From contig CAOJUB010000001.1 of NCBI GenBank assembly GCA_948443805.1, positions 62,001 to 126,000 on the forward strand: a stretch of DNA of 64,000 bases, written 5' to 3'. This DNA is from an uncultured Clostridia bacterium. GTDB lineage: Bacteria > Bacillota > Clostridia > Oscillospirales > UBA644. Below, in pieces: positions 1 through 64,000 of the stretch. The first letter of the stretch is position 1, and every line of letters begins with the position of its first letter. The notes below the pieces were generated by a model. It was given only the letters and a program-made list of their open reading frames with translations, did no database searches and had not been told where the DNA came from. The position numbers were made by a program, and so were the translations under genes.

Positions 1-1060
1 CGGCGGGGTTGACAGCAGCGTTGCCGCCTATTTATTGAAAGAGCAGGGGTATGAGTGTATCGGCGCGACAATGCGGCTTTTTGAGAATGCCGACGCGGGT
101 TTGCCGCCGCAGAAAACCTGCTGTTCTCTTGATGATGTTGCCGACGCGGAAGACGTTGCGTATCGGCTGGGTATGAAGTTCTATGTGTTTAATTTTACTT
201 CCGATTTCCGGGAAAAGGTGATTTCCCGTTTTATTTCCGCTTATGAAAACGGCTTGACGCCGAATCCCTGTATCGATTGCAATCGGTATATGAAGTTCGA
301 AAAACTGCATCAGCGTGCCCGGATTCTGGAATGCGACTATATTGCAACCGGTCATTATGCGCGGATCGAAGAGAAAAACGGCCGGTATTTGCTGAAAAAA
401 GCGGCCGATCCTTCGAAAGATCAAAGTTATGTCCTATACTCAATGACGCAGGAGGAATTGCGGCATACGCTGTTTCCTCTTGGAGAAATGAAAAAGGAAG
501 AAACCCGGGAAATTGCTGCGGAGCGCGGTTTTTTCAACGCGGACAAGCCCGATAGTCAGGATATTTGTTTTGTTCCTGACGGCGATTATGCAAAAGTCAT
601 CCGTTCGCATACCGGAAAAGAGTATCCGCCGGGAAATTTTGTGGATCTTTCCGGCCGGGTGATCGGATTGCATAAGGGAATTATTCATTACACCGTCGGG
701 CAGCGAAAAGGATTGGGACAGGGTTTCGGCGAAAAAATGTATGTCTGTGCGGTACGGAAAGAAGACAATACGGTGGTTCTCGGAAAGAACAGCGATTTGT
801 TTACCAAAGAGCTGGAAGTTCAGGATTTTAACTGGATTGCATTTGACGAACCGGAGGTCCCGTTTCAGGCGGAGGTTCGTATCCGGTATCAGCAGAAAGA
901 GCGCCCCGCAACGGTTCTTCCTCTTGGCGGCGGCCGTGTGCGAATCGTTTTTGACGAAGCGCAGCGCGCCGTAACGCCCGGCCAGGCCGCTGTGGTTTAT
1001 CAGGGGGATGCTGTTGTTGGCGGCGGCGTAATTTGTAAAAATAATGTCGTTGATTTTTGA
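1..1060 (+). CDS. mnmA: tRNA-specific 2-thiouridylase MnmA, 5' end cut by window
   Basis: Cytoplasmic enzyme that activates U34 of Lys, Glu and Gln tRNAs with ATP and inserts sulfur passed on from a cysteine desulfurase. The reading frame is already open at base 2 and begins within the PP-loop (GGVDSS), so only about ten N-terminal residues are missing. The first catalytic cysteine region (KTCCSLDD, then NPCIDCNRY) and the second catalytic cysteine (SQDICFVPDG) are both visible, followed by the C-terminal beta-barrel domains. The TTG start offered by the ORF track is internal and not the real start. No desulfurase gene is in view, but it would lie upstream if the order is the common clostridial one. 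Family assignment is secure. Confidence 0.96.
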   Translation, partial: GGVDSSVAAYLLKEQGYECIGATMRLFENADAGLPPQKTCCSLDDVADAEDVAYRLGMKFYVFNFTSDFREKVISRFISAYENGLTPNPCIDCNRYMKFEKLHQRARILECDYIATGHYARIEEKNGRYLLKKAADPSKDQSYVLYSMTQEELRHTLFPLGEMKKEETREIAAERGFFNADKPDSQDICFVPDGDYAKVIRSHTGKEYPPGNFVDLSGRVIGLHKGIIHYTVGQRKGLGQGFGEKMYVCAVRKEDNTVVLGKNSDLFTKELEVQDFNWIAFDEPEVPFQAEVRIRYQQKERPATVLPLGGGRVRIVFDEAQRAVTPGQAAVVYQGDAVVGGGVICKNNVVDF

Positions 1061-1078
1061 TTGAATTTTTGCTATAAT
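1050..1078 (+). promoter_or_regulatory. sigma-A type promoter for metF
   Basis: TTGATT (1050-1055) and TATAAT (1073-1078) are separated by exactly 17 bases. The -35 box overlaps the end of mnmA, so metF probably starts a new transcription unit with a leader of about 270 bases. Confidence 0.6.
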
Positions 1079-1354
1079 AAAAAAATAATATCGGCTCTGT
1101 GGCAGCAGGAAATTGTGGTGACAGATATATTGAAATATCCGGCTGTGTGAAAGGGATATCTGCCTTTGCGCCGGGGAAAAGAACTTATTATTGTCATTGA
1201 TGTTGTGGATATTCAGGGAACGATCGGAACGGCGACCGCCAAAGAAATATGATTTGCCGAAAAACAGGAAAAAGAGATTTTTTACCATTCAGCCTATGAT
1301 TTATAAAAATGGCCGGATCAAAAGGTTTTTGCCGGCCTTGGAACGGAGAAACAT
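1061..1354 (+). other. long metF leader, no gene seen
   Basis: This 294-base gap holds no supported ORF. It contains competing pairings: CAGATAT (1122-1128) can pair with ATATCTG (1156-1162), while ATATCC (1135-1140) can pair with GGATAT (1154-1159), and the two use the same right-hand segment. A third inverted repeat (GGCCGG near 1310, CCGGCC near 1333) lies just before the metF ribosome binding site. I could not match it to the SAM, cobalamin or THF riboswitch consensus. A cis-regulatory leader is an inference. Confidence 0.3.
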
Positions 1355-2212
1355 ATGAAAGTCATTGATACCATAACCGCTTCGAAGCCGACGTTGTCTT
1401 TTGAGGTCTTTCCGCCGAAGACCGATGATAAGTTTGAAAGCGTCAGCCGGGCGGTCGGTGAAATCGCCACGCTTGCGCCCGATTATATGAGCGTGACCTA
1501 CGGTGCGGGCGGCGGGACTTCGGAATATACGGCGAGGATTGCCGCCGATCTGTTGCAGAAAGGCGTGGTTTCTCTTGCGCATCTGACCTGCGTCTCGTCT
1601 ACGCGGGAACGGGTTTTTGAACAGCTTGAAAAGCTGCGCGCTTTGGGGATTGAAAATATTCTTGCTCTTCGGGGCGATATCCCCGAAGGGTTGGACCGGA
1701 CGAAACTTTCCTATCATTATGCCTATGAATTGATTGCTGAAATCCGGGATTTCGGCGGTTTCTGCATTGGCGGCGCGTGTTATCCGGAATGCCATCCTGA
1801 AAGTGAAAACAGCGCGAAAGATATTGAGTATCTGAAAATCAAGGTCGAAAATGGGTGCGAGTTTCTGACAACCCAGATGTTTTTTGATAATTCGATTTTA
1901 TATAACTTTTTATATCGTCTGCTCCGCGCCGGCGTCGATGTTCCGGTTGTCGCCGGCGTCATGCCGGTAACAAACGCCGTGCAGATCAAACGGATCGCGT
2001 CGATTTCCGGCACGCCGCTGCCGCAGAAATTTTTACGGATCGTCGACCGATACGGTTCAAACCCTGAGGCTCTCAAACAGGCGGGGATCGCTTTTGCCAC
2101 CGAACAGATCATCGACCTTTATGCAAACGGAATCAATGCCGTTCATGTTTATTCGATGAACAATCCGTCGGTTGCCGGAAAGATCAAAGAGAACCTGAAG
2201 GGCATTGTCTGA
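1355..2212 (+). CDS. metF: 5,10-methylenetetrahydrofolate reductase MetF
   Basis: Flavoprotein TIM barrel reducing 5,10-methylene-THF to 5-methyl-THF, the methyl donor for MetH two genes downstream. Diagnostic segments are SFEVFPPK near the N-terminus, the SVTYGAGG motif, LALRGDIP and the PVVAGVMPV segment. At 285 residues it has the usual bacterial length. The ATG at 1355 is preceded by GGAG at a normal distance. It is followed after 14 bases by the B12 activation gene and then metH, so the three form one methionine-synthesis operon driven from the promoter at the end of mnmA. Confidence 0.95.
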   Translation: MKVIDTITASKPTLSFEVFPPKTDDKFESVSRAVGEIATLAPDYMSVTYGAGGGTSEYTARIAADLLQKGVVSLAHLTCVSSTRERVFEQLEKLRALGIENILALRGDIPEGLDRTKLSYHYAYELIAEIRDFGGFCIGGACYPECHPESENSAKDIEYLKIKVENGCEFLTTQMFFDNSILYNFLYRLLRAGVDVPVVAGVMPVTNAVQIKRIASISGTPLPQKFLRIVDRYGSNPEALKQAGIAFATEQIIDLYANGINAVHVYSMNNPSVAGKIKENLKGIV

Positions 2213-2226
2213 CAGGAGGGAAATGT

Positions 2227-2850
2227 ATGATCAAGCATCCCGACGTCTGCGAAGGCTGTTTGCCTGCAGAAGCCGTTGTTCTAAACCGGAATGAGATTGC
2301 CGCGCGCCTGCATGCTTCGAGGACTTTTGAGGATCCGCTCATCGACCGGTGTCTGGCGCGGCTTTTATCGGTGGTTTCCTACAAATACTGTTATGTCCGT
2401 CTTCCGGTTTCCTTTCCGGAAGCGAATCTTTGTAATTTCGGTTTTGCGGAAGCGGCGAGCGCCGATCTGGCAAAAAATTTGAAAGGCTGCCGGGAAGTCT
2501 TTTTGTTCGCCGTTACTGCAGGGATCGGCGTCGACCGGCTGCTTTCCCGTCTTTCAGCTGCCGGAACGGCAGAAAATTTTATTACCGATGCGCTTTCTTC
2601 GGCCGCTGTGGAATCTCTGTGCGATACGGTTTCTGAATCGCTTTGCCGGGATTGCTCCTGCCGGCCGCGTTTCAGCCCCGGATACGGCGATTTATCTATT
2701 GATTTTCAGCAGCCTTTCCTGGAACGGATCGACGCCTATGCCAGGCTTGGCGTTACGTTGAACGAGGCGCGGCTGATGACGCCGATGAAAACAATCACCG
2801 CTATCATGGGAATAAAAACAGCAGAGGAGAAGGGGTGCCCCAAAAAATGA
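2227..2850 (+). CDS. stand-alone methionine synthase reactivation (B12-activation) domain protein
   Basis: 207 residues matching the C-terminal activation domain of cobalamin-dependent methionine synthase (Met_synt_B12 family), here as a separate protein. In E. coli MetH this domain binds S-adenosylmethionine and lets an electron donor reduce cob(II)alamin so that it can be remethylated. The family signatures RFSPGYGD near residue 145 and LMTPMKTITAIMGI near 190 are visible. The downstream metH lacks this domain, so the two products should work in trans. The ATG at 2227 follows a strong AGGAGG, and the gene overlaps metH by up to 16 bases, which fits coupled translation. Confidence 0.9.
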   Translation: MIKHPDVCEGCLPAEAVVLNRNEIAARLHASRTFEDPLIDRCLARLLSVVSYKYCYVRLPVSFPEANLCNFGFAEAASADLAKNLKGCREVFLFAVTAGIGVDRLLSRLSAAGTAENFITDALSSAAVESLCDTVSESLCRDCSCRPRFSPGYGDLSIDFQQPFLERIDAYARLGVTLNEARLMTPMKTITAIMGIKTAEEKGCPKK

Positions 2851-5261
2851 AAGAAAAAATTACCGAGCGGATGAAAAAACGCCGTATTTGGCTTGACGGT
2901 GGTTTCGGCACCATGCTGCAGCAGCGGGGGCTTGGCCCAGGCGAGACGACGGAAAGCTGGAATCTTTCCCATCCGGAGGACGTTACGGCCGTTCACCGCG
3001 CCTATTTAAACGCCGGATGCGATGTGATCAATGCCAATACGTTTGGAATCAACAGTTTGAAATATGAAAATTATCAGGAATTGCTCCGCGCCGGGCTGCG
3101 CTGTGCCCAAGAGGCCTGCCGGGATTTTCCGGAATGCTATATCGCGTTGGATGTCGGCCCGACCGGCCGTCTTCTTGAACCGCTCGGGGATCTTTCCTTT
3201 GATCGGGCGGTATCGGCATTTGCCGATCTTTTCCGCGCCCTGCCGGAATTGGCGGCGGAAGGGCTTTGTCCGGATCTGATCCTGATTGAGACCATGAACG
3301 ACGCCTATGAAACGAAAGCCGCCGTGCTTGCGGCAAAAGAACATTCCGATCTCCCGATTTTTGTTACCAATGTTTATGACGAGTCGGGAAAGCTGATGAC
3401 CGGCGCCGATCCTGAGGCGATGATTGCGATGCTGGAAGGGCTGGGCGTTTCCGCTTTGGGAATGAACTGTTCTCTCGGTCCGGATAAAATGCTCCCGCTG
3501 ATGGATATTTTTTCCCGCCGGGCCAGTGTTCCGGTGATTGCCAAACCGAACGCCGGGCTTCCGGAAGTTCGGGACGGCAAAACTGTTTTTGCCATGAATC
3601 AGGATGATTTTGCCGGGTATTCCGAACAGCTGGCTCGAAAAGGCGCTTCGATTCTCGGCGGCTGCTGCGGATCGACTCCCGATTATCTCCGGGAAGTCAT
3701 TGCACGGACAAAGGAGATTCCTTTGCCGGTTCTTTCTGATAAAAATATCACCGTTGTGTCTTCTTATTCGCATGCGGTAACGGTGGATCGTTCCCCTGTT
3801 CTGATCGGGGAAAGGATTAATCCCACGGGAAAACCGAAATTAAAAGAAGCGCTCCGGGCGGGAGATATGAGTTATATCCTCGGCGAAGGCATTCGGCAGG
3901 CCGATAGCGGGGCGCATATCCTGGATGTTAACGTCGGTCTTCCGGAGATCGATGAAGCGGCGGTAATGAAGAAGGTCATTCAGGAATTGCAGGCGGTCAC
4001 CGACCTTCCGCTTCAGATCGATACCTCCGATCCGGCAGCTCTGGAAGGCGCAATGAGGGTCTATAACGGGAAGCCGCTGGTCAATTCTGTGAACGGTAAT
4101 GAAGACAGCATGCGGCAGGTTTTTCCCCTGGTGAAAAAATACGGCGGTACGGTCATTGCGCTTACGCTTGATGAAAACGGGATTCCCGAAACCGCCGAAG
4201 GCCGCGTTGCTATTGCACGCCGGATTATTGACCGCGCGGCCGAATATGGGATATTGGCCAAAGATATCATTGTCGACCCGCTGGCGCTGACAGTATCTTC
4301 CGATTCGGAAAGCGCCAATATTACTCTTGCTACCATTAAAGAACTGACCCGGCTTGGAATCAAAACCAGTCTCGGCGTTTCCAATATTTCTTTTGGGCTT
4401 CCGCAGCGGGAAATTATAAATTCCGTATTTTTTGCCAACGCCCTGGAATGCGGACTGTCCTGTGCGATCATGAACCCTTTTTCAAAAGGCATGACCGATG
4501 TCTATTATGCGTTCCGCGCCCTGAAAGGGCTGGATTCCGCCTGTTCGGATTATATTGCGTACGCATCGGCTCTTCCGGTTTTGGAAACGGTTTCTTCCAT
4601 TGTGAAAGCGCCGGCGGCTGAAGAAAAAGAACAGGATACACTGGCTCATTTTATTCTGAAGGGGCTGGTTGCAAAGGCCAAAGAAAAAGCGGACGCCCTG
4701 TTGCAGACCGAAGCGCCGCTGGATGTAATCAACCGGCATATTATTCCTGCGCTGAATACCATTGGGGCGGATTTTGAAGCAGGCAAGGCGTATTTGCCGC
4801 AGCTTTTGATGAGCGCCGACGCCGCTTCGGCTGCGTTTTCTTCGGTGAAGGAAAAAATCCCTCCGGCGCAGCAGTCGTCGGGAAAAGGGGTGATTCTTGC
4901 GACCGTAAAAGGGGATATCCATGATATTGGGAAAAATATCGTGCATGTCCTTTTGGAAAGTTTTGGCTTCACGGTGTATGATCTAGGCCGGGATGTTCCG
5001 CCCGCCGCAGTGGCGGAAGCCGTGAAAAAATATGCTTGCCGTCTGGTTGGGCTCAGCGCGCTGATGACGACTACCGTGCCTGCTATGGAGGAGACGATCC
5101 GGCTTGTCCGGGAAGCCGATCCTCTGGTGAAAACGATTGTCGGCGGCGCGGTTCTGACGCAGGAATATGCCGATATGATCGGCGCGGACTGTTATGCCAA
5201 AGACGCGATGGAAACCGTCCGGTACGCCGAAGCCTTTTACGGCGATGAAACGGAAGAATAA
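2835..5261 (+). CDS. metH: cobalamin-dependent methionine synthase MetH, lacking activation domain
   Basis: Transfers the methyl group of 5-methyl-THF to homocysteine through cobalamin. Domains in order: homocysteine-binding barrel (residues 1-300, zinc ligands in MNCSLG near 212 and GGCCGS near 275), pterin-binding barrel starting at GERINPTG near 324, cap helices, then the B12-binding Rossmann domain with GDIHDIGKN near 692. It ends at 808 residues, whereas E. coli MetH has about 1220; the missing part is the activation domain supplied by the preceding gene. The start is either GTG 2835 (GAGGAG five bases upstream) or ATG 2847, which overlaps the previous stop; I favour GTG. Confidence 0.95.
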   Translation: MPQKMKEKITERMKKRRIWLDGGFGTMLQQRGLGPGETTESWNLSHPEDVTAVHRAYLNAGCDVINANTFGINSLKYENYQELLRAGLRCAQEACRDFPECYIALDVGPTGRLLEPLGDLSFDRAVSAFADLFRALPELAAEGLCPDLILIETMNDAYETKAAVLAAKEHSDLPIFVTNVYDESGKLMTGADPEAMIAMLEGLGVSALGMNCSLGPDKMLPLMDIFSRRASVPVIAKPNAGLPEVRDGKTVFAMNQDDFAGYSEQLARKGASILGGCCGSTPDYLREVIARTKEIPLPVLSDKNITVVSSYSHAVTVDRSPVLIGERINPTGKPKLKEALRAGDMSYILGEGIRQADSGAHILDVNVGLPEIDEAAVMKKVIQELQAVTDLPLQIDTSDPAALEGAMRVYNGKPLVNSVNGNEDSMRQVFPLVKKYGGTVIALTLDENGIPETAEGRVAIARRIIDRAAEYGILAKDIIVDPLALTVSSDSESANITLATIKELTRLGIKTSLGVSNISFGLPQREIINSVFFANALECGLSCAIMNPFSKGMTDVYYAFRALKGLDSACSDYIAYASALPVLETVSSIVKAPAAEEKEQDTLAHFILKGLVAKAKEKADALLQTEAPLDVINRHIIPALNTIGADFEAGKAYLPQLLMSADAASAAFSSVKEKIPPAQQSSGKGVILATVKGDIHDIGKNIVHVLLESFGFTVYDLGRDVPPAAVAEAVKKYACRLVGLSALMTTTVPAMEETIRLVREADPLVKTIVGGAVLTQEYADMIGADCYAKDAMETVRYAEAFYGDETEE

Positions 5262-5278
5262 AAACAGCATAGAATTTT

Positions 5279-5296
5279 GCCGCTGTATGCAGCGGC
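5279..5296 (+). other. perfect 7-bp hairpin in leader of the Rrf2 gene
   Basis: GCCGCTG-TATG-CAGCGGC is a perfect inverted repeat lying between the metH stop and the GGAGG of the Rrf2 gene. No T-run follows, so it is not an intrinsic terminator. It could be an operator or an mRNA hairpin. Confidence 0.45.
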
Positions 5297-5315
5297 AGAG
5301 GGAGGATGTTATCAG

Positions 5316-5744
5316 ATGATGATTTCAACCAAAGGCCGGTATGCTTTGCGGGTCATGATTGACCTTGCTGATCACAATACCGGAAAATATATTCCATTGA
5401 AAGATATTGCCGCAAGACAGGATATTTCGCAAAAATATCTGGAAAGTATTGTCGGTATTCTTTCCAAAGCTGGTTTTGTTTCCGGTCAGCACGGAAAAGG
5501 CGGCGGATATAAGCTGGCCCGTACGCCGGATTCCTATACCGTTGGTTCGATTCTGAAACTGAGCGAGGGGTCGCTGGCGCCGGTTTCCTGTCTGGAAGCA
5601 GGAGAAAATGCGTGCAAGCAGGCGGCAGAATGCCGGACGCTTCCGCTTTGGACGGAATTGTACCGGATGATCGATACTTTTCTGGAAGGCGTTACCCTTG
5701 CCGACCTTGCCAATCAGGCCGATAGCGGCAATTATGTGATCTGA
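5316..5744 (+). CDS. Rrf2-family transcriptional regulator with IscR-like cysteines
   Basis: Winged-helix DNA-binding protein of the Rrf2 family (IscR/CymR/NsrR). The N-terminus MISTKGRYALRVM and the wing GKGGGYKLAR are typical. Counting from the second methionine it has Cys91, Cys99 and Cys105, close to the three [2Fe-2S] ligands of E. coli IscR, whereas CymR lacks them, so an iron-sulfur or redox-sensing regulator is more likely. The ORF-track start at 5277 is too early; ATG 5316 or 5319 follows GGAGG. Its position by metF-metH and near mnmA suggests control of sulfur or Fe-S metabolism, but the target is not shown. Confidence 0.88.
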   Translation: MMISTKGRYALRVMIDLADHNTGKYIPLKDIAARQDISQKYLESIVGILSKAGFVSGQHGKGGGYKLARTPDSYTVGSILKLSEGSLAPVSCLEAGENACKQAAECRTLPLWTELYRMIDTFLEGVTLADLANQADSGNYVI

Positions 5745-5808
5745 CCACGGAAAGGACGGCAATTTTCTGACAAATATCCGGCATTTTTGCCGTGTTTTCT
5801 GTTATCTC

Positions 5809-5837
5809 TTGCCATTTCAGCAATAATTTGTTATAAT
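5809..5837 (+). promoter_or_regulatory. sigma-A type promoter
   Basis: TTGCCA and TATAAT with a 17-base spacer, about 115 bases upstream of the membrane protein gene. A weak hairpin (CGGC-GCCG near 5779-5792) that could end the preceding transcript lies just before it. Confidence 0.65.
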
Positions 5838-5952
5838 AAATCTATCGGTTTATTTTTTTCATGGGAATGGATGCGGAAAAATCTGCATATCTTGCTGTGG
5901 GAATAATTTCAGACCGCGGTGTTCCGCGGCATAAAGAAAGGATGTATGTATC

Positions 5953-6618
5953 ATGTCACAAACAGAATTTGAAGAACAGGGCGTTTCTTCTGCAACAGAG
6001 CCGGTTTCTCCGGAATCCCCCGCGGTTACCGATCTGCCGGAAGCCGATCCTTTTGCTGCGTATGAACCTTCTTCCGGTTCGGAACCTGCTGCGGCGAAAC
6101 CGGAACCGTTTCAGCCTGCTGCCGTGTTTGATGCGGCGGCTGTTCCTGCAGCTCCGTCCCGTCCGGAAAATGTTCTTGCCGGAATCGTCGGTGCGTTTTT
6201 GTTTTCTTTAATCGGCGGCCTGGGGTATTTCTTAATTTATCAGGCGGGTTACATTGCGGGAATCTGCGGCCTGATTACCATGATTTTGGCGGCGTTCGGC
6301 TACGGTTTGTTTTCCGGCAGGAAAAATTCGATGAAAGGCGTTGTTGCCTCTGTCATTTTTACTGTCATTACGCTTTTCCTTGCCGAATACTTCTGCCTTG
6401 CGTTTGAAATTTTTAAAAGTTTCAGCGCGGACTACGGCATCGATTTCTTTGATGCGCTTCGCGCTACCCCGACATTTTTGGTCGATCCGGAAATTCTTCC
6501 GAGCGTGCTTTTTGACCTGGCCATTGCGTATGTTCTCGGCGCGGTTGCTTCTTTTTCCAATATCCGGGCCGCGATTCGTGCCAATCGGGCGGAAAAGGCA
6601 GCAAAACAGGCAAAATAA
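5953..6618 (+). CDS. membrane protein with acidic Pro/Ala-rich N-terminal tail, unknown function
   Basis: I do not recognise the family. The first 75 or so residues are rich in Glu, Pro, Ala and Ser and look disordered and cytosolic. They are followed by about four hydrophobic segments (near NVLAGIVGAFLFSLIGG, IAGICGLITMILAAF, VVASVIFTVITLF, and a last one before FSNIRAAIRANR) and a short basic tail. There is no signal peptide. The ATG at 5953 follows AAGGA. It has its own promoter and no operon partner, so context does not help. Confidence 0.8.
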   Translation: MSQTEFEEQGVSSATEPVSPESPAVTDLPEADPFAAYEPSSGSEPAAAKPEPFQPAAVFDAAAVPAAPSRPENVLAGIVGAFLFSLIGGLGYFLIYQAGYIAGICGLITMILAAFGYGLFSGRKNSMKGVVASVIFTVITLFLAEYFCLAFEIFKSFSADYGIDFFDALRATPTFLVDPEILPSVLFDLAIAYVLGAVASFSNIRAAIRANRAEKAAKQAK

Positions 6619-6639
6619 ATAGATTTTGATTCTTTTTCA

Positions 6640-6663
6640 CGGCGTTGCCGATAGGCAACGCCG
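6640..6663 (+). other. perfect 10-bp hairpin after the membrane protein gene
   Basis: CGGCGTTGCC-GATA-GGCAACGCCG is a perfect stem with a four-base loop. It is flanked by TTTTTC on the left and AAAGAAAAAA on the right, so no T-run follows on the plus strand. It may protect the 3' end of the upstream mRNA or act as a weak terminator. Confidence 0.4.
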
Positions 6664-6742
6664 AAAGAAAAAACTTTCCGGTTTTTTTCAGCGAAATATG
6701 ATAGTTAGAATGCCGCCCGAATGCGGCTGATTGGAGTTTTGT

Positions 6743-8584
6743 ATGAACGATTATTTTACCCTTTCCCGCCTGCCGGTTCTTTCTTCGGAACGGCAGACGC
6801 TGCAGGTGTCAAGCTTTGACCGCAAAGCGGAAAATGCGGATTTTGACCAGTTTTTGTATCAGGATAAAGACGGTTCTATGGTAATGTTTGATGACAAGGG
6901 CAAAGGCTGCGTGAAGAGCATTTGGTCTGCTATTGTAACCGATGAGAGTTTGCTGTCTTTTTATTTTGACGGCAGCGATATCCCCCGGTTTACCGTAACG
7001 CTGAAAGGCCTGTTTACGGGGGAAGAGCCGCTGCTTTCCGGCGCCGGCGTTTCTTTTGAACGGACGGGCTGGGGGCATTATGATCCCGATCAGTGCCGGG
7101 CGGGAAACTGCATGATTCCGATTCCCTATGAAAAGGGCCTGAAGATTACGCTGAAGGGAAAAACCGATATCTATTACCATATCATGTATGAAAAATATGA
7201 TGCGGATTATGATATGGCGCTTTGCGATGGAGAACGAAGCGATGATTTTTATCATGCTTTTGCCGGAAAAAGAACCTATCCTCAGAAAGAAACCTTCCGG
7301 GAAGATTTTTCTCTGTCGGGTATGTATACGCATGTTTTTGTTTCGGAAAAACCGGGAGTGATTACCGAGTTTTCGCTGGAAGCGCCGGTTGGAACCGATT
7401 TGAGTAAAATCTGGGTGGATATCGCCTGGGACGGAGAGGTGATGTCTCAGGTTTCCGCACCGGTTCTTTCCTTTTTCGCTATGCCGCTGGGATATACCGA
7501 GATTACGACGCATGCCGTCAGTACCCGGACTGAAGGCGATCGGTGGGTCATGTCGTTATATCTGCCGATGCCGTATTGGAAATCTGCCGATATCACGCTG
7601 GTAAACCTGGCGGAAGACCCGGCAAAAGAACCGGTTGATCTGACCGTCCGGTTAGCTATGGATGAAAATACCTATATTCAGAAAGACACCGGTTATTTTC
7701 ATGCGGATTACCGGAAGGGAATTACCGAACTGTTCGGAGACTGGTTGATCGGGGATTTCTTTGGCCGGGGGCAGATCGTGGGCGTGGTTCAGTCCTGTCA
7801 CGGCGGTCAGTACTGCGAAGGAAATGAGCATTTTTATCTCAACGGTGCGATGACGCCGCAGATTAACGGCACCGGAACCGAGGATTTCTATCTTGGCTGT
7901 TATTGGCCGAATACGAAATACGATTTCCCCTGCGCCGGTTGCGTCAACGATGTTTATACGATGAACGATTCTACGGTAAAAGGTTCGTTTAAATATCCTA
8001 CCGCATATTATCGTTTTCTGCACGATATGCCGATTTCATTTCAGAACGGAATCAAACTCTGCATTCAGCACGGAGCCGTCGGCCAGACCTATTCGGATTA
8101 TTCTTCCCTTTGTTTTTCTTACCGTCAGGCCGATTCTCTGATGGAAAAAACGGATTTCATTTCTCTTGGCAGCGATGTTTCCAAAAAACTGCATGATTAT
8201 CAGGCAACGCAGGCGGAGGAAAATCTCCTTCGCGGAAAAGTGGAAATGGAACGCCGTGCCCAGATTCTTGAGAAAAAAGGACTTACGCACAGAAACGGAA
8301 CGGTTTCTTTCACGGCGGCGATCGATCCGGACAATGCCGGCATCTGTCTGCGCCGGGTTTACGACCAGTCGTTGTCTCCGCAGGGCGGCGCCGTTTTTGT
8401 TGACGGACGGTATGTCGGCGATTGGTACACGCCGGGATTGAATCCGGTCACGCCGTTTGCCGACACGGATTTTTATCTGCCGGCTTCCGCCACTGCGGGA
8501 AAAGCCTCGGTGCGGATTGAAATTGCAATTGATACTGTTTATTCCGATTTTGAATATTCCGTATTTTCTTTGAAAAAGCCCTGA
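6743..8584 (+). CDS. glycoside hydrolase family 172 (DUF2961) protein
   Basis: 613 residues of the DUF2961 family, now GH172, whose characterised members act on fructofuranosides or arabinofuranosides. The hallmark GTGTEDFY followed by an aromatic-rich stretch (YWPNTKYDFPCAG) lies near residue 380, and the N-terminal half has the family beta-sandwich look (KSIWSA and then DGSDIPRF). No signal peptide is seen, so it should be cytosolic and act on imported sugars. The ATG at 6743 follows TTGGAG by six bases; the ORF-track TTG at 6731 is part of that ribosome binding site. No transporter or sugar regulator lies next to it, so the substrate is unknown. Confidence 0.85.
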   Translation: MNDYFTLSRLPVLSSERQTLQVSSFDRKAENADFDQFLYQDKDGSMVMFDDKGKGCVKSIWSAIVTDESLLSFYFDGSDIPRFTVTLKGLFTGEEPLLSGAGVSFERTGWGHYDPDQCRAGNCMIPIPYEKGLKITLKGKTDIYYHIMYEKYDADYDMALCDGERSDDFYHAFAGKRTYPQKETFREDFSLSGMYTHVFVSEKPGVITEFSLEAPVGTDLSKIWVDIAWDGEVMSQVSAPVLSFFAMPLGYTEITTHAVSTRTEGDRWVMSLYLPMPYWKSADITLVNLAEDPAKEPVDLTVRLAMDENTYIQKDTGYFHADYRKGITELFGDWLIGDFFGRGQIVGVVQSCHGGQYCEGNEHFYLNGAMTPQINGTGTEDFYLGCYWPNTKYDFPCAGCVNDVYTMNDSTVKGSFKYPTAYYRFLHDMPISFQNGIKLCIQHGAVGQTYSDYSSLCFSYRQADSLMEKTDFISLGSDVSKKLHDYQATQAEENLLRGKVEMERRAQILEKKGLTHRNGTVSFTAAIDPDNAGICLRRVYDQSLSPQGGAVFVDGRYVGDWYTPGLNPVTPFADTDFYLPASATAGKASVRIEIAIDTVYSDFEYSVFSLKKP

Positions 8585-8641
8585 GACGGAATGTTTTAGC
8601 CAGAAAATCGAGTTAACATGAATGAAAGATCGGAGAAACCT

Positions 8642-9643
8642 ATGATTTCAGTAACAAATTATTCTTCCAGGCTTTCGGTTCGGGAAACGCAGAAAGCGAT
8701 TAAGTTCGTTAAAGACGAATTTCAGAAACGGCTTTCGGAATCTCTTTGTCTGGATCGCGTTTCCGCACCGGTTTTTGTACCGAAGAAAAGCGGTGTAAAC
8801 GACGATTTGAACGGGGTGGAGAGAAAGGTTCATTTTACGGCCAAAGAGCTGGGGGAGGAACCTCTTGAGGTGGTTCAGTCTTTAGCCAAATGGAAGCGAT
8901 CCGCCCTGCACAGTTACGGGTTTCAGCCCGGCGAGGGGTTATACACCGATATGAATGCCATCCGGAGAGATGACGATACCGATAACCTGCATTCTATTTT
9001 TGTTGATCAGTGGGATTGGGAAGCCGTTATTACAGAGCAGCAGCGTACGGTGGATTTCTTGAAAGAAGCGGTGAAAAAAATCGTTGCAGCGGTTGCCGAT
9101 ACTGCCGACAGTGTGCGCCGGGCTTTCCCTGCGGTTTGTCCTGAAATTGAGCGGGAAATCTGTTTTATTACCACGCAGGAGTTGGAGGACCGGTATCCGG
9201 AACTTTCCCCCAAAGAACGGGAAAATATGATTGTCAGGGAAAAGAAAACCGTTTTCTTGATGCAGATCGGCGGAAAACTGAAAAGCGGACAGAAACATGA
9301 CGGACGCGCCCCTGATTATGACGACTGGTCGCTGAACGGCGATATTCTGTTCTATAATCCGTTGCTTAACTGTGCTTTTGAAGTGTCGTCCATGGGAATC
9401 CGGGTGGATTCGGCTTCGCTGCTGTCTCAGCTGAAGGAAGCCGGTGCGGAAGACCGGCTTTGTTATCCGTACCATAAAGCGGTTGCCGAGGGAACGCTTC
9501 CTTTGACGGTCGGCGGTGGAATCGGGCAGTCCCGGCTTTGTATGCTCCTTTTGGAAAAGGCGCATATCGGCGAGGTTCATGTTTCGGTTTGGCCGGATGA
9601 TATGATTGAAGAATGCCGCCGGCAGAATATCTTTTTGCTGTAA
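8642..9643 (+). CDS. asnA: aspartate-ammonia ligase (asparagine synthetase A)
   Basis: Makes asparagine from aspartate, ammonia and ATP through an aspartyl-AMP intermediate, using a class II tRNA-synthetase-like fold. Characteristic segments are the N-terminal TQKAIKFVKDEF, the GVERKVHF region, LAKWKRSAL, YTDMNAIRRD and the C-terminal GGGIGQSRLCMLLL. The length (333 residues) equals the family norm when ATG 8642, with GGAG upstream, is used rather than 8618. It lies 57 bases behind the GH172 gene and may be read through from it. A hairpin terminator follows the stop closely. Confidence 0.96.
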   Translation: MISVTNYSSRLSVRETQKAIKFVKDEFQKRLSESLCLDRVSAPVFVPKKSGVNDDLNGVERKVHFTAKELGEEPLEVVQSLAKWKRSALHSYGFQPGEGLYTDMNAIRRDDDTDNLHSIFVDQWDWEAVITEQQRTVDFLKEAVKKIVAAVADTADSVRRAFPAVCPEIEREICFITTQELEDRYPELSPKERENMIVREKKTVFLMQIGGKLKSGQKHDGRAPDYDDWSLNGDILFYNPLLNCAFEVSSMGIRVDSASLLSQLKEAGAEDRLCYPYHKAVAEGTLPLTVGGGIGQSRLCMLLLEKAHIGEVHVSVWPDDMIEECRRQNIFLL

Positions 9644-9660
9644 AAAAATATCAATAAAAA

Positions 9661-9787
9661 GGAAAAAAGGAATCTCGAAAGAGATTCCTTTTTTCCAGGG
9701 GACAATTTCAGAAGAAGAATGAAAAAGTTATTTCTGTTCTCGTTATGGCTATAGTATACCCGTGTTTCCTTGAATCAAACTTGAAAA
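9661..9787. repeat. tandem cassette, copy 1
   Basis: Starts with a terminator palindrome and continues with a conserved 75-base segment (GGGGACAATTTCAGAAGAAG through to TATAGTATACC). Copy 2 lies 170 bases downstream and is roughly 90 percent identical by eye. On the minus strand each copy has a TATACT box, about 95 bases of conserved sequence and then the palindrome with a T-run, the layout of a small RNA gene. Confidence 0.8.
9663..9694 (+). terminator. bidirectional intrinsic terminator, asnA side
   Basis: AAAAAAGGAATCTC-GAAA-GAGATTCCTTTTTT is a perfect 14-bp palindrome with A-run and T-run, able to end transcription from either side. It lies 20 bases after the asnA stop. Confidence 0.9.
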
Positions 9788-9830
9788 AAGTTTAGTTTGC
9801 AATAACTTCAAAATTTTTCTTTTATGGAAA

Positions 9831-9956
9831 GGAAAAAAGGAATCTCAAAAGAGATTCCTTTTTTCGGGGGACAATTTCAGAAGAAGAATGAAAAAGTTAT
9901 TTCTGTTCTCGTTATGGTTACAGTATACCGTTCTTTTCTTGAATCAACCTTGAAAA
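9831..9956. repeat. tandem cassette, copy 2
   Basis: Second copy of the cassette, differing from copy 1 mainly in the loop base, one deletion after the T-run and a few substitutions near the TATAC box. The palindrome and the central segment are kept. Confidence 0.8.
9833..9864 (-). terminator. bidirectional intrinsic terminator, HAD/alr operon side
   Basis: AAAAAAGGAATCTC-AAAA-GAGATTCCTTTTTT, the second copy of the palindrome. On the minus strand it lies about 140 bases past the stop of the HAD gene and would end the long D-glutamate operon. Confidence 0.85.
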
Positions 9957-10002
9957 TCATTCTTCTCTTCTTTATTTTACAAATTGTTCAAAGTTGGGCG
10001 TT

Positions 10003-10707
10003 TTATAGCGTTTCGCTCAGGGACTCAAAATCTTTCATCGTACCGCTGTCATAGCCGGTAACCTTTTCTCCGTCCCGGTTTGTGAGGTGGTCGGTGACCA
10101 GAAAGGTTTTCATTCCGATTTTTCCCGCAATCATGTCTTCCGTGATATCGTTGCCCACCATTAGGCATTCTTCCGGCTGTTTTTTTATTGTTGCCGCAAT
10201 TTCCCGGTAATACTCCAGTTTTGGCTTGCAGTAGCGGGAATTTTCCATAACGGTAATCAGTTCAAAATCGGATTCTTCCATCCCGGCCGCCCGCAGCCGT
10301 GCCAGCGTGCCGGTTCGGGGAGAAAATGGATTGGTTGCCAAGACAAGGGTAAATCCCCTCTGTTTTAGTTTTTGCACAATTTTTTTCCCCAATGGATTTT
10401 GTGCAGAATCGGGCGGCAAAAAGGCTGGGGAAGAAAAATAATCATTGAAAAACGCATCGGTTTTTTCATCATAGCATCCGAATATTCGCCGGTACGTTTC
10501 TATAAAAACTTCTCGGTTATAGCGGCTTCCATCATTATTTTTGATTGCTTTGGTCGCTTCTGTCAGTCCGTCGAGAAACAGTTGGCGTGAATAACCGGCT
10601 TTTTCGGCGGCGTCTGCCATTGTTTTTCCGTAGTGCTTTTCGAACGCAGTTGTATCGATCGGATAAAGCGTTCCGTCGAGATCAAAGAGAATGGCGGTGA
10701 TTTTCAT
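10003..10707 (-). CDS. HAD-superfamily hydrolase, last gene of the D-glutamate operon
   Basis: 234-residue cytosolic haloacid-dehalogenase-type phosphatase. Motif I is DLDGTLYPID near residue 8, motif II is the ATNP segment, and motifs III/IV are the KPKLEYY lysine and MVGNDITEDM. The insertion between motifs I and II is helical, as in the phosphoglycolate phosphatase/YjjG type. The ATG at 10707 follows AAAGGA; the track start at 10713 overlaps that site. It lies 36 bases behind alr in the same direction. The substrate is unknown, and a link to the amino-acid chemistry of the operon is only positional. Confidence 0.88.
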   Translation of the reverse strand: MKITAILFDLDGTLYPIDTTAFEKHYGKTMADAAEKAGYSRQLFLDGLTEATKAIKNNDGSRYNREVFIETYRRIFGCYDEKTDAFFNDYFSSPAFLPPDSAQNPLGKKIVQKLKQRGFTLVLATNPFSPRTGTLARLRAAGMEESDFELITVMENSRYCKPKLEYYREIAATIKKQPEECLMVGNDITEDMIAGKIGMKTFLVTDHLTNRDGEKVTGYDSGTMKDFESLSETL

Positions 10708-10743
10708 GAACATCCTTTCTTTTTTATAAAGAGCCGTTTCCGT

Positions 10744-11916
10744 TTATTCTTTATTAAGAAGGCGGTCTTCGGCAAAAATCTTTCCGTTTTTTTTATAGAT
10801 TCTCGGAACCCGCGGCGTGATCAGGCACACGATCTCGTATCCAATCGTAGAGGCTATTTCCGCAATCTCGTCGGCGGTAATTGTTTCGTCTCCGTCTTCG
10901 CCGAAAATCGTTACCGTATCGTTTAACGAAGCGTCGGGAATCTCTGTTACGTCAATCATGAACTGATCCATGCAGACTCTTCCCAGAATCGGCGCTTTTT
11001 TGCCTCGGACAAGAACGTTGCCCTTCCCTGAAAGCGCTCTCGGAACGCCATCGGCATATCCTGCGCAAACCGTTGCGACGATCGTTTCCCTATCGGTGGT
11101 GTAGGTGTGTCCGTAGCTGACAGAAATCCCTGCCGGCAATGTTTTGATGTGGATAATTTTCGATTTCAGGGACATAACCGGTTTGATTTCCGGGATTTTT
11201 TCGGTATTAACTTCTTTGGACGGACGCAGACCGTATAGAATAATGCCTTCCCGCAGCATATCGTAGCGGGGCGCAAATTCCAGTGTCGCGGCGCTGTTGT
11301 AAAGGTGCTTGAGCGGAATGAAAATTGCTTGTTTTTCCAGTTTTGTGAGAAACTGTTCAAACTGTTCCAATTGGCCTTTTGCATAGGTCTTGTCGGTTTC
11401 GTCGGCAGCGGCAAAATGACTGAAAATTCCCTCAATCGTCAGGTTCGAAAGCCCGGCGATTTTTTGTACTTCCGCAATGCTTTTGTCCGATACGGCAAAT
11501 CCGATTCGGGACATTCCGGTATCGACTGCAATATGGATCGGCATTTTCCGGCCGGCGCTTTCCGCTAGTTGATTGAGTTTTTCCGCATCGGCATAGGTAT
11601 AAATTGACGGGGTAAGCCGATAGGTTAAAAGACGGTCGAAGAGCGCTTCCGGAATTCGGCTAAGAATCAGGATCGGCGTTTGAATTCCGGCTTTCCGCAG
11701 CTGAATTCCCTCTTCGCAGAGCGCTACGGCAAAATAGTCTGCCGAATTTTCCAGCAGCTGGGCGTAACGAACCGCGCCGTGGCCGTAAGCATTGGCCTTG
11801 ATGACGGCGGCAAGTTTTGTTTTTTCCGACGTGCGTTTTCTGATCGCATCGAAATTGTTTTTTGCTCTGTCCAGGTCGATTTCCGCCCAGGTGCGGAGTT
11901 CTTCGGTATACATCAT
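10744..11916 (-). CDS. alr: alanine racemase
   Basis: PLP enzyme interconverting L- and D-alanine. The PLP lysine is K40 in VIKANAYGHGA, and the second catalytic base is the tyrosine in VSYGHTY of the C-terminal beta domain. At 390 residues it is complete. It lies 29 bases after pxpA and 36 bases before the HAD gene. In this operon it would connect the D-alanine used or made by the D-amino-acid transaminase at the head of the operon with L-alanine. It may also be the cell's supply of D-alanine for peptidoglycan, since no other alr is in view. Confidence 0.96.
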   Translation of the reverse strand: MMYTEELRTWAEIDLDRAKNNFDAIRKRTSEKTKLAAVIKANAYGHGAVRYAQLLENSADYFAVALCEEGIQLRKAGIQTPILILSRIPEALFDRLLTYRLTPSIYTYADAEKLNQLAESAGRKMPIHIAVDTGMSRIGFAVSDKSIAEVQKIAGLSNLTIEGIFSHFAAADETDKTYAKGQLEQFEQFLTKLEKQAIFIPLKHLYNSAATLEFAPRYDMLREGIILYGLRPSKEVNTEKIPEIKPVMSLKSKIIHIKTLPAGISVSYGHTYTTDRETIVATVCAGYADGVPRALSGKGNVLVRGKKAPILGRVCMDQFMIDVTEIPDASLNDTVTIFGEDGDETITADEIAEIASTIGYEIVCLITPRVPRIYKKNGKIFAEDRLLNKE

Positions 11917-11945
11917 TGTTTAACCAGCCTTTTTTCAGGATCGTT

Positions 11946-12710
11946 TTACAGATTTTTCAGCGGTGTAACGGCAACGTCGGCTTTCTGAAGGGCGGCGGAG
12001 ATTTTTTCCGCGAAAAGAACGGCTTTTTCGTTGTCGCCGTGCAGGCAGATTGAATCGGCGCAAATGGAGAGTTCCGATCCATCGTTTGCCGTAACTTTTC
12101 CTTCGGTGACCATTTTTACAACGCGAACGACCGCTTCTTCTTCATTGGTGATTACCGCACCGTCCTGTCCCCGGGGAACAAGGTTTCCGTCCGGCAGATA
12201 GGCGCGGTCGGCGAAAACTTCTTGCCGGTAGGGAAGATTTTCTTCTTCTGCAGCGCGGCACATTTCACTGCCGGAAAGTGCAAGCAGGATCAGTTCCGAG
12301 GATACGGCTTTGACCCCTCGGCAGACAGCTCTGGCCAGAACCGGATCTTTTGCCGCCATATTGTAGAACGCACCGTGGGGTTTGACATGACAGAGCGGCG
12401 TGTTGTTTTCCAGGCAAAAGGCCAGCAGCGCGCCGGTTTGGTACTGTACATAGGCTTTGGCTTCATCCGGGGAGATTTTCATCGGCCGTCTTCCGAATCC
12501 CATCAGGTCGTAAAACCCGGGGTGCGCACCGATGCCCACGCCGTTTTCCGCGGCCGCCCGAACGGCTTTTCCCATGATTACCGGATCGCCTCCGTGCCAG
12601 CCGCAGGCAATATTGACCGAAGATACCAGCGGCAGGATTTTTTGATCGCAGCCGATTGTATAAGCGCCGAAACTTTCGGCATAATCACAGTTGAGGTCTA
12701 CTTTTTTCAT
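11946..12710 (-). CDS. pxpA: 5-oxoprolinase subunit A
   Basis: LamB/YcsF family protein of 254 residues. With PxpB and PxpC it forms the bacterial ATP-dependent 5-oxoprolinase, which opens the ring of 5-oxoproline to give glutamate. Family signatures are VDLNCDYAESFG at the N-terminus, SVNIACGWHGGDP, GAHPGFYDLMGFGRR and HVKPHGAFYN. It is complete, with the ATG at 12710. It lies between the DUF1445 gene (27 bases) and alr (29 bases). Confidence 0.95.
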   Translation of the reverse strand: MKKVDLNCDYAESFGAYTIGCDQKILPLVSSVNIACGWHGGDPVIMGKAVRAAAENGVGIGAHPGFYDLMGFGRRPMKISPDEAKAYVQYQTGALLAFCLENNTPLCHVKPHGAFYNMAAKDPVLARAVCRGVKAVSSELILLALSGSEMCRAAEEENLPYRQEVFADRAYLPDGNLVPRGQDGAVITNEEEAVVRVVKMVTEGKVTANDGSELSICADSICLHGDNEKAVLFAEKISAALQKADVAVTPLKNL

Positions 12711-12737
12711 GGCTTATTTCGGTTCCTTCTTTTATTT

Positions 12738-13526
12738 TTAATTTTTCAGCGAGGTGTTTTTGATATCGGCGATAAACATATGGCCGGGCGCGTGGGTGAT
12801 GGCAAAAGCCGGTTTTGCCGCCATCAGCGCAGCCTGGGGCGTTACGCCGCAGGGCCAGAAAACAGGAATTTCTCCTTCCCGGACGGTGACGCTGTCTCCG
12901 TAATCCGGCGAGGCGATATCGCGGATTCCAATTTGTTCGGGGTTCCCAAAATGAACCGGCGCGCCGTGAACGCGGGGCATCTGGGCGGTAATTGCCGCGG
13001 CACGGATTGCTTCCGCCGGCGTCATCGGGCGCATGCTGACAACCATGTTGCCGTGAAAAATGCCGCCGGGCGCGCAGGGAATATTGGTGTTGAACATGGG
13101 AACATTGCGTCCTTCTTCAATATGCCGTACCGGAATGCCGGCTTCGAGCAATTCTGCTTCAAAGGAAAAACTGCAACCGATCAGAAAAGATACAAAATCG
13201 TCCTGCCACAGGTCTTCAACCGAAAGCCGTTCTTCGGCGAGACATCCGTTTTTATAAACCCGGTATTTGGGCAGATCGGTTGCAATGTCGGCATTTTTTG
13301 CGATATATCGGAGCTCCCGGCTGCCTGTGTCGCTGACTTCAAGCAGCGGACAGGAAAAGGGGTTCCGCTGGGCAAAGAGCAGAAAATCATAGGCCTGATT
13401 TTTCGGCAGAATCACTAAATTGGCCTGCGCATAACCGCTGCACATACCGGAGGTGTTCCCGGTAATTTCCTGATTTCTGATTTTTCCCCGAACCTGAGCG
13501 GGCGTCATGTTGCTATAGGCTGACAT
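12738..13526 (-). CDS. DUF1445 / D-glutamate cyclase-family protein (YcsI-like)
   Basis: 262 residues of the family annotated as putative hydro-lyase, DUF1445, or D-glutamate cyclase N-terminal part. Typical segments are GYAQANLVILP, FLIGCSFSFE, a PCAPGGIFHGNMVVSMRP stretch and the C-terminal WPCGVTPQAAL followed by THAPGHMFI. In mammalian mitochondrial D-glutamate cyclase (DGLUCY) this domain is fused to a DUF4392-type domain; here the partner is the separate gene at 15484-16551. The predicted reaction is D-glutamate to 5-oxo-D-proline and water. The ORF-track start is too early: ATG 13526 overlaps the end of the small membrane gene by 14 bases. Confidence 0.88.
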   Translation of the reverse strand: MSAYSNMTPAQVRGKIRNQEITGNTSGMCSGYAQANLVILPKNQAYDFLLFAQRNPFSCPLLEVSDTGSRELRYIAKNADIATDLPKYRVYKNGCLAEERLSVEDLWQDDFVSFLIGCSFSFEAELLEAGIPVRHIEEGRNVPMFNTNIPCAPGGIFHGNMVVSMRPMTPAEAIRAAAITAQMPRVHGAPVHFGNPEQIGIRDIASPDYGDSVTVREGEIPVFWPCGVTPQAALMAAKPAFAITHAPGHMFIADIKNTSLKN

Positions 13527-13749
13527 GATTGCTTTCGTTTCCTTTCCGTTTGTTTTCGAAAATAGTTTTTCTTTCCTGCCGCCGAAGCAGATAAAACAGA
13601 TTGGCAAGAAGAAGATTGATGAGCGCAAGGATGATACAGATTTTATTCTGCGGTTCTGCCAGCAGATAGATTCCGAAAAACAGAAGTCCGGAAACCGTCA
13701 GCCCGATGCTTGCGATAAGTAATAGTCTGGTGATAGCACGACTGTCCAT
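13513..13749 (-). CDS. small two-helix membrane protein inside the 5-oxoprolinase operon
   Basis: 78 residues with two hydrophobic segments (LLLIASIGLTVSGLLFFGIYL and ICIILALINLLLANLFYLL) and a charged C-terminal tail. I do not recognise a family. It looks real: the ATG at 13749 has AAAGGAG upstream, it sits 16 bases after pxpC, and its stop overlaps the DUF1445 start by 14 bases. A helper or membrane anchor for the enzymes around it is possible, but nothing in the sequence shows this. No transporter for the substrates is otherwise present in the operon. Confidence 0.7.
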   Translation of the reverse strand: MDSRAITRLLLIASIGLTVSGLLFFGIYLLAEPQNKICIILALINLLLANLFYLLRRQERKTIFENKRKGNESNHVSL

Positions 13750-13765
13750 ATTTCTATGTCTCCTT

Positions 13766-14719
13766 TTATGGATGGAAGGGAGGAGGCTGATGGAGAGCCT
13801 CAGCCATTTTATTCAATGTGTTTTGATCTTCCCGCAGCGCTTTGTGCGCCTCGGGAAGCGAGATTCTCTGAAAGCGGATAACGGTGCCCGGCACTGCCTG
13901 GGCGAGTTTGGATAAATCTCCTGAATAGACCGTTGCGATTTTTGCATAACCGCCGGTGGTCTGCCGGTCGCACAGGAGGATGATCGGCTGTCCGTTCCCC
14001 GGAACCTGAACCGATCCGGGGGCGATCCCGTCTGAAACAATATCCATCGGCAGGGCGGCTTCCAACATTTCGCCTTCAAGCCGGATTCCCATCCGGTCGG
14101 AGGCCGGTGTGACACGGTAAGACGCAGAAAAAAAAGTTTTCATTCCCTGTTCTGTAAAATAATCGTCCTGCGGACCGGGAATCGCCCGGATAGACAATTC
14201 GGCTTCATATACTGGTCGGGAGATCGTCCGTCTTTTCGCGTCAGGCAATATTTTCGGGGCTTTCAGGGGCAGTTCGTCTTTTTGACGGAGTTTTCTTCCG
14301 TGAAATCCGCCGACCCCGAATTTTAATCCGGTAGAAAGGCTTCCCATTTCCTTGTCCAGCGCAAATCCGCCGCTTACGGCAAGATACCCCCGGCAGCCGC
14401 TTACCGCTGCGGCCATATGGAGAATCGACCCTTTTGTTACCGGGATTGCCGTGTATGGGGGAAGGGAATTTCCGTTCAGCAGAGCGGGGATTTCCGCGCC
14501 GGTCAGGGCGATTGTGCAGTCGGCGAAAAACTGGGCGGTGATTCCTTTTACCGTCATTTCTAAAACGCCCTCGCCGGGATCGTTCCCGACAAGAAGATTG
14601 GCGAGATACATCGCTTTTTTGTCGGCCGCGCCGGTCTGCGGAAAACCAAATTCCTGCCAGCCGGTTCTTCCTTCGTCCTGCACGGTGCAGAGCGGCCCTG
14701 CGGCGATAATTCTGATCAT
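13766..14719 (-). CDS. pxpC: 5-oxoprolinase subunit C
   Basis: 317-residue protein of the KipA / biotin-dependent carboxyltransferase-like family, partner of PxpB. The family opening (GPLCTVQDEGRTGWQEFGFP), GAADKKAMYLANLLVGN and the late segments SDGIAPGSVQVPGNGQPI and RQTTGGYAKIATV are all present. In the complex the B and C subunits are thought to act on 5-oxoproline and ATP together with PxpA. It starts 40 bases after pxpB with AAAGGATG upstream. Confidence 0.95.
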   Translation of the reverse strand: MIRIIAAGPLCTVQDEGRTGWQEFGFPQTGAADKKAMYLANLLVGNDPGEGVLEMTVKGITAQFFADCTIALTGAEIPALLNGNSLPPYTAIPVTKGSILHMAAAVSGCRGYLAVSGGFALDKEMGSLSTGLKFGVGGFHGRKLRQKDELPLKAPKILPDAKRRTISRPVYEAELSIRAIPGPQDDYFTEQGMKTFFSASYRVTPASDRMGIRLEGEMLEAALPMDIVSDGIAPGSVQVPGNGQPIILLCDRQTTGGYAKIATVYSGDLSKLAQAVPGTVIRFQRISLPEAHKALREDQNTLNKMAEALHQPPPFHP

Positions 14720-14759
14720 GACAGAGTCATCCTTTTTTGTTCTTTTTTGAAAAAGGGTA

Positions 14760-15497
14760 TTATTTTGCCGGGGCTTCTTCGGTTATTTCCGGCGTATAGG
14801 TTCCGTTTTCTTCCTGCCGGGCAATCACCTGCAGTTCAGCTTCGGAAATCTCAAAAAAACGGACGTAATCTCCGGCACGCAGCAAAACCGGTTCTTTTTT
14901 TTCTTTCGCGTAAAAACGGACTGGTGTTTTTCCGATCAGCCGCCAGCCGCCGGGCGATTCCAGCGGATAAACGCCGGTTTGGTTGCCGCCGATTCCGACG
15001 GCGCCTGCAAAAATCTTTTTTCTCGGCGTTTCCAGCCGCGGCACGGCGATTTTTTCCGACATGCCGCCCAGATAGGCGAATCCGGGAAGAAACCCCAGCA
15101 TATAAACCCGGTAATCCGTTCCGGTGTGAATCCCAATCACTTCTTTTTCGCTGAGCGAGGTATAGTCGCAGACAGACGGCATATCCGGCGCATATTCTCT
15201 GCCCGAATAGCAGACCGGAATATGGAAAATCCGTTTTTTTTCTTTTTCGGCTCCGGTGTTTTCTTCTGCCGATTCCCGGATCGCCTTTTCCAGTTTCTCA
15301 AAAGGAAGAATCAGCGGATGATAGAGTATTAAAAGCGAACGGTACGACGGGATCATTTCCGAAATTCCGGGTAAGTTTTTCTTTTCCAGCGCTTTTTTCA
15401 GCGCGGTGACCTTCCGGTTGATTTCCGGGGAAATTTCCCGCCCGAATTCGGCGCAGACCGCGCTGTCTCCGGCGGGAAGAATTTTAATGTTCGTCAA
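14760..15497 (-). CDS. pxpB: 5-oxoprolinase subunit B
   Basis: KipI-family protein of 245 residues with the conserved GDSAVCAEFG opening, the DYRVYMLGFLPGFAYLGG segment, VPRLETPRKK and the VGIGGNQTGVYPLESPGGWRLIGKTP block cut here into its visible parts. The initiation codon is TTG at 15497, inside the last codons of the preceding DUF4392 gene (14-base overlap), with AGAGGTTAGG as the likely ribosome binding site, so the two are translationally coupled. It forms the 5-oxoprolinase complex with PxpC and PxpA. Confidence 0.94.
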   Translation of the reverse strand: MTNIKILPAGDSAVCAEFGREISPEINRKVTALKKALEKKNLPGISEMIPSYRSLLILYHPLILPFEKLEKAIRESAEENTGAEKEKKRIFHIPVCYSGREYAPDMPSVCDYTSLSEKEVIGIHTGTDYRVYMLGFLPGFAYLGGMSEKIAVPRLETPRKKIFAGAVGIGGNQTGVYPLESPGGWRLIGKTPVRFYAKEKKEPVLLRAGDYVRFFEISEAELQVIARQEENGTYTPEITEEAPAK

Positions 15498-16551
15498 AAT
15501 AACCTAACCTCTCGACCCGGTTAAACCATTCTTTGCATATTTCGGGCAGTTTCAAGGTGCTTCTTACCGTTTCCCTCATCAACGAGACAATGGCAAGGTT
15601 CATTTCTTCATTCATGCCATCGATAGCGGGAATTAATTCTCCGTACATATCGATCATCCCGGCTTCCGAAGCGGCGTAAAGCGCTCTTTTCTCGGTTTGG
15701 GGCGTATGCATAATTTCTATATTTCCTTTCAGGTAGGCGAGCGCCGCAATGACGGCGTAAACGCCCCAGTCGGAAACGGTGGCGGTCAGAATGTGCTTGG
15801 CTTTGGTGGCTGCGATGATTCCCGCGTTGCAGCCGCAGCGGCAGGTGTCGTCTCCCGCATAGGGAATATAGCGGCGCAGCGTTTTTTCGATAGTTCCCAT
15901 GCCGATTTCGTTGCCGAGATCACCGACCGCGAAGGTCTCTACGCCTTTTTTTGCCAAACAATCAAAAAGGATATCGGTTTTGGCTTCCAGATCGCTTAAA
16001 TCCAGCCCGGTAGCGTTGTGATAAACGCCTTTTTCGTTCGCGCCCGGCGCTTCGATTGCGATCACCGCGGCGGGGTTTTCCGCTGCCAGCCGTTCGGCCT
16101 GTTTTACCGCTTCTTCCCGGTCTTTGGTAAAAGACACGGCCGCCATAGCGGTCGGATATTCGCGGACTTCTTCAATGGTTCTGTAAAAATGAATACCCGC
16201 CACATACGCGAGTTTTTCCGCCGCCTGCATATTTTCTTCCGGGCAGATTAGCACCGGTTTGGCGCCGATTGCTTTGATTAGGGCGCCGGCAAGCAGAACG
16301 GTGGAGATGATACCGTCCATTTCCGCTTTTTTGAAGGGGAGCAGAACAAATCCGGACAGCAGAAAAACAAGATCGTCTTTTTTGATTGTTTTCAGCAGAT
16401 TTTCAGCAAAGGAGGTTGACAGCGGCGCCTGCGTATATTCCCTTGCCGCCGGATATAATATTTTACATACGCCGTATCCGCGGGGATCAATATTCATGAT
16501 CGAATCAAGCGAATCTCCGAGATTCCGGAGGGTTAGTTCCTTCTGGTTCAT
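15484..16551 (-). CDS. DUF4392 protein, D-glutamate cyclase C-terminal-type
   Basis: 355 residues of the DUF4392 (D-glutamate cyclase-like C-terminal) family. Recognisable parts are the FLLSGFVL opening, DGIISTVLLAGAL, IAIEAPGANEKGVYHNATG, GDLGNEIGMGTI, a CRCGCNAGI cysteine cluster and the SDWGVYAVIAAL segment. In mammalian DGLUCY this domain is the C-terminal half and DUF1445 the N-terminal half; both are present in this operon as separate genes. The predicted role is conversion of D-glutamate to 5-oxo-D-proline, the ring compound that the Pxp enzymes open. Coupled to pxpB by overlap and 23 bases behind the transaminase gene. Confidence 0.88.
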   Translation of the reverse strand: MNQKELTLRNLGDSLDSIMNIDPRGYGVCKILYPAAREYTQAPLSTSFAENLLKTIKKDDLVFLLSGFVLLPFKKAEMDGIISTVLLAGALIKAIGAKPVLICPEENMQAAEKLAYVAGIHFYRTIEEVREYPTAMAAVSFTKDREEAVKQAERLAAENPAAVIAIEAPGANEKGVYHNATGLDLSDLEAKTDILFDCLAKKGVETFAVGDLGNEIGMGTIEKTLRRYIPYAGDDTCRCGCNAGIIAATKAKHILTATVSDWGVYAVIAALAYLKGNIEIMHTPQTEKRALYAASEAGMIDMYGELIPAIDGMNEEMNLAIVSLMRETVRSTLKLPEICKEWFNRVERLGYFDEH

Positions 16552-16574
16552 GGTCGGTGCAGCATCCTTTCTTT

Positions 16575-17414
16575 TCAGCGCGCGGTTTCTTTCTCAAAAT
16601 CGGCAACGAGTGCGTCCTGCAGTTTTTTCAGCAGTTCAGGCGCTTTCCCACCTGTCGGTTTTCCGTCAATTTCCGAAGCGGCAAGGCAGAAGGAGCCGGA
16701 AGAGGAAACAATAATTTCATCGGCGTCGAATAATTCGGCAAGGGTAAAGGGTCTTTTTTCAACCGGAATGCCGAGTTCCATGGATTTTTTGATCAGGTTC
16801 TTTCTTGCAATTCCCGGAAGGATCAGATTGTCGGTCGGCGGGGTGATGAATTTTCCGTCTTTGATGATATGAACGTTGCTGTGGGCGCATTCGGTGACGC
16901 GGTCGCCCCGGTGGAGAACCGATTCATCACAGCCGGCTTCTTCGGTTTTCTGCGCCGCCATGACGCTGGGGATCAGGTTCAGGGTTTTAATGTTGCAGTG
17001 CAAAAAGCGGGTGTCTTCCAGCGTAATCAGTTTGATTTTTTTGTATGTATCTTTTACCTTCGCCGGTTTCAGCGTAATCCAGACATTTGCCTTGCAGTCG
17101 GGAAATGCATGATTCCGGATTCCTGTTCCCCGGGTTACCTGCCAGTAAACAAACTGTTCGCCGTCGTCCACTTTGTTTACCATATCGCAGAGCAGCGTTT
17201 TCATTTCTTCTTTGGTGTGGGGAATCTCAATCCGAAGCAGTGCTGCGCTGTTGAAAAAGCGGTCGATATGATCGTCGAGGTTGTAAATTTTATGGTTTTT
17301 GCTGTAGGTCGCATCGTAAACACCGTCTCCGAAATAGCTGGCGCGGTCGTTCATGGGAATCATCATTTCTTCCAGCGGGCCGTAATTTCCGTTGTAATAA
17401 CCCAGATTTTTCAT
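16575..17414 (-). CDS. dat: D-amino-acid transaminase, first gene of the operon
   Basis: Class IV PLP aminotransferase of 279 residues. K143 in NIKTLNL is the expected PLP lysine; other family marks are MNDRASYFGDGVYDATY near residue 25, the VTRGTGIRNH segment, and VTECAHSNVHII. The family includes D-alanine aminotransferase and branched-chain aminotransferase; the short length and the company of D-glutamate cyclase and alanine racemase favour the D-specific enzyme (D-alanine plus 2-oxoglutarate to D-glutamate plus pyruvate). The ATG at 17414 has GAAAGGATG upstream and a promoter about 100 bases further up. Confidence 0.85.
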   Translation of the reverse strand: MKNLGYYNGNYGPLEEMMIPMNDRASYFGDGVYDATYSKNHKIYNLDDHIDRFFNSAALLRIEIPHTKEEMKTLLCDMVNKVDDGEQFVYWQVTRGTGIRNHAFPDCKANVWITLKPAKVKDTYKKIKLITLEDTRFLHCNIKTLNLIPSVMAAQKTEEAGCDESVLHRGDRVTECAHSNVHIIKDGKFITPPTDNLILPGIARKNLIKKSMELGIPVEKRPFTLAELFDADEIIVSSSGSFCLAASEIDGKPTGGKAPELLKKLQDALVADFEKETAR

Positions 17415-17518
17415 TTTCTATCATCCTTTCTTCTATCGCGAGCCTGATGTCTCAGGTTGTGTTTTACGGGGGCGTCTTTGTATCTTCCCTCAAACGGTAA
17501 GATCCAATACTATTATTG

Positions 17519-17546
17519 ATTATAGCACTTATATTTATAAAAACAA
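17519..17546 (-). promoter_or_regulatory. promoter of the D-glutamate/5-oxoproline operon
   Basis: On the minus strand TTGTTT and TATAAT are 16 bases apart, about 100 bases before dat. No other promoter of this quality was seen within the operon. Confidence 0.55.
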
Positions 17547-17686
17547 CAAATATTTTGTGAACATTTTTTTTGTCAAAAAAAATTTGAATTGAATCCGGAA
17601 CAGCGGATAAATCCGCACTGTCCCGTTCGGCCGGAAACGGTTTGGTTTTCTTTTTCCGTTTCAGAATCCGGGGATAAAGACTGTGA

Positions 17687-17715
17687 TTGACAAAAATCCG
17701 GTTTTATGATATACT
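17687..17715 (+). promoter_or_regulatory. strong sigma-A promoter for the secreted dockerin glycosidase
   Basis: TTGACA and TATACT are separated by exactly 17 bases. The sequence TGATATACTATA is shared with the promoter of the other dockerin gene at 33203. Confidence 0.85.
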
Positions 17716-17854
17716 ATACAAGTAAAATTTTGCTGTGCCGCGATTTCTTATCCCGGACACAATTTTCTGCGGCGGTTCGGGTGAATTTTTTGTCCGGTCG
17801 GAAGCGGCAGCGAAAACCGTTATTCCATATTTTTCGAAGAAAGGGCGAGGCCAC

Positions 17855-19768
17855 TTGAAAAAGATGTTTTTTTGTGTTGGATTTTTTTGTTTTTCTTTGT
17901 TTTTTCTTTCTTCCGCGCTCTTTTCTTCCGCTGCCGGCGAACCGATTGCCGGATCGGCGCCGACCGTTACGGAACTGTACCCGGGGGTTTCGTCTTCTTC
18001 TTATTCGCTGGCTTCTTCCTCGGCATACGGAACACAGAAAATTACGGTAGTGGAGTTCGATCCGAAGCAGGAAGACCTGTATTTTGACGTAACCAATACC
18101 CGCGCCAACCTGAATAATCTTCGCACGGTCTCCAAGGCGGTTTCTGAATTCAACCAGAATAATAACGCTGGAAAGACGGTCATTGCGGCGCTGAACGGGG
18201 ATATGTGGACGACGGCGTACGCGCATTCCCGGATTGAAGGCAAGGGGACAAGCTACGGCGGATATTCCGATGCTGTTGTGACAAAAGAACTGACGGTTCC
18301 CCGTGGATTTACCATGTATAACGGAGAAATTGTATGCAGCCAGCATATGGTTTTTGAAACGCCGTATGAAGGGGTGTTTCAGTCGTTCGGCATGGCGGCC
18401 GACCGAACGCCGTTACTCGGCCAGATCGATGTGCATATTTCGGTGAAAAATTTGCGTTCGGACCGTACTTTTTCTCCCGACGGGCTCAACCGGCTTCCGG
18501 CCAACGATGCGTTTGTTCTTTATTCAGATAAAGGGCCTGCGTCCAATTATGCACTTTCCGATGCTTTTGAAATAACGGTTGATTGCGACGGTGATTACCG
18601 GATTACCGCCGATTCTGTTTTCCGGGGGAAGGTTACCGGATTATATGCGGCGGGCGGGGCAAAACCTGCCATGCAGGAAAACCGTTTGATTTTGACCTTC
18701 CGGGGGACAAAGGCCGACCTTTTCAAAGAATTTGCCGTCGGCGACGAAATAGAGTTTTCTTTTTCTATCGAAGACCGTATGGGCAATACCGAACAGTGGA
18801 AGACTGTGACGAATGCCGTCGGCGGACATATGCCGCTGATTCTGAACGGCGTTTCCACCGGCCTTGCCGATTCGACAAGATATCCGGCAGCGATTCTGGG
18901 AATCAAAGAAAACGGAAATGTTGTAATGATTATTAACGACGGACGGCAGTCGGGATATAGCGTGGGGCTGAAAATTTCACTCTGGGATGAACTTCTTTCT
19001 GAAATCGGCGTGAAAACCGCCTTCCTTCTCGACGGCGGCGGAAGCGCCGAAATGGTTGCGCTGAACGGGGCGGGGTATTCTTTGGTCAACCGGCCCTGCA
19101 ATAAAAAGGCGGACGGTTCGTACGGTGCGGAGCGGACGGTTGTCAATACGGTATTCCTTTCGTGGCATCAGCATTCGGGCGGGCAGGCAAACTGCGCTTC
19201 CGGCGCGGTGTGTGACGTTTGCGGAGAATCTTACGGTCCGTTGGATTCAGACGCGCATTCCTATCAGGAACAGTCGGTGGCGCCCACCTGTGAGGAAGAT
19301 GGCGGGGTTCTTCATCGCTGCGTGTATTGCGACGATCGGTACCTGACCGATATCCTGCCGGCACTCGGTCATACCGGCGGCACGGCAACCTGCCTTGATC
19401 GGGCGGTTTGCGCCCGGTGCTATAAAGAGTACGGCGAGGTTGATCCCAACGGTCATTTCCTTTCCGGAACCCATTGTTCGTACTGCGGCGCTCAGGCAAC
19501 GCTTTTCCGGTGCGGTGATTTAAATTATGACGGCCGGATTTCGTCGGTCGACGCCGTGCTTTGCAGCCGGCTTCTTGCCGGATGGGATATTTCTGTTCCC
19601 CTGTTTGTTGCCGATATGGACGGAGACGGCCGGTGGTCGGTCGTAGACGGCGTTCTTCTCAAGAGAAGTTTGGCCAGATGGACGGTGCAGTCTAAAATCG
19701 GAGAGGAAAAATATCTTTTTGATACCGTCGTTTCTGCCGCTGCGTTCTTTTTGAGGGCGGCATCCTGA
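17855..19768 (+). CDS. secreted phosphodiester glycosidase-like (NAGPA/DUF2233) protein with C-terminal dockerin
   Basis: 637-residue secreted protein. TTG 17855 (GCGAGG upstream) gives a signal peptide rich in Phe/Leu ending near SSAAG; the longer ORF-track start would bury it. Residues 40 to about 430 match the phosphodiester glycosidase family (NAGPA, exopolysaccharide-related), with LNGDMWTT and the signature LLDGGGSAEMV. Next come about 110 residues of Cys/His-rich repeats (CDVCGESYG, HRCVYCDD, CARCYKEYG), which I cannot name. The end is a dockerin-like pair of calcium loops, DLNYDGRISSVD and DMDGDGRWSVVD, implying docking to a cohesin-bearing partner. No cohesin gene is in the window. 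Confidence 0.85.
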   Translation: MKKMFFCVGFFCFSLFFLSSALFSSAAGEPIAGSAPTVTELYPGVSSSSYSLASSSAYGTQKITVVEFDPKQEDLYFDVTNTRANLNNLRTVSKAVSEFNQNNNAGKTVIAALNGDMWTTAYAHSRIEGKGTSYGGYSDAVVTKELTVPRGFTMYNGEIVCSQHMVFETPYEGVFQSFGMAADRTPLLGQIDVHISVKNLRSDRTFSPDGLNRLPANDAFVLYSDKGPASNYALSDAFEITVDCDGDYRITADSVFRGKVTGLYAAGGAKPAMQENRLILTFRGTKADLFKEFAVGDEIEFSFSIEDRMGNTEQWKTVTNAVGGHMPLILNGVSTGLADSTRYPAAILGIKENGNVVMIINDGRQSGYSVGLKISLWDELLSEIGVKTAFLLDGGGSAEMVALNGAGYSLVNRPCNKKADGSYGAERTVVNTVFLSWHQHSGGQANCASGAVCDVCGESYGPLDSDAHSYQEQSVAPTCEEDGGVLHRCVYCDDRYLTDILPALGHTGGTATCLDRAVCARCYKEYGEVDPNGHFLSGTHCSYCGAQATLFRCGDLNYDGRISSVDAVLCSRLLAGWDISVPLFVADMDGDGRWSVVDGVLLKRSLARWTVQSKIGEEKYLFDTVVSAAAFFLRAAS

Positions 19769-19829
19769 AAAAAATAAATTTAGATATAGAAGTGAGAGCA
19801 GCCGTTTGTCGGCAGAGGGGAGTTCTGGG

Positions 19830-21224
19830 ATGAAAACAGACGTTGTAATTGTCGGCGCAGGTCCCGCCGGAATTTTTACCGCGTTGGAAATGATACGGAA
19901 AGGCAGCCGGAAAAAAATTACGATTGTTGAGAAAGGACAGCCGGTTGAAAAACGGGTGTGCCCGAAAAGCCGGACAAAAAAGTGTGTAAACTGCAAACCG
20001 TATTGCCATATTACCACCGGCTTTTCCGGCGCCGGTGCGTTTTCCGACGGTAAGCTGTCTCTCAGCTATGAGGTCGGCGGTGATCTTCCGTCCCTGATCG
20101 GCGAGGATTTTGCGCAGGAGACGATTCGGTATGCCGATCAGATTTATCTGGAATTCGGAGCCGATACGCATGTGGAAGGAATCCATAATTCTGCTGAGGT
20201 AAAGGATATCCGGAAACGCGCGATCCAGGCCGGCCTGCGGCTTGTGGACTGTCCGATTCGGCATATGGGAACCGAAAAAGCGCAGGGCATTTATTTTTCT
20301 ATCGAACAATATTTGGCCGAGCATGGCGTGGAAATGCTGTTTGGCTGGGAATGTACAAATTTAATTCTGGAAGATTCGGTCTGCCGGGGCGTTACGCTGA
20401 CCGACGGACGCAAGGAAATGGAAATCCTCAGCGGCCGGACGATTGTCGCTACCGGCCGGCGGGGCGCCGATTGGTTGGAGAAAATCTGCGCCGTTCATCA
20501 TATCGCCCATCAGCCGGGAACGGTGGATATCGGCGTCCGGGTTGAGGTTCGCAATGAGATTATGGAGCGGGTTAACGAGGTTTTATATGAATCCAAACTG
20601 ATCGGATATCCGAAACCCTTTAAAAATAAGGTGCGTATTTTCTGTCAGAATCCGGGCGGTTTTGTCAGTCAGGAAAATTATGATAACGATCTTGCCGTTG
20701 TAAACGGCCATTCGTATAAGGATTTGAAATCGGACAACACCAATCTGGCCATCCTGTGTTCGCACAACTTTAACGAGCCGTTCAATCAGCCGATTTCTTA
20801 TGCGCAGAAGGTCGGGGAACTGACCAACATGCTTGGCGCCGGGCATATTTTAGTGCAGCGTTACGGCGATATTCTCGACGGCAAGAGAACCTGGCCGAAA
20901 GAACTTTCGCAGTCAAATCTCCGGCCGACGCTGCCTGACGCCGTTGCCGGCGATATTACGGCCGCAATGCCGTATCGGGCGATGATCAATATTATTAATT
21001 TTATTCAGGCGGTCGATCATGTGGTTCCCGGCTTTGCATCGACGGAAACGTTGCTGTATTCGCCGGAACTGAAATTTTACAGCAACCGGGTAAAAATGAC
21101 GCCGGAACTGGATACGAGTATTCAGGGGCTTCACTGCCTTGGTGATTCGAGCGGCTGGACCCGCGGCCTGATGATGGCTTCGGTCATGGGGGTTGTGATG
21201 GGCAGAAAACTGGCGGAGGAATAG
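19830..21224 (+). CDS. FAD-dependent oxidoreductase (COG2509 type)
   Basis: 464 residues. The N-terminal dinucleotide fold is VIVGAGPAGIFTALEM; a cysteine-rich segment (CPKSRTKKCVNCKPYC) and FSGAGAFSDGKL follow. The C-terminus has the FAD-contact region GLHCLGDSSGWTRGLMMAS. This matches the family of uncharacterised FAD-dependent dehydrogenases found in many Clostridia; the substrate is not known. ATG 19830, with GAGGGGAG upstream, is the start rather than 19806. It follows the dockerin gene by 61 bases but has no obvious functional tie to it. Confidence 0.85.
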   Translation: MKTDVVIVGAGPAGIFTALEMIRKGSRKKITIVEKGQPVEKRVCPKSRTKKCVNCKPYCHITTGFSGAGAFSDGKLSLSYEVGGDLPSLIGEDFAQETIRYADQIYLEFGADTHVEGIHNSAEVKDIRKRAIQAGLRLVDCPIRHMGTEKAQGIYFSIEQYLAEHGVEMLFGWECTNLILEDSVCRGVTLTDGRKEMEILSGRTIVATGRRGADWLEKICAVHHIAHQPGTVDIGVRVEVRNEIMERVNEVLYESKLIGYPKPFKNKVRIFCQNPGGFVSQENYDNDLAVVNGHSYKDLKSDNTNLAILCSHNFNEPFNQPISYAQKVGELTNMLGAGHILVQRYGDILDGKRTWPKELSQSNLRPTLPDAVAGDITAAMPYRAMINIINFIQAVDHVVPGFASTETLLYSPELKFYSNRVKMTPELDTSIQGLHCLGDSSGWTRGLMMASVMGVVMGRKLAEE

Positions 21225-21262
21225 AACTTCGTTTGGATTTGTGAAAAAGAAAGGTTGTTTCT

Positions 21263-23035
21263 ATGATGAAAAAAATAACGGCGTTGTTTCTTTTGATTGG
21301 CATGTTGCTTTCTTTTGCGGCAGGATGCAAAGAATATATCCCCCCTGAATCGGAGATCCGGGAATATGATCCGGACGCGAAACGGGAATGCGTGGAGTAC
21401 CGGGACGAGGGAATTTACGGCTTTGGCGTTTACAGAGATGGAACGGCGGTGATTACTTTCGTAAACGCTTCGGGGGATATTGAGATTCCCTCTTCGGTCG
21501 GCGGATATCCGGTAACGGCGCTCCGGGAAGATTTGTTTTCCGAACGGTCGGATATCACTTCCGTAACGATTCCGGAATCGGTGACGGAGATCGGCGACTA
21601 TGCTTTTTACGGCTGTTCTTCTTTGAATACGGTTACGCTTCCGGCTACAGTTTCGGAAATCGGAACCGGCGCTTTCAATAAAACGCCCTGGCTGGAAAAC
21701 AGCACGGAAACGTTTTTGATTGTCGGCGACGGGATTCTTTTGCGCTATCAGCCGGGTGACGAGACTGGAAAGCCTGCGGTCGAGGTTCCGGAAGGGGTCA
21801 AGAAAATCGGCGCGTACGCTTTTTATTCGACTCCGGTTTCATCGGTCCGGATTCCGGAAGGCGTTACTTCGATCGGCGCTTACTCGTTTCATCATTGCGA
21901 ATATCTGACCACGGTTGCCATTCCTTCCACGGTGACCGAACTCGGTATGGGGGCTTTCAGTAACTGCGGCGCGTTGACGAGGGCGGAAATCCCGGAAGGG
22001 GTCGAGGTTCTGCCGGATGCGGTATTCTCGGAATGTTATTCGCTGTCTTCGGTAAATATCCCGAAAAATACGTATTATATCGGGGATTCTGCTTTTTATG
22101 CCTGCTATCTGGTTTCCGAACTGACGATTCCGAAAACGGTGACGGAGATCGGCTTCGAGGCCTTTACCGATACGGCGTGGGAAAAGAACCTGACCGGGGA
22201 ATTTGTCGTTGTCGGGTATGGGATTTTACTGAAATACAACGGAAATCAGGAAACGGTTCGGATTCCGAAAAAAGTGCTGGAAATTTCGTATGCCTTTAAA
22301 GATAATGACACGGTGAAATATATTCATTTCAGTGAGAATATCCGTCAGATCGGCAAAGGAGCGTTTTATAACTGCAAAAAACTTCTGTCTGTTGAAATAC
22401 CAAATACTGTTAAAAAACTGGGCGCAATGGCATTTTTCGGTTGTGAGAGCTTGAATTCGGCAGTCTTGCCGGAAGAACTTTCCGAGATCGGTTTTGCTGC
22501 CTTTTCCGGATGCAAAAGTTTGGTTTCGGTTAATTTTCCTGACGGGCTTGCGGAAATACCGTCTTCTTGTTTTAAAGAGACTTCGATTTCGGAATTCACC
22601 TTTTCTCCCAATGTCCGGGTGATCGGCAGCAGTGCTTTTGAGGGATGTGAGAAAATCACCTCGCTGACAGTGCCGGAAACGGTAACCGAAATCGGCGACG
22701 ATGCTTTTCATAAATGTACATCACTGGAAACGATTGAGCTTTCCGCGAAAATAGACCGGATCGGGTTGGGGGTATTTCAGTCCTGTACTTCGCTGAAAAC
22801 AATAGTGATTCCCGAGGGGGTTCAGCGGCTGCACCTTGCTTCGTTTTGGAACTGTACTGCTTTGGAACGGATTGTCCTTCCTGCTTCTCTTTCGGAAATT
22901 GGCGCTTACGCTTTTGAGAAATGCGAGAATCTGCAAACGATTTGTTTTGCCGGTACGCAGCCGCAGTGGGAGGCCGTTGCCGTGAACGACAGCAACGATC
23001 TTTCTTCGGTTTCGGTTGTTTATGACTATCGTTAA
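21263..23035 (+). CDS. surface lipoprotein with LRR_5 (BspA-type) leucine-rich repeats
   Basis: 590 residues. The N-terminus is a lipoprotein signal with the lipobox FAAGC, so the protein is expected on the outer face of the membrane. From about residue 75 to the end it consists of BspA-like LRR_5 units of 22-23 residues (pattern SVTIPESVTEIGDYAFYGCS). No dockerin or other anchor follows. Such proteins usually bind host, microbial or polymer surfaces, but the ligand cannot be read from sequence. It lies 38 bases after the FAD oxidoreductase gene and is followed by a very strong terminator. Confidence 0.88.
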   Translation: MMKKITALFLLIGMLLSFAAGCKEYIPPESEIREYDPDAKRECVEYRDEGIYGFGVYRDGTAVITFVNASGDIEIPSSVGGYPVTALREDLFSERSDITSVTIPESVTEIGDYAFYGCSSLNTVTLPATVSEIGTGAFNKTPWLENSTETFLIVGDGILLRYQPGDETGKPAVEVPEGVKKIGAYAFYSTPVSSVRIPEGVTSIGAYSFHHCEYLTTVAIPSTVTELGMGAFSNCGALTRAEIPEGVEVLPDAVFSECYSLSSVNIPKNTYYIGDSAFYACYLVSELTIPKTVTEIGFEAFTDTAWEKNLTGEFVVVGYGILLKYNGNQETVRIPKKVLEISYAFKDNDTVKYIHFSENIRQIGKGAFYNCKKLLSVEIPNTVKKLGAMAFFGCESLNSAVLPEELSEIGFAAFSGCKSLVSVNFPDGLAEIPSSCFKETSISEFTFSPNVRVIGSSAFEGCEKITSLTVPETVTEIGDDAFHKCTSLETIELSAKIDRIGLGVFQSCTSLKTIVIPEGVQRLHLASFWNCTALERIVLPASLSEIGAYAFEKCENLQTICFAGTQPQWEAVAVNDSNDLSSVSVVYDYR

Positions 23036-23057
23036 AGGATAACATGAATATTGTATG

Positions 23058-23105
23058 CTCCGCCGCCTTTCTGTGCAGAAAGGCGGCGGAGTTTTGTCGG
23101 TTTTT
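23058..23105 (+). terminator. very strong intrinsic terminator after the LRR lipoprotein
   Basis: A perfect 16-bp stem (CTCCGCCGCCTTTCTG pairing with its complement) with a minimal loop, followed by TTTTGTCGGTTTTTC. Confidence 0.92.
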
Positions 23106-23263
23106 CTTTTTTTGCAACACCAATTGTTTTGTCTGTTCCCGGACGGCCGCCTGAACGGCTGCGGTGTTGTCTTTCCCCGTTTGCGCTATGCTTTTTTCCA
23201 AGGAAGGCCGGGCTTCTTTGGGAGGAAATGGAAAACTTTTTTGAAAAATCGGCGGGGGAAATA

Positions 23264-23292
23264 TTTACAAGGGCGAAAAAATGTGGTATAAT
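23264..23292 (+). promoter_or_regulatory. consensus promoter leading into the structured repeat
   Basis: TTTACA and TATAAT with a 17-base spacer and TG one base before the -10 box. The surrounding 35 bases closely resemble the metK promoter at 57629 (shared GGGAAATATTTACAAG-type core). Confidence 0.7.
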
Positions 23293-23445
23293 ATATGCAG
23301 GAAATCATTGTTTCGCTATGATTTAGCGGCGCTGCCGCATCATGCTACGCATGACCTGTATTATTGACGGCCTCGCAAAAATGTTCTTGCAAGCAAACAT
23401 TTTTGCTTCATGGTATAATAAAGAACAGTAAACTGTTCTTTATCG
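23287..23445 (+). repeat. dispersed structured repeat, plus-strand copy
   Basis: Modules in order: TATAAT; an outer stem (CAGG with CCTG) enclosing three hairpin arms (AAATCAT..ATGATTT, GCGGC..GCCGC, TCATGC..GCATGA); the linker TTGACGGCCTCGC; an 11-bp hairpin (GCAAAAATGTT with AACATTTTTGC); then CATGGTATAATAAAGAACAG-TAAA-CTGTTCTT. The same modules occur in the same order on the minus strand at 31.3-31.7 kb. The element ends about 20 bases before the Nudix start codon. Confidence 0.8.
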
Positions 23446-23466
23446 TGAACGTGAGGGGAATTTTTT

Positions 23467-23889
23467 ATGGTTCGTTTTTATGATGCAGTAGAAGATTCTT
23501 TGTTAAAATTTGCTGTGATTGTCGCGAAATATCGGGGACAATATGTTTATTGCAAACACCGGAGACGGAATACCTGGGAAATCCCGGGCGGGCATCGGGA
23601 GCCCGGAGAGACGATCGAACAAGCGGCGCGGCGGGAATTGGCAGAGGAAACCGGCGCTGTTTTGTATTCCCTGGTTCCTGTTTGCGTGTATTCTGTTTCC
23701 GCTCCGGATTCGGATCTTTGTCCGGAAACTTTCGGCGCGTTGTATTTTGCGGAAATTGAACGTTTCGACGGGACGCTTCATTGTGAAATTGAAAAAATTA
23801 TGTTCTGCGACCGTCTTCCCGAAACGCTGACGTATCCGGAGATTCAGCCTTTTCTTCTGCGGGAGGTTGAACGAAGACTTTTTTCGTGA
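23467..23889 (+). CDS. Nudix hydrolase
   Basis: 140-residue Nudix fold protein. The Nudix box is complete: [20 protein letters not shown] followed by ETG. It hydrolyses a nucleoside diphosphate linked to another group; the substrate (8-oxo-dGTP, dATP, or a sugar nucleotide) cannot be told from the box. The ATG at 23467 follows GTGAGGGG. The transcript probably starts within the repeat just upstream and would begin with the GAACAG-CTGTTC hairpin. The ATP synthase genes begin 94 bases later in the same direction. Confidence 0.9.
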
Positions 23890-23983
23890 AATGAAAATAT
23901 GAAATAGAAAATTGCGGTTTCGGCTGTGCCGGTATCTTTTCCGGCCGACTGAAAGCGAAAAATAAGAAAGGGCGGGGCAGCCG

Positions 23984-24391
23984 ATGAAGAAAGTGGATGA
24001 AACGGTACGGAAAGAAACCGGATATATTGCCGCATGTACGGTCATTTTAAGTATGTTGACGCAGGCGGTGTTTCTGGTGCTGGGTCGCTGGGACATTTCC
24101 GTTCTTTTGGGGAACCTTTTCTGCGGTGGCGTTGCGGTGCTGAATTTTTTCCTTTTGGGGCTGACGGTTCAGTCGGCAATGCAGAAGGAGGAAAAAGAAG
24201 CGAAAGAAACCATGCGTACTTCGCAGCGTCTTCGGACGGTTCTGCTGTTTGTCGCCGCTGTGGTCGGCGTTCTCGTGCCTTGTTTTCATCCGGTTCCGGC
24301 GTTGTTGTCTCTTTTCTTCCCCCGGATCGCCATTCTGTTCCGGCCGTTGTTTATGAAAAAAGAAACGTCCGGGAAACCGGAAAAGGAGTGA
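23984..24391 (+). CDS. atpI: ATP synthase subunit I-like protein
   Basis: 135-residue membrane protein with four hydrophobic segments, directly before atpB, the usual position of the poorly conserved atpI gene. It is thought to help assemble the c-ring and, in some species, to take part in magnesium uptake. Sequence alone gives weak support; position and topology give most of it. The ATG at 23984 follows AAGGGCGG. Six bases separate it from atpB. Confidence 0.72.
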   Translation: MKKVDETVRKETGYIAACTVILSMLTQAVFLVLGRWDISVLLGNLFCGGVAVLNFFLLGLTVQSAMQKEEKEAKETMRTSQRLRTVLLFVAAVVGVLVPCFHPVPALLSLFFPRIAILFRPLFMKKETSGKPEKE

Positions 24392-24397
24392 TGGGTC

Positions 24398-25598
<1,201 letters not shown>

Positions 25599-25613
25599 AG
25601 GAGACGACTTTTT

Positions 25614-26129
25614 ATGCAAAATCTGGACGTCATATCAATCAATTTATGGCAGATTTTGATTTCTTTATGCAATCTGTTTCTTTTGTTTTTGATTTTGAAA
25701 AAATTCCTGTATAAACCGGTGAAAAAAATGATGGCGCAGCGGCAGGCAGCACTGGATGAACAATATGAGAAAGCGGCCGAAAGCGAACGCGCTGCCGAAA
25801 TGGACCGCAAAGCCTGGGCGGAAAAAATACAGGGGGCGAAGGCGGAAGCCGACCGCCTGGTTAAAACGGCGGAAGCACGCGCCGACCGGCGTTCCGAGCA
25901 GATTGTGGCCAAGGCGAAAGATGAGGCGGACGGAATTCTCCGTGACGCACAGAGCCAGGCAGTTCTGGAAAAGAAAAAGGCCAAGGCCGAGATCAAACGG
26001 GAAATTGTTGACGTTTCTGCTGCGCTGACCGAAAAAATTCTGCGACGCGAGATTTCGGAAGACGACCATCGGGCAATTTTGGATTCAGTCTTGTCGGAAA
26101 TAGGTGAAGAAAATGACGGATATCAGTAA
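25614..26129 (+). CDS. atpF: ATP synthase Fo subunit b
   Basis: 171 residues: one N-terminal membrane helix (LWQILISLCNLFLLFLILKKF) followed by a long charged coiled coil rich in Ala, Glu and Lys, as expected for the peripheral stalk. Its end overlaps the start of atpH by 17 bases, so the two are translationally coupled. Confidence 0.95.
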   Translation: MQNLDVISINLWQILISLCNLFLLFLILKKFLYKPVKKMMAQRQAALDEQYEKAAESERAAEMDRKAWAEKIQGAKAEADRLVKTAEARADRRSEQIVAKAKDEADGILRDAQSQAVLEKKKAKAEIKREIVDVSAALTEKILRREISEDDHRAILDSVLSEIGEENDGYQ

Positions 26130-26643
26130 GGAATATGCGTCGGCGTTATTTGAACTGGCACGGGAAATTTCCGCTGAAAAAGAGTTTCTTGAGGCGCTGT
26201 TTCTGATTCAGGCCGCGCTGAAGGAACAGCCGGAATATGTTTCGGTTCTTTCTTCCCCGAATCTTTCGGTGCGGGAAAAAAAATCGTTATTGGAAAAAGC
26301 TTTTGCCTCGTTTGTTCCGGAACCGGTTCTTTCTTTTGCCGAACTGCTTTGTGAAAAAGGGCATATGTCTTGTTTTCATGATTGTGTGAAGGAGTATCAG
26401 GCGCTTTACCAAACATTTTGTTCGGTGTCTTCGGCCAGGGTTGTCAGCGCGGTCGCGCTGACGGAGGAGGAAAAAAGACGTTTGACGGAGAAACTGGAAA
26501 AAATCAGCGGCCATCGGGTGCAGACGCATTATGAAACCGATGAAGCGATTCTAGGCGGCCTGATTGTTTATATGGACGATACGGTTATCGACGGCAGTCT
26601 TCGCCGGCAATTAAAAGACGTAAGGGATGTGATCGGAACATGA
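26113..26643 (+). CDS. atpH: ATP synthase F1 subunit delta
   Basis: 176 residues, OSCP/delta family, joining the peripheral stalk to the top of F1. The opening ([14 protein letters not shown]) and the C-terminal [21 protein letters not shown] segment are typical. ATG 26113, with AGGTGA five bases upstream, is preferred over the GTG at 26104. Its stop overlaps the atpA start as ATGA. Confidence 0.94.
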
Positions 26644-28130
26644 GTACGAATGCGGAAGAGATCAGCAGTATCATAAAAGAACAGATCCGCGCCTATCGTT
26701 CCCGGGCGCAGATGACCGAGACCGGCACGGTGATTCTTGTCGGCGACGGAATTGCCCGGGTGTACGGCCTTCGGAACTGTATGGCCAGCGAACTTCTGGA
26801 GTTTGAGGACGGCAGTTTCGGTATGGCGCAGAATTTGGAGGATGAGACCGTTTCCGTCGCGGTCCTCTCGGACCGGAACGATATCCGGGAAGGTTCTCAG
26901 GTAAAGCGTACCGGAAAGGTTCTTTCCGTACCGGTCGGTGAAGCGCTTCTCGGCCGGGTTGTGAACGCCCTGGGGGTTCCGATCGACGGAAAAGGCCCTG
27001 CCGACTGCAAACAGACCCGGCCTGTTGAATCGGAAGCACCGGGAATTATTGAGCGGCAGAGTGTTTCGGTGCCTCTGCAGACGGGAATTAAGGCGATTGA
27101 CGGCATGATCCCGATCGGAAGGGGACAGCGGGAACTGATTATCGGCGACCGCCAGACCGGTAAAACCGAAATCGCCGTGGATACGATTATCAATCAGAAA
27201 AATACCGGCGTTTTGTGTATTTATGTTGCTATCGGCCAGAAAAGCACTTCTGTGGTGCAGCTGGCAAACGAACTTTCCCGCGCGGGCGCCATGGCTTACA
27301 CGATTATTGTTTCTGCCTCTGCTTCGGAAAGCGCGCCGTTGCAGTATATTGCCCCGTATGCGGGCTGCGCGATGGCGGAGTATTTCCGCGAACAGGGAAA
27401 AGACGTTTTGATTATTTACGACGATTTGTCCAAACACGCGGTAGCCTACCGCGCGCTGTCGTTGCTGATCCGTCGTCCTCCCGGCCGTGAAGCCTATCCC
27501 GGCGACGTCTTTTATCTGCATTCCCGCTTATTGGAACGCGCGGCCTGCGTTGCCCCGGAATACGGCGGCGGGTCAATCACGGCGCTTCCGATTATCGAGA
27601 CGCAGGCGGGGGATGTTTCGGCTTATATTCCAACCAATGTGATTTCGATTACCGACGGTCAGATTTTTTTGGAGACCGAACTGTTCCATGCCGGGATCAT
27701 GCCGGCGATCAACCCCGGAATTTCGGTCAGCCGTGTCGGCGGGTCGGCGCAGCTGAAACCGATGAAAAAAGTTTCGGGGGAATTGAAACTTCTTTATTCG
27801 CAGTATCGTGAACTGCAGTCTTTCGCGCAGTTCGGCAGCGATCTCGACGCCGACACCAAAGCGCGGCTTGCTCTGGGCGAACGAATTGTGGAAGTGCTGA
27901 AACAGAAACGGAATGCGCCGGTTTCGGTCGGTTGCCAGGTTGCCATTCTTTATGCGGTAATTCACGGGTATTTGGACAAAGTTCCGGTTGATAAAGTATC
28001 GGATTATGAACAGCGGCTTTATGATAAAATGCAGACCGAACACCACAGTTTGCTAGAACGTTTTGAAGCCGGTTATTTTGAGGAAAGCGACGAGACTGCT
28101 TTGAAACAGGCGCTCGAAGAAATGGAGTGA
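26640..28130 (+). CDS. atpA: ATP synthase F1 subunit alpha
   Basis: 496-residue non-catalytic nucleotide-binding subunit. Walker A is GDRQTGKTE, followed by the family signature around [14 protein letters not shown]. All three domains are present and the length is normal. Located between atpH (4-base overlap) and atpG (4 bases). Confidence 0.98.
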
Positions 28131-28134
28131 TTGG

Positions 28135-30604
<2,470 letters not shown>

Positions 30605-30615
30605 AATTGATAAAA

Positions 30616-30655
30616 AAACCGTCGGACGGTAAAAGTCCGGCGGTTTTCTTTTTAT
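30616..30655 (+). terminator. intrinsic terminator of the atp operon
   Basis: AAACCGTCGGAC-GGTAAAA-GTCCGGCGGTTTT followed by CTTTTTATT. The stem is GC-rich with one G-T pair. Confidence 0.9.
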
Positions 30656-30747
30656 TATCACTTATTTATTGCCTTTTGCGATCGCTTGGGTTCTCTTTCT
30701 GCAATATGAACGGTGCGGGCGCATTGTTTTCATGCCTTTGAAGTTGT

Positions 30748-31104
30748 TTATTTTACTTTTATATACTGATTTCCGCAGGCTTTGCAGGTGATTTTCATTT
30801 CATAGTGATCTATTTTTTTGTCCAATAAAGTAATGAGCGGCTCATTGTCTTTTGGACAGCATAATCTGTTTTTTACAAGAATCAATTCTTCGGTGCTGTT
30901 TTTTCCCGGTTTGCTGTCTTCAAAATCGAGTAACGCGCTGCCGTGGCTGCCGCAATGGCATTGATAGTTCAGTTCGAGTCTGTCATACGTGGAATAACAC
31001 AAATAACCGATATTTTCATTGCACGTATCGCAGTACATCCATCCGCCATAATTTGTTGCCAGTCTTGTATTTACCAGTTCTTTATTTTTTACGGTTCTTG
31101 CCAT
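30748..31104 (-). CDS. zinc-ribbon protein, unknown function
   Basis: 118 residues. I do not recognise a named family. Cysteine pairs suggest two zinc-binding knuckle sets: MYCDTCNENIGYLC and YQCHCGSHG in the first half, LCCPKDN and ITCKACGNQY in the second. It is basic at both ends, small and without membrane segments, so a nucleic-acid or protein binding role is plausible but unproven. ATG 31104, with AAAGGAAG upstream, is preferred to the track start at 31155, which has no ribosome binding site. The palindromic repeat array lies upstream in the same orientation. Confidence 0.75.
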   Translation of the reverse strand: MARTVKNKELVNTRLATNYGGWMYCDTCNENIGYLCYSTYDRLELNYQCHCGSHGSALLDFEDSKPGKNSTEELILVKNRLCCPKDNEPLITLLDKKIDHYEMKITCKACGNQYIKVK

Positions 31105-31261
31105 GGATTGTCTTCCTTTCTTCAATGGAATCGGGTTGTTTTCCAGCAGGGACATTTTTGCGGTGTGATTTTATATTGCAGCCGTGCTCTGTGCGGAGCG
31201 GCAAGGTCGCAAAGTTGTGCCATACAGGATTTTTCTATACATGCCATGCTGTGCGTTTTTT

Positions 31262-31665
31262 TTAGAACAACTTGTTGTTTTGATAAAACTGTGAATTTTG
31301 CACCGGAAAAAAAGAGGTTATCCGGAACGGAATTTCAACCGAATGGTTGAAACGCTTTTTTCCTAAGAACAGCTTGCTGTTCTTTAGAACAAGCTTGCTG
31401 TTCTTTATTGTACCATGGAGAAAAAATGCTTGCTTGCATGCAAATACTATTTGCATTGGCATTCTTTGCGAGACCGTCAATAGACACAACTGTGCGAAGC
31501 ACAGAGCGGCAACGCCGCTAAATCAATGCAAAGCAATGATTTATGTGTCTATTATACCATGAATTTCGCACCGGAAAAACACCGGCGGCGCAACGCGCTG
31601 TTCGGCTGGATAGCCGAAAGATTTTTTTCCTAAGAACAGTTTACTGTTCTTTATTATACCATATT
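31262..31665 (-). repeat. dispersed structured repeat array, minus-strand copy
   Basis: Read on the minus strand: ATGGTATAATAAAGAACAG-TAAA-CTGTTCTT, AGGAAAAAA, hairpin TTCGGCT..AGCCGAA, a TTTTTCCGGTGCGAAATTCA box, GGTATAAT, the cloverleaf module (31479-31553), linker TTGACGGTCTCGC, a long hairpin with inner stem ATGCAAAT..ATTTGCAT, CATGGTACAATAAAGAACAG with two GAACAG/CTGTTC hairpins, AGGAAAAAA, hairpin TTTCAACC..GGTTGAAA, and a second TTTTTTCCGGTGCAAAATTCA box. The first and last halves are therefore related copies flanking the cloverleaf. Confidence 0.8.
31479..31553 (-). repeat. cloverleaf module within the array
   Basis: An outer perfect 10-bp stem (AATAGACACA with TGTGTCTATT) encloses three perfect or near-perfect hairpins: CTGTGC-GAA-GCACAG, AGCGGC-AAC-GCCGCT, and AAATCA..TGATTT. 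It is a four-way junction of 75 bases on either strand. Two of the arms and the outer stem differ from the copy at 23287 but stay paired. Confidence 0.85.
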
Positions 31666-31757
31666 TTTTCTCGCTTGTAAATATTTCCGGGGAAATGATC
31701 TTTCCTTGTTTTTCGTCTGAATTTTTCGACATTTTTCTGAATTTGTTTTTTCCCCTC

Positions 31758-31787
31758 TTGAACCGTAATAACCGGCAGGTTTATAAT
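31758..31787 (+). promoter_or_regulatory. promoter for the MATE gene
   Basis: TTGAAC and TATAAT with an 18-base spacer, about 80 bases before the MATE start. Confidence 0.5.
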
Positions 31788-31867
31788 AATAAGGTAATTT
31801 TCGTTTTTTCGGCGGTAAATTTCTGTATGATGTCGGCGGAAAGGCAAGGCGGTTGGGAGATGGTTTC

Positions 31868-33235
31868 ATGGAAAAAAATTTGACTTCGGGCAGCGTGCTG
31901 AAAAATATTCTTTCTTTTTCTTTGCCGTATTTGCTTTCGTTTTTCCTTCAGACGCTGTATGGTATGGCCGATTTATGGATTGTCGGCCAATTTAACGGAA
32001 CGGAAAGCATTACCGCCGTTTCAATCGGCAGCCAGGTTATGCATATGCTGACGGTGATGATCGTCGGACTGGCGATGGGCGCTACGGTGACGATCGGGCA
32101 GGCGGTCGGGGCCAGGCAGAAAGAAAAGATCTCCCGTGCGGTGGGAAATACCGCCACCTTATTTTTGCTCGGTTCTTTTGTCGTTACGGTTATTTTGGCG
32201 GTCCTTGTCCGGCCGATTGTCTCGCTGATTTCTACGCCGGCCGAGGCGGTGGAAGGCACGGTGCGTTATCTGACGATTTGTTTTATCGGTATTCCCTTTA
32301 TTACGGCGTATAATATCATCAGCTCGGTGTTCCGCGGGCTCGGCGATTCCCGCAGCCCGCTCTGCTTTATTGCCGTTGCCTGCGCCTGCAATATCGGGTT
32401 TGACCTGTTGTTTATCGGCCCGATGAAAATGGGCTCGGCGGGAGCGGCTCTCGGTACGGTTCTGGCGCAGACGGTCAGCGTGTTTATCGCGCTGGCAGTT
32501 ATTGCAAAAAAGAAAATGGGGATTTCTCTGAAAAAAGAAGATTTCAGGCTTCAAAAGGAGACGGTCGGTTCGATTTTGAAAATCGGCTTTCCTGTTTGCC
32601 TTCAGGACGGTTTTATTCAGGTTTCGTTTCTGATTATTACGGTTATCGCCAATTGCCGCGGCTTAAATGACGCTGCCGCGGTGGGAATCGTTGAAAAAAT
32701 CATCGGTTTTCTGTTTCTGATTCCTTCTACTATGCTTTCTACTGTTTCAGCCCTTGCCGCGCAGAATATCGGCGCCCGGCAGGTTCGCCGCGCCCGGCAG
32801 ACACTGTTGGATTCGGTCGTCATTGCCGTGTTTTTCGGCGTGATCTTTTCCTGTGCCGTCCAGTTTTTTGCTCCGCAGATCGTCGGTATTTTTGAAAAAA
32901 ATGAAACGGTGATCCGGCTTGGCAGCCAATATCTGAAAAGCTATGTGTGGGACTGCGTTTTTGCCGGCGTTCATTTCTGCTTCAGCGGATATTTTTGCGC
33001 GATCGGCCGTTCGGGGCTTTCGTTTCTCCATAACGTGCTGTCGATCGTCCTTGTCCGGGTTCCGTTTGCTTACCTGGCTTCGGCCTGCTTTGCCGACACG
33101 CTTTTCCCTATGGGGCTTGCCGCGCCGGGCGGTTCGCTGCTTTCGGTGGTTGTCTGCGTGATTGCCTACGCCGTTATTTCGCGGCGCGTTTCCGGCGATT
33201 CCTTGACAAGGACGGGCGCTTCTGATATACTATAA
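31868..33235 (+). CDS. MATE-family efflux transporter (first of two)
   Basis: 455-residue inner-membrane protein with twelve predicted helices in two bundles. The family opening (ILSFSLPYLLSFFLQTLYGMADL then WIVGQF) and the ALAAQNIGARQ segment of the second half are clear. MATE proteins expel cationic drugs or metabolites in exchange for sodium or protons; the substrate is not readable. ATG 31868, with GGGAG upstream, is chosen over the track start at 31853. The promoter of the next gene lies inside its last 33 bases. Confidence 0.92.
   Translation: MEKNLTSGSVLKNILSFSLPYLLSFFLQTLYGMADLWIVGQFNGTESITAVSIGSQVMHMLTVMIVGLAMGATVTIGQAVGARQKEKISRAVGNTATLFLLGSFVVTVILAVLVRPIVSLISTPAEAVEGTVRYLTICFIGIPFITAYNIISSVFRGLGDSRSPLCFIAVACACNIGFDLLFIGPMKMGSAGAALGTVLAQTVSVFIALAVIAKKKMGISLKKEDFRLQKETVGSILKIGFPVCLQDGFIQVSFLIITVIANCRGLNDAAAVGIVEKIIGFLFLIPSTMLSTVSALAAQNIGARQVRRARQTLLDSVVIAVFFGVIFSCAVQFFAPQIVGIFEKNETVIRLGSQYLKSYVWDCVFAGVHFCFSGYFCAIGRSGLSFLHNVLSIVLVRVPFAYLASACFADTLFPMGLAAPGGSLLSVVVCVIAYAVISRRVSGDSLTRTGASDIL
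33203..33231 (+). promoter_or_regulatory. strong sigma-A promoter for the LRR-dockerin gene
   Basis: TTGACA and TATACT with a 17-base spacer, located inside the 3' end of the MATE gene. TGATATACTATA is identical to the promoter at 17687. Confidence 0.85.
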
Positions 33236-33268
33236 GAATAGAAAAGACTGTATGGAAGGAGATTTTTT

Positions 33269-35092
33269 ATGCATCATTCATCCTGTCAATCCGGAAATAA
33301 AAGTTCAGAAGGCCTGAAACCAAAGAGCTTCCGGCCAAAACGCCGGCATTCTTTTTTTGCGCTTCTGCTGGCTGCGGTGCTGTTCGTCGGGCTTCTGCCG
33401 ACGGTTTCGCTGCCGATCACGGCGGCTTCTCCGGCGGCGGATTTCGAGTTTGACGAATCGATCGGCATGATTACAAAATATACCGGTTCAGCAACCAATG
33501 TTGTGATCCCGGAAACAATCAACGGGGTGACGGTTACGGCGATCGGTATGGAGGCTTTTGCCGGCTGTTCTTGGCTGACCAGCGTTTCGATTCCGAACAG
33601 TGTTGTGACAATTGGCGGTGCGACTTTTTCTGGTTGTTCTTCGCTGACCAGCGTTGCTATTCCGGACAGCGTGACGGCAATCGGTGTGGCGGCTTTTGCC
33701 GGCTGTTCCTCGCTGACCAGCGTGACGATTCCGGAACATGTGACGGAAATTCGATATGCGGCTTTTAGCCGCTGTTCTTCTTTAGTGGAGATTCGGGTGG
33801 CGGAAAACAATCCGGCGTATTGTTCTGTCGACGGCGTTTTGTTTTCGAAGGATCAGAAAATGATTTGTAGCTATCCGGCAGGACGTTCGCAAAAAAACTA
33901 TGCGATTCCGGCTGGTGTGTCGGACATCTGCTATGAGGCTTTTGCCGGTTGTTCCGCGCTGACAAGCATTACGATTCCGGAAGGTGTGACAGGAATCGAA
34001 TATCAGGCTTTTGCCGGCTGTTTGTCCTTGACAAGCGTAACCATTCCGGAAAGTGTGACGGCAATTGGCGGCGGGGTTTTTTATTCCTGTTCTTCGTTAT
34101 CAGAGATTCGGGTAGCGGAAAATAATCCGGCGTATTGCTCTGTTGACGGCGTTCTGTTTTCGAAGGATCAGAAAACGATTTACACCTACCCGGCTGGACG
34201 TTCCGAAAAAAACTATGTGATTCCGAACTCTGTGCAATACATAGCCGCTTGGGCTTTTCAGGGCTGTTCCTCGCTGACCGGTGTGACAATTCCGAATGGT
34301 GTAGCCGAGATCGGCAATGGGGTTTTTTCCGACTGTTCTTCGTTAGCAGAGATTCGGGTCGAGGAAAGCAATCCGGCATATTGTTCTGTCGGCGGCGTTC
34401 TGTTTTCGAAGGATCAGACAACAATTTACAGCTATCCGGCCGGCCGTACCTCAAAAAGTTATACGATTCCAGACAGTGTGCAATATATCGCCGCTTTTGC
34501 TTTTCAGGGGTGTTCTTCGCTGACCAGTTTGACGATTCCGGTTCGTGTGAAAAATATCGGCTATAAAGCTTTTTCTCAGTGTTCTTCGCTGACCAGTTTG
34601 ACGATTCCGGACGATGTGCAGTCTGTTGCTGATCTGGCTTTTTCCGGCTGTGACGCCCTGTCAAGCTTGCATGTCCAGGACAGCGAGGGGCGGATTCTTC
34701 TTTCCTTCTTGGTATCGATGAATAATCTTTTCTTTCCGGGGACAGGGGAGAAAGAGACGGATATTCAAATCCTTTATTCCGGTACCAGGGAAGCATGGAA
34801 TTCGATTCCTATTGGGTACGGTTATCTTCGGGATTATTTAACCGCAAGAGTCGTTTTTATTTCTTCTGAGGTTTTTATCTGGGGCGATGTGGACGGAAAC
34901 GGCAAAGTAGAAACGAAGGACAAGGTTTTGATTTCCCGGTATCTGGCAAAATGGACGATGAACGGCGGTTTCAATCAGGCAGCGGCCGATTTCAATAAAG
35001 ACGGCGACGTTACCTCGGCCGAAGCGGTTGTTTTAGCGCGCTATCTGGCCAAATGGACCAATCTGCCGTATCCGGTTGGACAGCTGGCATAA
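33269..35092 (+). CDS. secreted LRR_5 (BspA-type) protein with C-terminal dockerin
   Basis: 607 residues. A basic N-terminus (FRPKRRH) and one hydrophobic segment (FFALLLAAVLFVGLLP) form a signal peptide. Residues about 50-480 are LRR_5 repeats of the pattern SVTIPESVTAIG..F..CSSL. Three longer units contain the same insertion, roughly NPAYCSVDGVLFSKDQ then a TIYSYPAGR-like segment. The end has two calcium loops of a dockerin, DVDGNGKVETKD and DFNKDGDVTSAE, each followed by the helix LISRYLAKW or LARYLAKW. A surface-binding module delivered to a cohesin scaffold is the likely role. ATG 33269 has AAGGAGA upstream. Confidence 0.88.
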   Translation: MHHSSCQSGNKSSEGLKPKSFRPKRRHSFFALLLAAVLFVGLLPTVSLPITAASPAADFEFDESIGMITKYTGSATNVVIPETINGVTVTAIGMEAFAGCSWLTSVSIPNSVVTIGGATFSGCSSLTSVAIPDSVTAIGVAAFAGCSSLTSVTIPEHVTEIRYAAFSRCSSLVEIRVAENNPAYCSVDGVLFSKDQKMICSYPAGRSQKNYAIPAGVSDICYEAFAGCSALTSITIPEGVTGIEYQAFAGCLSLTSVTIPESVTAIGGGVFYSCSSLSEIRVAENNPAYCSVDGVLFSKDQKTIYTYPAGRSEKNYVIPNSVQYIAAWAFQGCSSLTGVTIPNGVAEIGNGVFSDCSSLAEIRVEESNPAYCSVGGVLFSKDQTTIYSYPAGRTSKSYTIPDSVQYIAAFAFQGCSSLTSLTIPVRVKNIGYKAFSQCSSLTSLTIPDDVQSVADLAFSGCDALSSLHVQDSEGRILLSFLVSMNNLFFPGTGEKETDIQILYSGTREAWNSIPIGYGYLRDYLTARVVFISSEVFIWGDVDGNGKVETKDKVLISRYLAKWTMNGGFNQAAADFNKDGDVTSAEAVVLARYLAKWTNLPYPVGQLA

Positions 35093-35110
35093 AATGTTGA
35101 ATAACAGGAA

Positions 35111-35148
35111 AAACCTGAGAAAACGGTGTGTTTTCTCAGGTTTTTTGC
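35111..35148. terminator. bidirectional intrinsic terminator
   Basis: AAACCTGAGAAAA-CGGTGTG-TTTTCTCAGGTTT followed by TTTGC. It lies between the convergent LRR-dockerin and TVP38-like genes and can serve both. Confidence 0.9.
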
Positions 35149-35177
35149 TGTATAAAAAACGGCGTTTTCGTTGTTTT

Positions 35178-35882
35178 TTAAGCTTCCGGTGGAATGTCTT
35201 TGCCGTTCCGTTCTTTTTTCCCGATCCATTTGTTGTGAATGAAAATGCCGGCAAGCGCGATCAGGCCGGTAAGCGCGAAAATCAACACCGAATCCCAGAA
35301 TTTTCCGGCAGAAAGGTTTTCTCCCGCCCAGGTGCTGGTTACCAAGCTCGGGATGCGGGCAAAGGTGGCAATCAGAAAAAACTGTAGCGGCTTGATTTTG
35401 GTGAAGGGGCAAAGATAAACCAGCACGTCTTTGGGTACGCCGGGAATGAAAAAGAGAAGAAAAATCAGATAGGCAACGTTTTTTTCCTTGAACAGAAACG
35501 CATATTTGGCGGATTCCTCTTTTTTAATCATCTTGTCGATCGATTTCCGGCCAAGGCGGCGGACAGTAAAATAAATGATGACCGTGGCGATCAGAATTCC
35601 GGCCAGGCAAAGCGCCAAACCGCCCCAGGTGCCGTACATAACGCCGGCGATAATTTCAATCGGTTCTCCGGGGATGACGGCAATAATAATCTGTAAAATC
35701 TGAACTAGCAGCAGCGCGATCGGCCCCCAGAAACCGAGTTGATCAATTTTTTGCGCAAAGGCCTGCCGGGCTTCTTCTTCGCGAAGGGACAGAACCATTG
35801 GCATCAGGAGAACCGTTAAAGCGATAATCGCCGCGGCGGCAAGAAGGATCAGGATGATTTTTCCTGCTTTTTTTCGATTCAT
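35178..35882 (-). CDS. TVP38/TMEM64 (VTT-domain) membrane protein
   Basis: 234-residue protein with about six hydrophobic segments and the VTT/DedA-like core: GEPIEIIAGVMYGTWGG, then FFIPGVPKDVLVYLCPFT and ARIPSLVTSTWAG. DedA-superfamily members are linked to lipid carrier flipping and membrane homeostasis; the exact role of this branch is unknown. ATG 35882 follows AAAGGA, and the track start at 35900 sits before that site. It is transcribed alone from a consensus promoter, divergently from ctsR. Confidence 0.9.
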   Translation of the reverse strand: MNRKKAGKIILILLAAAAIIALTVLLMPMVLSLREEEARQAFAQKIDQLGFWGPIALLLVQILQIIIAVIPGEPIEIIAGVMYGTWGGLALCLAGILIATVIIYFTVRRLGRKSIDKMIKKEESAKYAFLFKEKNVAYLIFLLFFIPGVPKDVLVYLCPFTKIKPLQFFLIATFARIPSLVTSTWAGENLSAGKFWDSVLIFALTGLIALAGIFIHNKWIGKKERNGKDIPPEA

Positions 35883-35927
35883 TTTCTTTTCCTTTCCCAT
35901 TGTGTGTGTTTTTTGTATGATTTCTAT

Positions 35928-35956
35928 AGTATAGCAAAAAAAGACAGTCTTGTCAA
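35928..35956 (-). promoter_or_regulatory. consensus promoter of the TVP38-like gene
   Basis: On the minus strand TTGACA and TATACT are 17 bases apart. Confidence 0.85.
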
Positions 35957-36094
35957 GCCTTTACAGATAACAATGAATAGATGAAAAGGAGAGAAAAACA
36001 GAGAAAAACGATAAAAAAATAAGAAAAAATGTGATAATAAATAAAAAATAAGTATTTTTCGCTTAAAAAAATAAAAAAACCGTTATTTCTGAAT

Positions 36095-36123
36095 TTGCAT
36101 TTTTCTTTTTATCGGGCTATAAT
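36095..36123 (+). promoter_or_regulatory. promoter of the ctsR-mcsA-mcsB-clpC operon
   Basis: TTGCAT and TATAAT with a 17-base spacer. The predicted transcription start falls in the CtsR boxes just downstream. Confidence 0.75.
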
Positions 36124-36125
36124 AA

Positions 36126-36167
36126 AGTCAAACAAAGGTCAAAGATAGTCAAAATCAAATTTTGACC
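36126..36167 (+). promoter_or_regulatory. CtsR operator cluster
   Basis: GGTCAAA-GAT-AGTCAAA (36137-36153) matches the CtsR tandem heptad consensus exactly, including the three-base spacer with a central A. A further AGTCAAA lies four bases upstream (36126-36132) and an inverted copy, TTTGACC, follows at 36161-36167. The position right after the -10 box fits repression and autoregulation. Confidence 0.9.
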
Positions 36168-36196
36168 TGATTCGACAGAAAGGAGTGTTTTCCGCA

Positions 36197-36655
36197 ATGA
36201 AGTCGAGCGATATGATTACCGCTTTCCTGATGGAAATGCTGGAAAACGGCGACGGAAACCTGGAAATCCGGCGGAATGAACTGGCGCAGCATTTTAACGT
36301 GGTACCCAGCCAGATCAATTATGTGATTTCCTCACGTTTTACGCCGGAGTTGGGTTTTTTGATCGAAAGCCGGCGCGGCGGCGGCGGATATATTAAAATC
36401 AGCCGCGTGCAGGATGATTCAGCGGCGGATCTAATGCATATAATCAATACGATCGGAGATTCGATCAATGCCTTTGACGCGCGTATATTTTTGAGGAATA
36501 TGGAGGAGAATTCTTATATCTCCGGCCAGACGCACGCGCTGATCCGCGCGGCGACGACCGATAAAGCCTATGCTTGCGTTTCGCCTGCGGCGCGTGACAG
36601 GCTACGGGCTTCAATTATTAAAAACATGCTCCTTGCGCTTGCGGTGGCAAAATAG
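36197..36655 (+). CDS. ctsR: CtsR, repressor of class III heat-shock genes
   Basis: 152-residue winged-helix repressor. RNELAQHFNVVPSQINYVIS is the DNA-binding helix pair, and RRGGGGYIKI is the glycine-rich wing that senses temperature in the Bacillus protein. The C-terminal helical dimer domain follows. ATG 36197 is used; the GTG at 36185 lies inside the ribosome binding site AGGAG. It binds the boxes directly upstream and is inactivated in Firmicutes through the McsA/McsB pair encoded next. Confidence 0.96.
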   Translation: MKSSDMITAFLMEMLENGDGNLEIRRNELAQHFNVVPSQINYVISSRFTPELGFLIESRRGGGGYIKISRVQDDSAADLMHIINTIGDSINAFDARIFLRNMEENSYISGQTHALIRAATTDKAYACVSPAARDRLRASIIKNMLLALAVAK

Positions 36656-36711
36656 AACAGCGGCGGAAACGCCGGCGCACAGAAAGAAACTGAAAGAAAG
36701 GAATGATGGAT

Positions 36712-37212
36712 ATGCTGTGTGAGAACTGCAAAAAAAACCAAGCGACTACTTATTTTAAACAAACTGTGAACGGGAAAACCAACGAAATTTTTCTTTGTTC
36801 GGAATGCGCGGCGAAGGCTGGGCTTTCATCTCCTGCCCCGGCGGCGTTCAGTCTGGACGATTTTTTACTGAATCTGCTCGGCGGGCGGACGGCGCAGAGT
36901 GAAAAAAAGGTCTGTCCGGTCTGCGGGATTTCCGAACGGGAGGTTCTTGACAGCGGCCGGGTCGGCTGCGGAAACTGTTATCAGGAGTTTTCGGGACGGC
37001 TGGTTCCCTTTATCGAAAAGGTTCACGGCAACAAAACGCATGTTGGAAAACGACCGAAAAACCGTGCGGCCGAGATTTCTGAGCAAAAGCCTGTCGATCC
37101 GCTTCTTTCTCTGAAAGAAAAGCTGGCGGCGGCGATTAAGGCGGAAAAGTTTGAAGAGGCCGCGGTACTGCGGGATCAGATCCGGGATTATGAACAAAAA
37201 GAACAACAGTAG
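36712..37212 (+). CDS. mcsA: McsA, zinc-binding activator of McsB
   Basis: 166 residues. Two zinc-knuckle pairs (LCENCKKN with LCSECAAK, then CPVCGIS with GCGNCYQEF) are followed by a C-terminal UVR motif (LAAAIKAEKFEEAAVLRDQI), which is the ClpC/McsB contact type. It activates the arginine kinase McsB and takes part in metal and heat stress signalling. Three in-frame ATGs lie within nine bases; 36712 has the best distance from AAAGGA. Confidence 0.94.
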   Translation: MLCENCKKNQATTYFKQTVNGKTNEIFLCSECAAKAGLSSPAPAAFSLDDFLLNLLGGRTAQSEKKVCPVCGISEREVLDSGRVGCGNCYQEFSGRLVPFIEKVHGNKTHVGKRPKNRAAEISEQKPVDPLLSLKEKLAAAIKAEKFEEAAVLRDQIRDYEQKEQQ

Positions 37213-37257
37213 ATTTGCTGTAAAAATGGGTCATGGAACAAGAAAGGGAGGAAGACT

Positions 37258-38235
37258 ATGAACAGCGCTGTTATTTCATCCAGAGTCCGCCTTGCGCGGA
37301 ATTATGCCGAACTTCCGTTTGTGCCGAGAATGACAAAGGAATCAAAGGAACAGCTCAAAGAAAAACTCCGCGCCGCAGTCAAGGGCAGCAGCCTTTCGAT
37401 GAGTTATATCGATATGGAGCAGGTGGACGACATCCGGGCCGGCGCGATGGTGGAAGATCATCTGATCAGCCCGGAGTTCGCGCAGAAACGGCAGGGCGAA
37501 GGCTTGTTTTTGAGCGAACCGTCTGAAAACAGCCTTTCGGTTATGGTCAATGAGGAGGATCATCTTCGGATACAGGCCATTTCAGAGGGGTTCTGCTTGG
37601 AAAAAACCTATGAACTGGCAAACCGGGCGGATGATCTTTTCGGTTCGGTTATGCCGTATGCGTTTTCTGAAAAAATCGGGTATCTGACCTGTTGTCCGAC
37701 CAATCTCGGCACCGGAATGCGGGCTTCGGTTATGCTGCATCTGCCGGTTCTTTCCGAGACCGGAAATATTAACCGGTTTATCAATGCGCTTTCCGGGCTG
37801 GGGCTGACCGTCCGTGGGCTTTACGGCGAGGGCAGCCAGCCGGGCGGCCATATTTATCAGCTTTCCAATCAGGTTTCGCTGGGGATTACCGAGGAAGAAT
37901 CGCTGCAGCGGCTTGCTGATTCGGCTGAAAAGATTGAGGAGAGCGAGTTGGCGCTGCAAAAAAAATATCTGGAAAATATTTCTGTCAAAGACCGGATACA
38001 CCGTGCCTACGGTATTTTGCGCGAAGCGCGGCTTCTTTCTTCTACAGAATTTTTAAAACTGGTTTCGGATGTCCGCTGGGGGATTCTTCAGGGAGAGATC
38101 GACGGCGACCTGAAAAAGCTGGATACGCTTTTCGGCAAGGCGCAGCCGTATAATCTGATGCTTTCTTCGCAGGAAAACGACGCGCCGCAGCGGGATCAGC
38201 GCCGGGCGGAACTGGTAAGAAACACACTGCTGTAA
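37258..38235 (+). CDS. mcsB: McsB, protein-arginine kinase
   Basis: 325 residues of the phosphagen-kinase fold. It phosphorylates arginines on proteins, marking them for ClpC-ClpP and releasing CtsR from DNA. SSRVRLARNY near the N-terminus and the catalytic-cysteine segment CPTNLGTGMRASV near 150 are the family signatures. The start ATG 37258 follows AAAGGGAGG. It lies 45 bases after mcsA and 20 bases before clpC. Confidence 0.97.
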   Translation: MNSAVISSRVRLARNYAELPFVPRMTKESKEQLKEKLRAAVKGSSLSMSYIDMEQVDDIRAGAMVEDHLISPEFAQKRQGEGLFLSEPSENSLSVMVNEEDHLRIQAISEGFCLEKTYELANRADDLFGSVMPYAFSEKIGYLTCCPTNLGTGMRASVMLHLPVLSETGNINRFINALSGLGLTVRGLYGEGSQPGGHIYQLSNQVSLGITEEESLQRLADSAEKIEESELALQKKYLENISVKDRIHRAYGILREARLLSSTEFLKLVSDVRWGILQGEIDGDLKKLDTLFGKAQPYNLMLSSQENDAPQRDQRRAELVRNTLL

Positions 38236-38255
38236 CGGCAGAACGGAGGGATTTT

Positions 38256-40727
38256 ATGATTTTTGATAATTTTTCTGAAAAGGCGAACCGTGCGGTTGCT
38301 TTGGCCATTGAGGGGGCTCAGCAGTTAGGGCACGGATATATCGGAACCGAGCATTTGCTCCTTGGCCTTTGCCAGACGCCGGAAAGCGCCGCTTCTTCGG
38401 CGCTGGAAAAGGCCGGGATTTCCGGCGAAGGGCTTGTCGGCAAAATTGCGGCGGAGATCGGTACGGGCGCGCCGTGCAACCTTTCGCTGCAGGATATGAC
38501 GCCGCGGATGAAACGGATTTTGCAGAATGCATTGAATGAAGCCTATCATATGGGTAGCAAAATTGCCGGTACGGAACATCTTCTGATTGCGCTTCTGCGC
38601 GAGCGGGACTGCAAAGCGGTTGAGCTGCTGCTTTCGGAGGGCGTTGATCTGAAAGATTTGTATTCGGAAATTCTCGAAGAGACCGGCGCTTCCCGCACAT
38701 CTTCCGAAAGCAAGGGAAAACCGGCCGGCGGAAAAAAACATAAAGATACGCCTACGCTGGATACGTTCGGCCGGGATCTGACCGACATGGCTTCCGCCAA
38801 TAAAATCGATCCGGTTATCGGCCGGGGCAAAGAGATTGAGCGGGTTGTTCAGATTCTCAGCCGCCGGACGAAAAATAATCCCTGCCTGATCGGGGAGCCA
38901 GGCGTAGGAAAAACGGCGATTGCCGAGGGGCTTGCCCAGCATATTGTGCAGGGAATGGTTCCTGAGACGCTGAAAGGAAAGAGAGTTGTAACGCTGGATA
39001 TTGCGTCGATGATTGCCGGTTCCAAATACCGCGGCGATTTTGAGGAACGGCTGAAAAACGCGATCGGCGAAGTGACAAAGGCCGGGAACGTCATTTTGTT
39101 TATCGATGAATTGCATGTTTTGGTCGGTGCCGGTTCCGCAGAAGGGGCGGTCGATGCTGCGAATATTCTGAAGCCTTCGCTTGCCCGGGGAGAAATGCAG
39201 GTGATCGGTGCAACAACGCTGGAGGAATATAAAAAGTATATTGAAAAGGACGCCGCGCTGGAAAGACGGTTTCAGCCGATTCTTGTCAGCGAACCGAATG
39301 AAGAGGATGCGGTGGAGATTCTGAAGGGCATCCGCGATAAATATGAAGCGCATCATAAAGTCCGGATTACCGATGGCGCGGTAGAAGCCGCTGTGAAACT
39401 GAGCAAACGGTATATACAGGACCGCTACCTGCCGGATAAGGCAATTGACTTGATGGACGAAGCCGCGTCGAAAATCCGGATCGGAAATCTGACCGCGCCG
39501 CCGGATCTGAAGGCGCAGGAAGCGGAAATCGCCCGGATTTCGGCGGAAAAAGAAGAAGCGGTGAAAAAACAGGAATTTGAAAAAGCCGCGTCTCTCCGCG
39601 ACCGGGAAAAAGAAGAAGCCGCTAAACTGGAGGAACTGCGGCGCCGTTGGAGCAGCGAAGCTTCGGCGAAAGAACTGGTGGTAACAGAAAATGAGATCGA
39701 AGAAGTGATTTCTTCGGTTACCGGCATTCCGGTCAAGCGGCTGGTTTCAGAAGAGAGCGAACGGTTGCTGAACATGGAAAAAATCCTGCACGAACGGGTT
39801 GTGGGGCAGGACGAAGCGGTTTCTGCTGTGTCCAAGGCAATCCGGCGCGGCCGGGTCGGTTTGAAAGACCCGAAGCGCCCGGTGGGTTCGTTTTTGTTCC
39901 TGGGGCCTACCGGCGTTGGAAAAACCGAGCTTTCCAAGGCGCTTGCCGAGGTGATGTTCGGCGATGAAAACGCAATGATCCGCGTGGATATGTCGGAATA
40001 TATGGAGAAGCACACCGTTTCCAAACTGATCGGTTCTCCTCCGGGATACGTCGGCTTTGACGAAGGTGGGCAGCTGACCGAAAAAATTCGTCGGAAACCC
40101 TATTCGGTAGTGTTGTTTGACGAAATTGAAAAAGCGCATCCCGATGTGTTTAACGTTATGCTGCAGATTCTTGACGACGGGCAGCTGACCGACGGACAGG
40201 GACGGAAAGTGGATTTCAAAAATACCGTTATTATCATGACGAGCAATGTCGGCGCTTCGCAGATTTCTTCCCGGCGGCCGCTGGGATTCAACGATTCGGG
40301 CGACGATTATGAAAAAACGCAGGAGAAAATCCGGAGCGATGTGATGGATTCCCTCAAACAGACCTTCCGGCCGGAGTTCCTGAACCGGATTGACGATATC
40401 ATTGTTTTCCGGCAGCTGACAAAAGAAGACATCCGGGAGATTGCGCAGCGCCTTTCTTCCTCGGTCGTTTCTCGGCTGGAAAACCTCGGCATTCACCTTT
40501 TGCTGACCGATTCGGCCATTGATGTTCTCGCGGAGAAAGGGTTTGACGCTTCTTATGGCGCACGGCCGTTGAAACGCGCGATTCAGACGCTGATTGAGGA
40601 TGTTGCCGCTGAAAAGATCCTGGACGGAACATTCGGGAAGGGTGACAGCGTGGAGGTCTCCGGTTTGGACGGGGAAATTCTTTTCCGGAAACAGGATGAA
40701 AAAGAAGTTCCGGAAAACAAAGAATAA
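38256..40727 (+). CDS. clpC: ClpC, AAA+ unfoldase of the Clp protease
   Basis: 823 residues: double Clp N-domain (1-145), AAA1 with Walker A GEPGVGKTA near 215, a middle coiled coil with UVR motif (EKEEAVKKQEFEKAASLRDR) near 430, and AAA2 with GPTGVGKTELSKAL near 553 and the FLNRIDDIIVF sensor region. It unfolds substrates, including arginine-phosphorylated proteins, for ClpP. Last gene of the CtsR-controlled operon, with a terminator 15 bases after the stop. Confidence 0.98.
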   Translation: MIFDNFSEKANRAVALAIEGAQQLGHGYIGTEHLLLGLCQTPESAASSALEKAGISGEGLVGKIAAEIGTGAPCNLSLQDMTPRMKRILQNALNEAYHMGSKIAGTEHLLIALLRERDCKAVELLLSEGVDLKDLYSEILEETGASRTSSESKGKPAGGKKHKDTPTLDTFGRDLTDMASANKIDPVIGRGKEIERVVQILSRRTKNNPCLIGEPGVGKTAIAEGLAQHIVQGMVPETLKGKRVVTLDIASMIAGSKYRGDFEERLKNAIGEVTKAGNVILFIDELHVLVGAGSAEGAVDAANILKPSLARGEMQVIGATTLEEYKKYIEKDAALERRFQPILVSEPNEEDAVEILKGIRDKYEAHHKVRITDGAVEAAVKLSKRYIQDRYLPDKAIDLMDEAASKIRIGNLTAPPDLKAQEAEIARISAEKEEAVKKQEFEKAASLRDREKEEAAKLEELRRRWSSEASAKELVVTENEIEEVISSVTGIPVKRLVSEESERLLNMEKILHERVVGQDEAVSAVSKAIRRGRVGLKDPKRPVGSFLFLGPTGVGKTELSKALAEVMFGDENAMIRVDMSEYMEKHTVSKLIGSPPGYVGFDEGGQLTEKIRRKPYSVVLFDEIEKAHPDVFNVMLQILDDGQLTDGQGRKVDFKNTVIIMTSNVGASQISSRRPLGFNDSGDDYEKTQEKIRSDVMDSLKQTFRPEFLNRIDDIIVFRQLTKEDIREIAQRLSSSVVSRLENLGIHLLLTDSAIDVLAEKGFDASYGARPLKRAIQTLIEDVAAEKILDGTFGKGDSVEVSGLDGEILFRKQDEKEVPENKE

Positions 40728-41025
40728 GATTGATTTCGGTTCTGCCGGGGATGAAATCTCCCCGGCAGCGTTTCTTTTTCTCGCCTGAAAGCGGTATGAT
40801 GCCTGTTTTCCCTGCCGCCGCAGGTTTGCCGGGCTTGGATATCCGGTGAAAAAAATTCGCGCCCTTCCAGCTGCCGCAGGAGTGTTTGCTTTTGAAAATT
40901 CGCCGAATCGTAACACAAAATTTGTTTTTGCTTCTATTGTATGCGGTATAATAAAAAATCAAAAGAATGTCGCCCTGACGGAACCGAAGATAAGATTCAG
41001 GAATCGGGAAAGGATCTGAGACCAC
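40728..41025 (+). other. intergenic region between clpC and pncB
   Basis: 298 bases with the clpC terminator, about 150 bases in which I see nothing, and a TATAAT box at 40947-40952 that probably belongs to pncB. Its -35 element is unclear (TTGTTT at a 19-base distance). Confidence 0.45.
40742..40780 (+). terminator. intrinsic terminator of the clpC operon
   Basis: CTGCCGGGGA-TGAAATC-TCCCCGGCAG followed by CGTTTCTTTTTC. Confidence 0.88.
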
Positions 41026-42465
41026 ATGAGAGATTTTGATGTTTCGCTGCTCTGTGATTTTTATGAATTTACCATGGGCAACGGATATTTTCGAAGCGGA
41101 AAAAAAGACGTTTCCGTCTGTTTCGACCTGTATTTCCGTAAAGTGCCCGACGACGGCGGGTTTGCGATTGCCGCAGGGCTCGGCAGCGTGATTGATTACC
41201 TTGACAGTCTGCACTTTTCTTCGGAAGATATTTCGTTTTTGCGCTCAAAAGGCATATTCTGCGAAGAATTTCTGGCCTATCTGGAGAATTTCCGGTTTGC
41301 GTGCGACGTCTACGCCGTAGAGGAAGGCACGCCGGTTTTTCCTAATGAACCACTTGTTGTCGTGCAGGGGCCGGCGATTCAGGCCCAGCTGCTGGAAACC
41401 ATGCTGTTGCTTTTAGTGAATCATCAGACGCTGATTGCGACAAAGGCAAACCGGATCTGCCGGGCAGCAGCCGGACGGCCGGTTTTTGAGTTCGGTTCCC
41501 GGCGGGCGCAGGGGACGTATGCGGCGGTTCTGGGCGCCAGGGCTGCTTATATCGGCGGTTGTTCGGGCACGGCCTGCGCTGTCTGTGAAAAAATGTACGG
41601 GATTCCCGCCGTGGGAACCATGGCGCATTCCTGGATTCAGATGTATGACGATGAATTGACCGCTTTTTGCGAATATGCCCGGTTTTATCCGGATAACTGT
41701 ATTTTTCTCGTGGATACCTACAATGTGCTTCGGTCGGGGATTCTGAATGCTGTAAAGGCGTATGAAACGGTTCTGAAACCGATGGGAAAACGGTTGAAGG
41801 GAATACGTATTGATTCGGGCGATATTGCGTATCTGACAAAAAAGGCGCGGAAAATGCTGGATGAGGCTGGACTTTCAGATTGTACGATTTTTGTTTCCAA
41901 TTCGCTGGACGAATATGTCATTCGCGATGTGCTCAGTCAGGGGGCGGAAATTGACAGCTTTGGGGTCGGTGAACGGCTGATTACCTCAAAAAGCGAACCG
42001 GTTCTCGGCGGGGTATATAAATTGGTTTCGGTGAATAAGGACGGCCGGGATATCCCTAAAATCAAGTTCTCAGAAAATGCAGGAAAAGTAACGACGCCGG
42101 GAGTGAAAGAGGTATACCGGTTATTTTCGAACACAACGGGGAAAATGGTTGCCGACCTGATTGCCCTGCGGGAAGAATCGTTCGATTTTACCGCGCCGAT
42201 TACACTTTTTGATCCGGCGTTTACCTGGAAGAGAAAAACTTTTGAAGGGTATACGGCAAAACGGCTTTTGACGCCGATTTACCGGAAAGGCCGTCGGGTT
42301 TACCAACCGCCGTCCATCCAGCAGATCCGCGATTTTTGCCGACAGGAGACTGAAAAGGTCTGGGAAGAGGTTCTGCGATTTGAAAATCCGCAGCCGTATT
42401 ATGTTGATTTATCTCCGAAACTATGGGAAGTCAAACAGGAATTGCTCCGCCGCGGCGGAAAATAA
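41026..42465 (+). CDS. pncB: nicotinate phosphoribosyltransferase
   Basis: 479 residues. It joins nicotinate to PRPP with ATP use, the entry step of NAD salvage. Typical segments are LLCDFYEFTMGNGYF at the start, FEFGSRRAQG, GTMAHSWIQMY (with the autophosphorylated histidine) and the IRIDSGDIAYL phosphate-binding part. The length fits the longer Gram-positive type. It is probably a single-gene unit, or shares a transcript with recJ, which begins 34 bases later. Confidence 0.95.
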   Translation: MRDFDVSLLCDFYEFTMGNGYFRSGKKDVSVCFDLYFRKVPDDGGFAIAAGLGSVIDYLDSLHFSSEDISFLRSKGIFCEEFLAYLENFRFACDVYAVEEGTPVFPNEPLVVVQGPAIQAQLLETMLLLLVNHQTLIATKANRICRAAAGRPVFEFGSRRAQGTYAAVLGARAAYIGGCSGTACAVCEKMYGIPAVGTMAHSWIQMYDDELTAFCEYARFYPDNCIFLVDTYNVLRSGILNAVKAYETVLKPMGKRLKGIRIDSGDIAYLTKKARKMLDEAGLSDCTIFVSNSLDEYVIRDVLSQGAEIDSFGVGERLITSKSEPVLGGVYKLVSVNKDGRDIPKIKFSENAGKVTTPGVKEVYRLFSNTTGKMVADLIALREESFDFTAPITLFDPAFTWKRKTFEGYTAKRLLTPIYRKGRRVYQPPSIQQIRDFCRQETEKVWEEVLRFENPQPYYVDLSPKLWEVKQELLRRGGK

Positions 42466-42499
42466 AAAAGGCTGAAAAGGCCGGCTAACGGAGTTTTTT

Positions 42500-44518
42500 A
42501 TGATACAATGGGATGTGATAAACGATGGTTCCGGTTGCGGAATCCCCCACATACATCCGGTGATTTCCTGTCTTCTGCAAAACCGGGGAATCACCGGCGG
42601 GGAAGCCGAACGGTTTCTTTCCGGAGAGTACGGTCGCTTGTTTTCTCCGGCGCTTCTGCCGGATATGGAAGCGGCAGCCGGACGGATTAGGCGTGCTGTC
42701 GATACCGGAGAAAAGATTACGGTTTACGGCGATTATGACGTTGACGGCGTGACGTCGGTTGCTCTTCTGGTTCGTTTTTTTGCTTCTCTGGGCGTTTCTT
42801 CCGACTGGTATATTCCCGACCGGAAAGAAGGTTACGGATTAAATCTGGCTGCGATTGACCGGATCAAGGCGTCCGGGACGTCGCTGGTTGTTACGGTAGA
42901 TACCGGGACGACGGCGGCGGAGGAAATTGCCTATGCCAAACAGATCGGGCTTGACGTGGTTGTCACCGATCATCATGAATGCGGAGAGCGTTTGCCTGAT
43001 TGCCCGGTGGTTAATCCGAAACGACGGGATTCCCGTTACCCGTTTACGGAGCTGGCGGGGGTCGGCGTTGCGCTGCAGCTGGTTTCTTATCTTTCTTCCG
43101 CAGATGAAGACGTCCTTTTCGAAAAATACGGAGAATACGCGGCAATCGGAACCATTGCCGATATCATGCCTTTGGTTTCTGAAAACCGGGTTATTGTTTC
43201 CCGGGGATTACAAAAAATGAAAAATCCGTCGGTTGGTATTCTTGGCTTGAAAAAACGCTGTTCCGATCAGGAAGATTTATCGGCGTCTGCCGTTGCTTTC
43301 CGTATTGCGCCGCGCTTAAATGCGGCGGGACGGGTTGGCAGCGCGTCTGCCGCAGCGGAACTTCTGCTCTGCGACGACCCTGAAACGGCGGATACACTGG
43401 CAGATTTTCTTTGTCGGGAAAATGATCTTCGCCGCCAAACGGAACAAGCAATTTTTTCCGACGCGGAAGAAAAAATTGCCCGGCGTGACCGGACGGGGGA
43501 AAAACTGATTATGGAAATGTCCGACCGGTGGCACGAGGGCGTAATTGGCATTGTTGCTTCCCGTATGGTTGAAAAATATAACCGGCCGTGCCTTTTGTTC
43601 TGCCAAGAAGACGGTCTGGCAAAAGGCTCCGCGCGGAGCGTTCCGGCGGTGAATATCTATGAGCTGATTTCCGCAAACGCCGCGCTACTTTCCCGGTTCG
43701 GCGGACATCATATGGCGGCGGGGATGTCTCTTTCCGCTTCTAATTTCGAGACTTTCCGAAAACAGATGCAAACCGCTGCGGCAGAGTCCATTCAGGAGGA
43801 TGCGCTTTTTCCCCGGATAACGGCGGAGTGTGAGTTGGAGAATTCCTGCCTTCAGTTGGATTTCTGCCGGGAACTTTCTCGTTTGGAGCCGTTCGGCGCG
43901 GGAAACCCGCAGCCGTTGTTTCTGATTCGGAATCTTCGCGTGCTGTCGGTCGACGGCGTGTCTGCCGACCGGCATACCCGGATTTCTTTTCAGACCAGTT
44001 CGGGGCAGGTGATAAAGGGCATGTTTTTCGGCGTTAGCCCTTGTTGCGCGGGATGTTTTCCCGGAGACGTTGCGGAAGTAATCGGTTCGGTTTCGGAAAA
44101 TGTTTTCCGGGGCGTTCATTCTCTTTCGTTGCAGATTAAAAGTTTGAATCTTCCGGCCTATGAGGCGGATTTCAGCCAAGCAGAAAAGGACTGGCATCTT
44201 TATGAAAAAACCGGAGAGTCTCCGGTGCAGATTACACGGAGCGACGTTTCTTCGGTTTATCGGGCGGTTCGGGCATTATCGGCCGACGGGCGCTGTGAAA
44301 CCACGCCTCTGACGCTTTCCCGCCGGGCGCGGATCGGTTACCTGTCATGCCGGCTGTGTCTTTCCGTTCTGGAAGAACTGAAGCTGATTCATATTACTGT
44401 TTCTCCGGTAAAGTTGTTGAAGGAAGGTTCTTTTTTGCGGATTGAGATGTTTTTTGGGGAGAAAACCGACCTGATGCGGTCCGAAACTTTTCGAAAAACC
44501 GGCATTTTGGCCGAATAA
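42500..44518 (+). CDS. recJ: single-stranded-DNA-specific exonuclease RecJ
   Basis: 672 residues, 5'-to-3' exonuclease used in recombination and mismatch repair. DHH-family motifs are YGDYDVDGVTS near 75, VVTVDTGT near 130, VVTDHHECG near 155, and the DHHA1 part with SRFGGHHMAAGMS near 400. An OB-fold and a C-terminal region follow. The DTG in place of the more usual D(C/N)G in motif II is a small variation. ATG 42500 follows GGAG. Confidence 0.95.
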   Translation: MIQWDVINDGSGCGIPHIHPVISCLLQNRGITGGEAERFLSGEYGRLFSPALLPDMEAAAGRIRRAVDTGEKITVYGDYDVDGVTSVALLVRFFASLGVSSDWYIPDRKEGYGLNLAAIDRIKASGTSLVVTVDTGTTAAEEIAYAKQIGLDVVVTDHHECGERLPDCPVVNPKRRDSRYPFTELAGVGVALQLVSYLSSADEDVLFEKYGEYAAIGTIADIMPLVSENRVIVSRGLQKMKNPSVGILGLKKRCSDQEDLSASAVAFRIAPRLNAAGRVGSASAAAELLLCDDPETADTLADFLCRENDLRRQTEQAIFSDAEEKIARRDRTGEKLIMEMSDRWHEGVIGIVASRMVEKYNRPCLLFCQEDGLAKGSARSVPAVNIYELISANAALLSRFGGHHMAAGMSLSASNFETFRKQMQTAAAESIQEDALFPRITAECELENSCLQLDFCRELSRLEPFGAGNPQPLFLIRNLRVLSVDGVSADRHTRISFQTSSGQVIKGMFFGVSPCCAGCFPGDVAEVIGSVSENVFRGVHSLSLQIKSLNLPAYEADFSQAEKDWHLYEKTGESPVQITRSDVSSVYRAVRALSADGRCETTPLTLSRRARIGYLSCRLCLSVLEELKLIHITVSPVKLLKEGSFLRIEMFFGEKTDLMRSETFRKTGILAE

Positions 44519-44599
44519 TTGGTATAAAAAACAAGCAGCCCTGCCTTCTTTCGGGATCGCGGGTGCACGAATGATACAGATACAGAAAGGGAGACTGTT

Positions 44600-46741
44600 T
44601 TGGAAAACACATATGCTGAGGGCCTGATTTCGGCGTTGGATCATAGCGAATATAAATATGACCGGGAGCAGATTCTCGATGCGCTGGCGTTTGCTTCGGA
44701 AGCGCATGAGGGACAGATGCGCAAGTCGGGCGAACCGTATATTTCGCATCCGATCGAAGTCGCAAAAATCCTGATTTCTTATGCGGCCGATAAACATGCT
44801 GTGATCGCGGCTCTGCTTCATGATACGGTGGAAGATACTTCCGTCAGCCTGGAGGGAATTGAAAAACGGTTCGGCAGCGAAGTTGCCATGCTGGTCGATG
44901 GAGTGACGAAGCTGGAAAAAATTTCCTATTCTTCCAAAGAGGAGCAGCAGATCGAAAATATCCGGAAAATGCTGTTGGCGATGGCGAAAGACATCCGGGT
45001 CATTCTGATCAAGCTTGCCGACCGGCTGCACAACATGCGGACGCTGGACAGCCAGCCGGACGTTAAACGGCGGGAAAAGGCGCTGGAAACGGTGGAAGTG
45101 TATGCGCCGTTGGCGCACCGGCTTGGAATTCAGAACCTGAAAAGCGAGCTGGAGGACACCGCCCTGAAATATTTAGATCCGGTCGGGTATAAAGAAATTG
45201 AGGAGAACCTTGCGGTCTTCCGGAACAATACCTTTTTTCATGAAGTGCATCATCTGATTAATAAAAAGTTGCAGGAGGAACGGATCGATGCGAAGGTGGA
45301 CGGCCGGATTAAGCATATCTACAGCATATACCGGAAAATGTTCAATCAAAATAAAGCCTTTAATGAAATTTATGACCTGTATGCGTTCCGCATTATTGTG
45401 GGTAAAGTCAGCGAATGTTACAACGTGCTCGGCTATATCCATGATATTTTTCACGCCATTCCCGGACGTTTAAAAGACTATATTGCAACGCCGAAACCGA
45501 ATATGTATCAGTCTCTTCATACCACGGTTTCCCATAAGGGATATTTGTTCGAAGTCCAGATCCGTACCGAGGAGATGCACCGGATCGCCGAATTGGGCAT
45601 TGCCGCGCACTGGAAATACAAAGACGGGGTTTTTGCCGATAAAAACACCGATATGAAACTGGAATGGGTGCGGAATCTTCTGGATGTGCAAAGCGACGTC
45701 AACGACGCCGATGACTTTATGAAAACCTTCAAGATCGATCTTTTCGCCGATCAGGTTTTTGTTTCAACGCCAAAAGGAGATATCATCACGCTGCCTGCCG
45801 AAGCGAATGTGATCGACTTTGCCTATGCGATCCACAGCGAAGTCGGCAATCATATGACCGGCGCGAAGGTGGACGGCCGGATTGTGGAACTGACAACGAA
45901 ACTGCAGAACGGAAACGTGGTGGAGATTCTAACTTCGCCGAATTCTTCCGGGCCTTCACGGGACTGGTCGAAGCTGGTAAAAACCTCAGAGGCGAAAAAC
46001 AAGATCCGCCAGTGGTTCAAGCGGGAAAAGCGCGAGGAAAATATTCTGCACGGACGGGAAGATCTGGAACGCGAACTTCGGCATATGAATATTAATTTCA
46101 GCGAATGCAGCCGGGAGGAATTGTATGCTTCGGTAATGAAGCGGTATTCAATCTCCGATATCGATGAATTTTATGCCGCGATCGGTTACGGCGGCATTAC
46201 CCTGTCGAAAATTCTTCCGAAACTGAAGGATGAATACCTGCGTTTCCGTAAACCGGAAGAGAAAAAGGTGGTTGCGCCGAGAAAACGGAAGGCCATCAAC
46301 GGCGTCTGCGTCGATGGGCTGGATAACTGCCTTGTCCGGTTGGCAAAATGCTGCACGCCGCTGCCCGGCGATGATATCCGGGGCTTTATTACCCGGGGTT
46401 CCGGTGTTTCCGTCCATAAGGCCGATTGTCCGCATATTCAGAAGGCAAACCCTGCGCGGATGGTCGATGTTCATTGGGAGGGCGACCCCGGCGAATATTT
46501 TGTTTCTACCCTTTGTCTGGTGGCAAATAACCGGTTTGACCTGGTTCTGGATATCACCACCGTTCTTGCCGGGATGCGGATTGTGACACATTCGATCAAT
46601 ACCCGGGATTCGGGCGACGGACGGACGAATGTCTATGTGTCGATCGATGTGCACAGTATCGATCATCTGGATACGATTGCGAAAAAACTGCGGAAAATAA
46701 ACGGCGTTAACGACGTGTATCGCGCATCCCTGAAAAAATAA
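44600..46741 (+). CDS. rel: bifunctional (p)ppGpp synthase/hydrolase Rel
   Basis: 713 residues, the long RSH enzyme of the stringent response. In order: HD hydrolase domain with HPIEVA and LLHDTVEDT (intact metal site), synthetase domain with the RLKD motif of bifunctional enzymes (not the EXDD of RelA) in PGRLKDYIATPKPNMYQSLH, TGS domain, zinc-finger region with LAKCCTPLPGD, and a C-terminal ACT domain. The start is TTG at 44600 with AAAGGGAG upstream; the nearby ATG is out of frame. It is followed by dtd and the MBL gene as in many Firmicutes, but apt, often found before it, is missing. Confidence 0.97.
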   Translation: MENTYAEGLISALDHSEYKYDREQILDALAFASEAHEGQMRKSGEPYISHPIEVAKILISYAADKHAVIAALLHDTVEDTSVSLEGIEKRFGSEVAMLVDGVTKLEKISYSSKEEQQIENIRKMLLAMAKDIRVILIKLADRLHNMRTLDSQPDVKRREKALETVEVYAPLAHRLGIQNLKSELEDTALKYLDPVGYKEIEENLAVFRNNTFFHEVHHLINKKLQEERIDAKVDGRIKHIYSIYRKMFNQNKAFNEIYDLYAFRIIVGKVSECYNVLGYIHDIFHAIPGRLKDYIATPKPNMYQSLHTTVSHKGYLFEVQIRTEEMHRIAELGIAAHWKYKDGVFADKNTDMKLEWVRNLLDVQSDVNDADDFMKTFKIDLFADQVFVSTPKGDIITLPAEANVIDFAYAIHSEVGNHMTGAKVDGRIVELTTKLQNGNVVEILTSPNSSGPSRDWSKLVKTSEAKNKIRQWFKREKREENILHGREDLERELRHMNINFSECSREELYASVMKRYSISDIDEFYAAIGYGGITLSKILPKLKDEYLRFRKPEEKKVVAPRKRKAINGVCVDGLDNCLVRLAKCCTPLPGDDIRGFITRGSGVSVHKADCPHIQKANPARMVDVHWEGDPGEYFVSTLCLVANNRFDLVLDITTVLAGMRIVTHSINTRDSGDGRTNVYVSIDVHSIDHLDTIAKKLRKINGVNDVYRASLKK

Positions 46742-46783
46742 AGAAAACACGGCGGTTTTGCCGGAAAAAGAGGAAAACGGAAC

Positions 46784-47230
46784 ATGATAGCTTTGATTCA
46801 GCGCGTTTCCTATGCGAAATTGCGGATCGGCGGAGAAATTTATTCTGAAATCGGGAAGGGGCTGCTGATTTTTCTCGGCGTGGCGCAGGATGATACCGAA
46901 CGGGACGCCGAGATTCTGTCTTCGAAATGCTCGGGGTTACGGATATTTGACGACCCCGATGATAAAATGAATTTGTCTGTGGAGGATTTCGAAGGGGAAA
47001 TTCTGGTGGTTTCGAATTTTACGCTGTGCAGCGAAAGCCGGAGAGGAAAGCGGCCTTCGTTTATCAGGGCGGCCCGACCGGAAAAGGCGAAACCGTTGTA
47101 TGAAAAATTTCTTTCGGGTCTTTCTTGCCCAACACCGGTGAAGACCGGCGTTTTCGGCGCGGATATGAAGATTGAACTGGTCAACGACGGACCGATCACG
47201 ATTCAGATAGAAAGCGAGGATTTCCGATGA
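46784..47230 (+). CDS. dtd: D-aminoacyl-tRNA deacylase
   Basis: 148 residues. Removes D-amino acids (and glycine from tRNA-Ala) wrongly attached to tRNA. The N-terminal MIALIQRVSYAKL, the catalytic SNFTLCSESRRGKRPSF segment and the C-terminal GADMKIELVNDGPITI (cross-subunit Gly-cisPro equivalent) are family marks. It overlaps the MBL gene by four bases. It may matter more here than usual, given the D-amino-acid pathway elsewhere in the window, but it is near-universal. Confidence 0.96.
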   Translation: MIALIQRVSYAKLRIGGEIYSEIGKGLLIFLGVAQDDTERDAEILSSKCSGLRIFDDPDDKMNLSVEDFEGEILVVSNFTLCSESRRGKRPSFIRAARPEKAKPLYEKFLSGLSCPTPVKTGVFGADMKIELVNDGPITIQIESEDFR

Positions 47231-47829
47231 CGCTGAAACGGGTTATCACCGGGGAACTGTATACGAATACCTATCTTTTGATCCATGAAGGCAAGGCGCT
47301 GGTTTTTGACCCTGCATTTCAGCCGGAGAAGATTGAAAAGGCGCTGGACGGGGCGGCGGTGGAAAAAATTATTTTGACTCACGGTCATATGGATCATTTT
47401 TATGAACTGAATTATTTCCGGGAAAAATATGCGCCGACAGTTTATCTGCATCAGGACGACGAGGCCTATCTGAACAATCCGGCCCTGTCTGTTCCGGTGG
47501 GCGGGGAAACGCTCGATCTTTCCCGGAGGTATTGGGCAGATGTTATGCTGAAAGACGGCGACCGGATTTCTTTCGGACCGTATACCTTCCAGGTTCTGCA
47601 TACGCCGGGGCATACGCCCGGTTCCTGCTGTTTTTTATGCGGCGATACGCTGATTTCCGGAGACACGCTTTTCTGTAAAGGCGTCGGACGGACCGATTTC
47701 CCGAACGGGGACGCCGGGGCGCTTGCCCGGTCCCTGGAAAGAATTTTGGCGCTTGATGCGCATACGTTGGTATATCCGGGGCATGGGCTTTCCACTTCGG
47801 TGGAAAAAGAACGGTATTGGCTGGGATAA
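47227..47829 (+). CDS. MBL-fold metallo-hydrolase (glyoxalase II-like)
   Basis: 200 residues with the metallo-beta-lactamase metal motif LTHGHMDH near 55, a histidine in HTPGHTPGS near 122, the aspartate in SGDTLF and a terminal PGHG. This type is a steady neighbour of rel and dtd in Firmicutes, and its substrate is generally unassigned (a thioester hydrolase is likely). Overlap ATGA with dtd. Confidence 0.92.
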   Translation: MTLKRVITGELYTNTYLLIHEGKALVFDPAFQPEKIEKALDGAAVEKIILTHGHMDHFYELNYFREKYAPTVYLHQDDEAYLNNPALSVPVGGETLDLSRRYWADVMLKDGDRISFGPYTFQVLHTPGHTPGSCCFLCGDTLISGDTLFCKGVGRTDFPNGDAGALARSLERILALDAHTLVYPGHGLSTSVEKERYWLG

Positions 47830-47850
47830 CAGACAAAGGGGGCGTTTTAG

Positions 47851-48918
47851 GTGGCGAAAATTGAAGATGTCGATAAGAATTTTATTATGGACGGAAACGA
47901 TGAGGGGCTGTATTATGTTTCCGGCCTTTCGGAACCGATTCGGATTACCGGCCTTGCCTGGCGGGAGGTGAACGGGAATCTTCACCGGCTCCGCGCCGAT
48001 ATGCTGGCGCATGTCAATAACGGTTTGCGCGAACTGTCTCCGCATACCGCAGGGGTGCAGGCTTCGTTCCGGACCAATTCCAAACGGGTTTCTGTCAAAG
48101 CGCAAAACGGATGGAATTACCGCATGCAGCATATGGCGATCAACGGAAGCTCCGGTATCGATGTTTATCTGGGTTCCGGTACGCGCAAAAAATATTTCAA
48201 GACGGTTTTTGCCGGCGTCGGCGAGGATCATTTCGGCGCGGTGCTTTCTCTGGACGGCCGTGAATATGAACTGACGCTGAACTTTCCTCTTTACTCGGGG
48301 ATTGACGATCTTCAGATCGGCCTGGAACCCGGCGCATCGCTGAAACCTCCGCGACCGCACCGGGTTGAAAAACCGGTTGTTTTTTACGGTTCTTCCATTA
48401 CGCAGGGAGCCTGCGCTTCCCGGCCTGGACTGGCCTATTTCAATGCGCTTTCCCGCTGGCTGGATTTCGCGCCGATGAATTTCGGCTTTTCCGGCAGTGC
48501 GCTGGGGGAAGAATATGTCGCTGCGTTTCTTGCGGAACTGGATATGGCGGCTTTTGTGATGGATTATGACTATAATGCGCCTGACGCGGCGTTTCTGGAA
48601 AATACGCACGAACCGTTTTTCCGGGTGATCCGTCAGGCGAATCCCGATCTTCCGGTGCTTTTTGTTTCCATGCCGAACCGGCCCGGTTCCGATCCGGAAT
48701 GCAGGGCGCGGAAGGAAATTATTTTAAAGACTTACCGCAATGCGCTGGCGCGCGGGGATCGGCGCGTCTGGTTTGTGGACGGCAGCAAACTGTGGGGGCG
48801 GGGCGAACGGGAACGCGAATTCTGCACCGGAGACGGCCTGCATCCCAACGATATGGGCTTTTACGGCATGGCGAAAGGAATTTATCCTACGTTAAAGGAA
48901 ATGCTGAATGTATTATGA
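47851..48918 (+). CDS. SGNH/GDSL-family hydrolase with N-terminal beta domain
   Basis: 355 residues. The C-terminal part is an SGNH hydrolase: FYGSSITQG holds the nucleophile Ser, a Gly and Asn block follows, and GDGLHPNDMGF carries the catalytic Asp and His. The first 160 residues form a beta-rich domain like that before SsfX3-type carbohydrate esterases. There is no signal peptide, so a cytosolic acyl or carbohydrate esterase is expected. GTG 47851 follows AAAGGGGG. Its stop overlaps the hemZ start as ATGA, so it is tied into the rel-hemZ cluster, where such a gene is not usual. Confidence 0.88.
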   Translation: MAKIEDVDKNFIMDGNDEGLYYVSGLSEPIRITGLAWREVNGNLHRLRADMLAHVNNGLRELSPHTAGVQASFRTNSKRVSVKAQNGWNYRMQHMAINGSSGIDVYLGSGTRKKYFKTVFAGVGEDHFGAVLSLDGREYELTLNFPLYSGIDDLQIGLEPGASLKPPRPHRVEKPVVFYGSSITQGACASRPGLAYFNALSRWLDFAPMNFGFSGSALGEEYVAAFLAELDMAAFVMDYDYNAPDAAFLENTHEPFFRVIRQANPDLPVLFVSMPNRPGSDPECRARKEIILKTYRNALARGDRRVWFVDGSKLWGRGEREREFCTGDGLHPNDMGFYGMAKGIYPTLKEMLNVL

Positions 48919-50288
48919 TACTTGAATTTGAAAACTGTGACCTTCGCTATGATGTGCAGAGCGTTTGTCTTCTTTTTTTCCCCAGGGAACCGTTCTCGGA
49001 GGAGCAGGGGAAACGGCTGAAAGTTTCTCTGTTCAGCGACTGCGCAGAAGCACTGTTCCTTTGGAACGGCCGCTCTTTCCGGGAACAGGAGCCTTTTGAC
49101 CCGCAGGAGTTCGATTCGGTCCGGACGGTGGTGAAACGGGCGGTTTATCAAGTGCTTCGGCAGGCAACGGGAAAGGATTCTGCCTGGGGGATCGTTACCG
49201 GGATTCGTCCGGCGAATCTCTATGAGAAGCTTTTTTCCCGTTTCGGGGCGGACGCCCGGCGGATTTTTGAGGAACGCTATTTTGTCAGCCCCGAAAAAAC
49301 AGACCTGTGCGTGTCGGTTTTGCAGGGACGGAAAAAAGCCGTTTCTTTATTGGAAAAAGAGTCGTCCAGTTTGTATATTTCGGTGCCGTTCTGTCCTTCC
49401 CGGTGCCGGTACTGCTCTTTTGTCTCCGCTTCGACCGAACGGGAGGGCAATATTCTTCCGGCTTATATTGATCTGCTCTGTGCTGAGATTGAAGAAAAAA
49501 CGCGGCGTGCCGAACGGGAAATGATGCCGGTCGTTACGGTTTATGTCGGCGGCGGTACCCCGACGGTTTTGGATGAAACGCTTTTAGAGAAACTGCTTCG
49601 GAAGATTCAGGCGTGTGTTCTCCGCCGGTTTTCTGTGCATGAATATACCTTTGAGGCCGGAAGGCCGGATACTTTGACCGAAGCCAAACTTGCGCTTCTT
49701 GCGCGCTATGGCGTAACCCGGCTCAGCGTCAATCCTCAAACACTCAACAACCGGGTTCTTGAAACGATCGGAAGAAAACATACCGCCGAGGACTTTTTCC
49801 GTGCGTATACGCTGGCCGAAACGTATCCGTTTGTTTTGAATACCGATCTGATCGCCGGGCTTCAGGATGATACCTTTGCCAGTTTTCAGCGCACGGTCGA
49901 CGGCCTGACCGCGCTTTCTCCGGGGAATATTACCATGCATACGCTCTATTTGAAAAGAGCCGCCGATATCGGCGCTGCGGAGATCGGCCGGAAGATTGCC
50001 GAAGGCACACAGGCTTCCCGGATGGTGGAGTATGCGGAAAAAACGCTTCCGGAGAAGGGGTATTTCCCATACTACCTGTACCGGCAGAAAAATACGCTTG
50101 AAAATCTGGAAAACGTCGGGTATGCAAGAGAAGGCGAAGAATGCCGGTATAATATCTATATGATGGACGATCTGCAGCAGGTTTACGGCGCCGGAGCGGG
50201 CGCGGTAACAAAAATTCTTCTGCCCGGCGGCGTCCGGAGAGAATGTAATACCAAATTTGCATATAATTATGTGAAAGACCGGAGTTGA
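48915..50288 (+). CDS. hemZ: HemZ, radical SAM coproporphyrinogen dehydrogenase-like protein
   Basis: 457 residues. About 165 N-terminal residues typical of HemZ precede a radical SAM core with the cluster motif CPSRCRYCSF, then YVGGGTPTVL, the RLSVNPQTLNNRVL segment and TDLIAGLQDD. It belongs to the HemN-like group; true coproporphyrinogen oxidase activity is not certain, since related proteins include heme chaperones. The ORF-track start at 48699 lies inside the SGNH gene; ATG 48915 overlaps that gene's stop. Confidence 0.92.
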   Translation: MILEFENCDLRYDVQSVCLLFFPREPFSEEQGKRLKVSLFSDCAEALFLWNGRSFREQEPFDPQEFDSVRTVVKRAVYQVLRQATGKDSAWGIVTGIRPANLYEKLFSRFGADARRIFEERYFVSPEKTDLCVSVLQGRKKAVSLLEKESSSLYISVPFCPSRCRYCSFVSASTEREGNILPAYIDLLCAEIEEKTRRAEREMMPVVTVYVGGGTPTVLDETLLEKLLRKIQACVLRRFSVHEYTFEAGRPDTLTEAKLALLARYGVTRLSVNPQTLNNRVLETIGRKHTAEDFFRAYTLAETYPFVLNTDLIAGLQDDTFASFQRTVDGLTALSPGNITMHTLYLKRAADIGAAEIGRKIAEGTQASRMVEYAEKTLPEKGYFPYYLYRQKNTLENLENVGYAREGEECRYNIYMMDDLQQVYGAGAGAVTKILLPGGVRRECNTKFAYNYVKDRS

Positions 50289-50407
50289 CCGGCACGGCAA
50301 AAAGCGGGATTCCCGCGTGAAACAATCGTTTTTAATCCGATAAAAAGGATCCTGTTTGAACAATGGATGCGGTATTGTTTTTTGAACTTCACAGGAGGGA
50401 GATTTTT

Positions 50408-51034
50408 ATGGCTGGGAATGGCGAGCCTTTTTGGGAAAAAGCGTACCGGGAGGAAAATGCGGTTGCTTTTTCTTCTGAACCGAACCGGACGATTAAGGAA
50501 TTTGAATATTTGTTGAAAAAACCGTCGAGAATCCTTGATGTCGGCTGCGGCGAAGGACAAAATGCGTTCTATTTGGCGCAGCAGGGGTACGGTGAAGTGG
50601 ATGCCTTTGACCGGAGCATATCTGCGATAGAAAAGTGTAAAAAGCGCAGTCTGGCGACCAACACAAAGATTCATGCTTTTGTTGCCGATCTGAAAAATTA
50701 TCAGTGGAGACAGAGTTATGACTGGATCCTTTCTTTCGGAACCTTTCATTTTGTGGAAAAAACAGATTGGAAGTCTTTTATCCTTCAGGCCAAGACGCAC
50801 ACGAATCAAGGCGGAATTCATATTGTTCAGATATTTACCGATGCGCTGCCTGCGCCGGAGGATATTTCACCTTTTTCCATTGGTTTGGCAAAAGACGGAG
50901 AAATCCGGGAGCTTTACCGGGATTGGGAGATTCTGCAATTTCAGTCGTATCTCTTCGAGGAGGAACATCCTGGCATTCCGCGGCATACGCATGCTTCGAA
51001 TAAAATTGTCGCCAGAAAAACAGACTGTGTTTGA
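50408..51034 (+). CDS. TehB-like SAM-dependent methyltransferase
   Basis: 208 residues, class I methyltransferase. Motif I is ILDVGCGEGQNAFYLAQQG, with DAFDRSISAIEKC after it. The opening FWEKAYREENAVAF and a late HTHASNKIVARK resemble tellurite-resistance protein TehB, but the substrate is not fixed by this. ATG 50408, seven bases after AGGAGGGAG, is chosen over the track start at 50363. It stands alone. Confidence 0.88.
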   Translation: MAGNGEPFWEKAYREENAVAFSSEPNRTIKEFEYLLKKPSRILDVGCGEGQNAFYLAQQGYGEVDAFDRSISAIEKCKKRSLATNTKIHAFVADLKNYQWRQSYDWILSFGTFHFVEKTDWKSFILQAKTHTNQGGIHIVQIFTDALPAPEDISPFSIGLAKDGEIRELYRDWEILQFQSYLFEEEHPGIPRHTHASNKIVARKTDCV

Positions 51035-51147
51035 CGATGAATGCCTGCTGCATGGCGGCGGGGGTGCGGTTTGTGTTTTTGTGGAAAATGTCCGGTTTGC
51101 AGGTTTTGATTTTTCAGAGAATTTAATGCAGGAAGGGAATTTCATGT

Positions 51148-52074
51148 ATGTCCATTAAAAATAAAAATAATGAATATATGCTGGATATCATCAACCGGTC
51201 GGTGACCGTATGTCGGGATATCCTGATTGAAAACGCCGAGGAAATCTATCATGCGCAGCTGGTTCACGCGGCGCTTTCCGGCGGCGAAAAAAGCATTTTT
51301 CTTGTTGCCGGGCCATCGGCTTCCGGAAAAACAACGACGGCAAACAAACTCAAATATGAACTTTCCCGTATGTGCCGGGATTCGGTTGTTTTTTCCATGG
51401 ATAATTTTTATAAAGACCGGGATCGGATGCCTGTCGTTGACGGGAAAGCCAACCCCGAAGTGGTGGAAGCGCTGGAGGTGGATCTTCTTGCCGAAAAGAT
51501 GAGGCAGATTGTACGGGAAGGCCGGGCCAGACTTCCGGTATATGATTTTTTGACCGGAACTCGGACAGATGATGCGGAAGAGGTGTCGGTCGGGAAGAAC
51601 GGCGTTTTGATTATCGAGGGAATTCATGCGCTCAACCCCGTTGTTTACCGCGGTGTGGATCCGCTTCTTCTCCATCGGATCTATGTCAGCCCGCACAGCG
51701 GTTTTGCCGTTCCGGGGAAAACGGTACTGACAAAACGGGAACTGCGCTTTATCCGCCGTTTGGTCCGGGATTCCTGGGCGCGCGGCAGCAGCGCCGAAAA
51801 TACTTTCCGCATGTGGCGCGAGGTTTGCCGCTGTGAAGACCGGTATATCCGTCCGCTGGCTTCGGAGGCCGATATTACGATCGATACCACGCATGCTTAC
51901 GAGCCGGCGGTATTGAAAGCGCAGGCTGTATCTCTTCTTTCTACGATTTCGCCGCAAAGTCCGTATTTCTGCGACGCCCGCGCGCTTCTTTCGGCGCTCT
52001 CGGAGGTCGTTCCGGCTGATCCCGGCGTGATTCCGGCAACTTCGCTGCTCCGGGAGTTTGTTTCCGTCGGCTGA
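51148..52074 (+). CDS. uridine kinase / phosphoribulokinase-family nucleoside kinase
   Basis: 308-residue P-loop kinase with Walker [12 protein letters not shown] near 55 and the family's [13 protein letters not shown], then VYDFLTGTR and [10 protein letters not shown] segments. Related clostridial proteins are annotated as nucleoside kinases; uridine or cytidine is the probable substrate. The usual N-terminal TGS/threonyl-synthetase-like part of the larger relatives is absent. ATG 51148 follows GGAAGGG. Confidence 0.88.
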
Positions 52075-52121
52075 TTTGGGGGATTATACAAAAAGTTCAC
52101 TTTCTTTTTTTCGGAAACCTA

Positions 52122-52150
52122 TTGACATTTCAGGAAAATTGCGATATAAT
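52122..52150 (+). promoter_or_regulatory. consensus promoter of rpsU
   Basis: TTGACA and TATAAT with a 17-base spacer, both perfect. Confidence 0.92.
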
Positions 52151-52161
52151 AAATGCAAGAT

Positions 52162-52194
52162 ACTATATTGGGGAGTTTGCTTCGCCCATATAGT
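52162..52194 (+). other. hairpin in rpsU leader
   Basis: ACTATAT followed by TGGG pairs with CCC and ATATAGT across a loop of about a dozen bases. It would sit near the 5' end of the rpsU mRNA, well before the ribosome binding site GGAGGGAGG. Its role is unknown. Confidence 0.5.
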
Positions 52195-52240
52195 TCCGGC
52201 CTGTGAAAGGTCACTGACGATGGAGGGAGGGAAGCATGGT

Positions 52241-52417
52241 ATGGCAGAAATAAAGATCAAAGAGAACGAATCTCTGGACAATGCGCTCCGTCGTTTTAAG
52301 AGGCAGTGTGCCAAAGCTGGAGTACTTTCTGAATTGAGAAAGAGAGAGCATTACGAAAAGCCTTCGGTCAGAAGAAAGAAAAAGTCTGAGGCCGCAAGAA
52401 AGCGTAAATACAAATAA
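52241..52417 (+). CDS. rpsU: ribosomal protein S21
   Basis: 58-residue basic protein of the small subunit, needed for initiation on many mRNAs. The opening [20 protein letters not shown] and the Arg/Lys-rich tail ([16 protein letters not shown]) are typical. The track start at 52058 is far too early; ATG 52241 follows GGAGGGAGG. It is a single-gene unit with its own promoter and terminator; yqeY, often next to it in Firmicutes, is not here. Confidence 0.97.
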
Positions 52418-52429
52418 AATATTGTCCGG

Positions 52430-52464
52430 AAAGCTGTACCTCGTAATGGGTACAGCTTTTCTTG
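52430..52464 (+). terminator. intrinsic terminator of rpsU
   Basis: AAAGCTGTACC-TCGTAATG-GGTACAGCTTT followed by TCTTG. Confidence 0.85.
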
Positions 52465-52581
52465 AAATTATTGTTTCCTTCGCATTCCGCCGGGGGAAGC
52501 GGCCGGCGAAGGATGACGCTGTTTTTGGTCAGACCGTTTATCGGGATGATTTTTGTATGAATGGAGAAAGAGGGCTGTTTT

Positions 52582-53058
52582 ATGCCGAGAAAATTTCTTC
52601 CCGACGATACGCTGCGGGATTTTACCTGCGTTGATGCCGAGTATATCCGGAAACACCGTATCCGCGGGATTTTAACCGATCTGGATGATACGCTGGCAGA
52701 ACATAACAGGCCGCAGCCGCACCCTGCTTTTGAAACGTGGCTTTCGGAGATGAAGCGGCTTGGTGTGCGGCTCTGCATTCTTTCCAATAACGGAACGAAC
52801 CGCACGAAAGCGTTTGCCGAACGGCACGGAATCGCGTATATTCCGAACGCTTATAAACCCCGCGCCTATTATTATAAAAAAGCAGCGGGGGTTCTGAATC
52901 TTTCTGTGCAGGAATGTATTTTTCTCGGGGATCAGCTGTTTACCGATATCCGCGGCGCAAAAAAAAGCGGTGTTTTTGCGGTGAAGGTGCAGCCTTTGGG
53001 AAACCGCTCGAATTTTTTTATTCGTATCAAACGAAGACTGGAGGATTTTTATGGTTAA
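52582..53058 (+). CDS. YqeG-family HAD phosphatase
   Basis: 158 residues, HAD type IIIA. Motif I is TDLDDTLAEHN near 35, motif II is LCILSNNGTN, and motif III/IV is FLGDQLFTDIRGAKKSG. B. subtilis YqeG belongs to the same group, and its relatives include phosphatidylglycerophosphate phosphatases; the substrate is unproven. ATG 52582, after GAGGG, is chosen over 52561. It overlaps nfo by eight bases and heads a three-gene operon. Confidence 0.9.
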   Translation: MPRKFLPDDTLRDFTCVDAEYIRKHRIRGILTDLDDTLAEHNRPQPHPAFETWLSEMKRLGVRLCILSNNGTNRTKAFAERHGIAYIPNAYKPRAYYYKKAAGVLNLSVQECIFLGDQLFTDIRGAKKSGVFAVKVQPLGNRSNFFIRIKRRLEDFYG

Positions 53059-53917
53059 GTTCGGCCCTGCGGGGACTTCCGATCATATGAAAGCGCTTGG
53101 CGCGAAAAAAAGCCTTTTTGTTCCGAAAATTTTACATGAAATGGGGCTTGACGCCTTTGAATATCAGTGCGGAAACGGCGTTGTGATTTCTCTTCCCGCT
53201 GCGGAGGCGTTGGGCGAAGAATGTAAAACGTGGGGAGTTGCGCCTTCGGTTCATGCGCCGTATTATATTTCCATGTCTTCGGTGGAAGAGGAAAAACGGC
53301 AGAACAGTGTGGATTATATCCTGAAAACAGCGCGTGTTGCCAAGGCGATGGGCGCTGAGCGGATCGTTGTCCATACCGGTTCCTGTGCAAAACTTTCAAG
53401 AGAAGAAGCCATGGTTTTCGCCGCCGATACCCTTAAAAAAGCCCTTGCCGCTTTGGACGAGGAAAATCTGGGTTCGGTTTGTATCTGCCCGGAAACCATG
53501 GGAAAGATCAATCAGCTTGGTACTTTGGAAGAGGTTCTGGAACTCTGTAAAATAGATGAACGGTTGATTCCCTGCATTGATTTCGGGCATTTGAATGCCC
53601 GAACATTCGGTTCGATCCGGACAAAAGAAGATTATGCCGCAATTTTGGACGCGGTAAAAAACGAATTGGGCGAAACCCGCGCGGCGAATTTCCACAGCCA
53701 TTTTTCCAAGATTGAATATACTGCCGGCGGAGAAAAGCGTCACCTGACGTTTGAAGACACCGTTTTCGGCCCTGATTTTGAACCGCTGGCGGAATTGATC
53801 GCGGAACGGAACCTGTCGCCCCGGTTCATTTGCGAATCGTCAGGTACGATGGATACCGACGCGCTTTTGATGAAACAGTGTTATCTCGCCAAATGCGGAG
53901 GAAGAAAGCATGATTGA
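53051..53917 (+). CDS. nfo: endonuclease IV-family AP endonuclease
   Basis: 288-residue TIM barrel with three-zinc-site segments: PSVHAPYYISM, IVVHTGSC, CICPETMGKINQLG, PCIDFGHLNAR, HSHFSK. It cuts DNA at abasic sites during base excision repair. The sequence lies towards the divergent end of the family (GMKINQLG-type glutamate segment kept). It overlaps both neighbours by eight bases each. Confidence 0.9.
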   Translation: MVKFGPAGTSDHMKALGAKKSLFVPKILHEMGLDAFEYQCGNGVVISLPAAEALGEECKTWGVAPSVHAPYYISMSSVEEEKRQNSVDYILKTARVAKAMGAERIVVHTGSCAKLSREEAMVFAADTLKKALAALDEENLGSVCICPETMGKINQLGTLEEVLELCKIDERLIPCIDFGHLNARTFGSIRTKEDYAAILDAVKNELGETRAANFHSHFSKIEYTAGGEKRHLTFEDTVFGPDFEPLAELIAERNLSPRFICESSGTMDTDALLMKQCYLAKCGGRKHD

Positions 53918-54977
53918 TCGTTTGCAGCCGCTGCTGAAACCCGGCCAGTGCGCGGCGGTCTTTTCACCGGAAAACCGCCGGTATTATACCGGAATGAATA
54001 CTTCGAACGGGCTTCTTTTGGCAACAGCGGAGCAGGCGGTGTTTTTCACCGATTTCCGTTATATTACGGCGGCGAAAGAAAAAATAGAACCGGAAATCCC
54101 GGTTCGGCTCTTTGAGGGAAGTGCAGCAAGAACGCTTTCCGGATTTCTTGCCGAAACCGGCTGCAGAGAAGTTCTTTATGAAGAGGATTTTTTACCTGCC
54201 GGAAGGTGGGAAGCTCTGCAAAAAGAAGCACCGGGCATTTCCTTTACGCATGGCGCCGCGTTGATTTTTTCACCGAGACGGATAAAAACGCCGGAGGAAC
54301 TCGCCGCTGTCCGCCGCGCGCAGAAGATTGCCGATGAGGCTTTTCTTTCGGTCTGCGATTATATCGCTGCGGAAAAGAACAACGGGCTTACCGAAAAACA
54401 GATTGCTTTTTTTCTGGAATTTGAAATGCGGAAAAATGGTTCTGGGCGCATGCCGTTTTCCGTCATTGCCGCTTCCGGAAAAAATTCGGCCTGTCCGCAT
54501 GCCGAACCTTCCGACCGGGAAATCCGGGAAGGGGATTTTATAACCATGGATTTCGGCGCGACTTTTGACGATTATTGCAGCGATATGACCCGCACGGTGG
54601 CGGTCGGTCATGCAAGTGAAAAACAGCGAGAGGTCTATGAAGTTGTCCGGGCGGCGCAGCAGGCGGCGCTGGATCGGATCAAAGCCGGGATGACCGGCCG
54701 GGAAGTCGATGCGATTTCCCGGGAAAAAATTGCCGAAGCCGGGTACGGAGAATTCTTTGGGCATGCGCTGGGGCACAGCGTCGGTTTGTTCATTCACGAA
54801 CCGCCGTCCTTTTCTCCGAATTGCCAGGAGCCGATTCTGGAAAATACGGTTATTTCGGTTGAACCGGGCATTTATCTTCCGGGAGAATTCGGGGTTCGGA
54901 TTGAGGATTTAGTCGTAGTGAAACAGGACGGCGTTGAAAACCTGACCCGCTCGGCAAAGAGCCTTTTGCTTCTGTAA
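53910..54977 (+). CDS. M24 aminopeptidase P-family peptidase (Xaa-Pro type)
   Basis: 355 residues: an N-terminal creatinase-like domain (1-125), then the pita-bread catalytic domain. Metal ligands are in MDFGATFDDYCSDMTRT, GHALGHSVGLFIHE, VEPGIYLPG and VRIEDL. It removes or splits Xaa-Pro units from small peptides in the cytosol. In many Firmicutes this gene precedes efp; here a MATE gene follows. It is coupled to nfo by an eight-base overlap. Confidence 0.94.
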   Translation: MIDRLQPLLKPGQCAAVFSPENRRYYTGMNTSNGLLLATAEQAVFFTDFRYITAAKEKIEPEIPVRLFEGSAARTLSGFLAETGCREVLYEEDFLPAGRWEALQKEAPGISFTHGAALIFSPRRIKTPEELAAVRRAQKIADEAFLSVCDYIAAEKNNGLTEKQIAFFLEFEMRKNGSGRMPFSVIAASGKNSACPHAEPSDREIREGDFITMDFGATFDDYCSDMTRTVAVGHASEKQREVYEVVRAAQQAALDRIKAGMTGREVDAISREKIAEAGYGEFFGHALGHSVGLFIHEPPSFSPNCQEPILENTVISVEPGIYLPGEFGVRIEDLVVVKQDGVENLTRSAKSLLLL

Positions 54978-55040
54978 AGTGGATTTTTATGAAAAAGAAT
55001 ATCCTCCGGCCGGAATGGCTGCCGGAGTGGAATAGGGTGT

Positions 55041-56408
55041 ATGATGAAACAAACAATGTCATTGCCGGGTGAGCGCCGCGCTTTCTACCGGTCTGTTTTT
55101 GCGCTTGTTTTGCCGATGGCGCTGCAGAATTTGATTAATGTCGCCGTGCAAGCGGCCGATGTCATGATGCTGGGTCGGGTCGGGGAAAAGGTTTTGTCCG
55201 GCGCTTCTCTTGCCGGGCAGGTTGCTTTTATTATGAATCTCGGTTTTTTCGGCATTACATCCGGCGCGGCTGTTTTGGCTTCGCAGTATTGGGGCAAGGG
55301 GGAAAAACAGACGATCGGTAAAATCCTTGGGATTGCGCTGCGACTGTCGCTGCTTATTGCGCTTTTGTTTACGGCCGTTGCCTTTTTCTTTCCTTCCTTT
55401 TGCCTGTCTTTGTTTACAAATGATCCGGAAGTTATTGCGGAAGGTGCGAAATATCTGAAAATTCTTTCTCTTTCGTTTTTGCTTTCAGCGGTATCCATGA
55501 CATATCTGAACGTGATCCGGAGTCTGGAAAAAGTCATTGTTTCTACCGTTGTTTATTCTGTTTCTCTGGTCTGCAATATTCTGCTGAACGCCGTTTTGAT
55601 CTTTGGTCTTTGCGGTTTTCCCGCTATGGGGATTCAGGGCGCGGCGGTCGCCACTTTGACCGCTCGGGTTGTTGAAGTCGTGATTGTCTTCTTCTATGCC
55701 GGAAGTAGGCGTTCACCGCTGAAGCTTTCGCTGAAACAGATTTTTGTCCGGGATAAGCTTCTTTTTGCTGATTTTATGCGGTATTCTTCACCGGTTATTA
55801 TTAATGAACTTGCCTGGGGCGGCGGAACTTCCATGACCGCCGTCATCATCGGACATCTGGGAAGCGCCGTTGTCGCCGCTAATTCGGTGACGCAGGTAAC
55901 TCGGCAGCTGGCTATGGTTGTCGGGCTGGGGCTTGCAAACGCCGCCGCGGTAATGATCGGAAAAGCGATTGGCGGAAACGATGAGGAAAAAGCATTTCTG
56001 TATGGTAAACGGTTTATGCGCCTTGCCGTTATTTTCGGCCTTTGTTCCGCGCTTGTCATTCTTCCTTGTATTCCGGTTATGCTGCATTTTATGGCGCTCA
56101 GCGAGGAATCCCGGACCTACCTGATTGTGATGATGCTGATGATGACCTGCTTTGTCTTTCTCCAGAATATCAATTCCACTGTGATTGTCGGCATCTGCCG
56201 GGCAGGCGGAGATACGAAATTTGGTCTGCTTGCCGATGTCGGTTCCATGTGGTTTTTCTCGATCATTCTGGGGGCTGTCAGCGCCTTTGTTTTTCATTGG
56301 AGCGTCCCCGTTGTCTATATGTTCCTTCTCAGCGATGAAGTGCTCAAGCTGCCGCTGGTTGTCTGGCGCTATAAAAGCAGGAAATGGCTGAAAAACGTAA
56401 CCCGGTAA
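55041..56408 (+). CDS. MATE-family efflux transporter (second of two)
   Basis: 455-residue twelve-helix transporter. The family opening is VLPMALQNLINVAVQAADVMMLG, and VLASQYWGKGEKQTIGKI marks the first bundle. It differs clearly from the MATE protein at 31868. The two ATGs at 55041 and 55044 are alternatives. The ribosome binding site is weak (TAGGGTG), and a possible 27-codon leader ORF (54990-55073) overlaps the start, which might couple translation. Confidence 0.92.
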   Translation: MMKQTMSLPGERRAFYRSVFALVLPMALQNLINVAVQAADVMMLGRVGEKVLSGASLAGQVAFIMNLGFFGITSGAAVLASQYWGKGEKQTIGKILGIALRLSLLIALLFTAVAFFFPSFCLSLFTNDPEVIAEGAKYLKILSLSFLLSAVSMTYLNVIRSLEKVIVSTVVYSVSLVCNILLNAVLIFGLCGFPAMGIQGAAVATLTARVVEVVIVFFYAGSRRSPLKLSLKQIFVRDKLLFADFMRYSSPVIINELAWGGGTSMTAVIIGHLGSAVVAANSVTQVTRQLAMVVGLGLANAAAVMIGKAIGGNDEEKAFLYGKRFMRLAVIFGLCSALVILPCIPVMLHFMALSEESRTYLIVMMLMMTCFVFLQNINSTVIVGICRAGGDTKFGLLADVGSMWFFSIILGAVSAFVFHWSVPVVYMFLLSDEVLKLPLVVWRYKSRKWLKNVTR

Positions 56409-56414
56409 AAAAAG

Positions 56415-56446
56415 AAAAGGAATAGGCGTTTCCGCTTATTCCTTTT
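56415..56446. terminator. bidirectional intrinsic terminator between MATE and Dabb genes
   Basis: AAAAGGAATAGGCG-TTTC-CGCTTATTCCTTTT, a stem of 14 pairs with one G-T pair, flanked by A-rich and T-rich sequence. Confidence 0.85.
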
Positions 56447-56467
56447 CCGGCTATTTTTCTTTTTCCG

Positions 56468-56752
56468 TTATTCAAAATCCACGGATACCGATTTTTCAAC
56501 CACGCTGTGCACATATTCGGCAACGTTTCTGTGGAAAGGATAGTCTTTGTAGTCGAAGAAATCCTGTTTGGAATCGAATTTGACATACAGGCTGACGTCG
56601 AAGGAGCGGTCAAGGCCGAGGCCGTCGGTTCCGGATTCGAGGCTTCTGATCTGCGGTACGTTTCCGACCATCGACTGAAACTTTTCCTGCAGCGCTTTTT
56701 TATTTTCTTCCGATGGATTTTTGAGTTTGTAAAGTACAATATGGGTAAACAT
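56468..56752 (-). CDS. Dabb-domain (stress-responsive A/B barrel) protein
   Basis: 94 residues forming a ferredoxin-like dimeric barrel. The opening FTHIVLYKLKNPSEENK and the late YKDYPFHRNVAEYVHSVV segment fit the Dabb family. The family includes plant stress proteins and a few enzymes; for bacterial members the function is mostly unknown. It is expressed from its own promoter on the minus strand, with AAAGGAAAG before the ATG. Confidence 0.9.
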   Translation of the reverse strand: MFTHIVLYKLKNPSEENKKALQEKFQSMVGNVPQIRSLESGTDGLGLDRSFDVSLYVKFDSKQDFFDYKDYPFHRNVAEYVHSVVEKSVSVDFE

Positions 56753-56790
56753 CGTTACTTTCCTTTCTTCTGGTATGGCATTTTTCTTTT

Positions 56791-56819
56791 ATTATAAATG
56801 ATTTTTTCGGTGAAAGCAA
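56791..56819 (-). promoter_or_regulatory. promoter of the Dabb gene
   Basis: On the minus strand TTGCTT and TATAAT are separated by 17 bases. Confidence 0.65.
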
Positions 56820-56951
56820 GGGCGCCGGTAAAAAATTCGGGAAAATTTTACGATGAAAAACCGGTTGTTGCAGTTCTTGGATACAGAAAAGACGGATGCC
56901 GGCAAAAAACAGGAAAAACAAATCAATGCGGAATGAAAGGCTTGGAAACGG

Positions 56952-57572
56952 ATGGAAATCTTTACGGTTAAACAGGATGTTTCGATAGAATATACCGAAA
57001 AAAAATCGCTTTTTATCGGGCATGCCTTTTTCGTTACGGAAGAATCGGAGGCCATGGCGGCGATTGCTTCGGTAAAAAAACAGCATGCCGAGGCTACGCA
57101 CAATGTCTGGGCATACAGTCTTCGGAAATTTTCCGCACAGCGGTTTTCCGATGACGGCGAACCGCAGGGAACGGCGGGTATGCCGGTTCTTTCGGCCATT
57201 AAAAAGTATGGGATATGCGACGTCTGTATTGTTGTTACACGGTATTTCGGCGGTATTCTTCTCGGCGCGGGCGGCCTTGTTCGCGCCTATACCAAAACGG
57301 CTGCGATGGCGATTGAGGCGGCGGGGAAAACGCCGGTGGTTCTGATGTCCCGTTTCCGTCTTGTCTGTGGATATGACCTGTATAACACTGTCTGCCGGAT
57401 CGCGGCCTCTTTCGGTGTGGAGACCGAATCCTCCGAATTTCTAGAAAAAGTAACGGTTTTCGGCCGGATTGAAGCGGCGCGGTTCGAAGCGTTTGGCGCG
57501 GCGCTGACAGAAGTTTGTTACCGGGATATGGAATTGACCGAATTGTCCCGGGAATGTTCACGGCTTCTCTGA
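56952..57572 (+). CDS. YigZ/IMPACT (UPF0029) family protein
   Basis: 206 residues. The N-terminal UPF0029 domain holds the signature FSDDGEPQGTAGMPVLSAIK and the VVTRYFGGILLGAGGLVRAYTKTA block; a C-terminal DUF1949-type fold follows. Eukaryotic IMPACT modulates GCN2, while the bacterial role is unclear, perhaps linked to translation. It stands alone, divergent from the Dabb gene. No convincing promoter was seen. Confidence 0.93.
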   Translation: MEIFTVKQDVSIEYTEKKSLFIGHAFFVTEESEAMAAIASVKKQHAEATHNVWAYSLRKFSAQRFSDDGEPQGTAGMPVLSAIKKYGICDVCIVVTRYFGGILLGAGGLVRAYTKTAAMAIEAAGKTPVVLMSRFRLVCGYDLYNTVCRIAASFGVETESSEFLEKVTVFGRIEAARFEAFGAALTEVCYRDMELTELSRECSRLL

Positions 57573-57628
57573 AGAGAAGGTTTTACAAAATTTTCGTTTT
57601 TGAGGACCGGCGCTTTCCCGGGAAAATA

Positions 57629-57657
57629 TTTACAAGCAGGCAAAAATATGCTATAAT
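57629..57657 (+). promoter_or_regulatory. promoter of metK
   Basis: TTTACA and TATAAT with a 17-base spacer, about 118 bases before the metK start. The -10 context GCTATAATAAAAAAA is identical to that of metF. Confidence 0.8.
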
Positions 57658-57675
57658 AAAAAAAGATAATTCCCT

Positions 57676-57703
57676 GCGGACAAGGTTTGCCGCTTTCTTT
57701 TTT
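57676..57703 (+). other. terminator-like hairpin in the metK leader
   Basis: GCGG and CAA pair with TTG and CCGC (one unpaired base on each side), and a T-rich tract TTTCTTTTTT follows at once. It lies between the promoter and the gene, so it may act as an attenuator. I could not recognise a known SAM riboswitch class around it. Confidence 0.4.
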
Positions 57704-57774
57704 CAGTAATGCTACGGTTTGGGGTTTTCGGCGGGGATTTTTGCGATAAAAATGGTACAGATGGGAGATATATC

Positions 57775-58914
57775 ATGAAAAGATTCTTTACTTCCGAATC
57801 GGTCACGGAAGGGCATCCGGATAAAATTTGCGATCAGATTTCCGACGCGGTTCTGGATGAAATCCTGAAAGACGATCCGAAAGCCCGGGTGGCTTGTGAA
57901 ACGATGGTTACAACCGGTATGATTATGCTGATGGGGGAAATTTCCACCTCCTGTTATGTCGATATCCCGAAAATCGCCAGAAGCGTCATCCGGGAGATCG
58001 GTTACGACCGGGCAAAGTTCGGGTTCGACTGCGATACCTGTTCGGTTCTTACGGCGATCGATGAACAGTCTCCGGATATTGCGCTCGGTGTGGACCGCGA
58101 GGGCGCGGGCGACCAGGGCATGATGTTCGGGTATGCCTGTGATGAGACCGAAACCTGTATGCCTATGCCGATTTATTACGCGCATCGTTTGGCGAAACAG
58201 CTGACCTATGTCCGGAAAAAAGGAATTTTAGGATTTCTCCGTCCGGACGGTAAAACGCAGGTAACCGTAGAATATGACGGAGACAAGCCCGTGCGGATCG
58301 ATACAATCGTTGTTTCCTCGCAGCATTCGTCTCAGGTCAGCCAGAAATCGATCCGGGAGGGGATTGTTGAAGAGGTTGTCAACAAGGTTATTCCGGCCGA
58401 GTTTATGGATGAGAACACAAAAATCCTGGTAAATCCTACCGGTCAGTTCGTGGTCGGCGGCCCGCAGGGAGACAGCGGTTTGACCGGCAGAAAAATTATT
58501 GTGGATACGTACGGCGGTTATTCCCGCCACGGCGGCGGCGCTTTTTCCGGGAAAGACCCGACGAAGGTAGACCGCAGCGCAACTTATATGGCGCGTTATG
58601 TTGCGAAGAATCTTGTCAGAGCCGGCATCGCCAAACGGTGTGAAGTGCAGCTTGCTTACGCCATCGGCGTTGCGGAACCGGTTTCTGTTTTTGTAGAAAC
58701 TTTCGGTACCGGCATCTGTTCCGAGGAAGAGATTGCGTTGGCTGTCCGGAAAATTTTTGATCTGACGCCGGCAGGGATCATTGAAGAACTGGATCTGGCA
58801 AAACCGATTTATAAGGCGCTTTCCGCTTACGGCCATATCGGCCGCGAAGAACTGGGTGTTCGCTGGGAAGACTGCGACCGGGTCGACGCGCTGAAAGAAG
58901 CGCTTGGGTTATGA
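57775..58914 (+). CDS. metK: S-adenosylmethionine synthetase
   Basis: 379 residues, making SAM from methionine and ATP. Signature segments: [20 protein letters not shown] at the start, [12 protein letters not shown], and [20 protein letters not shown] 57775 has GGGAGA upstream; the track start at 57709 adds residues no family member has. It overlaps the PHP phosphatase gene as ATGA. With metF and metH at the other end of the window, the methionine-SAM route is well covered. Confidence 0.98.
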
Positions 58915-59723
58915 GTTACCGGCAGGATTTTCATATCCATACCACGTTTTCCCCGGACGCGGAATCCCGGCCGGAAGAGGTTCTCCGGGCGGCGGAAGCA
59001 CAGGGGCTTTGCGAGATTATGATTACGGATCACTGCGACTGCGACAACGGCTGCGCCATTCCTGCGCCGCTGGAAGCTTGGCCGCGTCTGGATCTGAAGC
59101 AGTATACGGAAAAAATAGAATCTCTCCGTTCGATGACCGATATCCGGGTCGGCGTGGGGATCGAGCTCGGCGAAGCCGATCAGATGCCGGAATATTCGGC
59201 AGAGGTTCTTTCTTTTTACGATTGGGACTATGTCATCGGTTCGTTCCATAATCCGAAAGGAAAAATCGATTATTATTATACCGATTATACGGCTTTGGAT
59301 CTCCGGACGGTATTCGATGAATATTTTGAGGGCGTTTACCGGCTTGCGGTTGATAACCGGTTTGATGTTCTCGGCCATTTATATTATCTGGTTCGGTATA
59401 TTTACCGGCAGGGGCTGACGGCAGATTTGTCCGGGTACCGTGGGAAGATCGAAGAGATTCTCCGGGTTCTTGTCCGAAACGGAAAGGGGATCGAAGTCAA
59501 TACCTCCTGCCTGAAAGACCGGTTCGGCGGGCTGATTCCCGGTTATGATGTGATAAAAATGTTTAAGGACTGCGGCGGTGAGATTATTACCGTCGGTTCT
59601 GACGCGCATACGCCGGAGCGCGTCGGCGAAGGGTTTGACGAAGCGCTTGAAGCGATCCGGGAAGCCGGATTTACGGCGCTGGCCTCTTTTGAAAAACGGA
59701 ATCCCGTTTTCCGGGATATCTGA
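58911..59723 (+). CDS. PHP-domain phosphatase (histidinol-phosphatase family)
   Basis: 270 residues of the PHP fold. Metal-binding motifs are [16 protein letters not shown], a VGIELGE glutamate, IGSFHN, DVLGHLY and the final [12 protein letters not shown]. The HisJ/HisK type of histidinol phosphatase matches best, but no other his genes are nearby, so another small phosphate ester is possible. Translationally coupled to metK. Confidence 0.87.
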
Positions 59724-59734
59724 CCGGAGGGATT

Positions 59735-60889
59735 ATGGAAAACGAAACGGTTTCTCTGATCCCCTGCGCCGCTTATGATTTTTCGGCGTTAACCGGGGTG
59801 ATCACAAGACATTTTGAAAATATGGGCGGGCTTGACCGGCTGGTTCCGGTGGGGTGCCGGGTGGTTATCAAACCCAATCTTGTTATGGGCAAAGACCCGG
59901 CGCGGGGCGCGACCACGCATCCGGAATTTCTCCGCGCGCTGATTTCCGTGCTGAAAGCGCGGACAGAAAATATTTTGATTGCCGAATCTCCCGGAGGGCC
60001 GGGCGGCGAGGCTCGCTTTCGGTCGGTTTGCCGCGCTTCCGGTATTTATGATTTAGGCTGTGACATCCTTTTTGAAGGAGAGATTGCAGAGGTTTCCTGC
60101 CCCGGTGGGGTAAAGGGAAAGAAATTTTCGGTTCTGAAGGCGATTGCCGGGGCGGATCTTTTGATTTCTGCTGCGAAACTGAAAACGCACGGCATGATGA
60201 CCTACACCGGCGCGGTTAAAAATATGTTCGGTGCCGTTTACGGTCTGGAAAAAAGCGAATACCATTTCCGCTATCCGAAAACCGAGGATTTTGCTGAATT
60301 TCTGGTGGATCTTTGCTCTGCGGTACGGCCGCAGATCTCATTTATCGACGGGATTCTCGGCATGGAAGGAAACGGACCGACAGGCGGGGATACCGTGCAT
60401 GCCGGGCTGACGTTTGCCGGGAGAAATCCGTTTGCGCTGGATGCTGTGGCCGGAGAAGCGATCGGGATTCCCGTTGCGGAAAATCCGCTGATTTTTGCGG
60501 CGGCAAAACGAAATCTCTGGTCGGGCGATGTTTCTGCGGTTTCTCTTTTAGGAAAAGACGGCGAACCCATACCGTCTCTTTCGGTTTATTCGCATCCGTT
60601 CCGGCGGCCGGATTCGGTCGACGGTATGCAGTTTTCCGGTTTCCGTTTTGTCCCTCGCTCGGTTCAGAAATTCTTAAAAAAGAATTGCACGCCATACCCG
60701 TCGGTGAAAAAAGACCGTTGCGTGGGCTGCGGTGAATGCGCGGCCTCCTGCCCGAAAAAAATCATTCGGATTGCCGGAGGAAAAGCCTTGATCGATCTGA
60801 AAAAAGGCTGCATTTCCTGTTTTTGCTGCCAGGAAATGTGTCCGAAAGAGGCAATCCGGGCAAAGAAACGCCTTTCTATCCGGTTTTGA
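59735..60889 (+). CDS. DUF362 protein with C-terminal two-cluster ferredoxin domain
   Basis: 384 residues. The DUF362 part spans about 1-300 (VVIKPNLVMGKDP, LIAESPGGPGG, KLKTHGMMTYTGAVKNMFG, DGILGMEGNGPTGGD). The C-terminus has two 4Fe-4S motifs, CVGCGECAASCP and CISCFCCQEMCP. An iron-sulfur redox protein in the cytosol is expected; the partner and reaction are unknown. It lies 11 bases after the PHP gene. Confidence 0.92.
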   Translation: MENETVSLIPCAAYDFSALTGVITRHFENMGGLDRLVPVGCRVVIKPNLVMGKDPARGATTHPEFLRALISVLKARTENILIAESPGGPGGEARFRSVCRASGIYDLGCDILFEGEIAEVSCPGGVKGKKFSVLKAIAGADLLISAAKLKTHGMMTYTGAVKNMFGAVYGLEKSEYHFRYPKTEDFAEFLVDLCSAVRPQISFIDGILGMEGNGPTGGDTVHAGLTFAGRNPFALDAVAGEAIGIPVAENPLIFAAAKRNLWSGDVSAVSLLGKDGEPIPSLSVYSHPFRRPDSVDGMQFSGFRFVPRSVQKFLKKNCTPYPSVKKDRCVGCGECAASCPKKIIRIAGGKALIDLKKGCISCFCCQEMCPKEAIRAKKRLSIRF

Positions 60890-60937
60890 TCGTATTTTTT
60901 GAATCGGATCAACCATTTTTTATTAGGAGCTGTTTTT

Positions 60938-61795
60938 TTGGGGGAAACTATAACACTGAAAACCAAAGCAAACGCAAAGATCAATCTTACGCTTGATATT
61001 CTGGGACAGCGGCCGGACGGTTATCATCTGCTGTCTTCGGTCATGCAGGAAATTTCGCTTTTTGACGAACTTTCACTGACTTTGTCTGCTTCGGAGAAAA
61101 ATAAAATTTCTATCGAGGGAAATTTTGACTGTCCGCCTGAAAAGAATTTATGCTATAAAGCGGCGGAAGCTTTTTTTCTTGAATTTGGGATTTCCGGCGC
61201 GGCGCTTCATATTTCGGTAGAGAAGCGGATTCCTTCGGGCGCCGGGCTTGGCGGCGGAAGTTCCGACGGCGCGGCGGTGATCCGGGCTTTGGCCGGGTAT
61301 TATGGCATTGACGACAAGGAACGGCTGAAAAAATTGTGTCTGTCTCTGGGGGCGGACGTTCCGTTTTTTCTGGAAGGCGGAACGCAGCATATGGAAGGGA
61401 TCGGCGAACGGTTGTCTCCTGTTTCCCGCTGTTTTGATTCGTTTGTCGTTCTTGCAAAGCCGTTTCCCTCCGCGTTGAGCGGCGATATGTATCGTTTGTA
61501 TGATTCGCTTGGCTATCGCTCTTTTGCGGCAACGGAAAATTTTCTCGCCGAGAATCATCAGGGAGGCAGTCCCTTTGATTATGTTTCAAACGCTTTGGAA
61601 AAAGCGGCCGTTTCTTTCTGCGGCGATATCCTGTCCATCAAAACCGCGTTTTTGGATTCCGGTGCAAAAGCCGCTTGTATGAGCGGCAGCGGGACGGCTG
61701 TTTATGGCTTGTTTCAGGAACGGGAGGCTGTTCGGGCGGCATTGGAAAAAGTGAAGGAAAACAGCGCTTTTTGCGGAATTTATGAATTTATCTGA
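60938..61795 (+). CDS. ispE: 4-(cytidine 5'-diphospho)-2-C-methyl-D-erythritol kinase
   Basis: 285-residue GHMP kinase of the MEP isoprenoid pathway. AKINLTLDILGQRPDGYHLL at the start and the ATP loop PSGAGLGGGSSDGA near 95 are diagnostic, and MSGSGTAVYGLF closes the fold. The start is TTG 60938, eight bases after AGGAG; the track ATG at 60899 lacks a ribosome binding site. Sixteen bases before alaS. Confidence 0.95.
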   Translation: MGETITLKTKANAKINLTLDILGQRPDGYHLLSSVMQEISLFDELSLTLSASEKNKISIEGNFDCPPEKNLCYKAAEAFFLEFGISGAALHISVEKRIPSGAGLGGGSSDGAAVIRALAGYYGIDDKERLKKLCLSLGADVPFFLEGGTQHMEGIGERLSPVSRCFDSFVVLAKPFPSALSGDMYRLYDSLGYRSFAATENFLAENHQGGSPFDYVSNALEKAAVSFCGDILSIKTAFLDSGAKAACMSGSGTAVYGLFQEREAVRAALEKVKENSAFCGIYEFI

Positions 61796-61811
61796 TATAG
61801 GAGTATAAGCC

Positions 61812-64000
61812 ATGAAGTATATGGGTCTGAATGAAATCCGGGAAAAATATCTTAGTTTTTTTGAAAGCAAGGGGCATTTGCGGCTTCCTTCGTTTCCTCT
61901 GGTTCCCCAAAACGATAAAAGTATTTTGCTGATCAATGCGGGAATGACGCCGTTGAAACCCTATTTTACGGGGGAACAGACGCCGCCCAGGAACCGTGTG
62001 ACAACCTGTCAGAAATGTATCCGTACGCCGGATATTGACAATGTCGGAAAAACGGCGCGGCACGGTACGTTTTTTGAAATGCTCGGGAATTTTTCTTTCG
62101 GCGATTATTTCAAAAAAGAGGTGATTCCCTGGGCGTGGGAATTCTGCACCGAGGTTATGCAGCTGCCGAAGGAAAGGCTGTATGTTACGGTATATCTGGA
62201 CGATGACGAGGCGTACGATATCTGGAAAAACGATATCGGCGTTGACCCTTCCCATATTTCAAGAATGGGAAAGGAAGATAATTTCTGGGAACACGGACAG
62301 GGTCCCTGCGGCCCCTGTTCGGAGATTTATTTTGACCGGGGCGAAGAAAAAGGCTGCGGCCGTCCGGATTGTAGGGTGGGTTGCGAGTGCGACCGGTATG
62401 TAGAATTCTGGAATCTTGTCTTTACCCAGTTTGACAATGACGGCAAGGGGAATTATACTAAGCTGGATCACTGCAATATCGATACCGGCATGGGGCTGGA
62501 GCGCCTTGCCTGCATTATGCAGCAGGTGGATTCTCTGTTTGATGTCGATACAATTAAAAATATTACGGCGGAAATCTCGGCGCTTTCGGGGAAAAAATAC
62601 GGGCAGTCTCATGAGACCGATGTGTCTCTCCGTGTGGTTACCGACCATATCCGGAGCACGGTGTTTATGGTCGGAGACGGGATTCTTCCTTCCAATGAAG
62701 GGCGCGGATATGTTCTTCGGCGTCTTTTGCGCCGTGCGGCGCGTCACGGGAAGCTGCTGGGGATAACCGCAGAGCATTTTCTCTGCGATCTGGCAGAAGT
62801 GGTTATCCGGGAAAGCGGCGGCGCTTATCCGGAACTTCAGGAGAAAAAAGAATATATCAAAACGATCATCGAACAGGAGGAGAACCGGTTTAATCAGACG
62901 ATCGACAGCGGCCTTGTCATTCTTTCCGAAATGATGGATCAGGCAAAAAAAGCGGGAGAAACAAAAATCTCCGGCAGCGATGCTTTCCGGTTATATGATA
63001 CGTTTGGTTTTCCGCTGGATCTGACGCTTGAAATTTTACGGGAAAACGGGCTGGAAACCGATGAAAACGCGTTTCACGAGTGTATGCAGGAGCAAAAGAC
63101 CCGGGCAAGAAATGCCCGTCAGGCTTCAGATTCTTCTGCCTGGAAGGGCGATGAGGCGGTGGCCGGTCTTCCGAAAACGGTTTTTGAGGGCTATATGGCT
63201 CTTGAGGGTTCAGGTACGGTTCTCCGGGTAATCGGTGGGGAAAATACCACGGTGATAACCGATAAAACAGTATTTTACGGCGAAAGCGGCGGACAGGCCG
63301 GCGATTGCGGAACCCTGATTGCCGATGGGGTGGAGTACCGCGTGACCGGCTGCAAAAAGAAAAACGGCGTTTTTCTGCATATTATTGCAGGGGAGGCTGA
63401 TATTTCGGAAGGCTGCGAGGTTTTTCTGAAGGTTTGCCGTGACTGCCGGGAAGCAACCATGCGGAATCATTCTTCCGCCCATCTTTTGCAGGCTGCGCTG
63501 AAAAAAGTTCTTGGCGGACATATTGCGCAGGCCGGCTCGTATGTGGATCGGGAGCGGATGCGATTTGACTTTTCGCATTTTGCACCGCTGACCGAAGACG
63601 AACTGAAAACAGTGGAAGACGAAGTGAATCGGGCTGTTTTTGCGGGACTTCCGGTTGTTTCTGAGGAAATGCCGCTGGAAGAGGCGAAAAACACCGGCGC
63701 GACGGCGCTCTTCGGTGAAAAATACGGCGATACCGTGCGGGTGGTTTCCATGGGAGATTTCTCGGTCGAATTCTGCGGCGGGACGCATGTGGAAAATACC
63801 GCCGGAATCGGGTTATTCAAGATTGTCTCTGAGACCGGCGTTGCTGCCGGCGTCAGAAGAATTGAAGCCGTGACCGGTGAAAACATGCTGGCGCTTTTCC
63901 GTGAAAAGGAAGCGCTTCTTAAAACGGTCTGCGGAATTCTGAAAACACCTGAAAAAGAAGCCGCTGCTCGGGCGGAATCGCTGACTGCTGAATTGAAGCA
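61812..64000 (+). CDS. alaS: alanine-tRNA ligase, 3' end cut by window
   Basis: About 730 of roughly 870 residues are visible. The class II catalytic core has GNFSFGDYFKKE (motif 2 region) and GMGLERLACIMQ (motif 3). The editing domain has NHSSAHLL near 552 and FCGGTHVENT near 654, so the zinc-site residues are intact. The frame stays open to the window end. The ATG at 61812 follows AGGAG. The gap to ispE is too short for a T-box, so control must lie further upstream. The ORF track shows only shadows of it because no stop is in view. Confidence 0.97.
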   Translation, partial: MKYMGLNEIREKYLSFFESKGHLRLPSFPLVPQNDKSILLINAGMTPLKPYFTGEQTPPRNRVTTCQKCIRTPDIDNVGKTARHGTFFEMLGNFSFGDYFKKEVIPWAWEFCTEVMQLPKERLYVTVYLDDDEAYDIWKNDIGVDPSHISRMGKEDNFWEHGQGPCGPCSEIYFDRGEEKGCGRPDCRVGCECDRYVEFWNLVFTQFDNDGKGNYTKLDHCNIDTGMGLERLACIMQQVDSLFDVDTIKNITAEISALSGKKYGQSHETDVSLRVVTDHIRSTVFMVGDGILPSNEGRGYVLRRLLRRAARHGKLLGITAEHFLCDLAEVVIRESGGAYPELQEKKEYIKTIIEQEENRFNQTIDSGLVILSEMMDQAKKAGETKISGSDAFRLYDTFGFPLDLTLEILRENGLETDENAFHECMQEQKTRARNARQASDSSAWKGDEAVAGLPKTVFEGYMALEGSGTVLRVIGGENTTVITDKTVFYGESGGQAGDCGTLIADGVEYRVTGCKKKNGVFLHIIAGEADISEGCEVFLKVCRDCREATMRNHSSAHLLQAALKKVLGGHIAQAGSYVDRERMRFDFSHFAPLTEDELKTVEDEVNRAVFAGLPVVSEEMPLEEAKNTGATALFGEKYGDTVRVVSMGDFSVEFCGGTHVENTAGIGLFKIVSETGVAAGVRRIEAVTGENMLALFREKEALLKTVCGILKTPEKEAAARAESLTAELK

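What the first reader, a model, noticed from the sequence alone, without database searches (positions are those of the whole stretch)
31479..31553. Four-way-junction palindrome whose stems covary between two copies
Seen: at 31479-31553 an outer 10-bp stem encloses three hairpins. At about 23287-23352 a second copy in the opposite orientation keeps the arrangement, but the outer stem (ACACA/TGTGT versus CAGG/CCTG) and one arm (CTGTGC/GCACAG versus TCATGC/GCATGA) are changed on both sides so that pairing is kept. The other two arms are nearly unchanged. Compensatory change in two copies means the structure, as RNA or as extruded DNA, is under selection. I know of no named element with this shape in Clostridia.
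Basis: seen in the sequence. Interest (0 to 1): 0.78.

Follow-up and report, generated by a model that had tools for sequence, protein, structure and literature searches.

The report
Mobile cruciform that inserts into promoters
A 130-150 base, protein-less piece of DNA whose folded shape is kept while its letters change has repeatedly inserted itself into the core "on" signal (the extended -10 box) of genes in many gut Clostridia, leaving a rebuilt promoter on each side; such elements could rewire gene control without destroying it, and what moves them is unknown.

Summary
The four-way junction at 31479-31553 is real (ssDNA fold z = -7.5) and the 23287 copy keeps the shape with compensatory changes. 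It is one of 13 clear copies in this genome and of a family in gut Clostridia. On 96 distinct copies 30 of 31 pairs covary (687 both-side changes against 185 in shuffles).

The structure behaves as DNA, not RNA. G.T and A.C mismatches are equally rare (38:31; SAM riboswitches from the same order 58:8), and the outer stem includes the -10 hexamer and discriminator, which a transcript from that promoter lacks.

The unit is a 124-150 bp non-autonomous insertion: [TATA]|AT-cruciform-GACGG-conserved hairpin-CATGGTATA|[AT..]. It sits in extended -10 boxes (TGnTATA^AT; TG in 63/72). Empty sites were found in relatives and in paralogous copies within one genome. Each insertion leaves a -10 box at both ends, and tandem arrays share them. 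There are no terminal inverted repeats, no clear target duplication, no encoded protein, and no Y1, IS110 or IS630 transposase in this genome.

Best reading: a site-specific miniature element with a single-stranded or extruded DNA cruciform, mobilised in trans by an unidentified recombinase. New variant of a known kind.

The parts
31479..31553 (-). four-way junction (outer stem and three arms with 3-nt loops) of element copy 1, read from its upstream -10 box
31409..31552 (-). whole element copy 1: AT..cruciform..GACGG-long tail hairpin-CATGGTACA; boundaries by analogy with empty sites in other genomes
31418..31470 (-). tail hairpin of copy 1 (long version with an inner ATGCAAATA..TATTTGCAT hairpin)
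31551..31556 (-). left (upstream) -10 hexamer TATAAT of copy 1, extended form TGGTATAAT; also the right end of the M2-type repeat
31407..31412 (-). right (downstream) -10-like hexamer TACAAT of copy 1, inside ATGGTACAAT
23291..23417 (+). whole element copy 2: AT..cruciform..GACGG-tail-CATGGTATA
23290..23366 (+). four-way junction of copy 2
23264..23269 (+). -35 TTTACA, 17 bp before the left -10 of copy 2 (native promoter into which the element sits)
23287..23292 (+). left -10 hexamer TATAAT of copy 2
23414..23419 (+). right -10 hexamer TATAAT of copy 2 (ATGGTATAAT), 47 bp before the ATG of the NUDIX gene
23467..23889 (+). NUDIX-domain gene downstream of copy 2
31168..31248 (-). degenerate third copy of the four-way junction, directly upstream of the 135-aa ORF
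31555..31654 (-). M2-type repeat (second repeat family, same -10 boundaries) upstream of copy 1
31286..31408 (-). M3-type repeat (same second family) downstream of copy 1
31653..31681 (-). outermost native promoter of the array: TTTACA-17 bp-TATAAT
30748..31155 (-). 135-aa ORF downstream of the array, no Pfam match

Best explanation
The four-way junction is the left two-thirds of a non-autonomous, site-specific mobile DNA element of 124-150 bp. A recombinase supplied in trans (not identified) recognises the conserved right end (GACGG..hairpin..CATGGTATA) and a cruciform left end formed by single-stranded or extruded DNA, and joins them into the extended -10 box TGnTATA^AT of a host promoter. 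The native TATA plus the element's AT rebuild a -10 box on the left; the element's own TGGTATA plus the next two native bases rebuild one on the right. The host gene therefore keeps its old promoter and gains a second -10 close to its normal start. Because every insertion regenerates the target, further copies and other families can insert there, giving promoter-palindrome arrays such as 31168-31662. Shown: structure, covariation, strand symmetry, target, empty sites, arrays, distribution. Inferred: that the single-stranded or cruciform form is the mobile form, that an unknown enzyme acts in trans, and that both -10 boxes are active.
For: Dispersed near-identical copies at unrelated loci of one genome. 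Empty sites: four relatives lack the L138 insertion (G142, G450, G512, G408), and two paralogous copies inside genome G338 (95-97% identical) lack the L117 insertion, with empty GTGCTATAATGATGG against filled GTGCTATA|ATACACG...CATGGTATA|ATGATGG. G276 and G301 lack the L121/L122 insertion. Covariation: 687 cells with both sides changed against 185 in shuffles, 30 of 31 pairs. DNA rather than RNA: G.T 38 against A.C 31 in 56 dereplicated copies, SAM control 58:8, Fisher p = 2.5e-5; both strands fold equally well, mean -32.5 and -34.0 kcal/mol, while SAM riboswitches fold better on one strand; the outer stem includes AAT of the -10 hexamer and the discriminator. Target: TG in front of 63 of 72 left hexamers; -35 with at least 4 of 6 matches in 48 of 72 against 13.5% of shuffles, 39 of the 48 at 17 bp. 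Left hexamer positions 5-6 are nearly fixed while right positions 5-6 vary as native -10 boxes do. Tandem arrays share hexamers.
Against: No mobilising enzyme was found: Y1, IS110 and IS630 transposases are absent from this genome, and the copy-rich genomes G050, G266, G165, G385 and G194 lack Y1. No larger autonomous relative was seen. No empty site is available for the two window copies themselves (no congener held). The exact junction (TATA^AT) is inferred from variation, and part of the set was selected by a pattern ending in GGTATA, which fixes the right side; a 4-6 bp target duplication is not excluded. No expression data.
Confidence: 0.72

Rival explanations
1. A structured 5' leader RNA (cis-regulatory or small RNA) made from the upstream promoter; the fold is selected as RNA and acts on mRNA stability, attenuation or a trans partner.
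For: It lies directly downstream of a -10 box and mostly just upstream of a gene: 48 of 64 sites have an ORF with ribosome site within 300 bp, median 61, against 46% of random positions. Strong RNA fold. The tail hairpin ends in a U-run like a weak terminator.
Against: G.U is not preferred over A.C (38:31; SAM control 58:8); the reverse strand folds as well; covarying outer-stem pairs lie in and just after the -10 hexamer, upstream of the expected start; no Rfam match; downstream genes are unrelated.
Confidence: 0.13
2. The stems are kept paired not by selection on the fold but by a mutational process: template switching or hairpin-primed repair in palindromic DNA copies one arm onto the other. 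The element is mobile, but the cruciform itself may be a by-product.
For: Almost every change is Watson-Crick to Watson-Crick on both sides with very few one-sided intermediates (687 both-side cells, few wobble cells), equal on both strands. This is what templated correction predicts as well as what strong selection predicts.
Against: The three-arm architecture with 3-nt loops is conserved over many families although correction would not preserve the number of arms. One- or two-arm deletion derivatives exist (L058, L106, L067) but are a minority, which suggests the full cruciform is favoured.
Confidence: 0.3
3. An IS200/IS605-type (or REP/RAYT-type) single-strand element: Y1 HUH transposase recognises the hairpins and inserts 3' of a tetranucleotide matched by the element's own end.
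For: Insertion 3' of TATA with the element ending in TATA, subterminal hairpins, no terminal inverted repeats, orientation-specific: the same logic as described for IS200/IS605 and REP (PMC6006769).
Against: No Y1_Tnp in this genome nor in the copy-rich G050, G266, G165, G385, G194; no GTAG/GTGG hairpin foot was noticed; the left end is a 75-nt four-way junction rather than a 20-65 nt hairpin.
Confidence: 0.15
4. No mobility: promoter segments duplicated and spread by ordinary homologous recombination or tandem duplication, with the palindromes as passive hitch-hikers.
For: Tandem arrays that share the TATAAT boundary exist, and some right flanks hold a truncated second copy.
Against: Clean insertions with exact ends into unrelated promoters without shared flanks beyond about 6-12 bp; empty sites in relatives and in paralogues.
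Confidence: 0.05

Closest known systems
IS200/IS605 ends and their REP/REPIN derivatives (Y1 HUH transposase substrates)
   Same: Short intergenic palindromes; no terminal inverted repeats; insertion 3' of a tetranucleotide that the element's right end repeats; strand-oriented; many copies without protein (PMC6006769)
   Different: No Y1 transposase in this genome or in the copy-rich relatives tested; compound four-way junction at the left end; target is the extended -10 promoter box; no GT[AG]G foot noticed
Correia/NEMIS elements (Neisseria) and related bacterial MITEs
   Same: About 100-155 bp, intergenic, upstream of genes, carry promoter sequences at the ends, no protein (PMC2229807, PMC10969869)
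   Different: Those have terminal inverted repeats (24 bp in Correia) and TA target duplications; here no inverted termini above chance, internal multi-arm cruciform, target is TGnTATAAT
Integron attC cassette ends (from general knowledge)
   Same: Sequence-variable, structure-conserved single-stranded DNA palindromes recognised by shape; arrays that share core sites
   Different: Core is TATA/AT, not GTTRRRY; three arms; no integron integrase or cassettes were seen (not searched as a family)
IS110/IS1111 bridge-RNA elements (from general knowledge)
   Same: Specific target matched by the element's own end, no inverted termini, tandem insertion possible
   Different: No DEDD transposase in this genome or most carriers; the structure is not RNA-like

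Membership tests
IS200/IS605 or REP/RAYT elements | Y1 HUH transposase (PF01797) in the genome | tested here: not met
   0 in own genome; absent in 12 of 26 carrier genomes including the copy-rich ones
IS200/IS605 or REP/RAYT elements | insertion 3' of a short target repeated at the right end, no target duplication | tested here: inconclusive
   TATA^AT pattern fits, but a 4-6 bp duplication cannot be excluded
IS200/IS605 or REP/RAYT elements | subterminal hairpins with a guide tetranucleotide at the foot | tested here: inconclusive
   hairpins at both ends; no guide complementary to TATA and no GT[AG]G foot recognised by eye
MITE (DDE-transposon derived) | terminal inverted repeats | tested here: not met
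   ends match 7.2 of 16 on average, shuffled 7.0
MITE (DDE-transposon derived) | target site duplication | tested here: inconclusive
   left and right hexamers differ where the native box is not TATAAT; second family M2/M3 does look duplicated
MITE (DDE-transposon derived) | TA-targeting IS630-type transposase (PF13358) present | tested here: not met
   0 of 12 carrier genomes, own genome included
IS110 (bridge RNA) elements | DEDD transposase PF01548 | tested here: not met
   above the cut-off in only 2 of 12 carriers, absent in own genome
Structured RNA family (Rfam) | match to a known covariance model | tested here: not met
   none at gathering; chance-level hits only
Structured RNA | G.U pairs tolerated more than A.C on the transcribed strand | tested here: not met
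   38:31, p = 0.47; SAM control 58:8
Integron attC sites | GTTRRRY core and integron integrase | not tested
   core is TATA/AT; the integrase family was not searched

The most novel reading that the evidence does not exclude
A distinct class of mobile element: a bare DNA four-way junction plus one conserved hairpin, moved in trans by a still unknown (possibly universal host) recombinase, that uses the bacterial extended -10 box as its attachment site and rebuilds a promoter at both ends, so that insertion into essential promoters is tolerated and arrays of promoters accumulate.
Probability: 0.4. Interest if true: 0.85.

Novelty: new variant of a known kind. Interest (0 to 1): 0.7.

Why it matters
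The extended -10 box is about the most constrained sequence in a bacterial promoter. An element that splits it and restores it on both sides is an elegant way to live in promoters of housekeeping genes (NrdR, MinD, phosphoglycerate kinase and YbeY are among the genes downstream) and to add promoters to them. It also gives a clean case in which covariation, normally read as proof of functional RNA, comes from DNA; the strand-symmetry test (G.T against A.C) used here could be applied to other covarying intergenic motifs. The missing recombinase is a concrete target.

Tried and rejected
Rfam search of the window, of the array and of six related loci: nothing. Y1, IS110 and IS630 transposases as the partner: absent from this genome. 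Larger autonomous versions: every tail whose upstream sequence could be read followed a cruciform, a remnant or a deletion; four atypical tails were inspected and had no transposase-like gene between the ends, judged by reading the ORFs only. Promoter targeting through RNA polymerase (open complex): not needed, since ordinary TGnTATAAT sites in the same DNA have a -35 nearly as often as element sites (56% against 67%, p = 0.15), so sequence recognition explains it. Phage and plasmid records: no match; one copy on a single IMG/VR contig. Element alignment by MAFFT plus RNAalifold gave no consensus structure, so the counts rest on covariance-model alignments, which favour the model structure; that bias favours G.U over A.C and so works against the DNA conclusion. 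Literature: eight searches found no description of this element; most subscription journals are not in the library.

Full report
What is there. Read on the minus strand, 31553-31479 gives AATAGACACA-arm1-arm2-arm3-TGTGTCTATT, and the copy at 23287 has the same plan with changed stems. Single-stranded DNA folding gives exactly this fold, with z of about -7.5 on both strands for copy 1, and -4.0 and -3.4 for copy 2. The second copy actually extends to about 23366. A third, decayed copy lies at 31168-31248.

More copies. A DNA search and a covariance model found 13 clear copies in this 1.81-Mb genome. A scan of 84,980 species genomes for the conserved tail found 51 loci, all in Clostridia-type gut or rumen MAGs (named Oscillospiraceae, Ruminococcus, Gemmiger, Pseudoflavonifractor, Neglectibacter, 'Clostridia bacterium' and the like). 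In the window's own order 26 of 394 genomes carry the tail, patchily, with zero hits for the reversed control pattern. No phage or plasmid record has it; one IMG/VR contig does.

Anatomy. Each unit runs from one -10 hexamer to the next: TATA|AT-outer stem-three arms (mostly 3-nt loops)-outer stem ending ATT-GACGG (or GAATCAC)-hairpin GCAAAAATG-CC-CTTG-CAAG-CAAG-CATTTTTGC-TTCATGGTATA|. The tail is nearly invariant between families; the arms are free in sequence but paired. Some copies have a longer tail hairpin, as copy 1 does.

Covariation. On 96 distinct copies 91.3% of cells pair, 30 of 31 pairs show changes on both sides, and 687 cells change on both sides against 185 +/- 11 in shuffles; sliding the partners by one to three columns destroys the signal (earlier set; seed of seven). 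The alignment was fitted to the structure, so absolute percentages lean upward, but the contrast is far outside that bias.

DNA, not RNA. If RNA pairing were selected on the transcribed strand, G.U should be tolerated and A.C (which is G.U on the other strand) should not. In 56 copies under 85% identity the counts are 38 and 31 (p = 0.47). In 27 SAM riboswitches taken from the same order the counts are 58 and 8 (Fisher p = 2.5e-5). The two strands of the element fold equally well, mean -32.5 and -34.0 kcal/mol; SAM riboswitches do not, -32.3 against -27.7. In addition, the outer stem takes in AAT of the -10 hexamer and the bases just after it, which a transcript from that promoter would not contain (inference from standard promoter geometry).

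Insertion. Empty sites settle that this is an insertion. Locus L138 (G385) is filled; G142, G450, G512 and G408 have the uninterrupted promoter. Locus L117 in G338 is filled while two paralogous copies in the same genome, 95-97% identical, are empty. G276 and G301 are empty where G325 and G289 are filled; there the right flank also holds an element-like start, so a decayed remnant may complicate that locus. Over 72 non-tandem sites the base before the left hexamer and the last two bases of the right hexamer vary like native sequence, whereas left positions 5-6 are fixed, which places the junction at or next to TATA^AT. Part of that set was found with a pattern ending in GGTATA, so the constancy of the right GGTATA is partly imposed; the variation at right positions 5-6 and the constancy at left positions 5-6 are not. 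A 4-6 bp target duplication is not excluded.

Target. 63 of 72 left hexamers have TG at the extended -10 position; 48 have a -35 with at least 4 of 6 matches at 16-18 bp (13.5% in shuffles), 39 of these at 17 bp. Background TGnTATAAT sites in the same DNA have a -35 nearly as often (84 of 150), so recognition of the extended -10 sequence is enough to explain why the elements sit in promoters. At 48 of 64 sites an ORF with a ribosome site starts within 300 bp downstream (median 61 bp; random positions 46%, median 130). The genes are diverse: NrdR, MinD, phosphoglycerate kinase, YbeY and response regulators elsewhere, judged from their sequences, and a NUDIX gene in the window.

Consequence. After insertion the left end reads native -35 and TATA plus AT, the right end reads TGGTATA plus two native bases; both are -10 boxes, the right one an extended -10 without a good -35. 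Each end is again a target, which explains tandem arrays that share hexamers (L062, L065, L080, L102, L110) and the mixed array at 31168-31662, where copy 1 is sandwiched between members of a second repeat family with the same boundaries.

What moves it is unknown. There are no terminal inverted repeats and no coding capacity. Y1, IS110 and IS630 transposases are absent from this genome, and Y1 is absent from the most copy-rich relatives. The logic resembles IS200/IS605 ends (PMC6006769), but membership fails on the enzyme. Correia-type MITEs share size and promoter ends, but have inverted termini and TA duplications (PMC2229807, PMC10969869).

What remains open: whether pairing is kept by selection on a mobile cruciform or by templated self-correction of palindromes; the enzyme; whether both promoters fire. 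Overall I hold the mobile, DNA-level, -10-box-targeting reading at about 0.72, and a fully new mechanism at about 0.4. The rival readings in this report are not all exclusive of it: the templated-correction and IS200/IS605-like rivals concern how the pairing is kept and which enzyme acts, within the mobile reading.

Noticed in passing
31286-31408 and 31555-31654 (minus strand); L244-L268: A second, sequence-unrelated repeat family (AAAGAACAGCAAGCTGTTCTT-three-way junction-TTTTTCCGGTGCGAAATTCATGG) with 25 copies in this genome and one weak match among 19 family relatives, sitting at the same -10 boxes; variant hexamers occur on both sides in L264 (TAGAAT) and L260 (TAAAAT), which suggests a true target duplication in this family.
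   Followed up: partly
L058, L106, L067/L111: Deletion derivatives in which the three-arm cruciform has collapsed to a single hairpin, still bounded by TATAAT-like hexamers on both sides; the breakpoint lies in GCAAG shared by arm 1 and the tail.
   Followed up: no
L269 (IMG/VR contig IMGVR_UViG_3300032167_006174): One element copy with a perfect 10-bp outer stem (AATTGACACA/TGTGTCAATT) on a contig classed as viral.
   Followed up: no
L121, L122 against L169, L170: Right flanks repeat the element's left start (TATAATGATTGCAGAAAACA), also present in the two 'empty' species; either remnant of an older insertion or a duplication of about 20 bp.
   Followed up: partly
21263-23035 and 33269-35092: Two genes of BspA-type leucine-rich-repeat look on either side of the ATP synthase operon (24398-30604); Pfam confirmed the first, the second judged by sequence only.
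   Followed up: partly
30748-31155 (minus): 135-aa ORF with CxxC motifs and no Pfam match, downstream of the promoter array.
   Followed up: no
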